Origin: Siphonodentalium dalli
Lineage: Eukaryota > Mollusca > Scaphopoda > Gadilida > Siphonodentaliidae
Reading direction: 5' to 3'
Length of the DNA: 64,000 bases
NCBI GenBank assembly: GCA_032622095.1
Contig: CP136061.1
Coordinates: forward strand, 88,714,983-88,778,982
The first letter of the stretch is position 1. The number at the start of each line of letters is the position of its first letter. Below the pieces are notes generated by a model. It saw only the letters and a list, made by a program, of their open reading frames with translations, ran no database searches and had not been told where the DNA came from. Below are positions 1 through 64,000 of this stretch, one piece after another. A program made the translations under genes and the position numbers.

Positions 1-233
1 ACCGTTGAACAAGTTGCCACGTCCCTGTCCGTGTTCAATATTCGAAATACACGGGTTGAAATGACAACGAAAACATTCGCCAAGCCCGAGTAACAATTAA
101 TCAAAACTGATTTGCCTGTCGCAATGCTTCGGCGTTTACCGTGACGTTAGCGGACACGATTTTTGCTCACACGAACTAATACCGTTTTCTTTCTGTGTGA
201 ATTTCTATATCAACCTGTTTACACTAGTCTGCG
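1..233. other. Unassigned leading segment
   Basis: No gene or clear repeat boundary is visible. The first bases hold the phrase ACGTCCCTGTC, which also occurs at the end of the poly-C-associated repeats near 62.64 and 63.60 kb, so this may be the tail of another copy of that family. Confidence 0.3.
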
Positions 234-1326
234 TGTAGATCTGTGTACATTTCTATAGCAATGTAAATGCACCCTAACCTGCGTGTGTACATTCGACCTC
301 ATGTCAAGTGCCCTCCCATAAGTTTTACGATAATATTTATTTTTATATACTTTATTGAAATTAATTAACGTATGGGTCAATTCAAGTTTCAACTTTTAAA
401 ACACAGTGGCCAGTGATTAGTTGGTCAGCTGATTATGAAACACCAGTGTTTTGAAAACACATTGGCTTCTTCATAGCATTATGATATAACACCATGCAGA
501 CACCATCGAAAACAAAGAGGTCAGCTAAATTAAGTACAATTAGACAAATAGTGTAGATAAGGTTCGTATTGTGGCTTAGTGTGGTATTGCAAAATTTAGT
601 TTTTTTAATTTAAATTTAAATTTTTTTAAATGATTTTTCACCAATGCAAATGAAATAGTCCTGGTAAATTCAAAAAAGAGACTAAAATTAAATTTTATTT
701 TTTGGAAAGTTATATACATCAATACAACTATAACGGTAAGTAAAACAAGATCAGTAGGAAGACGACCAATCCTGGCCATACTGGCCCTGTACAAAACAAA
801 TTCTCCACTTGTTAAAAGGGTGCCATTTCCTGCTATGCGTTTCAAAAAGCGGCGATGGGTGAAGTCAGCGAAAAGGAAACCGCCGATTTTTTTTATATGA
901 GATATGGACATTTGTACTAAATTAACTCATTCGATGTCAGGTTCGGTCGTACCAAGAAGAGGATTGTTCCCCGCCTGTGCATTGGGTATGTGGCATCACA
1001 ACCACCCGCGCTTACAATGAAATATATATTTATATTGGAGGAGGAGCTCGTGGTGTGTGCGTTACGTAATTAATTATCACCTCCATAGTCCAAATTATAT
1101 TCTCGAAATTGCTGCTCAAATGGCAAATGAGCAGCAACATTTTATTTAACGGAAATTTCATCGAAATTCAACCCGTCGATTGTGAAAATTGGCCCAGAAA
1201 AAGTAAAGACACCACCACACCGCGATTATTCATAAACAATAACTTATATATGGGAGTCGGAATGGTACCGATACACGTGCATTATTTCAAGAAGGGTGCT
1301 AACTTAATACTAAATAAATCGAATAT
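234..1326 (+). repeat. Copy 1 of a 1.1-kb dispersed direct duplication
   Basis: This segment is almost the same as 2463-3788. Both begin TGTAGATCTGTGTACATT and end near ACTAAATAAATCGAATAT. Copy 1 carries about 38 bp near 456-493 that copy 2 lacks, and lacks a 278-bp insertion found in copy 2. Short open frames inside are not conserved as one frame between copies, so I see no gene. Confidence 0.8.
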
Positions 1327-1480
1327 ATGGTACCGAGATGTAAATATTTACAATTGAGCGTAGTTCAGACGATGTTTTCTATGTAGTGTTACGGTCGATT
1401 TGATTCAGATTTTCGGTGATGTTAGTATAATGTTACATTCATCCAGTTGACATAGCACCTGAATGCTAACTTATCAGTTT
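1327..1480 (+). repeat. Interspersed repeat family S, copy 1
   Basis: The block holds AAATATTTACAATTGAGC, then GATTTTCGGTGATGTTAG and a GTTGACATAGCACCTGAATG stretch. Related copies lie at about 6290-6480 and 31240-31470 (both inverted) and 42390-42580 (same orientation). No coding capacity is shared. The family is unclassified. Confidence 0.65.
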
Positions 1481-1889
1481 AACGCCCCCGAAAGTTGTCC
1501 ATAATATGTCTTTAACGGTATCGTCTCGGGGCATCAAAAATATGACATACTAACGAAGTACTTGAGCGCTATGGCATAAATGAACGGTTCGCACTTCAGT
1601 AACCTTCCTCGTTTTGTTATAGACGCGGGTGTTCAGCGCGTGTTAATTGAAATGCGAATATCCATATAACCAAAGTTATTAAAAAACATTTGTTTCCATT
1701 CCTTAGTTTTCAGTGCCTGATCACGTCAATACTATTGATATGTGATAAGATACATTGAAGACAATGACAAACATGTCACGGTCCAATATAACACGAGAAA
1801 GAGTCCGATGAATGTATCCGGTTCAATCGAAACGATGTTTAGTAAAACGATCGACCATACTCAGAAAGAACATTACAGATGTCGATGTA

Positions 1890-2400
1890 TTGGCTGCGGA
1901 CACACGTACCACAGTAGCGATGGCATAGTAGGTGTGACAATTTGTGATGGTGGAATTTTGTGACAATTTGTTCGTCATAATTCTGTGCCATAGCTATCCA
2001 TGCATGTCGCCCGCTGATTTTCCTCACAATGAGTCGACTGGGCCAATTGACCATTGCTTTTCGCAAAGGTTGATATCTACTCATTAAGTTTTGCTAAATT
2101 GTATTCACGATGCTATATATAATTGCACGATATATCGTCCAGAATTGTGTTTGACCGTGGCCTGGTTGTAAATCCTCATTGACTCACATATCATTATTGT
2201 GGTAAGTTTTTTTTATATGATCTCAATGCATGCATGTTTATCTACTTATATTAATTTCATTAGTAAGAACAATCATGGCTGTTGAGATGGGTTATTCATT
2301 AAGTTATCAAGTGGACTTGTGTCTTAACATGTAAAATATAACACTGCGTGTTGAGTAAAGATCAACACTGACAAGACATTCACAGGTAGATACATCCTTG
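1890..2400 (+). repeat. Repeat related to the 13.84-14.8 kb region
   Basis: The phrase GGCTGCGGACACACGTACC and the following 350 bases recur at 13.84-14.24 kb in the same orientation, while bases about 2200-2400 recur inverted at about 14.53-14.80 kb. This points to a mosaic repeat rather than a gene. Confidence 0.65.
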
Positions 2401-2462
2401 AGAGATCGAACGTCGCTGGTAGAGCTTGGTAGACTCATTGTTCGAATGTGCAGAGGGCGACA

Positions 2463-3788
2463 TGTAGATCTGTGTACATTTATGTAGCAATGTAAATGCA
2501 CCCTAACCTGCGTGTGTACATTCGACCTCATGTCAAGTGCCCTCCCATAAGTTTTACGATAATATTTATTTTTATATACTTTATTGAAATTAATTAGCGT
2601 ATGGGTCAATTCAAGTTTCAACTTTTAAAACACAGTGGCCAGTGATTAGTTGGTCAGCTGATTATGAAACACCAGTGTTTTGCAGACACCATCGAAAACA
2701 AAGAGGTCAGCTAAATTAAGTACAATTAGACAAATAGTGTAGATAAGGTTAGTTTTGGGGCTTAGTGTGGTATTGCAAAATTTAGTTTTTTTAATTTAAA
2801 TTAAAAAAATTTTAAATGATTTTTCACCAATGCAAATGAAATAGTCCTGGTAAATTCAATAAAGAGACTAAAATTAAATTTTATTTTTTGGAAAGTTATA
2901 CACATCAATACAACTATAATGGTAAGTAAAACAAGATCAGTAGGAATACGACCAATCCTGGCCATACTGGCCCTGTACAAAACAAATTCTCCACTTGTTA
3001 TCTCTGTTGTGCAATCGTCCGTATCCCCCGATTAGAAACTGTACTCTGTAACCGATGTCCCATATCCGTAAACTGTGTGAAATTGTCTCTCCGATATACA
3101 ATGCATCAAGTATGTATGGGCGTAGGACGTGGAGTCTATGTTTTGTACAAATCATGCAATGCATGTAGCCCTGTTCAGTTATCACTGTTATTATATATTC
3201 CTCAGGCACCCGGAAATTAATAACGGACGGACAAAAATGAGACAATGGGCTAATCAAGCCATTGTCTAGAGATTATCAAAAGGGTGCCATTTCCTGCTAT
3301 GCGTTTCAAAAAGCGGCGATGGGTGAAGTCAGTGAAAAGGAAACCGTCGATTTTTTTTATATGAGATATGGACATTTGCACTAAATTAACTCATTCGATG
3401 TCAGGTTCGGTCGTACCAAGAAGGGATTGTTCCCCGCCTGTCCATTGGGTATGTGGCATCAAAACCACCCTCGCGTACAATGAAATATATATTTATATTG
3501 GAAGAGGAGCTCGTGGTGTGTGCGTTACGTAATTAATTATCACCTCCATAGTCCAAATTATATTCTCGAAATTGCTGCTAAAATTGGCAAATGAGCAGCA
3601 ACATTTTATTTAACGGAAATTTCATCGAAATTCAACCCGTCGATTGTGAAAATTGGCCCAGAAAAAGTAAAGATACCACCACACCGCGATTATTCATAAA
3701 AATAACTTATATATGGGAGTCGCAATGGTACCGATACACGTGCATTATTTCAAGAAGATTGCTAACTTAATACTAAATAAATCGAATA
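2463..3788 (+). repeat. Copy 2 of the 1.1-kb duplication
   Basis: Matches 234-1326 along its length with scattered substitutions. It is interrupted by a 278-bp insertion at 3000-3277. The two copies lie in direct orientation about 1.1 kb apart. Confidence 0.8.
3000..3277. mobile_element. 278-bp insertion defined by an empty site
   Basis: Copy 1 of the duplication reads straight through (CTTGTTAAAAGGG) where copy 2 is opened by 278 bp, so the boundaries come from an empty site. The ends are weakly inverted (GTTATCTCTG at the left, AGAGATTATC at the right), and an inner stem AGACAATGG/CCATTGTCT lies next to the right end. A short DNA transposon is likely; the superfamily is not clear. Confidence 0.6.
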
Positions 3789-3899
3789 TTTTGACAGGAA
3801 CATATGACTATATATATTTATTGAATCTTGTAGATTTACATCTTCCTGTTGTTAGATCGAAAATATCTTGACGGGACATTTAGGGTATTTACTGTTATT

Positions 3900-4600
3900 G
3901 ATGACCATAACATGGGTGTGTCTTTTTACCGGATTCCGGATCCCGGGTATGAATTTCATGCTTGTTTTATCACACATTTAACCCATTAAAAGCCGTTTGA
4001 CACGCGGAAACTGGTTAGGAGGTGAGATTAAACCAAAATAGGGCTGTCGTGCTCATTCAACCCGATTAATCGTATTTAAAGGTGCATATCGTGCCCGGAT
4101 CAGCATACTTCTTATATTTTCATATAGACACGGTGGTTGGATTGATTTTACGTGACCATGATGGCATTTAAGGGAACACACCATATCCGGATCCGAATTA
4201 ATTATCTCGTAATTATTGATCATATTTAAAGGTAGATATCATGTCCGGATCCGGTTTTTTTTTCTCTCTCTTTTTTTTCTATATAAATTATCGTCATTTT
4301 GATATATTAAATGTCACGTGGAACAAAGTTATAAGTTGATTTTGAGACGTTATACTAGGCTGTTGGATTGATTTCACGGAATAATTATCGCATTTAAAGG
4401 TACACACCATGTGCGGAACCGACTTAATTTCCACGTATTTACTGATAATATTTAAAGGTACAGATTATGCCCGGGTCAGGATTTTTCTTCAAATAAAGTA
4501 ATGCTTATTTAATACAAAAAATGTAAACTGAGTCGCGTGGAACTAGGTTATAGATGTTGATGTTTAGATCAGATCATTCCCGGATTCGGATACGAATAGT
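3900..4600 (+). repeat. Degenerate repeat with ATTTAAAGGTA and CCGGATCCGG motifs
   Basis: The motif ATTTAAAGGT followed by a CATGTCCGGATCCGG-like phrase recurs about five times between 4075 and 4470, with AATTATC stretches between. No gene is seen. Confidence 0.55.
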
Positions 4601-6289
4601 CCGTTGGGGTACTGTTGGAACCGGAATTAAATTCTCTACAGGATGATCGCAACACCGAAGCGATATATCGAACAATAAGACCGTAAACCACAGTTATTTA
4701 TTGTCCGAAGTACGCGAAAGCGAGGTGTGTTAAGAACTGACATGTTCCATCAGCTTTCGTGCACATTGGGGACCGGAACCATAGTGGTCAATAACGCATG
4801 TGGACATAATTTTTTAGTACCATCTTGTTCTATTTCAATATTGACAATGTCTGAATCATTCTTTGTATATAAGTCTTCTTGCCACATGGAACAATATGGA
4901 TGTAAAATATGTTCGAAGCCGACACCATATCATATTTAAACCGTATAGACAGTATCTGCTTGCAATAATTAACCCTCATACAACTTTTTTTGCGATGAAC
5001 TAATTCGATATCCGGGTAGCTGTAGTGCTCAATAGAACTTCTCTTAGTTCTCTACCACATGCCAGGAGTTTTTTTTGTTGTGTGGTAAGATAGAACCACA
5101 ACATACCGAAAACAATAGTTGTCTGCAAAACGATCCCGAATCATCATTTCGATTACCTTTATTCCCTTTCAAACTATAGTTCTTTCACGGTAAAACGAAT
5201 CCGATAGATGTTAAAAGACAATGGTATTTCACTAATCGACACTAATCATTACTTGAAGGTTACTTGAAGAACGTGTTAATTGCTGGTTGATATATCGGGT
5301 CATTTAATTGACGGGGAAATTGTCGTCTTTTTGAGTGGCATTTATCGATCCATCCATCTATTGATGAACTACAAAAATATAGGCTATCACCGACGTCATA
5401 TGCGACAACAAGACAATGGCTGAACTCCGAGCGTGAAATTTTGTCCTTTTGTCTCGATCAGTGCATGCATTAAATATTTATCGATATGGGTTTTTAATGG
5501 CGTGGTGCCACTTCAGTCTGAAATGAAACGCATCAAACGGTACGTTATCTTTAACACCTTCTATAGATTCAGTTTGCATAGTAGCCAATACACATGGCTG
5601 AAACACTAAGAACACACAACGAATGAACTTAATATAGATCTAGATTGGTTGTACCGACCTCACCTCTTTGTTGCTTCATGGAATGCTAGAACGTTCAGCA
5701 ACCTGTTATAGTGTTGTGGTATATACGATTGACACTTAAATATAAGTATTGTCATCGCGATGGGTGTTGCTCTTTTAAAATGTGGCATCGGTTAAGACCG
5801 CCATAAACAGAACGAATATAAATTTATAGACATATTGTGTAAAATCATAAATAGCATGTTATTGTCAAGACCGTACGGTTTGTTAATAAACAAAAATCCA
5901 TATTATGATACAGTAGAGTGAGTAAAGTGTGCTATACGCAAAGCACTCAACACAGAGGAGTCCCCGATAAATTTACTTTAACAAGACTTCTGCGTTGAAT
6001 TAAATTCTCGGTTCACACAAAGTGTTTTGTGGGTAATATCACTTTCATATTATCATTATACTATACTTTTAGTATATTCTTGATAAAATTCATAATTAGG
6101 TAACTTTTATTTTATTTTCAATATTGTGACCTTTGACGAAACTGCAGAACATTTAAGTCATTTTAAGAGTTATTGTTCATTTAGCATGGTTAAGAATGTT
6201 CTAGATCACTGTTAAAGCAATGATAACCGATCTAAAACTACAAATATGATATCTTGTTAGCGGTGGCACAGGCTAACTTATATTATGGA
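4601..6289. other. Gene-free AT-rich stretch
   Basis: Only short open frames without recognisable domains or exon-like borders. I see no repeat structure beyond simple AT-rich sequence. Confidence 0.4.
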
Positions 6290-6480
6290 CTTGTTCTGTT
6301 GCGTATAACCTGATAAGTCAGTATTCAGGTGCTATGCCAACTGGGGAAATGTAGCATCGCCGAAAATCTCAAACAAATCAAAAGTACCGTCTAAACTAAG
6401 CTCAATTGTAATTATTTACTTCTCAATTCGGGACGCAACTGTCTACGGTAAACTAACGAAACCGGTTTCACATTCGAGAA
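6290..6480 (-). repeat. Interspersed repeat family S, copy 2 (inverted)
   Basis: Reads ATTCAGGTGCTATGCCAACT, then CATCGCCGAAAATCTCAAAC and GCTCAATTGTAATTATTTAC. This is the reverse complement of the block at 1327-1480 and resembles 31240-31470. Confidence 0.65.
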
Positions 6481-6511
6481 TATCTGCATTTAATCTACTT
6501 TATATTTTAGG

Positions 6512-6975
6512 ACTTCTGTTTGTTTGTTTGTTGTTTGTCTGTTAGCTATGGCCGGGAAAACTGCCGGGCGGATTTAGCCCAAACTTGCTATCTGAGGGTA
6601 AAAACCGCGGGAATGGTCATCGGACCGCTTCTGAGAACGTCAGAGCACTCATTCTCCAACCCCCCGCCACCGCAATGGGAATTCATGGGTTAATTGCGTG
6701 ATAGTTAAAGAGCGTTCGTATCCGCAGTGTCGTTGATAAAGAGCGTGTATGTGTCCAGACATGAGCGTGCTGTGCCTGTGTACAGACATGAGCGTGTTGT
6801 GTGATTCTTAAGTCTGTGTTCGTACTTAGGGGTTCCTGGGAATTTGGGGAGATTTTCATCGGGTCAGTTTTTCCGCCCGAGGTGACCTTCACCTTGAAAC
6901 GGGTACCCACAACTGATCTAATATATAGTTTGGGACTTCTGTTTGTTTGTCTGTCTGTTAGCTATGGCCGGGAAA
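6512..6975. repeat. Element bounded by direct CTGTTTGTTTG...GGCCGGGAAA repeats
   Basis: The phrase GGGACTTCTGTTTGTTTG...TTAGCTATGGCCGGGAAA occurs at about 6510-6560 and again at about 6930-6977. A duplicated GAGCGTGTNNTGTG stretch lies between (6740-6800). It may be a tandem SINE-like unit; no polymerase III promoter was identified. Confidence 0.4.
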
Positions 6976-7254
6976 CACAAGAAAATATTAATGCCAACTA
7001 AAATAAAATGCGACAACAAAACATGACACGGATATAAAGGCCATTGACACGGATTAACAAATATGCATATATATATATATAATTCAATATATGAAATTGT
7101 TTTTTATTATAAAAGATTTTATCTGACAATTCTTTATTCATTGACGAAATCAATCCGGGCCAAATATACCCGAAAAAATCCTACCGCAAGTAATACTGCG
7201 GCAACTCTTTGATGTCGCGGATTATTCACACCTCCCGCACTGTCCCTGACTGGG

Positions 7255-7560
7255 ATGCAGACCACGCCGTAAACACGACTGACCACGCTATTAACACGGC
7301 ATGAACATGACTTCAACACGGATGACCACGGCGTGCACTCAGATGACCACGGCATGTACACGCCGTGTTCAGACCGTTTTTGAACACGCTGGCCATTTTG
7401 CCGAAATTGATCACGCTAAGAACACGACTTCAACACGGATGACCACGGCGTGAACTCGGATGACCACGGCATGTACACGCCGTGTTTGAACACGCTGGTC
7501 ATTTTTCTGAAGTTGACCACGCTAAGACCACGCGCGATTTTACCGTGTTTTTTCCGTGTT
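7255..7560. repeat. Tandem array of ACACG/CCACGG motifs
   Basis: A unit of roughly 107-117 bp beginning GACTTCAACACGGATGACC occurs twice (about 7310-7425 and 7427-7530), flanked by degenerate AACACG and ACCACG words spaced about 9-12 bp apart. Self-complementary words (CCACGGCGTG, ACACGCCGTGT) recur. The frames stay open on both strands because of the repetition, so the open frames here are not taken as genes. Confidence 0.6.
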
Positions 7561-8261
7561 AAAATGTTGGCCACGCGTGGTTTTGAAAAAACCACGGGCT
7601 TTGTACTGTATGCCCCCACCCATGCACCCGTCGAGGAAATATGCAGTGGTCAGTCCGGTAGCTTCCGGGATAATATACCCCCAACGTTGGGGATCATATC
7701 CCTTGCGTTGTGGAAATCCTGGGGCCATCACTGGTATAAAAATCAAGAGAAGACTGACAATGATTTAAACAGAAAGTCCAACATTTGGGTTATCGCGCGA
7801 ACAATTATTTTAAGCGGCCTGGCGACTTCGTTCAGACAACGACTCTCTGCAAGTTCAGAGCTTGGTTCACTGTGGTCAAACATAGCCACAATGATTGGGT
7901 TGTCAGCGGAAACATATTACATGGTCTGTATGATCATGAATGTGTAAATTACAAAAGATAACATAAATAAAACAGTATTTCATAACTAAAACATTTGAAT
8001 TGTAGCTGCAATTGGCGATTTTTGTTGATAAAAATTAATGATTGATTGATTGTTTATTTGCAAAGCCAACAATTAAGCTGGAACAACGCCAAACACATAT
8101 GCATATATACTAACAATTTATACAAGCAATTTATACATTATCAATTATCATATAATATTTCAATAACAAATTCACCACAATATTATAACTGGATACAACA
8201 CGTACAATCCATTAACAAATACCTTGCATAATTATGCAATTTCCTATTTAGAGATGTGTCT

Positions 8262-9402
8262 CATTATATAGATACGCAGATGAAGCCAAACGTTGTTTAG
8301 AAACATGTTTCTATGATGTCAAAAACTGGATGCTCGAAAACTAATTGAAGCTGAAAGATGGTAAATCCGAATTTCTGGTCATAGCCTCCAAATATCACCT
8401 TAATGCACTTTCGGCAGAAGTGAATGGTTGTGTTGATTCCAGCTTCGACATACAACTTGGTGATAGCATCATTTCTTCATCAAAGCGAATTCTAAACCTA
8501 GGTGCATATGTTGATTCAAATATGACAATGGACACAATGGTGTCTAACATTCTAAAAATCTGTTATTTCCACTTGCGATGTTTAAGAAGAATCAGCTCAC
8601 TTCTTTCCTATCCTTAACTTAGACTTATACCATATTACCATTACCATTACTGATGATCTATCTCTTCCCATCAACATTTTTAGCAGCATTTCGAACATGA
8701 TACGTTATTATTATTTCCTTTAAAATAGACTCAAAAGACCCTCTTATATCTCACTTATATATCTATTTAATATATCTACCATATATAATAACACGTTAAT
8801 GAAAAGAAGTGGACAGAAGTGCCAGTGAAAAGAAATATGTTGGACGCTTTTGCGACACGACGTTTATTCTACATGTACATATCTGTATATATACAGAAAC
8901 ATATGGAAGAGATACACTATCATTATCTATATACATTAATTTGTTCTTCATGTCTATACACAATTACACAATGCCATTACCTGACGTATATATACCCACC
9001 CCACCTCGCGAGAGTAATAATCGGCTACATGGAACGACAGTAAAATCTTGATTAAGGATAGTATATCATACGACATAATATTATATAAATCAGACATCCG
9101 CTCTCTCGCTGGTTGGGGTGGATAACACTGATTCCCGGAAACGACTCACATAAGCACACACGCTTGATGTCGAATCCGGTCCATTATGTTATATTCTGAT
9201 GTATTGTAATTTTTGTTGTATTCGTGGAATAAATACTGTTTAAACCAAGAAGAATCAGATCACATCTTACAAAAGAATCAATGAAACATGCTGTGCTTTC
9301 GCTGATTGTATCACATATTGACAGTCTTAACTCCCTACTGACTACCATAACTCAGGAGAATGTGGATAAGATCGACATTTTGATAAACAATGTGTTCGCT
9401 TA
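8262..9402 (+). mobile_element. LINE reverse-transcriptase fragment, split by an insertion
   Basis: The first part (8262-8600) translates to RYADEA, a variant of the reverse-transcriptase YADD box, followed past a stop by LKLKDGKSEFLVIASK, a GDSIISSSKRILNLGAYVDS stretch and a leucine-rich segment. This is the order seen behind the active site of CR1/Jockey-type LINEs. The second part (9247-9402) continues the same domain with HLTKESMKHAVLSLIVSH and SLNSLLTTI, ending at a stop. In-frame stops and the 646-bp insertion show it is dead. No 5' end, endonuclease or tail is present. Confidence 0.8.
8601..9246 (+). mobile_element. 646-bp insertion inside the LINE, flanked by 17-bp direct repeats
   Basis: AAGAAGAATCAG(C/A)TCAC stands at 8584-8600 and again at 9247-9263 (16 of 17 identical), with LINE coding sequence continuing on both sides. 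This is a target-site duplication. The insert has TATATAAAT at about 9083 and GGAATAAATACTG just before its right end, but no clear coding region. It may be a 3' fragment of another retroelement; the class is open. Confidence 0.6.
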
Positions 9403-9744
9403 ATGAATAATAAATGTAAATATGATCATATAACCCAATTTCACGCTATGGAACAAACTGCCAATGAACATCAGGCGCTGTCACTCTGTTCAAAGTTTCT
9501 AATAGTTGCTGAAAACATATCTGTTTCGTCAATGTTTTCAGTTGCCAAATTGACATTATTCGCACTTATTTTCGATTCACTAATTTTTCATATATTCTCG
9601 ATTCGTGATTTGTTACTTTTTAGCTGTGTACGTAGCTGTTTTTAGGTAGTATTTTAATTCTCCGTGGCCTCTTTTAAACTCACATATATTTTAATATCCA
9701 TATTGTGTTATCTCTTTGTTTTAAACTGTACATGTATTTCTATT

Positions 9745-10150
9745 GCAAAGCGTATTGAAACTAATTTACTGTCTAATGCGTTTTTAAATGTAAATATAAT
9801 AATAAAATAATAATATAATTATACGTTTCATCTATGTCTAATAGTATCTTAAGTAATATGTTGCAATGCCAATATAATAAATATACTCCGTCTTTTCAAA
9901 ATGTTAATGTTTTCAAGAGAAAGTAGTCCTTGTAATTTATTGCACTTCGGATTATCCCAATATTTTGCAAAATATAATTTGCGTAAATCTTTCAGCTCTT
10001 GGCATATGATAATAAAATGGTACTCATCACATGTGCTATTGCTGCACAAAACACAGTTTAAATCACAATTATCTTTTTTTCTTTTGTCCATCTATTTTTT
10101 TCAACTGGCAATTTATGGTTGGATGTTCGTATTTTCAGTAAGAAGTTAGA
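9745..10150 (-). mobile_element. LINE 3'-end fragment (C-terminal zinc-knuckle region)
   Basis: Reading the minus strand gives IRTSNHKLPVEKNRW, then CVLCSNSTCDEYHFIIICQE and KDLRKLYF..YW..P, the usual C-terminal CxxC...DExHFxxxC block of LINE proteins. There is a frame break before the zinc block, and nothing of the reverse-transcriptase core remains. It is oriented opposite to the LINE at 8.3 kb. Confidence 0.75.
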
Positions 10151-10738
10151 TAAATGGGCTGGCAAATATACCAGATATCGGTTCATTTTAATCGAGTCCT
10201 TTGTGTTGCTGTGGAGAGTATCTTAGCGCTGTTTTGCTTAGCGATGACTGACTGACTACGTAAAGAATCCCTTCCAAAAGCTAATCCATTTGATCTTGTC
10301 TTGCAATAAAATATCGCATTAATGTGCATACCTCAATAAATGAGGTATGTTCTTTTGTAGTTCTGACCCATCTTTGCTAGTTCTCACCCATCGTGGCTCT
10401 TTAGCTTTAATTGACACTGTAATTATTTCAACATGCGTATACTCGTCATTGAAGTCTTATCAGTAATAAAGATAATAACAAGGTCCATCTATGATTCCAT
10501 GTCCTGCTATAAGTGATAATGGTTTTATAAACGTTTTTTTTTTTTTTTCAGATTTATTCACAGCGGAAGCCTCGTATCCCTTCGGCGTCACGTGACCGAG
10601 TTGGTGTAAACAATATTTATTTTTTTAAATCAAACATATAACACAGACACAATATACATGTAGATAGATAGAGATTGATGAAGAGGATTGGACAACAAGC
10701 CAAATGCTTTTTAAAGTCCTCTCCTCGTGGAATAAATG

Positions 10739-10772
10739 TTACCTCAAGTGACAGAAATATCACTTGAGGTAA
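10739..10772. other. Perfect 13-bp stem hairpin
   Basis: TTACCTCAAGTGA, an 8-base loop, then TCACTTGAGGTAA: arms identical over 13 bp. No U-run follows, so it is not a classical terminator. It may be a small palindromic element. Confidence 0.6.
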
Positions 10773-12480
10773 AGCAGACGGGATATATAGTTTTGTTTTA
10801 TTTGAATATTATTACATGTTTAGGATTGAGATACGGGTAAACACTGTAATACGAAAGTTAAGGGTGAGAGAGAGAGAGGGGGGATGAAAGAGAGAGTGAG
10901 TGAGAGAGATGGAGATATGTTTAACACAACATACATGTACATTCGATACAAAATAACACAATCAATACGAAAATATTTTGACTCATCGACAGTTTTTAAA
11001 TAACCAACCTCCCTTCGAGAACAAGTTACAGACAAGAGCACTCGTTTAGGTTTATGACTAAATTCAATACTGAGATACAATCTCTATATATATATACCAG
11101 AGCGCACCAGTCATACTTCTTTTCTGACTCTGTAACCGGCTGTATTTAGCATGGGGTTTTCCAGAAATCATGGCGAAACCCGATCGCTCCAAATTCAAAT
11201 TTTCTATGTGCTTTGAGAAAGAACAATTCCAACACTAAAACATAATGACAGAATGGAAAATCAGAGCGGTATAGTTTTGTGACGATTTTCGCAAGCTACT
11301 CGTCAAAATTGAAGCAAATTAGAACTCTTGTGGTTCAGTTGTGACAATATCGTATACGTGCTTTTATAATTTTGTGTTGATAAAATAATCGGAGAACCTA
11401 ATCACACCGTTTCAAAATATAGTTCTTCGGTTTTAGTCAGCATTTTTCAAACATACGGTTCAAAATTTACACAAATGTTGTTCAATGTTTTGTGTGCTTA
11501 ACAAGGGCAGCATGTTGCTCTGTTCGCTTAATATGGGATCAATAATGTAATATGTGATATTCATGACAAAGTTTTATCCAACGTATAAACATCGTTCTTT
11601 GTTAAATTTCGGCTTCGGAAATTGCCAAGAAACTCACTGTTGGTTTATCATTCAAATCTGGCTCCATTTTTATGTAATGACAGTCATTGTTACAAGACCC
11701 TTACGTACACCCAGTCATTGTACAACTCACGGAAAAAGCTAAATTAATATTGTGTTAGGCTTTTTAAAATGCTCGAAAATGCAACATGGACCAGCCTCTT
11801 TGGTTACATATTATCGGGTCTTGAACTTCGTTTACCGTAACGCGATTGGTCAGTTAAGGTCGGTGCACATGACTAGAGCCCGATTGCTGAGCTATCCGTC
11901 TCTGAGACCGATTGCACGGCCGCCGTTTTACCACGCACACTGGCGAGCATACTCCATACAGCGCCCTCTACGCTATCGCTGCGATGTATCACTGCCACAA
12001 TGAGTGTACTTTGCAGACGATAAATCTATTTTTACATATCGTCGCGGAACTATTTAGTCACCTATTATCTTGTTTTGACCCCCAAATTTTTTTTGAAGTT
12101 TGCAATAATGGTAATTCTTTCGATATTGATAAGAACAATATGAACTGAGCCAGACATAGACAATTTTAATCCTAAACCATAAGAACTTATCGCCATCAAC
12201 GGCAAGCACGTGACTTACTATCGACATTGAATTTGTTCGCTCACGTGGTCCCTGCTTGTTGATTTGTATAAAAATTGCACCGCTGTCGTAATTTAATTGG
12301 TCAAACTCGCACTCAACCATAAGGTCCAACATGTATACAAAGTTTTCGATAATTTGTGTGCTCTGTTCGCTTAGTATTTATTTTAATATCGCGGAAGTCC
12401 ACCAAATGTGGATGAAATGTCGCCGGTAGCAGCGGTCTTACCGAGTCACCAAGGGAGGTAAACCCTCATTGAGTCTGACT
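10773..12480. other. Gene-free stretch
   Basis: Contains a GAGAGAGAG-rich simple repeat near 10868-10912, otherwise ordinary AT-rich sequence. Short open frames show no domain. An exon of the candidate minus-strand gene(s) whose first exons lie at 12.7 and 13.2 kb could be hidden here, but I could not find one. Confidence 0.35.
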
Positions 12481-12621
12481 GGGATCTTCGCTTATATTTA
12501 GCTTACACCTATTTCAATCACTCGCAATCAATATTTGGAATAAGGGATTCGGTTGTCATGCATGAACAAAATATCACCGGAAGTGATCTTCTTCGCTACA
12601 CCAATGTAATATACTACATAC

Positions 12622-12870
12622 ATGTATATCAGCATAGAAACTAGTGCTAAAATATTTGAGACATACCTGGTATCACACAGAATAGCAAGGCAGTCGCCCA
12701 ATTACCCAACTGATTCATCGCTGGAAATATCCGATAGTTATACATACCTTCCTATGATTTCTGATGGATTATATAATTTCAAATTTCAATTTTTCTCCCC
12801 GTTATGAAGCTCGTCAACAGGTGATGAGCTAAAATAAGCTAAAGCTCCGTGTCTTTTTGATCAGTTTGCC
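12622..12870 (-). repeat. Tandem duplication unit A carrying a candidate first exon
   Basis: Matches 13135-13375 in the same orientation: shared phrases include ACACAGAATAGCA, ATCGCTGG(A/G)AATAT, CGATAGTTATA and a final TTTTGATCAGTTTG-like end. On the minus strand the unit comprises upstream sequence, the candidate signal-peptide exon and the start of an intron. Confidence 0.7.
12667..12718 (-). CDS. Candidate first exon: signal peptide (copy A)
   Basis: On the minus strand an ATG opens MNQLGNWATALLFCVIP and the frame then meets CCAG|GTATGT, a good 5' splice site, leaving phase 1. The run TALLFCVI is a plausible signal-peptide core. The near-identical block 500 bp away (13172-13214) keeps the ATG, the hydrophobic core, the frame and the splice donor, although lengths differ by three codons. 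That conservation is the main support. The protein it would lead into was not found, so the gene identity is unknown. Confidence 0.5.
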
Positions 12871-12875
12871 AATTG

Positions 12876-13016
12876 TTGCAGTCCTAATTATGTCTAAATA
12901 ATCTAATTAATCGAATAATAATCGATTAATCGTAGCGATTAATCGTAGCGATTAATCGGCGATTAATCGGCGATTAATCGGGAAATTAGCTAATCGTTGC
13001 AGTCCTAATTATGTCG
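12876..13016 (-). mobile_element. hAT-like terminal fragment with ATTAATCG subterminal repeats
   Basis: On the minus strand it begins TAGGACTGCAACGATTAG and continues with five or more CGATTAATCG words. From family knowledge, hAT elements often start with TAGGGCTGCAAC and carry such subterminal words. The phrase TTGCAGTCCTAATTATGTC appears at both ends in direct, not inverted, orientation, so this looks like a duplicated terminus, not a whole element. Confidence 0.5.
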
Positions 13017-13134
13017 ATGCTTTCGAATTGGAGAGCGACGTTGAAGGGTTTCAATCTAAATCAGAAAAGTAATCGTTCTCTGCTCTCCCCATTAGCACAG
13101 CAGCGATTGAAAACTGTGGCCTATATATAATTTC

Positions 13135-13375
13135 GAACACAGAAACTCGTACTAAAATATTGTGCACCTACCTGGTATAACACAGAATAGCAGAACAGCC
13201 GCCCAATTAGCCATCGGATGAATCGCTGGGAATATACGATAGTTATATACCCTTCTATAATATCTGATGAATTATAGAATTCCAAATTTCAATTTTGGCT
13301 GCGTAAATATAACAGGTGATGACGCCGATGTTGACAATAAGCTAAAGTTATACGTCTTTTCGATCAGTTTGGTTA
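13135..13375 (-). repeat. Tandem duplication unit B carrying a candidate first exon
   Basis: Second copy of the 12622-12870 unit, about 510 bp away in direct orientation, with the hAT-like fragment lying between the two. Differences are substitutions and small indels. Confidence 0.7.
13172..13214 (-). CDS. Candidate first exon: signal peptide (copy B)
   Basis: An ATG on the minus strand opens MANWAAVLLFCVIP and runs into CCAG|GTAGGT, a consensus 5' splice site, in phase 1 as in copy A. The hydrophobic core AAVLLFCVI is a good secretion signal. Two such exons in tandem could be alternative first exons of one gene or the first exons of two paralogs. No downstream exon was recognised, so function is unknown. 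Confidence 0.5.
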
Positions 13376-13839
13376 TGTTCTCCATATATATATATCCACA
13401 TATAGTTATTTTCTCGCGATTGTCTTCAGATTACAGAATGATATCTGAATTTAAGTCCGGTGATGATCTCCTCATAGTAATTCGTCGCATCCATATATAT
13501 ATATGTGGGTGTGGGTGTGCGAAGATGCTGTTCTGGCAATAACAAAGTCTTAGTTACCGTCCATCGATCCAAATTCACACAACGAGTCGCATATGTATCA
13601 TCGAATAAACCTGCTTAGATACTTGATAATGATACGTCCAAGATCTTCCGGCTGAACAATGTAACCACTTTTAACAAAAGCAATGTTACCTATCGTATTC
13701 GCCATGTCGATTTAAAACTAAGGTGAGGTGTTTAGACCTTCCTTTACTAAATATATTTCCCCATTCATTTATAAATGTGCACATTGATATGGTCAATTAT
13801 TCATTGGGGGCAGGAAAAGTAACGATACCACATATAATG

Positions 13840-14240
13840 GTTGCGGACACACGTACCACAGTAGCGATGGCATAGTAGGTGTGACAATTTATTATGGTGG
13901 AGTTTGGTGACATTGGCTGCGGACACACGTATCACAGTAGCGATGGCATAGTAGGTGTGACAATTTATTATGGTGGAGTTTGGTGACAATTGTGTGACAA
14001 TAACTCTGTGCCATAGCAAGCCATGTTCCCCGCCGAGTTTCCGCACAATCAGATGATTGGACCAATTAACCCATTGCGTTTCACCAAGGTTGATCTACTC
14101 ATTACGTTTTGCTACATTGTATTCTCTACGATATATATAACTGCACATCGATCGTCCAGAATTGTGTTTGACCATGGCAATCGCTCATTCCCTCACATAT
14201 CATGCACGTATATTATTTTATTGATATGCTCTCACAACTT
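13840..14240 (+). repeat. Repeat with an internal tandem duplication, related to 1.89-2.24 kb
   Basis: GCGGACACACGTACCACAG through GTGACAATTTATTATGG is repeated directly at about 13841-13915 and 13915-13990. The rest matches 1.95-2.24 kb, including CGTCCAGAATTGTGTTTGAC. No coding content is conserved. Confidence 0.65.
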
Positions 14241-14289
14241 ATATCAATTTTATGCGTATTATGGAATATGCAGCTGACGACATGGCTTG

Positions 14290-14800
14290 CTATCGCATAA
14301 TAATTGTGCCGATCAATTGTCAACAAACTCCACCATGTTATAATAAATAGTCACACCTACTATGCCATAGCTACTGTGGTACGTGTGTCCGCAGCCAATT
14401 GGTCGTCATAATTAATATGCCATAGCAAGCCATGTTGCCCTCTGAAAATTCGCACAGTGGGTCTACCAAGGTCTACTAGCGACGCTCGATATCTCAAGAA
14501 TGTATCTACCCGAATGTCTTGTCGCTGTTTATCTTTACTTAATACGCAGTGTTATATTTCGCATGCTAACACACACGTCGACTTGATTACTTAATGAATA
14601 ACCCATTTCTGTCAACAGCCATGATCGTTCTTGCTAAGAACAAATCGCCCGTGTAATTTCTCAGCAAATGTAAGTGAGTCAAACCTTATGCGTATACTAA
14701 ACGTCGCAAAATAAAAAAACGCAATTGGGGAACTGTCTTAATACCCATGAAAGTAATGTAAGTAGATAAACATGCATGCATTGAGATCATATAAAAACGT
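14290..14800 (-). repeat. Inverted counterpart of the same repeat
   Basis: AACTCCACCATGTTATAATA, then CACACCTACTATGCCATAGC and GGTACGTGTGTCCGCAGCC are reverse complements of 13.84-14.0 kb, and about 14530-14800 is the reverse complement of about 2200-2400. Together with 13.84-14.24 kb it makes a large imperfect inverted repeat. Confidence 0.6.
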
Positions 14801-14804
14801 ACCA

Positions 14805-15010
14805 CATGCATGATATACCTAATTAGGTATTTTATAGTAGCTAATTAGCTACTATATAGTAGCCATACAGCTACTATATAGTACCTATTAAAAGTATATA
14901 CTAATTAGCACGTAAGTTAGATATTATATAGTACCTAAGTCGGCACTTTATAGTACCTTCATATGCACTAAATAGTACCTAACTATAGTGCTATAAAGTA
15001 AGTAAACTGA
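14805..15010. repeat. Cluster of short palindromic TAGTACCTA/AGCTACTATATAG words
   Basis: Words such as AGCTAATTAGCT, CTACTATATAGTAG and TTATAGTACCT recur about every 20-30 bp for 200 bp. Many are self-complementary. No gene is present. Confidence 0.5.
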
Positions 15011-15117
15011 GTCGAACAAAGTTCAAAAGTGGTGAACTACCAACCCCTGGAGTGTCGCGCATCTGCCCATCGGAAGTGATTAAATCAGCCTACAAGAAAG
15101 TCATACTGGTAATGACC

Positions 15118-15225
15118 TCCCCACCCCTCTCCACCCCTCCCCATCCCTCTCCATCCATCCCACCCCTCCCCACCACTCCCCACCCCTCCCCACCCTTCCC
15201 CACTCCTATCCACCCCTCTCCAAGA
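15118..15225 (+). repeat. C-rich CCACCCCTCC minisatellite
   Basis: About ten imperfect CCCCACCCCTC-like units in a row on the plus strand, strongly strand-asymmetric, standing out from AT-rich surroundings. Confidence 0.8.
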
Positions 15226-15261
15226 TGGTACAAATTCTCATCACTCTTTGGATGTTGGAAT

Positions 15262-15547
15262 ATAAGCGAGATCGCTGAGTCGCCGCCATATTGGATTCAT
15301 CCAGCCCCGTTCCGCAGTTTAAATGCTACTACATGTCACAGTTCTGGAGGTTCGTTCCATATGTGGAACTTTTGAATATTCATTGTTCCATATATGAAAT
15401 TCGTGAATATTCAAAAGTTCCATATTTGGAATCATGAATATTCAAAAGTTCGATATATGGAATGCACCTCAAGAACTTTGACATGTAGCACACCGTGGAA
15501 CGGAGGCTGGGTGAATCCAACTTGGTCGCGACAGTGATCTCGCTTAT
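15262..15547. mobile_element. Foldback element, 286 bp
   Basis: The left arm starts ATAAGCGAGATCGCTGAG and the right arm ends with its reverse complement (CAGTGATCTCGCTTAT). The arms pair for about 100 bp, including TTGGATTCA(T/C)CCAGCC and GCTACATGTCA. The centre is itself made of inverted TTCCATATATGGAA-like and GAATATTCAAAAGTTC words. It can fold end to end; no transposase is encoded. Confidence 0.75.
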
Positions 15548-15724
15548 TGACCCAAAATCTGTCTTTATATATCACGAGGGCATGTATAGTATTAAAGAAA
15601 CAACAAAACCCCTTTGGGTGCATTGTTTTATATCCTTACTAAACATTTATTTCATTCTGGACAACCATATAAGTTAGATTTAGCTATTGTGCAGTTTTTC
15701 ATATTTGTGTGTGTGTGTGTTAAG

Positions 15725-15900
15725 AAAGGCTATGGTGACCCAATATTTAGTCACTTTTGACCCATTTAATATTAGTTAACTTTATAATTCAATTCCATTA
15801 TAACTCAATTCCATTGGGTTACTTTGGTAACCCAATGATTAGTTACATATTGGGTTAAAATCTTACTAAATATTGGGTTAAAAGTTGAATTATAGTAATT
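15725..15900. repeat. TGGGTTA/TAACCCA repeat cluster
   Basis: About eight TGGGTTA, TGACCCA or TAACCCA words in both orientations, with AATATT and AATTCAATTCCATT between. It could be the core of a small palindromic element. Confidence 0.5.
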
Positions 15901-16267
15901 GATGTTGGTATCATGTTATTGTCCGGCAGTATGCAGCTTCCAGCATACTGTCACACACTAACATTCTACAGATTATGAATCAAAACAAATGTCGCAATGG
16001 TAGCAACATTTAATATACATACAGAATCGTATAAGAGCGGCAGGAAAATGACACAATGTACGTAAATATCAGTTAGTATCTACGAAAATACACATTGAAG
16101 TGGAAGACGGTATTTGCATGTGAGGTTTATACTTTCGTTTATATTTCTCGATAACAGCAAAAGAGCCGATAAAACTTGTCTGATGTATGTGATTGGAAAT
16201 ATATCGTCTAGGGAAAATACCATTACATAACATGTCTGAGAGAGTAATGGGAAGCCAAAACACTTAC

Positions 16268-16440
16268 CCTGGTGTTGAATCCGAGGCGTATATTCCACTT
16301 TTCCGAATCCACGCAGTTCCGGTTATCGTATGTACACAGTCTAGCTTTCGCTCGGATTTTCGGGTTTCGGGTTTCGCTGAGTCTGGTAGAGGAATCCAAG
16401 TTGAAGACGTGGAAATGGGCCCTTTATCAGCAATAGTAGT
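16268..16440 (-). CDS. Possible internal exon, protein not recognised
   Basis: A minus-strand open frame reads WIPLPDSAKPETRKSERKLD, then CVHTITGTAWIRKSGIYASD and ends at CCAGG|GTAAGT, a strong 5' splice site. The acceptor side is unclear; an AG at about 16436 is one choice. The composition looks more protein-like than neighbouring frames, but there is no domain match I recognise and no partner exon. It may be chance. Confidence 0.2.
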
Positions 16441-16994
16441 ATTATGATACTTCAAGCATAATTCGAATAACACTCCATATTACATCAAACTGAGAAGACA
16501 GGAAAGTAAAGCCACTTGTCCGATATTAATCTGCAATTATACCTCCAACATCGTTCCAAATTTCACGGTCCACTCTGTATCGGTCCGGCAGAGAAGGTGG
16601 AATAGCAGGAACTAATTTGGACCGGTACCTCAAGAAAGCCCTTCTTTTCTGCAATTCAGATACAAAGCTTTATAAAGGGCACTTGTTCGAAATTGGGGTC
16701 GCTAGCGAGTCGGTGAAGCAGGGTTCTCATATGGGTAGGTCCGCATTATTGGGCGCTGGACGTTCGATGCGTTCCGGAAATATTCGGCCAGGAGTTTTGT
16801 AGGGAAAATTGAGATTTTCGAACAGAAGACCGTCTTAGGGCAACAATTATTAATTAGAAGAGATGGCAGGCGGAATTTTTCGGGTCTTGCGGTACACTCA
16901 AATCATAGGGTTTATTGACTAGAAACGCTTTCATTGGGTTTTAACCCATTTGTCAGTGGCACAAACAACACAACACAACAAATATGACATGTCT

Positions 16995-17556
16995 ATCAGG
17001 GGGGGGGGGGGGGGGTGAAAAAAAATTCCGGCACATATACCGGGGTGGGTGGTCAAAACCACCAACAAGCAAGTTTTTCCGCATCTAAAAAAAAAATTCC
17101 TGCTTGTTTTTTTAGTGTTTTGGCAATGAGTTGGGCTTCAAAACCACTTTGAATGAGAGAAATAATGTAATTCTAACTGGTAAACTGACTGCAGGCAGTT
17201 ATCTTGTTGTATTTTGTTGCAAATTTTGAAATCCAAGATTGCCACTGGCAGCCATGTGTTTTTGGCCGAATGACCTCAAAATGACTCATTCCTATTTACA
17301 TGCCCATGTTAACATCCATGATAAATAGTATGCACAGAAATTCATATACAGCTGTTTACAGTGAATTTCCCCCCGCAAATTTCTGTTTTAGTGTTAAAAG
17401 GGGGGTGGGGGTCCAAAAATGGTCGGAAAAAACTGCCGAAAACGGAAAAACATTTGGTGGTGAGGGTGGGTGGGAACAAAAAATGATCGAAAGGGAAAAA
17501 ATGCCATACGTGCCTGAATTTTTTTTCCGACCCCCCCCCCCCCCCCCCCTGTGTCT
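16995..17556. mobile_element. Element with poly-G/poly-C inverted ends
   Basis: The left end has a run of 17 G (16999-17015) followed by TGAAAAAAAATTCCGGCAC. The right end, reverse-complemented, has a run of 19 G (C at 17531-17549 on the plus strand) followed by TCGGAAAAAAAATTCAGGCAC. The ends are thus inverted repeats including the homopolymer. The interior has another GGGGGGTGGGGGTCC stretch. Non-coding; boundaries approximate. Confidence 0.6.
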
Positions 17557-17655
17557 ATGGGAGATAACGCCGGGGAGGAAAGACGGGCAGCGTTTTTAAT
17601 GTGCCCATACTTCAGTGGGCTCTAACGCAGGGAAAGTGGTCCTACATGTAGCTAT

Positions 17656-18052
17656 TTAACCCTTTACCCAACAGAACGGCCCTGTGCCAATGCATTCTCT
17701 TATATATGCGAGTCGACCATAGGTCGCCTCGCATATATAAGAGAATGCATTGGCTTAACACATATTAAAAATGATAAAATTGTCAAAGAATGTAGAAAAA
17801 TATTTAAAAAATTGTTAAAAAATGTATGAAAAAATGGTAAAAAAAGATTTTTTTTAGGCCAATGCATTCTCTTATATATAAGAGAATGCATTGGCACAGG
17901 GCATAACAGTAACCATCACAATGCATGTGGTCAATGAACCGGTTCCAATGATATCCATATGTGTATGGTGTTATTGAGACAGACCGAAGATATTTTAGGC
18001 CGTTGAAGCTTTATTTGGGCGTTTTTGGCCGTTTTGTTGGGTAAAGGGTTAA
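17656..18052. mobile_element. piggyBac-like MITE with TTAA target sites and two hairpins
   Basis: TTAA at 17656-17659 and 18049-18052 bound a 389-bp element whose ends are CCCTTTACCCAACA(G/A)AACGGCC, inverted, 21 of 22 identical. TTAA duplication with CCC-starting ends is the piggyBac hallmark. Inside are two hairpins of the CCAATGCATTCTC family (about 17683-17755 and 17862-17900) joined by an A-rich spacer. No transposase is encoded, so it must rely on one elsewhere. Confidence 0.8.
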
Positions 18053-18377
18053 GTCAAGTCAACCAATTATTAGAATAGTAACATGGCTAGTCACTAGTTA
18101 TGTTGTTGAATGCAAGTTTCACATACGGCAAAGTTTACAAATGGTCGTATCTCAATTGTTTTCAAATTCGGCAGAGTTGATGAGTTGTGTATATATATAT
18201 AATTGCTGGGGGTCGGGAGAGGATTAATGATTGGTCAATTTTAAGGAATTGCGACTACTCAAAGTTTCAACCAAGGTTTCAATTCCCAACACTCTCTGGT
18301 CGGTTTTGGTGGGGCGAAAACCATTTCCGGACTCACCCTCTCCACATCGGTCCCGAAATTATTTCCATCGCGCAAAC

Positions 18378-18612
18378 CTAACCCTAACCATAAGCCTAAC
18401 ACTATAACCCTATACCCCTAACCCTATAACCATAACCATAAACCTATAACCCTAACCCTAACACTAACCCTAAAACTAACACTAACCCTAACCCTATAAC
18501 CCTAACCCTAGCCCTAACCCTAATATATAACCCTAACATTAACACTAACCGTAACCCTAACCCTAAAACCCTAACACTAACCCTAACACAAACACTAACA
18601 CTAACTATAACC
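18378..18612 (-). repeat. Degenerate interstitial telomeric repeat (CCCTAA)n
   Basis: About 235 bp of CTAACCCTAACC units with frequent variants (AACACT, ATAACC, AAACCC). On the minus strand this is TTAGGG, the common animal telomere repeat. The degree of decay suggests an old internal tract, not a chromosome end. Confidence 0.85.
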
Positions 18613-18779
18613 CACACCTGTATCGGAAGTACTATAAATATGTTCTGATATGTGACTATATCAGACTTTTCAGCCATCATATGGTAATAAACCATATTAA
18701 GAAGACTTGGTAGTTGTGGTCCTCCCAATAAACAAGCAAGCCTAGGACAGAGGGTGGAAATTACAAGGCCAGTTAGTTG

Positions 18780-18903
18780 TTATTACGTCATCCAGAGGGC
18801 ATAAATGATTTGATTACGTCATCCAGAGGGCATAAATGATTTGATTACGTCATCCAGAGGGCATAAATGATTTGATTACGTCACCCAGAGGGCATAAATG
18901 ATT
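18780..18903 (+). repeat. 31-bp tandem repeat, four copies
   Basis: Unit GATTACGTCATCCAGAGGGC plus ATAAATGATTT, repeated four times with one substitution in the last unit. Each unit holds TTACGTCA, close to a cAMP-response half site. A single related unit lies at 19.20 kb. Confidence 0.85.
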
Positions 18904-18949
18904 TTATGAAACGAGTTTGGATAAATTTGATACACAACGAGCAGTAGAT

Positions 18950-19185
18950 ATCCATTACCCTGCAGGGAGCCCCACACATATATAGAAGCACCTAGAAGAG
19001 TGTCGTCTGCTCATGTTTGTCTGGGGCTCTGTATGGGTGAAATTATAAAATTGTTAAAGAATACAAGAACAAATTATTAAAATTGTAAAAAATTGTTAGG
19101 CCAATGCATTCTCTTATATATGCGAGGCGACCTATGGTCGACTCGCATATATAAGAGAATGCATTGGCACAGGGTAAAAAAAATC
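18950..19185. mobile_element. Partial copy of the CCAATGCATTCTC hairpin element
   Basis: From CCATTACCCTGCAGGGA to GGCACAGGGTAAAAAAAATCC it matches the inner and right part of the 439-bp element at 41829-42267. It contains the hairpin CCAATGCATTCTCTTATA ... GAATGCATTGG at 19101-19167. The outer TIR is missing. Confidence 0.7.
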
Positions 19186-19186
19186 C

Positions 19187-19320
19187 AGTTAGTTGTTATT
19201 ACGTCAACCCAGAGGGCATAAATTATTTTATGAAACGAGTTTTGTCAATTTGATACACAACGAGCAGTAGACGAGTTGTACGTCTAAATTATCAAACGAG
19301 TTTCATAAAATCTTATATTC
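19187..19320. repeat. Duplicated flank of the hairpin element
   Basis: AGTTAGTTGTTATTACGTCA and ATTTGATACACAACGAGCAG occur both here and at about 18770-18950, so the element copy lies between direct repeats of about 130 bp. An inverted AAACGAGTTTCATAAAAT follows at about 19293. Confidence 0.6.
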
Positions 19321-20324
19321 CAAAAGACGAGTTGAAGCTTTATGCCTTTTTAACAAATTAAAATCCTTAAACGAAGCTGCAATGTGCATACATTTACAGT
19401 GCTGGCTGAGACGCTTGATAATCGTATACGACATTATTGTGCGTTCTCGGGCTGGCGGCGGAAAATATAGTCCCCCAATATTTGGACAAGAATTTAACTT
19501 TAATAAACAAAGCAATCATTTTGCATTGTCTGGTGATGGTGTCATACGCTGATTTTCGAAATAGCATTAATCTGCCTGAATCAATATTAAGACGCGGGGT
19601 CATTTTATTGGCACGATGCCAACTGATATGCGACTAATGAGGGATAAGAAAATATTTAATGGCTTTTTAATGATATAATAGGGGTTTTTTGTGATATATG
19701 TATTATCCCTGCTCTGCATTAATTTGCAGCTTTGACAATTAAAGCATAGCATAGCAAAACTTGTACTACCATCAATATTGACATTAGCCTTGCATCCGCA
19801 ATCTCAATATTATTAAATCAATTTTATTTCAACACACTTGACTTTCTTACACGAAATCATCGTCTAAGTAGGCACAGAGTTATGAGCAGATGTCCTTATG
19901 AGTGACATTCATGCGCAGCCGTCTATATATTCACGAAGATACTGCTGTTCGTCACTTTGAAGTCTTTCACCCGGCGTGTTGATATCGTAATATCAGGTAG
20001 GTAGTTCCTATAATAGACCAGCAGTTTCCGCAACACAAAAGCTTACCATTGAACATGTAAGGCATGGACCAGCATGGACGCATATTTTGAGTACAATTCT
20101 TGATAATTCAAACGTGAATTTTCTTAAAATTTGTCTGAAATTTCTTTATGAAATGTGGCACATGTGACTGATATAACACACACTTTGATGATAGGTTCAT
20201 ACACTCGCAAATATACATTGATATCAACGATCCTACTGTTCATATAGTAAGGGTTCGTTAGGGTTTTCTATGAGAAAATGCATGCAAAAGTGACGTGTAA
20301 ACTTGCCAGTTTATGAACATACCA
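19321..20324. other. Gene-free stretch
   Basis: Nothing beyond short open frames and AT-rich sequence is supported here. Confidence 0.35.
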
Positions 20325-20675
20325 AAGGGTGCGTTCATATATTGGCGTTCATGTATTGCAAACTAGATACAATTCCAGTAGAAAACTTGCCAAAACGGAT
20401 TAATTTCTGCCAGTTTTCGACAAATCAGCGTTCGTTATCATTACTTTAAGAAAGAAGTTTTGCATGATTTCTGATATCGCTGAGCTGTTAAACATATACT
20501 AAGGGTGCGTTCACACACTGGCTAGTTTTCACTGCAAACTGCAATAATGCCAATAGCAAACTTGCCAACACTGGTTAATTTCTGCCAGCTTTCGACAGAT
20601 CAGCGTTAGTATAGAGATCAATTTACGACAATTAGTTTTGCATGATTGCCGATATCGCTGAGCTGTTAACAATAA
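20325..20675 (+). repeat. Tandem duplication of about 178 bp
   Basis: GGGTGCGTTCA(T/C)A through GATATCGCTGAGCTGTTAA appears at about 20329-20500 and 20505-20670, with inner AATTTCTGCCAG and TTTTGCATGATT shared. Non-coding. AAGGGTGCGTTCACAC resembles ends of small DNA elements. Confidence 0.7.
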
Positions 20676-21357
20676 ATTCCGAAATTTCCTCTAAATTTAT
20701 ATTAGGCATTTAAATGCACACGATACGAGGAATCTAATGGTGTGGTTTGAAGAGGCCACAGTAGCGCACTATCGGGTATCAAGACTTGCCAAGTGCATGG
20801 CATGGTTTTTTTTTTATAAAAGTCTGTAGCACATCTATAACCAACAAGTACATTGTCCCGTAGTCTAGTGGTGAATATAGAGTTGATCATGAACGGGAAC
20901 AATGCAGAGTCCAGAAGGTTTGATATTTTTATATTTTAAATAAGTTTCTGCCGATAAGCACAGCAGGTAGACGAACAGATGAGTTGGATGTTCGGTGGTC
21001 TAAGCGGGAGTGTCTCTATATTTCTGGACGCGAGTAGTTATTCCAAGGGTTGGTGTATCATGCGTCCAAATAAGATCTGAGATATTATGATACCCTTGTC
21101 TATGATGTGTTACATACTATGGTTTACTATAGGATGATACTGGTTTGATCCTGCCTCACTTATAAAATGGTTGCTACCAGTCATAACCAATTAAGAATAT
21201 GATCTTGTTAATTATGATTGTGTGTTCTTATACTATATTATTTACATCTCTCATGTACTGTGCTTATTTAAACAATTAACCCTATCATTACAATCACTAG
21301 CGAAAGTGAGTTATCCAGATCCAGATCCAGATCCTAGATCCAGATCGTATGTAAACA

Positions 21358-21845
21358 TTAAAGGCACGGGAATATTAAAATATATATAGATTTGTTCATA
21401 TGCCCAACATAATCAGCGCGTGAAGAGTATATTGTCGTCAAGGCGTACAGTGTTGTACGTAAACAAGAGCCTGGTCGTGTTACAGACGTTTTGCTTATGT
21501 TTGCTTCTGTTTACATAGCACAGCGCAATTATATTGGCTAATCACACACACATGATATAAAAGCTCTTTATTATTTCCATATCAGGAAAACAGTAACAAA
21601 TAACGTTCTTTATGTTTACCATATCCGGATCTAAACAAAAGCCAAGTTCTGTAACGTTTTTTGCTTTTGTTTACATAACAAAGGAAAACATTTGACAATA
21701 AAATACCGTTAAGCCATATTTCTGATTGGTATAAGAACAAGTTCTGTCTATATTTTACTATTATTTCTGTTTATGACGGTTTTTGACTGAGGTGAATATT
21801 TTAACAGCATAACAACCGCCAACGCCGCCCATATCTTTAAAGTTA
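21358..21845 (+). repeat. Interspersed repeat T, copy 1
   Basis: Starts TTAAAGGCACGGGAATATT and ends AACGCCGCCCATATCTTTAA. Nearly the same sequence lies at 24940-25475. The ends are weakly inverted around TTAAAG, which suggests a non-autonomous DNA element. Confidence 0.7.
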
Positions 21846-21999
21846 CAGTGGGATTACTGATCCAACAAGTCCAATAAACATATTCATCCACTGTTATTTT
21901 CTTCCGACTATTACATTTATTTCACCTGTATGGTAACCATGCACAGATGTGCATCTATTCTAATTAATAATAGTAATATATGTTTAGGATTACAATATG

Positions 22000-22464
22000 T
22001 TTACACCCAAGCCTCCAAATAGGGTGTCTGTCATTTGCAGAATGAGGTCCCCATGTGGTGAATTTAGTGACGCTATCCCGCATAGCGGGCTAGCATCACT
22101 AAATTCACCCTCTGTGGACCTCATTCTGCTAAGACCCTCAACTGCTATGGCAGACCTAGGATCAGATTGAAGTTCCCCAGTTTAAGTTGGTGATGTTCAC
22201 CCATTGGGCACCTCAATTATGAATTTTATCTTCTGCAAATTAGGGAATATAGAAACTTCCCAGAAGTGAAAACGTAACTAAAACAATGTTAATTTGATAC
22301 TATAGATACTTACCAGAAGATGAGGCCTAAGCAGAATGAGGTCTCCAGAGTGGGAATTTGGTTATGCTAGCCCGTTGTGTGGGATAGCATCACTAAATTC
22401 ACCCTCTGCATGGGGACCTCATTCTGCAAATGACAGACATGCTTTTTGAAGGCTTGTTTACACC
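22000..22464. mobile_element. hAT-type MITE with two hairpins and 8-bp target duplication
   Basis: TTTACACC stands at 22000-22007 and again at 22457-22464, directly flanking a 449-bp element (22008-22456). An 8-bp duplication is characteristic of hAT transposons. The ends are inverted (CAAGCCT ... TGTCTGTCATTTGCAGAAT). Next to each end lies a separate hairpin (about 22034-22134 and 22324-22427) with GTGAATTTAGTGACGCTA and GCATCACTAAATTCACCCTC arms. No transposase is encoded. Confidence 0.8.
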
Positions 22465-22686
22465 AAAGGTTAAAGGGTTCAGAGTTGCCAACCAGTTGGT
22501 GAAAACGAGGATGAGTTAGCAGCATGCAGATCCGTGATGATGCAGTTACAACAAACCAATCGTAGTGTTTGAACGCTCTATATGTGTATCCGCATACAGG
22601 GCACACATTTAGAATTTCTCAGGAAGATAACACTTCTGAAGCTGCGAACCAATGGGTGGAAAAGAGACTAAGCTGCCACCACGCAG

Positions 22687-22837
22687 CAAGCCTCGAAATA
22701 GTGAGCCTGTCATTTGTAGAATGAGGTCCACAGAGGGTGAATTTGGTTATGCTAGCCCGCTATGCGAGATAGCGTCACTAAATTCACCCTCTGGGGACCT
22801 CATTCTGCAAATGACAGGCTCATTATTTCAAGGCTTG
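22687..22837. mobile_element. Single-hairpin relative of the hAT-type MITE, 151 bp
   Basis: Begins CAAGCCTCGAAATAGTGAGC and ends with the inverted GCTCATTATTTCAAGGCTTG. The whole element is one near-perfect palindrome built from the same GAATGAGGTCC and GTGAATTT words as the 449-bp element. The flanking octamers CCACGCAG and CCGCACAG agree at 6 of 8 positions, consistent with a decayed 8-bp target duplication. Confidence 0.75.
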
Positions 22838-24058
22838 CCGCACAGATCCGTGATTACAGTAATAACGAACCAATGGTAGCATCGGTACGCTCATGAACCC
22901 AGAACATCCACATCGGTATCCGCATACATGTTCAAGTTCCAGTTCAAGTTCAGTACATTTTATTAGATAATCAATGACAATATTATGCATATACACACAA
23001 CAGGACCTTATTGAAGCAGCCCTTGTTAATATGGAAGGGCACTTATGGTAATACATTGCTCACATCCATTCATATACTTATATTAGGGGTGCAAAGTTTG
23101 TGGAGAAGAAAATGTGTTCCTGTACAAAGTGTAGTTCAGAGTGAGATGTAATAAGTGACCATGATAATAGGTGGGGATGGCCGGATCATGGATGGGTGGG
23201 GTGGGGTTGGTGGGGGTATATTCACACTCATTCTTTTATGGGTTGCAGCTTAATATTATGTTGTTTGTAGCTCCAAGTTTGATTAATATACACTATTTAC
23301 TATGACTCATGTGACAAGGATCTATTGGATTGCATGGTAACTTGTATAACTGATTTAATGCTGATGCTTTGTATCTTTGATGATTTGAATACGACAATTT
23401 CTTCGGTTCGCCAGTTTTGGTTTGATAAGATTTATTATTCATACATAGGGCAGCTTATGTTTATACTTGGTAATTTATGGTTTTGAATTTATTTAGCTTA
23501 TGGATATGGATTTGTGTGACTATGCTGCAGCCCAGTTATTGTGTCTCATATTGTAATTTTGGGTAGTGATGTGGATAAAGAGTATATATATATATATATG
23601 GCACATATTTAGAATTTTACAGGAAGAGAACACTCCAATAGCGATGCAATACATTTGCTTCGGGTTCACACGCTCAATCTTTCTGGTTCCACAAAAAATT
23701 CCCGTCAACAAGCATGCATACTATTGATTCGGACCGGACCGCGAAAAATGGTCCGGTACCGGTCCACGTCTGTACCGGACCGGAAACCGAATCACCCCTT
23801 CTGGACCGGTCCAAACTTCACAGTTTTTTGTGGAACTATTACATAGTTAACAATCTATGTGACTTCAAAATGTACACTGACGTATACTGTTAAGAAATAA
23901 AACATTTGGTCATTTTTTTTAAGCTGGACATGATCATGCTATAATATCTTTTTTCGGTACAGTACTACTCAAAATAGGACTCAAGATAACACCAGATAAC
24001 CCACCACTGTCAGCAATAGTGTCAAACACGTTATTCTGTTTCCTGACAGGGTGCAGGA
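22838..24058. other. Gene-free stretch with simple repeats
   Basis: Contains a (TA)n tract near 23583-23600 and a GGTGGGG-rich patch near 23172-23217. No exon with a recognisable domain was found. Confidence 0.35.
23715..23825. repeat. GGACCGG-rich palindromic cluster
   Basis: Words GGACCGGACC, GGTCCGGTACCGGTCC and GGACCGGTCC recur in about 100 bp, several perfectly self-complementary. Such arrays occur just inside the ends of some hAT elements; no element boundaries are visible. Confidence 0.5.
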
Positions 24059-24143
24059 TGTCATGTTCCCGGTCTGGAAATTATATTCAACCAAACCGCT
24101 GGGGCGGCTCGGTTGAATATAAATGCCAGCCGGGAACATGACA
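24059..24143. mobile_element. Hairpin element upstream of the dermatopontin-like gene
   Basis: TGTCATGTTCCCGG at the left is exactly inverted at the right, and the arms continue through ATTATATTCAACC/GGTTGAATATAA. The loop is GC-rich (ACCGCTGGGGCGG). It ends 108 bp before the ATG of the gene that starts at 24251, so it may lie in the promoter or 5' UTR. Confidence 0.7.
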
Positions 24144-24250
24144 CAATTGCCTCGACTCTAAGACTAGGATTACAGTGGTAAAGAGAGGAGCCAAAATGTA
24201 AAGATAAGATCACGATTAATTCGATTGCAGGTTTATATAAAGATTCGACG

Positions 24251-24418
24251 ATGAAGTGTGTCGTGGTAGTTCTGATGTTTATAGTGTGTGAAATCCAGGC
24301 TCGGGATTTCAATCGAAACATTGAGAATGCACCAGATGCCCTGCATGAGGAGCAACGGGGAGAAGAGAAAGTTGGGGACGAACATCTGGCACCCTCGGAG
24401 AGAGGCATCGAAACAGAG
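24251..24418 (+). CDS. Dermatopontin-like gene, exon 1 (signal peptide, acidic linker)
   Basis: The ATG at 24251 opens 56 codons ending at ACAGAG|GTATAC, phase 0. Residues 1-17 are a hydrophobic signal peptide with likely cleavage after EIQA. The rest is acidic and lacks cysteine. TTTATATAAAG lies only about 17 bases before the ATG, too close to be a usual TATA box, and a TTGCAG before it could be a 5' UTR splice acceptor. Confidence 0.75.
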
Positions 24419-27400
24419 GTATACATACTTATTCACTTACGACTTTTTGTGTAACTACCACAGAAAGTTTCGAACGAAAACAATAAGATAGCAGCCATTA
24501 CAAATGAACGTTGGAATCCCCTGCTTTTAAGAAGCAAAGATGGGACAATATGCTCACACTGTTTTCCCAATGGACCAAGCAGCGTCACGTCGTGGAAATT
24601 ATTCGAGTATGCAACAATAGACACCTTTCTTATAATGAACGATACTTATTACGAATAGGGTACGTACTACGTCATTAGAATTTGTGTTCTTTGTATTCGT
24701 TGTCGTTGTTCCCTATCCGTTGTTACGATTACGATTTTCAACAAACTCACAAATACGTCACACAGTAATAAATTCGAAATCGTTTTCTCAGCTCCTCAAT
24801 GTGGGAGATTACTCTGAAATTATGTCCTTAAATTGTGATCGTCGTGTGGCCTTATTTTTTGTCTATAGGTGGTAGTAGTGTTAACATTAAGTCAAGATGT
24901 TGGTGGGTTAAGCCAATCAGAACGGTACCCGGAGCACTATTAAAGGCACGGGTGGCGTTCATTGCAGATATATTCATATTTGTTCAAATCGCCATCAACG
25001 GAAGGAATATTAAAATATATATAGTTTTGTTCATATGCCAAACATAATCAGCGCGTAAATAGTATATTGTCGTCAATATATACAAGACGTACGATGGTGT
25101 ACGTAAACAAGAACCTTCTCGTGTTACAGAAGTTTTGCTTCTGTTTATATAACACAGCGCAATGCTATTGGTTAATCACACACAAATGGTATAAACGCTC
25201 TTTATTATTTCCATATCAGGAAAACAGTAACAAATAACGCTCTTTATGTTTACCATATCCGGATCTAAACAAAAGCCAGTTCTGTAACGTTTTTTTGCTT
25301 TTGTTTACATAACAAAGGAAAACATTTGACAATAACATACTGTTTATGCCATATTTCTGATTTGTATAAGAACAAAGTCTGTCTATATTTACTATTCTTT
25401 CTGTTTATGGCGGTTTTTGACGGAGCTGAATATTTTAACAGCATACACACCGCCAACGCCGCCCGTATATTTAAGGTAAAAACAATAGCACGCCACTCTG
25501 ATTATTTTCTAAACTGAAACAATAGCATGTTCACAACTGTCCGACGTTTTGCGCAAACAACGTTGGAACATCGCCTACTCTTCCTGCATGGCCATTGATA
25601 AACAAAAATCGCCAAATTGGCGAAGGAAGTTTGCGTCATAGTAATGTTCCAATTAGTCTATAGTCCGTTGATGATTTTAGCGCGACAGACTGGACAAGAG
25701 GTCCATTTGTTCACAGTAGGTTTGTGCAGTCTTAGCTATCACATGTTGCTTCAAGAAGCAACTTTCTGCGAGATGTGACACTTTTTGTGAGTTTTTGAAA
25801 ATTCAGACAGGTACGCTTTAATCGTAGTATGACAATTTATTATAGGAAATTATCTCCCATGCCAAAGTGCATACATGCTCGAATTGCGAAGAAAAGTTCG
25901 ATTTATCGTCATTACTTAACTGATTTATGCAAATTAAGCTTGGCGATTGAATTAAAACATGTACATAGGGGTATATAAAAGACATATCAACTTTACAAGA
26001 CGGGTATTTCAAACAAGAAAAGGGGGCGTGGCTCTGCAGTTGATTGCGCATTATGATAATGTACGTATCCATCAATAAGGCGCGACCATGGAAGTGGATA
26101 TAGATGGGTTCTCGGTAATATTCAACGGTCGATGGCAACACATTTCACACAAAATACTGGTTGAAAAATCAAAATATCAAAACAATTCCGATCTAGATCT
26201 GAGTGTGTAGTGTCCAACTAATTTCATGTCAGAAAACAAATTTCCAACTGTGGAAAATGTTAGCCAAATTTAAACTTCACCATTACGACCAAACCAAGAT
26301 TAAAGTTTATTAACATCATTACAAGAATTATTATACACAAGAGACAATGACATATAATACAAATAATAACATGTGACGACAATAATAAATGTATGAGATT
26401 GGAAGTAAAAGCGTGAAAACCCGGGCCCATTGTCGCCATTCACGAACTGGGCTCGGTTAATGAAGTGGTGAATTTACTATTGTGGTTGTGATGCACATTT
26501 TATCTGGACATCAGTTGTGACCACAAAGATATTGAAATACATTCTGCTGAATGTCAGTTCCGGTTACAAAATAATATGCAAATGACAGGTCACCTATACC
26601 TGATCCACGAGTGACGAGAACAGGTCAAGGACACGCATGTTCGCGGGTTATCAGGTCAGGCACATCCTGAATTCCATTATTATAGTGGTATTCCATTATT
26701 ATAGTGGTATATGACCATAACATATTCATGTTTTCTTTATTTGCGTCGGGAATAGAAGATGGCGCATACCAGTGCACAGCCAAATTTCACTCTTAACAAT
26801 ATCGCAGCGAATGAACAGTCTTCTGACAAAATTTGTTGCGCAATCTTTTGCGCCAGCTTTTTATAACAATAATATTACCAATATATGCCTTTCTAAATGA
26901 CAATAACCGGTGGACCCAATCGCTCCTTCATAAGAAAATTTAACCCATTGAATGCTAATTTAGTAATTGAATTGCTTATCGGGTGCCTTCATGATGAATC
27001 ATTCTCCTGGACAAAACATATCTATGATACCAAATTTGTGTGACACGGATTTTGAATAATTTGTGTGAAATATGATTTTGGATTATCCCTCTTTTATCAA
27101 ATTCACAAAACGGTAATGGTCATATACCACAAAAATAGTGAAATTCAGGATGTGCCTGACCTGGTTATAGGATTATCACTCGTTGTGTTTTTCGGGGATA
27201 GATAATCCAAACCCACGAATATGACGTGTGATAAAACTCATGTTCCTTGTATCAATCTGAGCCTTCCCTTGAATGTTGTATCTATGCCGTTTATATAATT
27301 TCAGATGGACGGCGCGTACTACATGCAGTCAGGATTCGACCAGTACCAATCGTTTTCGTGTAACTATGGAATGGCTTTGCGCGTGATGATGAGTATCCAT

Positions 27401-30400
27401 ATCAACAACTATGAAGACCGTCTGTGGAGTCTGGCGTGTACACCAGATGGATTGCACGGAAAAAGATATTGTACATGGTCAGGTTAGTTGTATAGGCATG
27501 GTGTCAATAATATTACCTTACTCGTATTTAAACTCGGCAGGTACAATTTTTCGCGCACCCATAAATGCGCGAATTCAAAACTGGGCGAAAAATAGTAAGA
27601 CTCACAATTTGGATAAAACAAATATGAATAAAAACAAATTGAATTTACATGCGGGCAGCCATTACTGTGAAGCGATAAATCATGGTTACATAATTTATGC
27701 TGAAATGGTTCTAAGAATACACATATTACAGACTGAGGGTGCACAAAAGCACGTCTTCGTATATTCTCAACCCTGCATGGGGTGACACCGTGGTAAAAAT
27801 AGTCTCAGTTTGTTATGCATTTAAAATACACGTAACTCAGAGTTTATTTTGTTATGAAGTCAGCATATATATAAATAAACGCGGTATTACTTATTTCGTT
27901 ATATAACTATCAGAAGGATTATTGTACGACATATATAAGCACCCATTTTCACAACATAATTATGAGGCAGTTGTGTGTCTTATTCAGAAAACAGTCATCA
28001 GATACAGGACTTTTACGAAAATGTATTTCTTTGTTAATACCTGTTTATTAATAATGTACTTCACTGTAGGTAAAGTTCCGAAAGTGCTCACAAAAGTCAC
28101 ATAAAAGCATGCAATTTTGAGATGGGATCTTCACATATCATAAGTTACTGGACGCTAAATGGTCGGATATGGTGTCATATGAGGCGAAGTGAGATCAATA
28201 TTAGGCGAGGTTAATATTGAACTAGCTGAGCCTCGCATGAAACCATATCCGACCAATAAGCGTCCCGTAACGTATTTATTATGTCAGTGGACAACATCCA
28301 GCATATCCATTTAATTAATCGTCGCTCTCATTTATTTTAATTTGGTAAGTTAAATGTGTCGCCTGTGGTCATTAATTTATTTAACGTCACAGTGACGCGT
28401 CATGGGCGTTGAACGTCAACGCATTGAGTCAACACCTAATCACCAGAAGCAGGACAACTTGTTGAGTTTGAAAGTTAATTTATGAGTCTTTAGAATTCCA
28501 CAAATATATCGCATGCATGTTTTGGTACATAGTACTATGTCTTTAAATTCGCAGAAAATGATTTCCGACAGATATCCCCTTTCTTGGCGCCAAAATACAC
28601 CAAAAAATATTCCCGAAGCGAGAGTTTCTGAAAAACAAGATGGTGGATAAGCACATAATATTGATTTCATATGGGGTCACTGGCCTAATATGGGTTCATA
28701 TACTGTCACTATTTATCGACGCTAATCGCAAGAGCTAACATAGTAAGGTAAAGTATTAAAGTACACTATTAAAGAACAGATAACTGATAATCATCAAGAA
28801 ATATATGTCCCGTGTTATTTTTTCGATTTTATAAGGTTCCCTGTCAAAACTTCAAAAAGTTCCCAGGGTTTGTACTATAAGTTACAGGGCGAGTTGTTGC
28901 CGGATACGGTGTCATATGAGGCGAAGTGAGATTAATATCGGGCGAGGCGAGCCGAGCCCGATATTAATCTCGCTGAGCCTCATATGTCACCGTAACCGGC
29001 AACAACGAGCCCTGTAAAGATTTTATCATGTCACCCATATATCATGTTTTCCGTGTGAGAATTTGAATTACTTATACGAAGTTCATTACCTGCCAGTAAG
29101 TAAATTTGTTGTCTATGGCTATTAACTTATGTAACGTCACAGTGACGCGTCATGGGCGTTGAACGTCAACGCATTCAGTCAATGGCTAACCACCAGAAGC
29201 AGGGCAACAAACTTGAGTTTGATAGTTAATTTATGAGTGTTTCGACTTTCTCAAATATATCACATGCATGTTTTGGTATATGGTACTATGTCTTTAAATT
29301 AACAGAACTTGATTTCCGACAGTATCCCTTTTCTTGGCGCCAAAATACACCGAAAATATACCCGAGGCGGCAGAGTTCCATGAAAAACAAAATGGCGGAC
29401 ATCGACCCCATATAGGAACCCTGAGGGGGTATGGATTCCATATGGGACGGGCTACAAAGATGACGACCCGATGTCTCCTGATATGCCTCTACCAACGGAG
29501 CGTCCTCATTGGTCGATCCAACCAGGTGACATGATAATGGTGGAATATGATCTCTACGGGCGTTGGCAAGAGTGGAGATTCATGGCATGATATAATGATA
29601 TATCAAGAAGACGTTGCTCGTTACAGTAAAATGATTAGATCACAGTATTGCTCTAAATAATCGACTCCTTAACCACAGCAGAATTATGGATAATTTTTTC
29701 AGGATTTAGTCGGAAATATAGCTTGTTGCCATTAATCGGAAATATATCGGTGAGAGTGAGAGTTCACTCTACAGGTGCACTAAATGAACGTAGGCAACTC
29801 CAAGCCATGCTCTATTAATTAAAGCCTCGTGGCGGTTTGCGCTCCAAAATTCACCTAATAATATTCGCTTTTGAATGTTTCCCGGTATCGAAATAGGTCG
29901 ATAAATGTCTGAACTACCTCTCGACGAGCATTATACATTATAAATGTCTGAACTACCTCTCTACGAGCATTATACATTATGCATTGAAGTCATAACAAAT
30001 ACATCTTCGAACACAATTTACGGGAAAGTACATTTTTACGCAACTAGTTATCAAACATTGGAACAATTTGACGGACTTATTCTTGATTCGCCTGGGCGTT
30101 GGGGATTTTATTTATAGAAATGGGACATTTTGGGACGGATTTAAAAGTCGAACTTCGACCCGAAAGCCGAGTCCGGTAAAAGGTGTAGTTGGGAATTTCA
30201 ATTTTGTTTATTGTCCTTCACGTTATTATGTCAATAATGTTGATTTTTGGTTTGTGACAAGCTAAGTCAATTATAAATAAAAGAAATGAAAAAGATCATT
30301 TGTAAGTCTTATATTTCAACTTTTATAGACATTTTTCGTTCTGCAGCCCACTGGGGGTTGTTGTCGGAGACGGTCGACTAGGCCGCCGGTTCGTTAATTA

Positions 30401-33400
30401 GGTGCTGGTTATTATTGTTATTTTAACGGAATTCTGAGTTGGTCATTCGCGAAACCAATATATTTTATATTCTATAATTACAATCATGGGTATATAATAT
30501 ATGATCTTGAGCGCGTTACCATTTCTGACATTGGTTTTCTTGTATTGAATTTATAATATGTTTGAACCGCATGCAGGTTGGGCCAACAACTGGGATGCTG
30601 CTTACAACTTCAAATGCCCTCATGCTGGCTATATAGCGGGTATGCAGAGTCAACACCGCAACGACAAGGAAGACAGGCTGTATAAATTCTATTGCTGTCA
30701 TTTGACTGGTAAGAAACGATATTTACACTGTATTAAATAGCCGTATTTTCAACGGTAGATATGTACCGTAATATCTATATTTACGGTAATACTGTTAATG
30801 GCGCGTGCGCGCAATGTATTTTGGGAAGGGTTTTCTTGCGTCGTCTAATCGCCGACGCCATTTTCTCGGATTGTGAAGTCGTGTGTTGGTCAATCGTTGG
30901 GAAAACAGTTGTTGTGTTGTTCTTAGTGTGTTTGTCAAGGTTTTGTGTTGAATATTGCTATGTTATTAATCAAATTTTAGTCATTACGCCATTGCCGACC
31001 AAATTACAATCAACCAGTGAACATATGGAAAATACGGTGTTCTGTATATTTGACGGTATAATTGTATAAGTATACGGTAGTGGAATATACGGTGTACTGT
31101 ATATTTGACGGTATTATTGTATAATTATACGGTAGTAGAATATACGGTGTACTTTCAACTATACGGTAGACTACTACGTAAAAATTACGGTGGGTTATTT
31201 ACAGTGTATAGAGTACCTTAAAGACATATTATGTACTTGTTCGGGTGTGAGAAACTGATAAGTTAGTATTCAGTCACTATAATAACTGAAGGAATGTAAC
31301 AGTCTACTAACATCGCCGAAAATTTGAAGCAAATCGACCGTACCACTCCAAAGAAAACATAATCAGATCTACGCTCAATTGTAAATATTTACTACTCTAT
31401 TCGGGACGCATCAATCGGCGATAAATTAGCGAAAACGATTTCGCCATCGAGAGTCAGTTCATTTAATTAAAATATAAGAATGACGACGTGTGTTGTCAAT
31501 TTGAATACATTATTTGTATTTGATCACCCTACCGGAGTGTTTCATATCACTTTAACATATGGCATATCTCTAATAATAGTCAATGTTGTTTGTCTGTCGG
31601 GCTATGGGCGGCCGCACGACTGGACCCTCGAAGCTGAACATTTATACACAGTGGTCAATTGACCAGGGGAGTATCATGGGATAGGTGCCGTCGGCATCAG
31701 ATATATTACAAGGGTAAGGTAAAACCACAATATATATGATCTCAAGCCATTCTATTTCGTTTGTCTTCGACCTGCGAAGAATGTTTCGAGTTCCGAGAAA
31801 ACTTTTGTTTTTCTTCAGAATGTCATTTCCGTGTCTGTATAGTTTGACATCGCGCTTATAAGAATGTTTCGAGTTCCGAGAAAACTGGTGCTCTTCTTCG
31901 AATGTATATTCTATCAGTAAATATAAAATGCAGAAAGTATCCCGTGTTTTTTTATTTTTGCACCACCCCAATCATGCAACACAAATAGTAGTCCGTGGGC
32001 CAAACAAGATATTTTTCGAGTTGGCTGCACCCCCCCCCCTCCAACAAAGGTTTCTACATATCAAATTAAAGGTCATCATATGGCGCATCAGATTTAGCTT
32101 GTTGCCCGTTTCAGAAAGTGTCCCAAAATAGATTTTTCAGAGAAGACATCCCTTACCCCTAAAATAAAATGAAAATTTTCTTGAGTACAAGTGTCAGAGC
32201 ATAAACAAAATATTGCGGTTATAAACTGCACAATATATAGTTCATATTAACAAGACATTATCATAAAATGTCACGAGATACAAAACTAGACCAATTTATG
32301 AGCTAGTTAGAAAACATTGCGATAAATATTTTGAAATCGCGAAAAATTACTTGGATTTTGAAGAAAAAAATGGTCACATATAAATGTCTATAACTTGTGA
32401 ACCACATGGGGTATTGATCCGCAACATGGTTCAAAAATTGCCCCGATGACATATAAAAACGATTTTAATAATGGAATGCCAAGAATATTGCTGTCAAAAT
32501 GTTATATGAGCGTAAACTTAACCCCACCCCCTAAAATATAACTTTTGCAGAAAAACGAATTATGTAGTTTACACTTAGAATGCTGCATGTCAAGTTGGTT
32601 TTTAGAAGCATAAACTGAAACAGTGTACAGAGTGATGAAGGAAATGATAAATAACGGTGTCTGAACGTGATCTAAGATTTTAAAAATGTTTTAAATGTGA
32701 AAAATGAGAATTTTTTCTAATTTTGATTAAATTTTGATAGGCTATGGTATATCCTCACGAGAACACTGGTCAGAATTAGTAAGTTCATAAAACCTCATAC
32801 GATCACCTTTCTGGCAACTATTTCGTTTTTCAATTTTTACTTGAATTTTTATGGAAAGATTATATACATATATATTTCAACTGAACATGGCTACAGAGGC
32901 TTATGAGTTAGACTTACGTTATACAGAACGGTATTTTCTTATTTGTGTCGCGCATGTCGAGACAGTGATCACAATTGACAATAGATACGTCATTACATAC
33001 GCTCCATATTTGACAATAAGTTTAGGATGGCATCCAAATCGGCCAACAAACTCGAAGTTGCTCATTTTTTTCCTTCACAAACGTGACTGAGTTCGTTATC
33101 TTATCTGGGGACAAGGGAATTGTTAATCATGAGTTCACTGGTAACAATAAATATACCTTAGAAGCCTCTATTGTTTCAATTAATTTAATCTAATGAGTAA
33201 TTGGTTGTCTTACGGACTATAGATACTCATTTATTGGGGGAATGCTTGATACAAGTCAGTGTATAGAAAGATTAAAACAATCATCACTAATATATGCCCG
33301 TTGGACCAGTTTAGATAAGTAATATCAATTTATATAATGTTTCTGACGAAAATTGAAATTGTATGCCGAAATTACCAGCCTCTAATTTCAAGTTGCATAT

Positions 33401-36400
33401 CTCTGATGTGTTCAGGTGAAATATTTTATATTAAAGAAATTAGTTGTTACACAGAGGATTTTTTGTCAATAAAGAAATGACTTTTGCAGTATATAATATT
33501 GTGTTGCCAAACAGTTTTCAAGACATTCTACTACTTCCTGTTTTATAATTTGAGTATCTGTAGTCATTAAATGTTCTCTCACTCTACTCATCCTATGAGT
33601 CGTCAAAAGCTACACTATTTCGGTTATTGTAGACATTCTCACATACATCGTTACATTGTTAGTCTTCGCTGAAACAAGATCATGTGTCAGATTCACTTGA
33701 ATCTTTGCAGCCAATGCTCAGTTGTTACAGTAGGTCGGGAGGAAGTATAATCCGTCTGGTTTGTAGAACTCAATCAAAGAGCGACCAGTCATGACATGGT
33801 ACACCAGGCTTGGGAGTTAGTATGATGTGCCAATCACTGATATAGTTCGCACGAATGTGTTGGTGTTATTTCTTAAGTGGTATGTGGCTGCTGGAGGTAG
33901 ATGTGTTCCAGTGTTCGGTTATACAACATAAGAATGTGTGCATTAATTTGTCGAATAGACGACATTATGGCCCACCATAATATAGCCCACATGCAAACTC
34001 TTGGTAGGATATATAGTGTCATCGTCAACATTAGTAGATTACACAAAATTGATGCAAATTTAAAGTCGCATCACATTTTACTGCTTTTGACTATTAAGTC
34101 AAACGGATTCATTGTATAGGTATTTGTAAATGTTGTAGCTGTCAACGCGTGAATTAGAGGCAAGGCTTCACACACCTCATTGGACAATACTGTCCGCTAC
34201 GTCGTTCACGGAAATTACACATGACTTATTTTTCGATTCAGTATGAAGAATTATCCTAGCTCCTATTCATTGAGAAACATAACATTATAGTATTTCGACA
34301 TGTATGTCAGTGGAATAAAAATAATAACTAGCTTCCAACCGAGGCGTGCTGCATTGGCTGCATGTAACAGTATACCTGTATCCGCTTCCTCGTAGTAACA
34401 TACTAGCACGAGATCAGGAACTAACTCTAAGCGAGCGTCGCCATTCAGGGACCATATCACATGACATTCGACCACATGGCAAACATAAGTCAGTGTTTTG
34501 AAACACATGTAGATTCTGCACTCAACCATTCGCGAAAAAAAATAGAAATTAAATAAAATTATAATCTTCGGATTGTTAACAAACCCAAATGATTTCAGTT
34601 GAATAGATACCCACAAGCTGGGCAGAAACATAACAGCTAAACAGAGTCAAATATTTTTCCTAAAATCCTGAAGTACTGAACCTTTTGTCATGCAGTGTAT
34701 CGGATCGCCCCGGTGGCCCGGTCCGTCCCCAGCGCTAATATATAATCAAGCCATGGGAGTTCTGCTTGTCCCCCTCAAGGTTGAACATAGGTTTGGCTAA
34801 AATGACACCGCAACAGAAGTACCGATATAGAAAGCGTAGTCACCGTGCATGAGATATATGGGTGCATGGGATGATATGGGTTTGGTTTTCATTGACGGCC
34901 ATCACATGGTCGGTGTGCGAGGGGCCCGGAAACCCTACATGTCAATAACGTATTGATGGCACTTCATCCCTATCCAATTGCAGTTATAGAACTACTGAGA
35001 TTTTCAATTGGCTACAATGATTCATGCGAATTGTTATTTGGCCGCCCACATGTCAGGATGTACTGGTATATGAAATGTGAGGATATATGCATGGAATAAC
35101 CGAAGTAGTGCCAATTTTGACTTAACTGGCTACCATGAGGATGAGCAGAGTTATTGGGCATTTTCGTCAATAAATTATTCATCACAATAAATGAGTTGGT
35201 ACAAGATATTAGAGTTCTTTAGTTTGTTGATGAGCACCAGTGAATTCATTCTTAATGAACAATTCCTTTATCCCCATATGACGAACCCAGTTTAATTTGT
35301 GTCGGTAAGTTTGAAAATCTTCGATGTTGGTGGCCGTTTTGGATGCCATCTTAAAACATTTATCAAACATGAAGTGTCCGATGCTGTATATATCGTCAAT
35401 TGTGTCTAGTGTCACAAAATGTGCCGCAAAATAAGAAAATACCTCCCAGCTAAACGTAAGTCTCACTCATCAGTGTTTGCTAACATATGTGACCAGTTAA
35501 AATATATATTTAATCGGCTTTGTAAAAAAAATTCAAATAAAAATTTGTAAAAATCTGAAATATTTGACAAAAATGTGATCATGTGAGGTTTTATGAATTT
35601 ACAATTTCTGGACCAGTATCCTCTTGTGACGTTTCCACACCCCTATCAAAATTTAATCACAATGTTGTAAAAAAATTAGTAAAAAAAAAATATATACAGT
35701 TTTTCACCATTTCCCCCAAATGTTCATCCTAGAACATGTTTGGACAAGGTTATTTATAATTCCCCTTCATCAATTTCTACACTGTTTCATTTTATGCCCC
35801 TAAAGCCTTCTTTGCATGCGGCATTCTAAGTGTAAACTATGCAATTCATTTTTCTGAGAAAATTATATTTTAGGGGGTGGGGTTAAGTTTATGACCACAG
35901 CGCATTTTTACAGATATATAATTATCAGTCCATCATCCAAATTGTTTTGCTAGGTCTTTGGGGCAATTTTTGAGATATGTTGCGCGTCAATAGCCCATGT
36001 TTTTCACAAGTTACAGCCAATTATATGTGACACTATTTTTCAAAATGCAAGTAATTTTTCGCAATTTAAAAATATTTATCGCAATTTTTTCGAACTAGCC
36101 TATACATTGGTCCAGTGTAGTATCTCATGTTGTTTTATGGTGATCTGTAATTAATATAAACGATGTCTTGTTCACTTTGTAACCACAGTCATATGTGTAT
36201 ACGCTGACACTTGTACTAGATGAAATTTTTATTTTATTAAGGGGTAGAAGTAGTCTTCCTTGAAAAACTCTATTTTGGGACACATTCTGAAGCGGGCAAC
36301 AATCAAAATCGGATGCGTCATACAATGACCATTAATTTGGTATATAAAAACCTTTGTTGGAGGGGGCTGCAGCCAACTTCTAAACTAGAGGCTTTCTGAG

Positions 36401-39400
36401 TATTGGCCCACTGACTAGAGTGTTGTACTCCCAATTATTTGACACCCATCCCACAATTTGTGTCTAAAACCGCATACAACCATAATGATATTACTCATAT
36501 GACTGGGAAAACATCTCGTTTAGTTCAAATGATAGTTGAGACAGTTGCTCGCTCTTTTTCCATGAACACAATGATCTAGGCTTAAATGTCTTAGTTACAT
36601 CAGAAGATTAATGAGTTTCTATATATTTGCATATTATATTTCAGCATTATCATTATACTCACATCGTGCCCTCACCCACTTGGCATCTTTCCCTTCGCAC
36701 TTCTTATGTATACTCAACATGTCTCTCTTTTTTTCTGAGGAGATAACTCAACATAAGCGATGATTCGCCTGTTGTTAGATCCCCTTCACCCTTATCTATA
36801 CTTAAATCATGTCCTGTTATTACTGACTTCCCCCGTTGTTGACACATAATGCATCATAATTTACAACTAAGAGATATAGCTATTCACCTTCCATTGAGAA
36901 TAATAGACTGGCAGTACAGACCGGATCGAAATTAAGCACAGACCCCATGGCAATACCTTGACAAAAACAACATGTTCACAGTTTATTCGACATAATAAGT
37001 TGATAATACAATGTTTCGGAGCTTCCTCTTTCAAATGGTATATACTATATAGAATATGTTGTATATAATGTGATCTGGGATTCGAAAATGAAGTGGACCT
37101 TTAACCAGTGTTAATTGTGTTTTTTTACACAGGAGACAAGTGCCTTAAAGAATGCACAGAGACAGCTTACAGCGACTGGGACAAACCAATAAAGTTCATC
37201 GCTCCAAGTCATAAGCTGCTCACTGGTGTACAAAGTTACCATAACAACTACAAAGAGTAAGTTTACTTCTTGTGTTGACATACATGTATATAACAGATAC
37301 CACCAACTTCTTTTCGTATGTGTACGTAGGGTCAGGGAAAGGACCGTTCGGGCCTTTCGAGCATCCCGGGGTTAGTCCCCTCCGCATATTACCCCCCCCC
37401 CCCTTCCCCGAATAACTTCTTCGCGGTTTTCGTACGCCGGATTCCGTGTGATTATGACGATACGCCGGTTGGCACGTGTTGTTCACTGTACGCTGTACGC
37501 CGGTTTCCAACTGTGCAGTACATCAGATTCCTGGTATTTTGGGACCATAAACCCTATTTTGTGTTTTATGGCCGTGAAAACTACAAGGCAGAGTTCAGTC
37601 CCTCGCTACGATGATCTGACCACATTACATATATAGAATTAAAGGAAATCTTTAAAAAAAACAATTCATTTAAGACATTTGTCGTTTACAATTCATTTCG
37701 GCCAATTTGGCCGGTTACTTCATGTGACTTTTTCATCTGACGTGTGTGTCGGAATAATGATATGGAGGATTTATGTAAATGTTAGCCCAAACTACATTTC
37801 CAAGTAACGATGGTTTTGTTGTTTATTTTGAGGAATAATACCGCGTCAGATGAATTCAGCCCAAATATGTTAACAGTTGTCGTGTAAAACATTCGGCAGT
37901 AAGTTAGCGTTATTTAGTATTTGTGGATGTCCTTTAACATGGGGAAAATAGACTACTGCGCTTGAACGAGCATGTGAATTGTCGTTTTTAATGTATAGCA
38001 ACTTTATAATCAATAACAGAGGCATTCTCTGTCAAATAAGGTCGCTCTATTTACGATACCAATTGGGGAACTTTGTAAATTAAATTACGCGTAAACTTAA
38101 CCTGCTGCAAATAGAAAAGGTGTCGGAATCGGCTAACTCGCCCCATGGGCTAACTCGCCCAATCGGCGCGTGCCAAGTCGGAATAAAAGGCCAACTCGGA
38201 ATAAAAGATGCATACGGGGTGTTATATGGCGTTTGGTCCGTTGTTTCTCAATGAATATTATTGAAATTTGGTGTATATGTCCGGGCTGGGACATGGAATA
38301 CAACAACGTTTGAATTGTTTTTAAATTTACAAATTTGTTGATTTTATTCATTTTGTTTTCGTTCTGAAACACACTATAAAGTGTATATAATATAATAACG
38401 AACACGAGACATACATAATTTATGAACTGTTAACAAAATATATCAAATTCAATACATGACAAAGATGACTCAGTGGAGTTTATAAAGTGAACATAAAAAC
38501 ATTGAGGTAAGAATCTTTTTAAGGAATTCAACTTTATTTAATGATAATAAACACATAAATTAAAATAACAAACATGAGACATACATGGTTTATAAACTGT
38601 TAACAACAGATATCAAACTCAATACATGACAAAGATGACTCAGTGAAGTTTATAAAGTGAACATAAAAATATTAAGGTAAAAATCTTTTTAAGCATTACT
38701 AAACCGTTTAGCACAGTCCACTTCACTCATCCGATCATCACTAAACTTCATATTTATCTTGATATTGATCTATCAGATGAGAGCTATCAAATATTTTTTT
38801 AATTTTATAGGAAAAAATGGTCGCCAGCGGCCATATTGCATTTACGTTATATGTTATCGCGTCATGTCGATATCTAGTATTACTTAGAAATTTCACCTTT
38901 CCAGATTCATAATTGCTCCATTGACTGTAACAGATGGAATTATTCCCCTCTTCGGATAGAGTGTCACTGAAACTTTATTTTGTCAGACTGTCTGTATAGT
39001 CACTGATTATATATGGCAATAATCTGTAATAAGATGTAGCACTATTTTATTTTATATTTACATGCAGTGCTGTTTTTATACAACAATTCTAATCCCCCCT
39101 AGATCATCATGTGATCGACCATACATCGCGCGAGGACCTGGTTGAATTAAGGGGGGTTTTATGGATAACTTCTGTCCTCAAGCTAGATTATACTTATGAC
39201 ATTTAATGGCATGTTTCTAACATGGAGGGTTAGATATGCGTGAGACACCACCACTCTTCAATTCACACCAAGTTATCAGCTGTCATATTCGGATATTAGA
39301 ACCCATAGCCATGATATATGGTTTATTTTGTGTATACTAGTAATATTGTTATTTTCAGTACCTTTATATACCAGTACTGTGTATAACAATGCATATACAT

Positions 39401-41717
39401 TAATCCATGTATACATGTATATTGATTCAACGGATTCAGTGGTTTTGTCCATCAGTCTATCAAATTTGCGGGGAAAACATGGCCACAAGCAGTACACCCT
39501 GTTAAATTTCGAATTTGAATCAATTGGCGCACCCTGCAGCCAGCTTTTATTGGAGAACTTTTTCTCATGTGGATAGTTTGGGTCACCGCTAGATGTGAGC
39601 CATGTTTTGTTCTCAAGCTGTCCTTGTGAAGACATCACTGCCAGCGGTGATCTTGAATTTTACTATTTTTATGGCTAAATAATTTGGTTGATCCTACAGA
39701 CGACACCCCTTGTCCGATCGTCACCAGATTCCACAATGATCTTCTGGATAACCAGGGGGAGAGTAATCTAATTTTCCCGAATTTCGTTAAAAAACATTAC
39801 CACAGGCAGCAATTTGGTATCTTACTGTTTGATCCTCTTTTGCGTGACTGAATTGTTTAGCAACTGTACAGTCATATCCCTCATCTGATAGTCACCACAC
39901 TTTATATTGATCTTCGGGCTGACAACTAGATGGGAGCTATCGAATGCTTTGAATTTTTTTGGAAAACATTGTCGCCAGCAGTCATCTTCTATTTTGGTTT
40001 TTATATACATGTATATCTCTTCATTCGGATAGCCAGTATTACGTAGGTACTTCAACTTTCCGCATTCCTGTCATCATTTGAAATATAAAAATTTACCTGA
40101 TACCATGCACCCTTCAAAATTTGTTTCGTCGTATCTATTTTAATGACCCGTATGGTAATATTGATACAGATATATTTGTCAAACATTTCTTTGTACAATA
40201 TACAGGTATTTAGTTTGTAACTAAATCTAGAAATATATAATAGTAGCTGGTGGACCCTACTTCGTCCGGGATGTTCCCCTCTGATTTTCGGAGAATTGCG
40301 CGATTTAACCTTGAATTGACCATTTTAAAGGTGAACGTCATGTCGGGTCACGATTTGACCCGCCCAAAACACTCCCCGGACAAAAGTCACGACAAAAGTA
40401 CCCGTCGAAATCCGCCCGGCTTTACCCGATTTGACCTTGAATTGACAATTTTGAATGTCAAGATCAGGTCAGGGTCATAATTTGACCCACCCGAAACACT
40501 CCTGGGACAAAAGTAACAGTAGGTATTATATTTCGTTGAAATACTTCGTTTTACCAGATTTGACCTTGAATTGATCTTTTTGAATGTCAAAGTCAGGTCG
40601 GGATCAAGATTTGACCCGTCCAAATAGTCCAGAAACATGCCTACATCAGCACGTTCGAGAACATGGTCCCACGTGAAATTGGACCCGTCAATATTGCTCC
40701 CGGGATCGAAGTAGTCCTACACACAAATTTTTAGTCGGATCGGTCAAGGTCCAGAAACATGCCTATGAGCGATGTCAAGTTGACACGTTAAATACCAAAT
40801 CCGAGTCGGATCAGTCGAGCAGTGTTAGAGTCTATAACACATACACACATGCATTCATGCATACACACATACATACAGACAGGTGTTCCAAAATGTATAA
40901 TCGATAGCTACAACAATTCTATGGTAGATAGTTCACGGCCGACCTGATGCATGCATCTTAGTTTTCTTGTTTTGATTTGTTCCAGACATTGATACATCTT
41001 AATCCACACCACGCCAGTTCACTGTGGATGACAGTGAAAACAAATCACCGTTAATCGTGGTGATTCACACTGCATGGGCTTATTTGGGTTCACCGGTGTT
41101 GAGTGATTTGCTTACAGTCAATCTAAGTGTACTCACTAGTGTTTAATATATATTTGGCATTTTTGTATTTTTCATACAGCAACTTATACTATATTGGTAA
41201 TCATAATCAACATTTGGAGTAATCGCCTGTAATCAGTGAGCATGAAATTTTGTATTACAGGTAATCTTAATCGAAATGTAACTGTAATCATGATTACATT
41301 AATAAATACTTGGATACTCACAGTCCCATACTGTATTACTGTGCATAAATACAAACCAAAAACATATCAAAGTGTTATAATACGATTTCTCCATGTGTTA
41401 TGTTAGTGGTGCATTGTGGAGTGATATGTGTCTTGATGTCACACAAAGGCTGCAATTTGTCAATTGTTTGTTTAACTGGAATAACAGGTATGTAGTGAAT
41501 AATATATCTGTTTTCACTTTGAACTCATTCTTATTCAGACCGTTTTTTCAATGAGTGTGCAGTCAGCTCAGTGACCTCAATCTGTGAAACCACATCACTG
41601 TGTATATTCAGATGGTACCATGTATATCTTGTTCCCATCACTTCTTTCGCTTTATTTTTCAGAGACAGGCGATTTAAATTCACAAGCTGCAAGATAGCAT
41701 GTTGCGAGGACAGATAG
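24251..41717 (+). CDS. Dermatopontin-like secreted protein, five exons, 218 aa
   Basis: Exons 24251-24418, 27305-27482, 30577-30708, 37133-37256 and 41663-41717 join in frame (phases 0, 1, 1, 2) to 218 codons plus TAG. The product has a signal peptide (MKCVVVVLMFIVCEIQA), an acidic linker to residue about 56, then three dermatopontin-type modules, each ending in an EDR-aromatic-Cys motif: YEDRLWSLAC, KEDRLYKFYCC and KEDRRFKFTSC. NFKCPHAGYIAGMQSQHRND is the typical module 2 core. All introns are GT-AG. Dermatopontins are secreted matrix proteins of about 180-200 aa, and invertebrate members include shell-matrix proteins and haemagglutinins, so this is full length. Introns of 2.9, 3.1, 6.4 and 4.4 kb are loaded with mobile elements. 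The exact role is inference. Confidence 0.85.
24940..25475 (+). repeat. Interspersed repeat T, copy 2 (intron 1)
   Basis: Matches 21358-21845 almost throughout and carries about 45 extra bases after TTAAAGGCACGGG. Ends AACGCCGCCCGTATATTTAA. It lies in intron 1 of the dermatopontin-like gene. Confidence 0.7.
26650..27172. mobile_element. Foldback-type element in intron 1
   Basis: CAGGTCAGGCACATCCTGAA followed by a TATAGTGGTATATGACCATAAC phrase at 26652-26722 is inverted at about 27112-27170 (GGTCATATACCAC ... TTCAGGATGTGCCTGACCTG). The arms of about 65 bp enclose about 390 bp without coding capacity. It ends about 130 bp before exon 2. Confidence 0.65.
27305..27482 (+). CDS. Dermatopontin-like gene, exon 2 (module 1)
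   Basis: Acceptor TTTCAG|ATGGAC, donor GGTCAG|GTTAGT, phase 0 in and phase 1 out. It encodes FDQYQSFSCNYGMALRVMMS and the NNYEDRLWSLAC motif, the first dermatopontin module, with a third and fourth cysteine in CTPDGLHGKRYC. Confidence 0.85.
28144..28271. mobile_element. Hairpin element, copy 1 (intron 2)
   Basis: GTTACTGGACGCTAAATGGT at the left pairs with ACCAATAAGCGTCCCGTAAC at the right. The inner arms include GATATGGTGTCATATGAGGC and a TGAGATCAATATT stem. About 128 bp, fully palindromic with mismatches. It heads the first unit of a 750-bp tandem duplication. Confidence 0.7.
28882..29017. mobile_element. Hairpin element, copy 2 (intron 2)
   Basis: TTACAGGGCGAGTTGTTGCC is inverted exactly except for an inserted base at the right end (GGCAACAACGAGCCCTGTAA). 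The inner stem GAGATTAATATCGGGC/GCCCGATATTAATCTC is perfect and the tip is GAGGCGAGCCGA. It is more perfect than copy 1, with different outer arm bases that still pair, so pairing has been kept while sequence changed. Confidence 0.75.
29901..29985 (+). repeat. 41-bp direct duplication
   Basis: ATAAATGTCTGAACTACCTC plus CGAGCATTATACATTAT occurs twice in a row with one or two differences. Non-coding, in intron 2. Confidence 0.8.
30577..30708 (+). CDS. Dermatopontin-like gene, exon 3 (module 2)
   Basis: Acceptor ATGCAG|GTTGGG, donor GACTG|GTAAGA, phase 1 in and out. It encodes WANNWDAAYNFKCPHAGYIA and DKEDRLYKFYCC, the most conserved dermatopontin block (aromatic-aromatic, FxCP, then EDR before paired cysteines). 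Confidence 0.9.
30726..31206. mobile_element. CACTA-like non-autonomous element in intron 3
   Basis: The left end is CACTGTATTAAATAGCCGTA. The right end reverse-complements to CACTGTAAATAACCCACCGT. Just inside, the word TACGGTA or ACCGTA recurs about ten times in both orientations. CAC-starting ends with subterminal repeats of one short word are typical of CACTA/EnSpm-type transposons. TA flanks both ends; a 2- or 3-bp target duplication cannot be decided. It begins 17 bp after the exon 3 donor. No transposase frame is seen. Confidence 0.65.
31240..31570 (-). repeat. Interspersed repeat family S, copy 3 (inverted)
   Basis: The block ACTGATAAGTTAGTATTCAG through GCTCAATTGTAAATATTTAC is the inverse of 1327-1480. 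It continues with ATTTGATCACCCTACCGG and TTTCATATCACTTTAACA, which recur inverted at 41775-41828. The family is therefore at least about 350 bp long. Confidence 0.65.
31975..36430 (-). mobile_element. 4.4-kb element with long (about 0.9-kb) inverted arms
   Basis: 31975-32850 and 35525-36430 are inverted copies of each other, roughly 75-80 percent alike by eye over their whole length. Paired landmarks are CTCCAACAAAGGTTT, ACAAGTGTCAG, GCGAAAAATTACTTG, AAAATTGCCCC and TTAACCCCACCCCCTAAAAT. The 2.7 kb between holds remnants of a minus-strand gene. It sits wholly within intron 3. The layout fits a DNA transposon with very long terminal repeats, or two copies of one element in opposite orientation. 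Confidence 0.65.
33700..35466 (-). pseudogene. Degraded transposon-type nuclease-like gene inside the inverted arms
   Basis: Minus-strand pieces appear in order: IDDIYSIGHFMFDKCFKMAS at 35209-35466, then YYEEADTGILLHAANAARLG at about 34340-34420, then LVYHVMTGRSLIEFYKPDG at about 33740-33800. I recall an EEADTRxLLHAxxA...DTDV...HxLTGCD pattern in many repeat-encoded invertebrate proteins; the acidic EEAD and the GCD resemble XPG/FEN-type nuclease cores. Here the DTDV is not seen and GCD reads GRS, and several stops and frame changes intervene. The family assignment is from memory and unverified. Confidence 0.4.
36998..37110 (-). repeat. Single-copy ancestor-like form of the 39-bp satellite
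   Basis: Reverse-complemented, it reads GTTAAAGGTCCACTTCATTT, then CCCAGATCACATTATATACA and ACCATTTGAAAGAGGAAGCT. The same left and right flanks enclose the 21-unit satellite at 42814-43632, but here there is only one unit-like segment. It lies just before the exon 4 acceptor. Confidence 0.75.
37133..37256 (+). CDS. Dermatopontin-like gene, exon 4 (start of module 3)
   Basis: Acceptor TTACACAG|GAGAC, donor ACAAAGA|GTAAGT, phase 1 in and 2 out. It encodes GDKCLKECTETAYSDWDKPI and then FIAPSHKLLTGVQSYHNNYK, matching the W..(P)..F.......L.GVQS.HNN run of the last dermatopontin module. Confidence 0.85.
38395..38693 (+). repeat. Tandem duplication of about 173 bp (intron 4)
   Basis: AACACGAGACATACATAATT through AGGTAAGAATCTTTTTAAG recurs at about 38568-38693 with a few substitutions; CAATACATGACAAAGATGAC is identical in both. 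Non-coding. Confidence 0.75.
38715..40075 (+). repeat. Pair of related repeats at 38.72-38.94 and 39.69-40.08 kb (intron 4)
   Basis: Shared landmarks in order: GATCATCAC or GATAGTCACCA, TTTAT(C)TTGATNTTGATC, GAGAGCTATC(A/G)AAT, AAATGGTCGCCAGC or CATTGTCGCCAGC, GTATTAC(T/G)TAG, TTTCCAGATTCAT or TTTCCGCATTCCT. The two are direct copies of a diverged, unclassified repeat. Confidence 0.5.
40288..40905 (+). repeat. Tandem TTTGACCTTGAATTGA repeat with a SINE-like microsatellite tail
   Basis: Three units (about 40288, 40429 and 40556) share GATTTGACCTTGAATTGA, TTTTGAATGTCAA, ATTTGACCC and the ACTCC..GGACAAAAGT phrase. After further related text the block ends in CACATACACACATGCATTC and ACATACATACAGACAGG. 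A simple-repeat tail of this sort is common for SINE-like elements; no A/B box was confirmed. Confidence 0.55.
41663..41717 (+). CDS. Dermatopontin-like gene, exon 5 (C-terminus)
   Basis: Acceptor TTATTTTTCAG|AGACAGG follows a pyrimidine tract. Phase 2 input completes GAA and gives EDRRFKFTSCKIACCEDR then TAG at 41715-41717. This supplies the third EDR-aromatic-Cys motif and the closing cysteines expected for the family. An exon of 55 bases is easy to miss, but frame, splice site and motif all agree. Confidence 0.8.
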
Positions 41718-41768
41718 AAGATATCGCTAGATGAAATTACAACAAAACCCTTAGTGGTTCTCAGATTG

Positions 41769-41774
41769 AATAAA
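41769..41774 (+). promoter_or_regulatory. Polyadenylation signal AATAAA of the dermatopontin-like gene
   Basis: AATAAA stands 52 bases behind the stop codon, the first such signal after exon 5. The 3' UTR would be short, ending just before the repeat S sequence and the 439-bp MITE. Confidence 0.55.
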
Positions 41775-41824
41775 TATATCTGCTGTAGTGTTAAAGTGAT
41801 GTGAAACTCTCCCGTAGGGTGATC

Positions 41825-42271
41825 AAATGTGACCCGCCATATCAAATCCAGTCGTAAGTCGGGATTTTTTTTACCCTGTGCCAATGCATTCTCATAGGTC
41901 GCCTCGCATATATAAGAGAATGCATTGGCCTAACAATTTTTAATCATTTGTTTTAAATAAATGTTTCTTACAATTTTTAGGACATAAAACAAAAAACATC
42001 CATTACCCTGCAGGGAACCCCAGACATATATAGAAGCATATAGAAGAGTGTCGTCTGCTGATGTTTGTCTGGGGCGCTGTATGGGTGAAATTATAAAATT
42101 GTTGATGAATACAAGAAAAAAATATTAAAATTGTAAAAAATTGTTAGGCCAATGTTTTCTCTTATATATGCGAGGCGACCTATGGTCGACTCGCAAATAT
42201 AAGAGAATGCATTGGCACAGGGTAAAAAAAATCCCGACTTACGACTGGATTTGATATGGCGGGTCACAAAT
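41825..42271. mobile_element. 439-bp MITE, identical 65-bp inverted ends, AAAT target duplication
   Basis: AAAT at 41825-41828 and 42268-42271 flank an element starting GTGACCCGCCATATCAAATC. The first 65 bp are exactly inverted at the other end, up to CCCTGTGCCAATGCATTCTC. Behind each end is a hairpin of the CCAATGCATTCTC family (about 41878-41932 and 42148-42216). The centre has CCATTACCCTGCAGGGA and an A/T-rich stretch. It is inserted in a copy of repeat S, 111 bp behind the dermatopontin stop. Identical ends suggest recent insertion. Superfamily not assigned. Confidence 0.8.
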
Positions 42272-42389
42272 ATAAATTGAGAAGTATCTGCTCAAAGTAG
42301 TTATTTTTTTTTACAAATATTAATCCAATTTGACAACACACACACCGTCATTCTTATTATATATTAATTAAATACAATGACTCTGTAGA

Positions 42390-42580
42390 TGGCGAAATCA
42401 TTTGTGTTAGGTTACCGCCCATAGTTGCGTCCCGACTCGAGATGTGAATATTTACAATTGAGCGTAGTTCAGGCGATGTTTTATATGGAGTGGTATACTC
42501 GATTTCTGTGCATATTTCGGCGGTGTTGGTATAATTCCCCAGGTTGGCATAGCGCCTGGGTACTAACTGTTTACCTTTAC
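42390..42580 (+). repeat. Interspersed repeat family S, copy 4
   Basis: GAATATTTACAATTGAGCGT, then ATTTCGGCGGTGTTGGTATA and GGTTGGCATAGCGCCTGGG match 1327-1480 in the same orientation. Together with 41775-41828 it is the host repeat that the 439-bp MITE entered. Confidence 0.65.
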
Positions 42581-42644
42581 ATTACTACTATGTATGTCTT
42601 TACATTACTACTATGTATGTCTTTACATTACTACTATGTATGTC
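42576..42644 (+). repeat. 23-bp perfect tandem repeat, three copies
   Basis: TTTACATTACTACTATGTAT plus GTC repeated three times without change. Confidence 0.9.
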
Positions 42645-42813
42645 TTTGGCCTCGATCCTGTCGTGAATCTCTACTTTAGTTACGCCATAGAGATCATACT
42701 CCACCAGTTCAAAATCCGGAAACTGTTTCATGATACGGGGAATGTTTCATGATACGGGGAATGTTATAACATTGAAAAACAATGCAGTTAAAGGCCCACT
42801 TAACTTTAGAACC

Positions 42814-43632
42814 CCCAGATCACATTATATACAATATATGCCATATTATAAACCCAGATCACATTATATACAATATATGCCATATTATAAACCCAGATCA
42901 CATTATATACAATATATGCCATATTATAAACCCAGATCACATTATATACAATATATGCCATATTATAAACCCAGATAACATTATATACAATATATGCCAT
43001 ATTATAAACCCAGATCACATTATATACAATATATGCCATATTATAAACCCAGATCACATTATATACAATATATGCCATATTATAAACCCAGATCACATTA
43101 TATACAATATATGCCATATTATAAACCCAGATCACATTATATACAATAAATGCCATATTATAAACCCAGATCACATTATATACAATATATGCCATATTAT
43201 AAACCCAGATCACATTATATACAATATATGCCATATTATAAACCCAGATCACATTATATACAATATATGCCATATTATAAACCCAGATCACATTATATAC
43301 ACTATATGCCATATTATAAACCCAGATCACATTATATACAATATATGCCATATTATAAACCCAGATCACATTATATACAATATATGCCATATTATAAACC
43401 CAGATCGCATTATATAAAATATATGCCATATTATAAACCCAGATCACATTATATACAATATATGCCATATTATAAACCCAGATCACATTATATACAATAT
43501 ATGCCATATTATAAACCCAGATCACATTATATACAATATATGCCACATTATAAACCCATATCGCATTATATACAATATATGCCACATTATAAACCCATAT
43601 CGCATTATATAAAATATATGCGATATTATATA
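42814..43632. repeat. 39-bp satellite, exactly 21 units without indels
   Basis: Unit CCCAGATCACATTATATACA plus ATATATGCCATATTATAAA. From 42814 to 43632 the period is exactly 39 (819 bp, 21 units) with only scattered substitutions, which cluster in the last units (ATATCG in place of AGATCA, CACATT in place of CATATT). Since 39 is a multiple of 3 and several frames lack stops, long open frames of up to 317 codons appear on both strands; these are not genes. Confidence 0.95.
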
Positions 43633-45192
43633 CCATTTGAAAGAGGAAGCTCCAAAACATTGTATTTTCAAATTTTATAATTTCATAATTACTACGCGTC
43701 GCTCGTTGTGTCACTTGCCAAAATGAATCTACATGTGTCATTAACTCATTACGTCCCACGGTGGTTGAGTTCTACTGTTCTACTGCTGAGTGCTACTGTT
43801 TTGAAGAGTTGGCGGTTTCTTTGCAATATAATAAGCATTGCAACATACGTGTATGGTTTATTATCACGGACAGTGTTGAAACTTCCGGAAATGTAACTTC
43901 TATTTATCAAGCAAGGTTATGCATTTAAGTTTCTGCGTTACAATTAATCATCACGCCGAATGAAACTACCATACACTGTGGCGAAACATGACTTCGTGTG
44001 GTGCATGCCCGAAATTATTATTTTTGGGCCCGACTGTAAACAGAAAACCCAAACTTTTAAAGACGTAAATCATTGGGTTCGACTTGCGTTGCAATGACCG
44101 ATAAATGAATGGATCTGTTTTAATGATCTGTATACCTTTAAAGATATTTAATAACAGATCTGTATATTACCAATACGTATTTTACCTACTAGGTGGTTAT
44201 ACAATATGTTGCTTTCGTCGTGGCTTGACTTGGTGGTTGCGGCCATTTTGACAGCCATTTTATGACCGCGATTGTATTATTCTGACCGTGTCACTATATT
44301 CGCTTTCGTACTCATATTTCACATAAACTGATATAACTGTGTAATTCATATGACTAGATTAGACAAAATAGAAGAGCAACATATGACCAGGTCGTTGACG
44401 ACCAGTTTTGGCGCTAGAGTTATGTTTTTATAAGTTTTGACAACATATGATATGCGTACTTGCTAATTCTGCCTAGTATAGCGAAGGAGTGGTGTCTGTG
44501 TAGTTTTAAAAGTAGATAATTGGGTCTATATTTTGAGTAGCCCGAGCCATCCGACATCGTATACAACAGTTTGCCATAAAACCCGTCATTGTTTTGGCTC
44601 AGTGTTTTATTTCATATCAATATCTGCAAAATTCATTCGAAGTTCCCCTTTGAATGGGTGTCTTTGGTTCGAGAATTGTGTATCAAACAATATTGAGTGC
44701 CTTTTGTATAAGTTTCGGCTGAATCTCAGAAAGCTCGACTAGGATTTTAGGGGACGTTTCGTGACGAGTCCGCGATGTTATGGCCTAAATAATATAAAAT
44801 AAAATCAGCTTCCCCCGACTTAATCTCTTACTTTTCCACTTTCATGTCTAATGTGCCTGGACTATATATGAATGAGTTACGAATAAATAATCACAGAGTC
44901 ATAGAAGGTATTTGTGTGCTGAGTCGAGTCCTAATTCAAGAAGTGTAACTCTATATAATTAGTTGCTTGTAACCTGTAACGGCAGATTGATTCCATGATT
45001 CATATTGAGTTATCGCGCGTGGTACGGGTTTTAATGAGAAGATAGATGAAAATTGACTGAATTATCTGAACAAATTCCACAACGAAAACAGCTAGCGATT
45101 ATGCACGAAAATCGGCGATTCTTCACCTTCATTATATGTGGATAGCATCGCCTCGTCGGTGCCGTGTACCGTTCAGGCTCCACATAAATCAG
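43633..45192. other. Gene-free stretch; right flank of the satellite, then duplicated receptor flank
   Basis: 43633-43670 is the right flank shared with 37.0 kb. From about 44872 to 45130 the sequence matches 56166-56275 plus 58157-58280, the 3' flank of the intact receptor, so the receptor duplication extends here. No gene is seen in 43.7-44.87 kb. Confidence 0.5.
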
Positions 45193-46763
45193 TCATATGC
45201 GAGTCTCTTCGATATTCCTCTCATTCGCTGCACCGTTACACTAATATGGCGTGTCGACTCTCATCAATACTATCTACGATATTCTTCGCAATCGATTTTC
45301 CGGGAATTAAATCCTTGTGATGTAAACAAAGCTGAAGCTCCTCTCGTGCGTTTCCGACAATTTGCGGAAGGAAACTATTTACGACCCAATCTAAATCAGC
45401 CGCGGCGTACCACACTATGGCGTTATATCTGAAATCACGCTCCTCTTTGTTTCCATGGTTACATGGCAGGTTCACGTTTAGTTTCGTGTATAGTAAAATT
45501 CTTATCTCCTCTCGGAACTTGAAGATAATGCCAAATAAAATGGCCGCCAACCAGAAACTACCAAGTGATATGCCCGTACTGGTGAGGGGGTCGATATCTT
45601 CATTATTAGTAATATTAATAATTGACTTGATAATGGGCCTGACGTTGGGTTCACTCTGTGGGCAAACTTCAGTCTCGTTAAGTTCAAATATCTTTCTTCC
45701 AAACAGTGAGTTGGGCGTGGCGCATGTTATATTGGATGGGTACTTAACAGGTCCGTTGCTGCTCTCGTTCCGTATTTTACATAGTAGCTTTATGGTAGGA
45801 AGTATAGCACAGTCACATGCGAACGGATTATTCCTTAGATCTACCTGTAGTGTTGTCAGGTCCTCAAACTGTTGAATTTGGCTCTGTGTCAAATTGGTAA
45901 TCTTATTCGACGTCAAGTCCATCAAGTCCATTATTTCTCTACGAAAGAATTTTGATTACATCCTCAACATTAAACTTAAAGATAGCATATTCATCATTCT
46001 TCATTTGTTGACTATATATGGAAACTCCCTGATGCCACAATTGGAAGCATCTATATGGCTGAGCCTCAAATATCGCAAAAATCGCGTCATGTGTTCCAAG
46101 TATCTGACATATTGGTTATCAAAACAAAAACGAACAGACCGTAATTTGTAATACGGGCACGTTTCCTCTACAATGAAGGTGAAGAAGAAGTTGTTGACGA
46201 AGACAATTGTATTGTTGACGAAGACAGTTGTCTCTGCATTGATTGGGCCACAATTTCCATATTCCATGAGACTCTTCGTCGATTCTAACATAAACTTTGA
46301 ATTCGTTATCTCCATGTTATTCACTGAAGTCAAATTGGGGAGAAAATAACTGTCCTGCGTTTCGATTTCACAGTTATTGATCGTTAATTCCCATAAAATA
46401 TACGGTTCGGCCATTATGAAAGAGGTTACCACTCCGCTGTCACGACAGATCAGCCTCGTGGAATATATAAAACTAATGCCAAACTCATTCCCAAGGATAG
46501 AGTCCCAACTGGATACGTCTGTTGTATTTAATATCACTTTGTCGGCGACCACGCATTCTATCTGAACGAATCTTTTAGTTTGTTCGACGTCGTTAAAACT
46601 AACTTAACAAGATGGTGGCAAAGGTTTCTGCATAGTCACGTAACCCAGATAACGCGGCCAGTTCGTAGGTAAGGATCGTGGGGAAATAACGATCACACAC
46701 AAATTCATACATGCAATAACTACGTAACAGAATACCCATCCATGGGTCATAGGTTGTTCCATT
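45193..46763 (-). pseudogene. Toll-like receptor paralog, broken
   Basis: A minus-strand relative of the intact receptor at 58338-60242. The start region reads MEQPMTHGWVFCYVVIACMN, equivalent to the signal peptide of the intact copy. Ectodomain pieces (FDNQYVRYL, DASNCGIREFP), the NPFACDCAILPTIK LRR C-cap, the TGISLGSFWLAAILFGIIF membrane segment and the TIR start (RYNAIVWYAAADLDWVV) follow in at least three frames. A deletion of about 250 bp near 45235 removes the C-terminal half of TIR, so the last frame stops after SRHAILV. Another loss near 45.95-46.0 kb removes an LRR. It is host sequence, not expected to signal. Confidence 0.85.
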
Positions 46764-47228
46764 ATTCCAATCACTCGTGCATAGTATAACCAAAAACTTC
46801 ACACGGCAACTCTGAATTCAACAGGATCAGGTAGATTTTCAAATGTTCTTCTAAGTTCTTCCGGGATTCATGCCTGGCCAACAGTACTGATTTGTGCAGC
46901 ATGACGACAACATTCACAGCACAACTGCCTACAAGCTTCAGCAGTTCTTAAAGAATGTCGACCATCATGTTCAACAACTATGCATTGGAGTTCACTTGAC
47001 GATTAAATTATATATAGCATATAAACACGGGTGTGATTTACTGCGACAAAGGGCACTTAGGTCATATTTTTTGGGCAAATGGCTCACATTGTCTCTTCTG
47101 TCGTTCACGGCTTTGTGAGTATGTATAATGTTTTATTCTCAGCCATTATGCGTGGGACACGAGGACGCAATTAGTTACATTGCAATCGTGATTTCAGACT
47201 TTCAGTTGCAACCACATAATAATCTTGT

Positions 47229-47466
47229 TTAATCCTTTCATGACGGGAGCTGCTGCAGCATTAAAGATCATGTGCCAGTACATTCTCTTGTATATCAGAA
47301 TCTCCCATAGGGAGCATCGCATATATCAGATAATGCACTGGCTTACAAGGTCAATGTAAATATTGTTAGGCCAATGCATTTTCTTATATATGCGAGGCTC
47401 CCTATGGTAGACTCGCATAATAAAAGAATGCATTGAGACAGGGTTGTCGCATCATGGAAGTGTTAA
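47229..47466. mobile_element. Probable piggyBac-like MITE with CCAATGCATTCTC hairpins
   Basis: TTAA at 47229-47232 and 47463-47466 bound the element. The ends TCCTTTCATGACG and CACTTCCATGATG (inverted) agree at most positions. Two hairpins inside (about 47274-47344 and 47371-47437) belong to the same family as in the TTAA element at 17.7 kb, though more diverged (GCCAGTACATTCTCTTGTAT). This is an older copy. Confidence 0.55.
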
Positions 47467-47477
47467 CATAGAGTTTT

Positions 47478-48061
47478 CTATGGAATCCTATTAGGGCCAC
47501 TTGCTAATGGCGCTTTCGGCGCGCGCCGAAAGCGACAAAAAGTGCGCCATTATTAACGCGCTGAAAGCGCCGAAAGCGACAAAAAGTGCGCCGAAAGCGA
47601 CACAAAGTGCGCAGTTACGCGCGCGCCGAAACATACCCTAATGGCGCACTTTTTGTCGCTTCCGGCGCGCGCCATTAGGAAGTGGACCTAATAGTATGCC
47701 TAATGGCGCCTTCGGCGCGCACCGAAAGCGACAAAAAGTGCGCCATTAGTAACGCACCGAAAGGGACAAAATGTGCGCCGTTACGGCGCACATTTTGTCG
47801 CTTTCGGCGCGCCGAAACATGCGCTAATATCGCACATTTTGTCGCTTTCGGCGCGCGCGCCGAAAGCGACAAAAAGTGCGCCGAAAGCGCTGAAACGACA
47901 AAAAGTGCGCCGAAAGCGACAAATAGTGCGCCGTAACGGCGTATATTTTGTCGCTTTCGGCGCTCTCGGCGCTTTTGGCGCGTTACTAATGGCGCACTTT
48001 TTGTCGCTTTCGGCGCGCGCCGAAAGCGCCATTAGGAAGTGGCCCTAATAGGATTCCATAG
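47478..48061. mobile_element. GC-rich element made of nested palindromes (AAAGCGACAAAAAGTGCGCC)
   Basis: The ends are exact inverted repeats: CTATGGAATCCTATTAGGGC at the left, its complement at the right, extending through GGCCACTT, with TTTT on both outer sides. The 584 bp between consist almost only of the word CGAAAGCGACAAAAAGTGCGCC and its complement, about 15 times in both orientations, separated by GCGCGC and ATTA. A second end-like phrase (ATTAGGAAGTGGACCTAATAG) at 47675-47695 divides it into two subunits. The CpG-rich text contrasts with AT-rich surroundings. Repeat-derived open frames on both strands are not genes. Confidence 0.85.
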
Positions 48062-48429
48062 TTTTGCTTTATTCTTTTGAAAAAATATATTTGAAATCAA
48101 ATATTACATATAAACTGGACATATAGAACACCAAATAATATAATTTTGTTTTTGAAAAATTAATAAAATAATGTTTGTGTCCCTCTTAGACCTCGAAACT
48201 ATATGAAATAAATGAGCATAAAATATCAAACAATATAGTGTCCCTTGTACTAATTCTTGTTTAAAATATGTTATGGTATATCAATATCAATATCACATAT
48301 ACCCTAGAATATAAATTAAATAAGTAAACTACGTTACAGAAACATAAGCCTGGAACCCTCAATACATCTTTATTTTTTATGACACCTATTTTGCTTTTTA
48401 TTTAGATTCAACTTTATAGAAAAATAAAG

Positions 48430-48590
48430 TAACTATAGTTAACTGTTCTGAGTATAGCATATACGGGTTTTCTCCTCTAGTGAGACGCGGACGATTATTA
48501 TTATGAGACGCTATAGCCGAGTGAAAATAATCCTCGCATCTCACGAGCAGAGAAACCCCGTACGCTACTTAGAACTATACTATACTATTT
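48430..48590. mobile_element. Hairpin element, about 160 bp
   Basis: GTTCTGAGTATAGCATATAC and GGGTTTTCTCCTCTAGTGAG on the left pair imperfectly with CTCACGAGCAGAGAAACCCC and GTACGCTACTTAGAAC on the right. The inner stem is GATTATTATT/AATAATCCTC-like and the tip is GAGACGCTATAGCC. It belongs to no other family in the window. Confidence 0.6.
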
Positions 48591-48653
48591 ATACTATAAA
48601 GTTATTATACAATGTTGTGTACAGTATGTGTTTTTCTTGTACGAGTCCAGGTT

Positions 48654-48683
48654 GTGGTGAAAAGTCATATGACTTTTCACCAC
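48654..48683. other. Perfect 30-bp palindrome
   Basis: GTGGTGAAAAGTCAT is followed directly by its reverse complement, with no loop. It lies about 70 bp from the hairpin element at 48.43-48.59 kb. Confidence 0.85.
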
Positions 48684-50649
48684 GATAATGACATTTTTAT
48701 TATCCATCTGTATGCTTTAACCAAATTTTGGGAATAAAGCTTTTGTGGTTATTTTTGGTATTTGTCGGCACTTAATTCTCTATAAGAGCCTGTATTTGAT
48801 CATCAGAAAGAATGATTTGGAACAGTAAACACGGAAATGAAAAAAAACTTAATGCGGAAGTGAAACGTCTGCTAAATCCACCAGTGCTGCGCGCGCATCA
48901 CAATTTCAACGATTCATTTCGCAATAGTTAATTCGTGACGTCACGGAGACCCAATAAAAAAGTGATAGTGCACACTTGGGAGTCCAATAGGACATTCGGC
49001 AGTACAATATTACTTTTTCCCGGACTATCACGTGGCGGCTTTTGCCCAATCGGAAATGGTGTTAGTTGATGGGGTCAGATTTATTACTATGCTGAAGATA
49101 GTATATACTTTACCATAGCGCAATGCTAGAATAAATTAGAATTTTATTAAATCTACATGTACGACCCCTCACGGGATATGAGATTACAAACATAAACATA
49201 TTATGCATATATATATCATATATAAACACATAACAGTATTAGCCTGAAGCATGAATGATAATGACAATCTAATGATTAACAATAATAATCTTTATCCTGT
49301 ATTTAACATATTTTATCATACACCGGTGAAGTCACATAATTTAGAATGTACCTGATTTTTTTCCAAATCACCGACTTTACTCGTGTTTCAAACATTTTGT
49401 AATGAAAAATTAAGCAATCAGGCTGAATCAGACATGGTATTGACGTCGAACGAACTAAAATATACGATACATTACATATATAACAAACAACCCTGGCGCA
49501 TTTGGAGAGCGGATAAAAGAATCGGAATCGACACACATGAAAAATAGAACTTGTAAATTCGAGACACATCGGCCACTCTCAGTTTCAGTCACTCGGTCAG
49601 TGTCAGTGTGACAGCAAAGTGCTGAGTGCAGATTCCAATGATAATTATAAAGCCTCCATAGAACATAAATATCTGGAAGAGGAATGTATCCCTAAGGCGC
49701 TCAATTAGCTAACACTTCCTAATGAACTCAATTTTTTTGAATAAAAATCAAGAGTAAAAAGAGAAGATCGAAGTAAATAATTTGCGAAAGCGTCATTCTG
49801 CAGCTGCTTTCAAAAAGTGGACGATTTGTGAACCATTAATCTACCTATCAAAGAACGACGGCTGAAATATCTGCTACCAAAAATAGATTTGTGCCTGATG
49901 ACTCCTACAAGGGTACATTCGGTGTGGTGAACGTTTTTCGCAGTGAACGAGTAGCACAAGTTCATTCCGGCCTTGGTTTGGTGGTCGAGGACGTCGGTAT
50001 CGTAAATTTGTATTAATCAGCACAGTTTTTAGGATATGGACGATTATCGCAGTTAACGGCGCTTTTGTGTTTAATAATATGTGCTTGCCAACGCATGGGA
50101 CAAAACACAGCTGGCATTTGGAACCGCAAGTGATTTAGTGTCTGAAATCAACATTCCATTCCATGTGATTGCATCTCCATTTGCTTTCGATTATACAATT
50201 TTACACGAACTGAGGAGGTTTTCTGCGATAAGAAAGTGTGTGTTTAATAGACATGTGTATAGTAACACAGGTCGAAACATGTGACTACATTTCATGAGAC
50301 ACGCAACCGGATATAATGTTTATATGCGGCAGTCCGGCACCATAAAATTGCTACAATACAATTTATTGTGAGTTGCAAATGACAGTCGGTTGTATTCGTG
50401 TTATCAGGTAGACACTAAGGTGTTAAAACTGTCCATCACTAGCATCATGCTAGCAGTTTCAGCCGGCATGTGCTTCCATACATTTACATGTATATAATAT
50501 GTATTCTTCGAACTTGAACCTTAAATATCTAAACGGACAATAAGTATGATTTAATAGTATTATCATACATTAAATCTGAACTGAATTTTAGCTATTGCTG
50601 TTTGCTTGATGGATCCTGCTTAACTGATTTATTTTAATGTGGTTCCCAA
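48684..50649. other. Gene-free stretch
   Basis: No recognisable exon, RNA or element ends. A plus-strand open frame at 50081-50284 (67 codons) has no domain I recognise and no splice-like borders. Confidence 0.35.
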
Positions 50650-51640
50650 AACACCATTGTAAATTAACTATGCCATATAGTGATTACCATAGTATTACCA
50701 CCCAAAAGGCCATTGTAATTTAAATTGGCTATATGTATGTTTTTTTTCACTATGGTAAATAAACCATGGTGATTATAATAAGTTTTACCACTCAATTTAC
50801 AAGTCTTTGGGTGGTAAAACTATGGTAATCATGGCAATTACCATAGTGAAAAAACAATAGTTAATTACAACGATTATTTGTGTTGTGAAGCAATAGTAAA
50901 AAAAACAATAGTAAATTTTCAACAGTCTTTTTGGTGGTAAATCTATGGTAATCAATCATCACGGTAATTACCATAGTGAAAAAAACAATAGTTAATTTAC
51001 AATGGTCTTTTGAGTGGTAAAACTACGGTGATCATCATAATACCATGGTAATTATCATGGAGGCATGGGTATAACCATGGTAAATTAACTACTGTTTTCA
51101 TACTATAATTTTACGACTCAAATAACCGTTGTAAAACTACGGTTTTACCACAACTTTGTAAATTTACTACCCAAATCACCGTTGTAAATTTACCACCCAA
51201 ATCACCGTTTTAAATTTACCACTCAAATAACCGTTGTAAATTAACTTTATAGTTTCAGATAACCGTTGTAAATTAACTATAGTTTCAGATAACCGTTATA
51301 AATTAACTACTTTTTTTAATACTATAGTTTTATCACTCAAATAACCGTTGTAAAACTGTGGTTTTACCACAACGTTGTAAATTTACTACCCAAATCACCG
51401 TTGTAAATTTACTACCCAAATCACCGTTTTAAATTTACCACTCAAATAACCGTTGTAAATTAACTATATAGTTTGAGATAACCGTTGTAAATTAACTATA
51501 ATTTGAGATAACCGTTGTAAATTAACTATAATTTGAGATAACCGTTGTAAATTAACTATAATTTGAGATAACCGTTGTAAATTAACTATAGTTTCAGATA
51601 ACCATTGTAAATTAGCTATTGTTTTTTATTATGCTAAACC
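50650..51640. repeat. Complex satellite of AACCGTTGTAAATT and CTATGGTAAT words
   Basis: The left half (about 50650-51100) is built of ACTATGGTAATCAT, CAATTACCATAGTG and GGTGGTAAAAC words in both orientations. The right half (about 51110-51620) is tandem: GATAACCGTTGTAAATTAAC plus TATAATTTGA (30 bp) repeats at least five times, and a longer TTTACTACCCAAATCACCG unit repeats too. The complement CAACGGTTA fits the Myb-type core YAAC(G/T)G, which may be chance. No gene. Confidence 0.75.
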
Positions 51641-51897
51641 ATGATTTTACTATGGTAGCTGAATTGTGCAATTCGCTGAAAACGAGATCCACTTTACGCA
51701 GTCGTGACCCAGCGCGTATACGATATAATCTGAATACAGCGTATACGATATAGTTTTAATCCGGCGCATGCGCGGCTCCAAAACACCCGGAAGGGAGGGG
51801 TGGTTAGGCTGAATTCACTTTACTGCCCAGTGGGGATAACTACGCCTGCCATAAATTGCCAGACTTAAGTATAGTGGGTTAGACATCACGCGTCAAT

Positions 51898-52083
51898 ATG
51901 TCTGACCACAAGGAACGACGTGTTTCAAATTTCGCTGGATTGTTCTTCAATTCGACTGGTACTTCATTGAAATCGCGACAACAAGAATACAAGTACTTTA
52001 GTGAAGGCTACATACATTCAGTTTCAATGTTTATTTGCGGCGACAAACCTTTTTTCTTGGGGCAAAATGCCACCGAAGCATGA
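51898..52083 (+). CDS. Short open frame, possible broken transposon or zinc-finger gene start
   Basis: ATG opens 61 codons: MSDHKERRVSNFAG, then EYKYFSEGYIHSVSMFICGD and a stop after QNATEA. The YFxEGYIHS phrase recalls the region ahead of SWIM zinc fingers in some repeat-encoded invertebrate proteins, but this is from memory and weak. A GC-richer stretch with GCGCATGCGCGG (about 51765) lies upstream, which could be a promoter. Confidence 0.25.
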   Translation: MSDHKERRVSNFAGLFFNSTGTSLKSRQQEYKYFSEGYIHSVSMFICGDKPFFLGQNATEA

Positions 52084-53089
52084 GGAAAAATGAACCTGCA
52101 CATGGCGTCGATTTTGAGATAAATTGTTCGATAATTTCGGATATTCACTGTTCTTGTCAAGCTGGCTATGTAACACATAATAAATATTCAATGTTATTAT
52201 AATATATCTCTTCACAATAGACACACGATCTATCAATTTATCGATGATGTACCATACAATTTCCCTATTTCGATAAAAATTCGAGGACTTGTATGTTTTC
52301 ATCCATTGTATAGTCAGTTTTTTTGTACTTTTTCGAAGATGCACCATACTGGTATCAAAAAGTGTTCCATGTTATAATAACAATTAATAATCTTCATAAT
52401 TGGCACATTACGCGTATAGAACAAACATGTTTCAGTATATTGAGAAATAATTTTTCATATCACAGTTCCCTAGTATCCCATTGGTCTGTCATAATGTTTG
52501 TGTATGTAAGTCCACGTATAAATGCCATGAATACCATTTATTCACAAAATATACCAATAAACGCTGTATAATGCACCAAATACAGCGTGACATTTCCAAC
52601 CTTCATTATTTACTAATCCCAAAAGCCTTGACTTGAAACATATTTTATTTGTATAATATACAAAAGGGATTGGGGCACAAGTTTTTACAACTTATGAAGC
52701 CCCTCTCCCGATATAATAATAACATACATGTAATCACGATGACGATATAAACGTATTTACATGATGATCAGTTTTTAGATATATAATTAGTATTGCCTTC
52801 CAGAGGTTGTGGAGATTTGTGTTTAAAACAATGTGGCTACATTATGAATATTTGGCACGATAAACGAGTGCTAATATAATCTATTGGTGTATGTTCGGAG
52901 GTTAGAAACAAAATAAAATAATAGACAGTCATGTACTCGGGTTTAATTTTTTGTAGCGCTCTGGAAGACAGTACTGACAAATAATAAGAACGTGTATGTT
53001 TGTGGGGGAGGTTTGTCCATTTGTGAGATAACTGCCACATATTTGAAATTTGAAATTTCGGAAGCACCTTTAAGTGTATTAAAAGGTAA

Positions 53090-53178
53090 TATACATATGT
53101 ATATAAGTGTACATACATACACATATACACCCCCATATATATATGCACACACATACATATACACATACATACATATAG
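53090..53178. repeat. (ACATAT/ACATAC)n microsatellite
   Basis: Imperfect ACATACATACACATATACAC run of about 90 bp. Open frames across it are repeat-derived. Confidence 0.85.
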
Positions 53179-53929
53179 TGTATAATCTTTTAGGGGTCGA
53201 AACGCTTAGTCGCCACAATATATTGCTGTGTGATGTAAAATAGTCTCATATTTTTTTGGGACGAGATATTAGGTATTCCACATAGGGCGAAGCTTTCGCA
53301 TACTGTTACTGTTATATTATTATGTTGTGTCAACTTACATGAAACCAATACTCTTTGTTTTCAGAAAACTCAGAGTAACCCAAGACACATTCGATCGTCT
53401 TTGGGTTCACAAAAGGCACACAAATCGTCCGGAATCAGGTGTTGATATCGCGAGTCGCTTTTACATTGTCCATACCTACACTTTTTCACCACCTTTGTTG
53501 AGAAAATTTAAAGGATTCAACATCGTTGCAACGATACCTGCTATTTTTCATACAAAACAAAGTCAAAGTGACATCGAGTAAGCCGGTAAAATGAGCCTTT
53601 TTGTCTAACCGCCTCTTCGCAGAAGCAACCGCTGCTCCAGGCTGTATAATGCAATTATCTCATTGGCTCACACAGCTAATTGCGGTAGGGTCAATTATGA
53701 CATCGCTCGTGTCGTACGTGTGATCTCAGTGAAGTTTCCCTCAAAGATAATCCACCAATCAGCTGGCATCGTCCACATATTCACATTCCACATGTCTGAA
53801 CTTCACATATCACATCACAAACTGAGCGATGAACGGTGAACGACGAACGTACTCTCTAGTATATAGTGTCCCAATTTAAGAAAATGTATCCACGTTTGAA
53901 AATATCCTACAAATATCCTACATTGCCGG

Positions 53930-54200
53930 CTGAGAAATGGTTGTAGCGATTTAAATCACGACAAAGTGAGCAACTTCATTGCCGATGGCCGATCCTGTGC
54001 CTGTGGATTCCCAAAGGAAGATACTGAACACTTCCTGATAAACTGTCCTTTGTACTCAACCCAAAGAACTTAACTTATTGATACAATGAAATCATTTCAA
54101 ATATATTCCCACAAAGCTCTTTTGATTGGTGACATCACGCTCAATGACAACGATAAGGACGCGTACACATGGCCAGCAAGAAAATACCAGGTATGCCCCA
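53930..54200 (+). mobile_element. LINE 3'-end fragment (C-terminal zinc-knuckle region)
   Basis: Plus-strand reading gives LNHDKVSNFIADGRSCACGF then PKEDTEHFLINCPLYSTQRT and, past a stop, KALLIGDITLNDND. This is the CxCG...EDxEHFLxxCPLYxxQR block of LINE proteins, followed by the usual hydrophobic-GD segment. Upstream reverse transcriptase is absent, so it is a 5'-truncated, mutated copy. Confidence 0.75.
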
Positions 54201-54354
54201 TGTGACTTACTTGACCAATGAAATAAATAATACCGGAAAATATCCGACGAAGGCAGCTCGCTGATATTTTATCGCAAATTGGTGATATGTGTTCACATTG
54301 ATAGGTGGCCATCGGTATCCGTTAACTAATCTCGCAGGGATATGATCGTAACAA

Positions 54355-55020
54355 TTCAAGCAATATTGGTCAATATTTTCAACAGTTGGACATTTCATAC
54401 CTGCCAAAACATTAGTTGGAAATTTCACACCAACAATAGGTTGAAAATGTTCTTGTAGTTTGATTTTCAAAAAAAATCTTGTGGGATTTAATTGTTTTTG
54501 GACCAATATTTGCATATTTTCCTATTTTTTGTAAAAATTTTGGTCTGAAATGGTCATCAGTTGGAAACTTTCCAACCTCAGGGGGGTGACAGGTTGGAAA
54601 TTTCCAACACTTTGAAAGCTTGTGTCCTGGTCCGTCCCCCGTGTCCAGTCAAAAGTCAAAAACTGCTAGTTAATTTAAGAAAACAATATTGTCATACATT
54701 TGGTCAACATTGTCATTGGAATTGTCATCAGATGTAAATTTTCCAACCTAAGTGGGGGTGTCAGCCTGAGGTTTGAAATTTCAACTCTAGGAATGATCGA
54801 GGCTAGTCTAGATGGTAGGATTTTGCGATTTTCTTGTTCAGATTACAAAATTTTCGGACACCGGGCCGAACCATGGTCTAATATTAGGCCTAAGAGCACT
54901 GAGATGCAAGGGGATGCAAATGGAATTATGGAAAACTTGTGTTTGGTCTGATTCTGATTCAAGGGGGGGGGGGTGCAGTTAGAATTTCCCAAGGTGGACA
55001 CCCCCGAACGGAAACCCTCT
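54355..55020 (+). repeat. Poly-C-associated repeat family R, copy 1
   Basis: Landmarks: TCAACAGTTGGACATTTCAT, ACATTAGTTGGAAATTTCAC, CAACAATAGGTTGAAAAT, the palindrome GTTGGAAATTTCCAAC, AAAACTGCTAGTTAATTTAA, then a G-run and CACCCCCGAACGGAAACCCT. Copies follow at 60640-62640 (split by a LINE) and 62940-63610. No coding region is shared. Confidence 0.75.
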
Positions 55021-55680
55021 GCGTGTATGGGGATGCTTTATAATTTGGTACCTCACATGCCTTAATTTAGTTGTTTTACTTTAATTTGGACTGTATGCAT
55101 AGAGGGGATGCATAGATGAACCAAACCAAAATGTTGACCAAAAGTAGGAAGATGTGCAACTAGTTACACTGGTTGGAATATCAAGTAATGAGAACATACA
55201 TCAGAGCTCACCGCGTCCCTGAACACACATCCCTACTCCAACGAGGAGGGCGCGTTCCTTTCTCGTTAAAATAGGTGGCATTTTAAATTGTCCATAAAAC
55301 TTTATAACTCTATGAATATTCGATATGGACTATAGGTTGTTTGTCCGCAGTAATTCACTTCAACAAACACGACTAACACTAGTCACATTGAGCTCAATCA
55401 ACGTCAAATAACCCGCCGCTTTCTCACGGGCGTAATCTTTGCAGCAAGAAAATATCAGAGTACAATTGTACCTGATGTTTTCTTGCAGATATTTTCTTGC
55501 AGCTTCATGTGTACGCGCCCTAATTTCGTTCCCCTTGATGCAACCTTAAAATTTATTAAATCGCCCGGCAGATTCTCGTGATTAATCAATAAACTAAATT
55601 TATTATATATGTATCTTTGTGTATATATGTATATATATGTATACATATTTATATTTTGTACTGTACTGACGTTCGCGTAC

Positions 55681-55810
55681 AACCCCCCCCCCCCCCCCTG
55701 CCGGCTATATAGCTAGCCACCCCTAACACATGTACCCATATTAACACCCATTAACGAACCGCATGTCCTACATGGTTAACTTGCACACTTACCCCCCCCC
55801 CCCCCCCCAC
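55681..55810. repeat. Two long poly-C tracts
   Basis: Uninterrupted C runs of about 16 or more lie at about 55682-55698 and 55793-55808. The stretch between them (GCCGGCTATATAGCTAGCC) is partly palindromic. Confidence 0.8.
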
Positions 55811-56275
55811 CAACACCACACTACCATTCACCAGTAATACTTAATAGTATAGTTATTCATATTCAAGTTATAGTATACAGGCACCCGCCATGCCAAACAT
55901 ATTCTGTTTAAAATACTTTTTATATTTGTTGTTATACTTATTCTGTATTGTGGGGAGCGGAGGTCCATCTAAGTTTTAAGAATTGTCCTCCAATCCCCTA
56001 GTATCTGTACATCAGTATACTATTAAAATATGTTTAAACCAAACAAAGGAATTCTACAATTATCTATATAAACAAACGTTTATATACCTTCTTCTTTTTT
56101 TTGAGTTAACAAGACAATATTGCATGTTATAATATTAAATTGTATAAAAATATATATATAATATATGAATGAGCAATAACAGAGTCATAGAATGTGTTTG
56201 GATGCTGAGTCGAGTCCTAATTCAAGATATGCAACTCTATATAAATAGCTGCTTGTAAACGCAGACTGATTCCAA

Positions 56276-58156
56276 TAGCCCTTAGCTCATCAGTGGGCAA
56301 ATTGTTCAATAAAGTAATTAATCATAGATTGGCTAAATTTATGGAGATTAATAACGTTATAAGCGAAAATCAATTTGGTTTTAGTGCTGGCAAAAGTACA
56401 ATTGACAGCGCCTTCGTTCTACATGCGTCTATTCAAAAATATATCACTGCTAAAAAAAACAGTATATGCAACGTTTGTAGATTTTCGGAAAGCATTCGAT
56501 ACAGTCGATCGACAAATACTTTTTAAGAAAATGGAGTTAATTGGAATTACCGGCAGGACAATGCAGATTGTAAAATCACTATATGATTCAAGTATTTATA
56601 TTACTAACACAAGTAAGGGAATTGGCCCACCTCACCTCTCAACAATTGGAGTCCGACAAGGATATGTATTATCCCCTCTATTATTCAAGATATTTATTGA
56701 TGACATTGATGGCATCTTTGATGATAAATGTGACCCATTGTCTATCGGGGTCTAGCAAACTAAATCACTTATTATTTGCGGATGATTTAGTGCTATTGTC
56801 AGAAAGTCCGGAGGGACTTCAGCGGTCATTAGATAGCTTACAGTCTTACACAAATATGAACGCTCTCTCAGTCAATCCTGATAAGACCAAATGCATGATT
56901 TTTCGAACTAGAAAACCAAACTTTAACAAAAACTTCTTCCTTGCTGGAAATCAATTGGAAATTGTTAACGAATACACATATCTTGGAATAACCTTTGCAA
57001 ACACGGGAAAATTCATACAGGCAGTGGATAACCTGAGCGTCAAATGGCTCTCTTTTCAATAACACATGCATGTGCTAATAAAGCACCACTCCCTCTTAAA
57101 ACGTCCCTTAAACTATTTGACAAATTAATTAAACCCATCATCTTATACGGAAGTGAAATTTGGGCAACAGGAATAACTAAACAAAATTATGATCGTTATT
57201 CGTGTGAAAAAGTTCATGTATCACATTGCAAACATATTCTCGGAGTTGGAAAATATGCATCTAATTCTGCTGTTCGAGCTGAACTAGGAAGCTATCCGTT
57301 ATATATTGATGCATTGTATAGAATGGCTACCTACGCGTTAAAATTACCTCACGTTGCACGAGCAAGTTATTGCAAGACGCAGTTATTGAACAACTTAACG
57401 GAAAAACTGGTAGTTCCATCTTCAAAAGTTTAGAATCGTATGGGTTTACTATAAATAGAGATGAGAGTAGTAGCGTCCTTCTGAGTAGTCTGATTTCGTT
57501 CAAACGACAGCTTCAGAAAAACCATGTTATAGATTTTCGAGTCAGTATGCTTGATAGCGCTTCTAAATCCGGCAAAAACAAGCTAAGAACATATAGGCGT
57601 TTCAAACGAAATTTTGAGTTAGAACCCTACCTTATTCACACAGCTTCCCAATCTGACCGTACAATGTTTACGCGACTGAGAATAAGTAATCATTCTCTTG
57701 CTATTGAAAAAGGTAGACATACGCAACCGAAAAAGACACCTTTACCATTACGGCTGTGTGTGTTCTGTGAAGACAAAATCGTGGAAGACGAAAGACACTT
57801 CTTAATTGACTGCCCCCATTATTCCACCCAGCGTAGTGAATTACTAAAACTAATGGAGGGAAGTTTTATTAATTTTCGACTGATGAGTAGATGGGACCAA
57901 CTGAAGCATATATTAGATAATGACCTTACAGAACATTGTGCGAAAGTTTGCAACATAGTCAGGAGGTTTTTCGAGTGCAGATTGAACAATACCTAAATAT
58001 TATTATATAATGCATATAAGTTACACGACTGAGTGATGTTATTATTATACAGTTTATGTTTGTTCATGTACCACATTAATATTATATCTATGTATGGCAA
58101 CCTGTCCCAACCCAGGGACGTATTTTGCTTAATAAAATTCTATTCTATTCTATATT
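56276..58156 (+). mobile_element. 5'-truncated LINE with reverse transcriptase and C-terminal domain
   Basis: Reads VGKLFNKVINHRLAKFMEIN, ENQFGFSAGKSTIDSAF, DFRKAFDTVDRQILFKKM, LLFADDLVLLSES and NPDKTKCMIFRTRKPN (reverse transcriptase blocks in order; catalytic FADD), then RLRISNHSLAIEKGRHTQPK and the CVFCEDKIVEDERHFLIDCP zinc knuckle. About five overlapping frames show at least four frameshifts. The 3' end is TTGCTTAATAAAATTCTATT with (TTCTA)n. The endonuclease and 5' part are missing. The flanks match 44.87-45.13 kb, so the site is a known empty site. Jockey/I-like clade; exact family open. Confidence 0.85.
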
Positions 58157-58337
58157 GAGTTATCTCGCGTGGTACGCCTTTAAATGAGATGATAGTATTG
58201 ACTGAATTATCCGAACAAATTCCATAACGAAAACAGCAAGCGATTGTGCATGAAAATCAGCGATTCGCCACCTTGATTATATGTGGATAGCATCGTCTTA
58301 TCGGAGCCGTGTACCGTTCCGGCTCCATAGAAATCAA

Positions 58338-60242
58338 TCATATGCGAGTCTCTTCGATATTCCTCTCGTTCGCTGCACCGTTATGTTGAATTTTTCTGCG
58401 ATTTTTGGTCGACAGTGCATAAATTAATTTGTCCTTGAATAGCGCATCGTCAGCATCAACATAAGTAAACGTCTGCAAACAACGTCTGACGTCAGATTCC
58501 ATTTCTTTTTTGGGAACGTCCTCTAACTTGATGACGATGATCCGGCGCGATTTGTCTGACATACATTGACGGAAAGCGGTTCTAAACTCGAACAAGCACC
58601 ACTCGCTCCGGACGAATTCTCGACTAAATACTAATATGGCGTGTCGACTGTCCTCAATACTATCTACAATATTCTCCGCAATAGATTTCCCGGGAATGAA
58701 ATCCTTGTGATGTAAACAAAACTGAAGCTCCTCTCGTGCGTTTCCGACAATTTGCGGAAGCAAACTATTTACGACCCAATCTAAATCAGCCGCGGCGTAG
58801 CACACTATGGCGTTATATCTGAAATCACGCTCCTCTTTGTACCCATGGTTACATGGCAGGTTCACGTTTAGTCTCGTGTATAGTAAAATTCTTATCTCCT
58901 CCCGGAACTTGAAGATAATGCCAAATAAAATGGCCGCCAACAAGAAACTACCGAGTGATATGCCCGTGATGGTGAGGGGGTCGAAATCTTCAATATTAAT
59001 AATGGGCCTGGCGTTGGGTTCACGCTGTGGACAAACTTCAGTCTCATTAAGTTCAACTATCTTTCTTCCAAGCAGTGAGTTGGGCGTGGCGCATGTTATA
59101 TTGGATGGGTACATAACAGGTCCGTTGTTGCTCTCGTTCCGTATTTTACGTAGTAGCTGAATGGTAGGAAGTATGGCACAGTCACATGCGAAAGGATTAT
59201 TCATTATGTCTACATGTAGTGTTCTCAGGTTCTCTAGCTGTTCAACTTGGCTCTGCGTCAAATTGGTAATCTTATTCGACGTCAGATCCAGCGTCGTTTC
59301 TCCCTCCATTATCATATCTTCGACGTTAAACTTTGTTATAAGATTACCGGACAAATTTATATAATTAAGAGATGGCATGGTCACTCTCCATTTATTGAAT
59401 ATTTCAGGAAACTCCTTCATTCCACAATTGGAAGCATCCATATGCTTAAGATTCGAAAATCGGAAATAGATCATAATATAATCTAGATAATTTATAGTTT
59501 GATTATCGAAGCAAAAACGAACAGACTGCAAACGGTCATACAGGCATGGTGAGGATATAATATGTGAGATTTGTGCTATCAAGGGCAATGTCGATTTTCC
59601 CAAATCCATAAAGTTCCTACAGCCGTCACAATATGATAACTGGAACGTGTTATTGACGAAGATAATGTTCTCTGAGTGATAGGGACCACAAAGTCCGATG
59701 TCCGAATAATTCTCTAAGATCCAAGCTGTGGGCGCTGTTATTTTGAACCCTGAATTCGTTATCTCCATGTACTTTATTGATGTCATATCTGTGGAAAAAA
59801 AATCTTTGCCCGATTCGCGAATTACACAGTTATTAATGGCTATGCTCCATAAGTATTTCCCAGCCTTTATGAAGGACGACACCACGCCGCCATCGCGACA
59901 TGTCACTCTGAGTTCAAATTTCGGAAATCCAAACTGAGGCTGACGTTTATCCACATTGGGGTGACTCCCAAAGTACCAATTTGACACGGCTGTGGTGTTA
60001 AATATCGCTTTATCAGAAATTACGCAGTCCACCCGGACGACACTAATCGCAAACAAATCGTCAATATGCTCGTAGCTAACAGAACAAACAGACGGTAACG
60101 CTGGAGACGAAGTGTCCGGAACATCCTCGGTCGTTGTGGATAAGGAGTTTTCCGATAAACCATTCACATGAACACACGCACGCGAAACAAACAGATAACA
60201 GAATATCCACCGGACGGGCCAAACGTTCGTGGGTAGTTCCAT
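58338..60242 (-). CDS. Toll-like receptor, single exon, 634 aa
   Basis: The start at 60242 gives a signal peptide (MELPTNVWPVRWIFCYLFVS); an in-frame ATG 16 codons upstream lacks this advantage. Residues 30-260 are a cysteine-containing ectodomain. About 260-345 hold two or three LRRs (LKHMDASNCGMKEFPEIF, LNYINLSGNLIT, TTLDLTSNKITNLTQSQ), and 349-405 the NPFACDCAI LRR C-cap. Residues 425-447 are the membrane helix (TGISLGSFLLAAILFGIIF). About 473-615 is TIR: box 1 YNAIVCYAAAD, box 2 HHKDFIPGKSI, then FSREFVRSEWCLFEF. Toll-like receptors signal through cytosolic TIR-adaptor contacts. The ectodomain is short for the family (few LRRs). The ligand is unknown. A broken tandem paralog lies 12 kb away. 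Confidence 0.92.
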   Translation of the reverse strand: MELPTNVWPVRWIFCYLFVSRACVHVNGLSENSLSTTTEDVPDTSSPALPSVCSVSYEHIDDLFAISVVRVDCVISDKAIFNTTAVSNWYFGSHPNVDKRQPQFGFPKFELRVTCRDGGVVSSFIKAGKYLWSIAINNCVIRESGKDFFSTDMTSIKYMEITNSGFKITAPTAWILENYSDIGLCGPYHSENIIFVNNTFQLSYCDGCRNFMDLGKSTLPLIAQISHIISSPCLYDRLQSVRFCFDNQTINYLDYIMIYFRFSNLKHMDASNCGMKEFPEIFNKWRVTMPSLNYINLSGNLITKFNVEDMIMEGETTLDLTSNKITNLTQSQVEQLENLRTLHVDIMNNPFACDCAILPTIQLLRKIRNESNNGPVMYPSNITCATPNSLLGRKIVELNETEVCPQREPNARPIINIEDFDPLTITGISLGSFLLAAILFGIIFKFREEIRILLYTRLNVNLPCNHGYKEERDFRYNAIVCYAAADLDWVVNSLLPQIVGNAREELQFCLHHKDFIPGKSIAENIVDSIEDSRHAILVFSREFVRSEWCLFEFRTAFRQCMSDKSRRIIVIKLEDVPKKEMESDVRRCLQTFTYVDADDALFKDKLIYALSTKNRRKIQHNGAANERNIEETRI

Positions 60243-60639
60243 AATACAGGTATGTACCCGTCCATTTAACGCGCACAAATAGTCGAACACGGCGGCATGT
60301 ATTCAACCCAAGCAGGATGTTATCACCCAGGATGTACTTAACAGCAGCACAAGCATAGCATTATAAAATTGAACTAGTACTGTTTGCACTAAACGAAAAC
60401 ATTAACATGACAAAAGACAAGATTTAACAACGCTAATACCCTGACGGTTATGCATTGTATATTATATATCGAAATGACTCATGTGCTTGTAACCCTCGGA
60501 ACAAAGTCGCACTACCGACGACTCGGATTCAATTATTTCCATTCGAGTCGACAAAATTGCGACGTTTATTTCAAATAAATGCAAGTAGACGCACTACCGA
60601 CGAACAGAGACGTGGCGACAGGGGGGTTTGGAGTTACTC

Positions 60640-62640
60640 ACCTCCACCCCCCCCCCCCAACTTTGGACAATATTTTCAACAGTTGGAAATTTCATACCTG
60701 CCAAAAAACATTAGTTGGAAATTTCACACCAACAATAGGTTGAAAATATTCTTGTAATTTGATTTTCAAACAATCTATTGGGGGGGGGGGGTTTAGTTTT
60801 TTTTTACCAATATTTGCATATTTAACAATTTTTTTTGTCAAAATTTTGGACTGAAATGGTCATCAGTTGGAAATTTTCCAACCTTAGGGGGGGGTGACAG
60901 GTTGGAAATTTCCAACACTTGGAAAGCTTGTGTCCTGGTCCCTCCCCCGTGACCAGTCAAAACTGCTAGTTAATTTAAGAAAACAATAATGTCATGATAT
61001 ATCTTTAATACCTCCTCTGTGGAGAGTCAGCTTATATACACTGTACACGTATAGAAAATATAATATATGCACAAGGATACATAACAAAGTCAAGCGGAAC
61101 ACGTGCGAAAGAACGCACTGCATTATGAACGAATGCCCCGCATAACGTTGCACGCGTGCAGAAGGAACACAGCGGCGTCTACGATCAGTTCGCCGGAGTT
61201 ACAACAGACATCTATCCATTCACACAGGGTAGTACTTCCTAGAAGTAGCGCCGTTAGGTTCAGACATGACAGGGATTGCTGGCGATCGAAAGCCCGGATC
61301 CCGAAAACGTCAATAATTCTCTCCAAAAAGATATCACGTAGATGTATCACAATACTTGCGTTGCAGGAGAATAGCGCGTGGGTAATCTCATTGTCGTAAA
61401 ATAAACCGCACTGAGCACAACACAGTCTATTTGGATATGTGGTTTTATTTAATAGAAGTGCCAGATGACGCAGCTCTCTCGATCGGTGACGGTTGTGCGA
61501 AAGCAGAGACCATATTCGCCAGGAAGACAGCGGATCGGCGTGGCATTTCAGAAATAAAGAGAGATCAGTGTCAGATGAAACAGAGTTTAACCATTCCAGT
61601 CTGTAGTGAGTTGCAACTGATGATTTCACAAGTTTTTTCCATTCCATTTTACTTGGGAAGAAACCAGTATCCATGTATTCTAGGAGAACATTGAGAAGGT
61701 CGTACTGGCGGAGCAAGGGCATGACATCTGCGACGAACCCAGAAGATTGGCGATTGAAGAAGACATATTGGTGCAATTTTAGCAAAAATAGTTGCAGTGG
61801 AATCTGATGGCCCTGTGGAAGATGAACAAGCTTCTCAACGAATAAAAGTTTTTTCACGTGTAGTTCTCTTGACACAGGCATAATGCCGAGAAGACTTAGA
61901 GAAACATATGATCTGGTTCGAGTTGGTAAAGACTGACAGTTCTTTATACACGAACGGAAAGACTTCTCAATAATGTCATACAGTTGGTCAACATTGTCAT
62001 TGGAATTGTCATCAGTTGGAAATTTTCCAACGTAAGTGGGGGTGTCAGGTTTGAAATTTACAACTCTAGGAAGGTTTGAGTCCAGTCTTGATGCTAGGAT
62101 TTTTCGATTTTCTTGTTCAGATTTCAAAATTTTCGCAGACCGAGCCGAACCATAGTTCCCTCCCCGTGGCCAATACAAAACTGCTAATTAATTTAACAAA
62201 ACAATATTTTACTACATTTGGTCCAACTTGTGGACTGAAATGGTCATCAGTTGGAGAATTTTCCAACCTGAGGGGAGTATGAGGTTTGAAATTTCCAACA
62301 CTAAGAAAGCTTCAGTTGAGGCCAGTCTAGATGCTAGGATTTGCGATTTTTTTGTATAGTTTTCAAAGTGTTCTCACACCGGGCCGAAAACCCATGGTCG
62401 GCCCGGTGTGTCCTGGTCTCTTGCCCGTAGCCGTGAGCATTTATTTGTCTGGAGTTAGAGCACTAGATGTTAGGATTTATACAATTTTCTGGTTAAAATA
62501 TCTGAATGTTCTCATACCGGGAATATAGATGGAAATGTGCAAAACTTGTGTTTGGTCAGATTCTGATTCAAGGGGTGCAGTTGGAATTTCCCAATGTGGA
62601 CACCCCCCCCCCCCCCCCCCACGGAGACCCTCTAGTCACG
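60640..62640 (+). repeat. Poly-C-associated repeat family R, copy 2, split by a LINE
   Basis: 60640-60983 matches 54355-54690 and 61980-62100 matches 54690-54800; the gap is a LINE insertion. 62160-62640 repeats part of the unit again (CTGCTAATTAATTTAAC, GGTCATCAGTTGGAGAAT) and ends in a run of about 17 C followed by ACGGAGACCCTC and CACGTCCCTGTCG. Confidence 0.75.
60984..61979 (-). mobile_element. LINE 3' fragment with 12-bp target duplication
   Basis: CAATAATGTCAT at 60984-60995 and 61968-61979 flanks 972 bp. The minus strand encodes, in one open frame of about 280 codons, EKSFRSCIKNCQSLPTRTRS through LYDNEITHALFSC-like CAQCGLFYDNEITHALFSCN, the C-terminal LINE region with a CxxC...H...C knuckle, ending in MRGIRS and stop at 61123. 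The 5' part is lost by truncation. The 3' UTR is about 127 bp and ends TTAAAGATATATC. The empty site is seen at 54.69 kb. The longer open frame reaching 62178 includes repeat R sequence and is not one gene. Confidence 0.8.
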
Positions 62641-62939
62641 TCCCTGTCGACGAAGAATGCACGTGGGCAACACGAATCTAATTGCTGATGCGTCTGAGAT
62701 CCGTGTTATAGACAATGGTCGCATCTCCGTCGACTCGAATTTATATGTAAGAAATGCAAACGAGCTGCATAATGATATGCTAATGAGGGAGTTCCAACTG
62801 ACACTGGAAAGCCCCAAATGAGCATGGCGTAATTTCGTGGTATTTGAATTCGAGTCGACAGAAGTGCGACATTTGTTTCAAATTAAATGCGAGCAGACGC
62901 ACTGAATCAAATTGTATTCCGTTTGGATGTACCCGCTAC

Positions 62940-63610
62940 AAGGGAAGTGGCGACGTGGGGGGGGGCGTTGTATCACCCCCCCCCAAACTTTGGTAACAAT
63001 TTTCAACATGTTTGAAAGTTCATACTGGAAACAACATTATTGCTCTGTATTAGTTGGACATTTCACGCCAACGATAGGAAATTGTTCTTGTGTCATTTGG
63101 TTTTCCAACAATTTATTAGTGGAGAATTTTTTGTTTTTTGTCCAACATTTGGATATTTCCCTACTTTTGGGGCGTTAAGGTGAAAATTTCCAATACTTCG
63201 GAAGCTTGTGTCCTGGACCTCATGACAGACGTGGCAGTCAAAAGTGCTATTCATTTCAAGAAAACATTATTTTTCTATACTTTTGTTAAAAAATGTGAAC
63301 TGAAATTGTCATGATGCCAGTCTAGATGATATAGGATGTTGCGATTTTCATGTTCATATTTCAACATTTTCTCGCACCGTGCCCAACTATGATCGAATTT
63401 TCATGTTCAGATCTCTGATTTTTCTTATACTGGCAGAACCATGGTCCACCCAATGCATGGTCACAAGTCTACTGATCCATTCAGAATAGGCTATCATTCA
63501 AGCCTATGAAGGAACGGCCGAGGTGGGGTGCAAATTGAAATACGTAAAGTTATTACCTCCACCCCCCCCCCCCCCCCCCCAACGGAGACCATCTTGCTAT
63601 ACGTCCCTGT
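62940..63610 (+). repeat. Poly-C-associated repeat family R, copy 3
   Basis: Starts with GAAGTGGCGACGTGGGGG and a C-run with AACTTTGG, then TTAGTTGGACATTTCACGCC and AACGATAGGAAATTG, and ends with a long C-run, AACGGAGACCATC and ACGTCCCTGTCTG. More diverged than copies 1 and 2. The leader GAGTCGACA(A/G)AA(T/G)TGCGAC before it (62872) also precedes copy 2 (60545). Confidence 0.65.
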
Positions 63611-64000
63611 CTGTCATGTTTATTTTATAGTGGTATCCTGTGTTGACATCGACCTGCTATTAAATTGCTAAAAAAAACGCTTTCGGATAAAAAAAAATAA
63701 ACTAGACCTGATTTCTTTCAGACAAGTTCAGAGCAAAATCCCACCTATAGAATAATGTCAGACCTAAAAGCTGTGTCAAATTCCTAAGAAATAGCGATAT
63801 AAAACCAATACTGTCTTCTCCTCAAAATATTAGAAAGGGTCTTTCGTCCCTTGGAAGTCAAACGCCACATTTTCTCACTAAATTTAACTTTTTAGAATTG
63901 ATATATATTGAGAAATGGTTTATATATATTTGAATATCCGTTCCAATGATGTATTATACAGTATATACTTCATATTTCAGCCGTTTTGACCAAACCGCTC
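63611..64000. other. Gene-free end of window
   Basis: AT-rich sequence with no recognisable gene or element end. Confidence 0.35.

Follow-up and report, generated by a model that had tools for sequence, protein, structure and literature searches.

A 582-bp foldback-ended element in the scaphopod Siphonodentalium dalli, probably a non-autonomous DNA transposon of the IS3EU type

The window analysed here, a 64,000-nucleotide stretch of the Siphonodentalium dalli genome (contig CP136061.1), contains a self-complementary element that we consider, with a probability of about 0.85, to be a copy of a foldback-ended, non-autonomous DNA transposon of the cut-and-paste kind, belonging to the IS3EU type. 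For the family, we directly observed dispersed copies that share their ends, target duplications of 6 bp, empty sites, a lack of credible coding capacity, and arrays of a short word running both ways, and the assignment to IS3EU is based on the ends together with the duplication length. A preliminary description had offered a foldback transposon, a cruciform-forming structure, and a source of small hairpin RNAs as possible readings; the first of these is favoured by the genome-wide recurrence of the exact ends, the 6-bp duplications, and the empty sites of one insertion.

The element occupies positions 47479-48060 (582 bp), with termini TATGGAATCC...GGATTCCATA. Its boundaries were fixed by the target duplications and by the base immediately outside TATGG, which is A, C, G, or T depending on the copy; because of this variability, the first C and the last G of the interval 47478-48061 were assigned to the target duplication. 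The exact 25-bp outer inverted repeats reported previously are real when these two bases are counted, and the exact match inside the element itself is 24 bp long. The left terminal inverted repeat (47479-47585, plus strand) and the right one (47954-48060, minus strand) agree at 99 of 107 positions. The target duplication of this copy is imperfect, with GTTTTC at 47473-47478 and GTTTTG at 48061-48066 matching at 5 of 6 positions.

A 20-bp word core, CGAAAGCGACAAAAAGTGCG, is found eight times in the forward orientation (47527-47930; starts 47527, 47571, 47592, 47723, 47758, 47861, 47890, and 47911) and five times in the reverse orientation (47645-48012; starts 47645, 47787, 47831, 47940, and 47993) when up to five mismatches are allowed, the worst case having three, and no occurrence was detected in the remainder of the 64-kb window under the same cut-off. 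These 13 words cover 260 of the 582 bp, the rest being GCGC-type spacer, CTAATGGCGC phrases, and end modules; the earlier statement that the element consists nearly only of one word in both orientations thus holds for the two-way word and overstates its coverage. The end-like phrase that had been noticed in the middle was located at 47678-47703, where the minus strand reads TTAGGCATACTATTAGGTCCACTTCC, with TTAGGCATAC in place of the tip seen at a real end (TATGGAATCC). In addition, the left subterminal module is present as a direct repeat on the plus strand (47504-47575 and 47700-47771, spanning 47504-47771, 89%), the second copy of which sits just inside this phrase. The reported richness in GC and CpG was also seen: G+C content is 55% in the element versus 37.6% in the rest of the window, and the observed/expected CpG ratio is 1.86 versus 0.97. 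Nothing evident is encoded, as had been suggested, since only three overlapping open reading frames of 83-91 aa lie within the repeat (two on the plus strand and one on the minus strand) and the single Pfam match of the element (E = 0.087) is below its cut-off.

Several other features were observed in the neighbourhood. A separate imperfect palindrome with 45-nt arms (87%) lies just left of the element at 47301-47411 and, together with related sequences around 17.7, 19.1, and 42.1 kb in the window, represents another short inverted-repeat family, and a perfect 30-bp palindrome, GTGGTGAAAAGTCATATGACTTTTCACCAC, is present at 48654-48683. A Toll-like receptor reading frame with LRR and TIR domains detected by Pfam is located at 58338-60302 (minus strand), and a partial duplicate of it (90.5% identical over 676 bp) at 45236-46603 (minus strand), about 0.9 kb beyond which the element is found. 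A reverse-transcriptase fragment (RVT_1) occupies 56574-57062 on the plus strand; the frame that follows (57322-57996) gave no Pfam match and appears by eye to be part of the same non-LTR element. At 42814-43634, a 39-bp minisatellite of 21 units that are 97% alike gives rise to long but spurious open reading frames on either strand.

To assess how widely the ends and the word recur, as the preliminary description had proposed, the genome (2.23 Gb, 9 contigs) was searched with a reversed-pattern control for each end or word count, all of which gave zero matches. The exact 25-mer end occurs 390 times (203 + 187), the 24-mer end with at most two mismatches 2,975 times (1,483 + 1,492), and the exact word core 4,403 times (2,269 + 2,134). 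At two ends per copy, the 2,975 ends suggest a family of approximately 1,500 copies, an estimate that misses old copies and counts single ends. Neither of the situations that had been named as fatal to a mobile-element reading, ends found nowhere else or an artefact of assembly, was encountered. No exact match to the 24-bp end was detected in viral contigs.

Copies were examined as 40 non-redundant pairs of facing ends from loci L001-L059, which are a non-random sample: the best 40 of 2,180 search candidates, the first 30 listed ends starting with C, and one locus chosen for its length. Pairing excluded ends that differed at more than two of the first 10 bases or at more than five of 24, repeated identical flanks, flanks shorter than 30 bp, and pairs separated by 60 bp or less. 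The median length is 490.5 bp, and the distance between paired ends ranges from 130 to 3,211 bp, or from 130 to 1,436 bp for pairs whose duplication matches at 5 or more of 6 positions. The largest figure belongs to L059 and stops at an inner right end; a matching duplication, CTATAC, is present at the outer right end 173 bp further. Within this set, 37 of 40 copies align to another copy over at least 60% of their length, the nearest being 82-98% identical (for the 130-bp copy, the identity is 100% over 88 bp), and the best pair over at least 400 bp (L003/L007) is 97.8% identical; the activity of the family is not ancient. Members of the family are short, non-coding, and numerous, with terminal inverted repeats and target duplications, as are MITEs, and also display the long composite inverted repeats that contain internal repeats, the variable length, and mostly little or no middle that characterise foldback elements, a middle being present in the long copies L029, L033, and L059.

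The alignment of copies for target-site duplications, which had also been proposed, pointed to a single length. An exact 6-bp duplication flanks 22 of the 40 pairs (shuffled mean 0.6, maximum 4), and 32 have one with at most one mismatch (shuffled mean 1.54, maximum 7); in the other 8, two or more positions differ and some appear to be mispaired or rearranged ends. No pair has an exact duplication of 3, 4, 5, 7, 8, 9, or 10 bp, and exact 2-bp matches (two pairs) are as frequent as in shuffled data (mean 2.16). The target is AT-rich in its middle among the 22 exact cases. A looser end-pairing (43 pairs, 5 of which were exact at 6 bp) was discarded, as it mixed inner phrases with true ends. Empty sites were recognised for the copy at L005, which is inserted in another dispersed repeat whose members are present in the window without the element: when the two flanks of this copy were joined with one duplication removed, they aligned across the junction with window positions 31502-31218 (82%) and 1334-1516 (86%), and a third match at 42279-42568 (77%) is gapped and poorly aligned at the junction. 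The three window segments (31218-31502, 1334-1516, and 42279-42568) are themselves copies of that other dispersed repeat, which hosts the L005 insertion elsewhere.

The two-way array is a general feature of the copies: 413 words were found in the 40 copies, in both orientations in 39 of them, and their core is nearly fixed except for positions 15 (A 65%, T 33%) and 16 (G 86%, A 12%), a count biased towards conserved words by the 5-mismatch cut-off. Under a 17-base rule, 33 of 40 copies contain the inner end-like phrase, and a 26-base rule gave 33 occurrences in 29 locus identifiers, with one sequence predominating; the tip is TTAGGCATAC in 27 of these 33 and the body is TATTAGGTCCACTCCC in 29, whereas the window copy's body, like that of 2 of the 33, ends in TTCC. 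This suggests that the inner end is a trace of a fused-dimer ancestor: after two units had joined, this end retained the body and lost the usual tip. Tandem local copies including flank are found at L015 (999-2694), where three right ends are each followed by the same GTTTTGGGACYATGCC flank and the outermost left end is missing from the later units, and at L027 (1864-2991), where GGATACAGATTA precedes two left ends.

No transposase gene was recognised in the family copies that were read. In the long copies L059 and L029, frames of at least 60 aa revealed no transposase as judged by eye, L033 resembles L029, and 1,525 bases of the 2.45-kb copy at L046 contain no frame longer than 68 aa. The core of L059 is another repeat; a 1.9-kb unit (approximately 914-2814 of L059, also seen at L071 and L072) is 93-98% alike at 37 other places among the matches listed and is sometimes in tandem. 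A partner element was sought with the bacterial IS3 profile NF033516, and this route was abandoned: from the best 74 of 3,472 candidates scored, 10 loci were fetched, and the six inspected (L060-L065) have retrotransposon-type frames by eye and lack the family's ends. An integrase-core query yielded 45 loci at E <= 1e-18 encoding integrase elements that we presume to be of the KRBA2 and SCAND3 kinds, and no partner encoding a transposase with the family's ends was found among the 20 that were read (L073-L092). One of them (L073, 1027-2862) has rve and H2C2 matches just under the cut-off. When up to 7 mismatches in 24 were allowed, the family end matched only L080 among these 20 loci, and there it belongs to a non-coding sister element; 8 of the 20 contain the 10-base tip by itself (one mismatch or none), which was attributed to chance. 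In L093, which adjoins a match of a 36%-identity group, a 336-aa frame is presumably OTU-like and Ginger-like, as judged by eye.

The integrase elements share part of the design of the family. Their ends start with TATATG, and TATATGTTACAGT (at most two mismatches) is present in 18 of the 20 loci, L082 being left out because its only match falls inside the coding part; several of them have long inverted repeats that are two-way arrays of one short, family-specific word, whereas the end and the word differ from those of the family studied here. Seven of these loci have both ends, six of which show no duplication and the seventh of which lies in a run of TA; L089 shares GGCGCAT at unequal distances from its ends. 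The sister element (L080, 199-856) is non-coding, with ends TAC..GTA, ATTAGGGCCAC at the right end, a diverged left end, and a different two-way word similar to CAACTCGTTATAACGACTT; for its duplication, GTTTGC, to fit, the right end has to be placed one base outward. Relaxing the end pattern gave 61 matches in the genome, among which the sister form TACGAAATCGC occurs once and most others are close variants of the family's own end, which argues against many abundant sister families sharing the end module.

The folding of the element bears on the other two readings that had been offered, namely that it is a host structural or regulatory element, either a cruciform or a hairpin RNA gene yielding small RNAs, kept for its function. 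The predicted self-folding is indeed very stable (z = -28 as DNA and z = -31 as RNA, with none of 100 shuffles equally good in either case), and several microRNA-precursor families of Rfam match the element below threshold. The extreme hairpin folding follows from the inverted layout, however, and strong hairpins probably attract such scores: all 29 Rfam matches at E <= 1 in 47200-48400 are under the gathering scores of their families (best 64.8 versus 268). Transposition accounts for the end count, the target duplications, and the empty sites; neither a cruciform nor a source of small hairpin RNAs needs to be invoked to explain the structure, and a functional host element is very unlikely. 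Tandem copies with repeated flanks at L015 and L027 would also fit a satellite-like repeat that spreads via tandem duplication and not by transposition, which we regard as highly improbable given that 32 of 40 pairs are each flanked by a 6-bp duplication of their own that differs at no more than one position; these arrays look like a secondary outcome.

Two other kinds of transposon were weighed against IS3EU. Since duplication length differs between groups of hAT elements, a hAT-type MITE of a group with 6-bp duplications might be imagined; hAT ends usually follow YARNG, from which TATGG departs, and hardly any likelihood is left for this option. The ends TATGG..CCATA agree instead with the IS3EU ends TAYGG..CCRTA given in the available part of PMC12730594, in which the hAT5, hAT6, and hAT7 groups are named. 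A foldback element belonging to Mutator (MULE) or P (Galileo) and mobilised by a transposase of that superfamily would share the long composite inverted repeats, internal short repeats, and variable lengths known from Tetris and Tm1, and, according to the accessible portion of PMC4079207, most foldback elements seem to belong to Mutator, with exceptions. The duplication length disfavours this origin, as 22 of 40 pairs are exact at 6 bp and none at 7-10 bp, in comparison with 8-10 bp in Tetris and 9 bp in Tm1 in the parts of their descriptions at hand, and we consider it quite unlikely.

If the element is a non-autonomous IS3EU-type transposon, a model for its movement can be outlined. An IS3EU-class DDE transposase supplied by another element would recognise the end module TATGGAATCC/TATTAGGGCCACTT, and the repeated word would probably provide extra transposase-binding sites; both ends would then be cut, and insertion at a 6-bp staggered target followed by repair would create the duplication. 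The array may lengthen, shorten, and invert via recombination or template switching, which would account for the spread of copy lengths. Most of the copies read may stem from an ancestor of two joined units, and because the inner end has lost the usual 10-bp tip, only the outer pair would be expected to be cut. A broader reading, tentative and with the odds against it, is that the two-way word-array foldback design is common to the integrase-type (IS3EU-like) transposons of this genome, each family consisting of a TA-ended module plus its own word, that the transposase binds the array co-operatively, and that the inner end (33 of 40 copies, with an altered tip) marks a fused dimer that escapes halving and is hence a successful mobile unit.

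Should the IS3EU assignment be correct, foldback ends would have arisen in another superfamily besides Mutator and P. With 413 words in 40 copies, the family also offers good replication for studies of the role that short two-way arrays play for a transposase and of the way such elements become tandem arrays; otherwise, the result is ordinary genome-repeat annotation, and the family may already be catalogued in Repbase or Dfam.

According to the available part of PMC10045372, the termini of IS3EU are always TA..TA and its duplications usually 6 bp, and PMC12730594 describes rust-fungal IS3EU families carrying a TET/JBP gene with 6-bp duplications, inverted repeats longer than 30 bp, and ends TAYGG..CCRTA. 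Under the Repbase rule quoted from PMC4455052, a non-autonomous family has the same duplication length as a family of its superfamily and aligns to it at terminal positions 1-11. The present family has TA..TA termini with a variable base outside, 6-bp duplications, TATGG..CCATA, and long arms, and shares these features with IS3EU/GingerRoot, a Repbase superfamily. It differs in that its copies have no recognised transposase and that its arms are two-way arrays of a single 20-bp word, a layout absent from the accessible IS3EU descriptions. In the literature searched, one paper (PMC8268682) mentions both IS3EU and foldback; its available part does not connect the two and has IS3EU just as the label given to two satellite repeats.

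With regard to architecture, the closest parallels are Tetris of Drosophila virilis and Tm1 of Meloidogyne, which, in the portions of PMC4079207 and PMC3169594 at hand, likewise have modular composite inverted repeats of variable length and non-coding copies, and were placed by their authors in or near Mutator; Tetris further resembles the family described here in its internal repeats and in its association with tandem arrays (PMC4079207). Their duplications of 8-10 and 9 bp differ from the 6 bp of this family, in which no pair is exact at 8, 9, or 10 bp, and this length combined with the TA..TA ends points away from Mutator and towards IS3EU.
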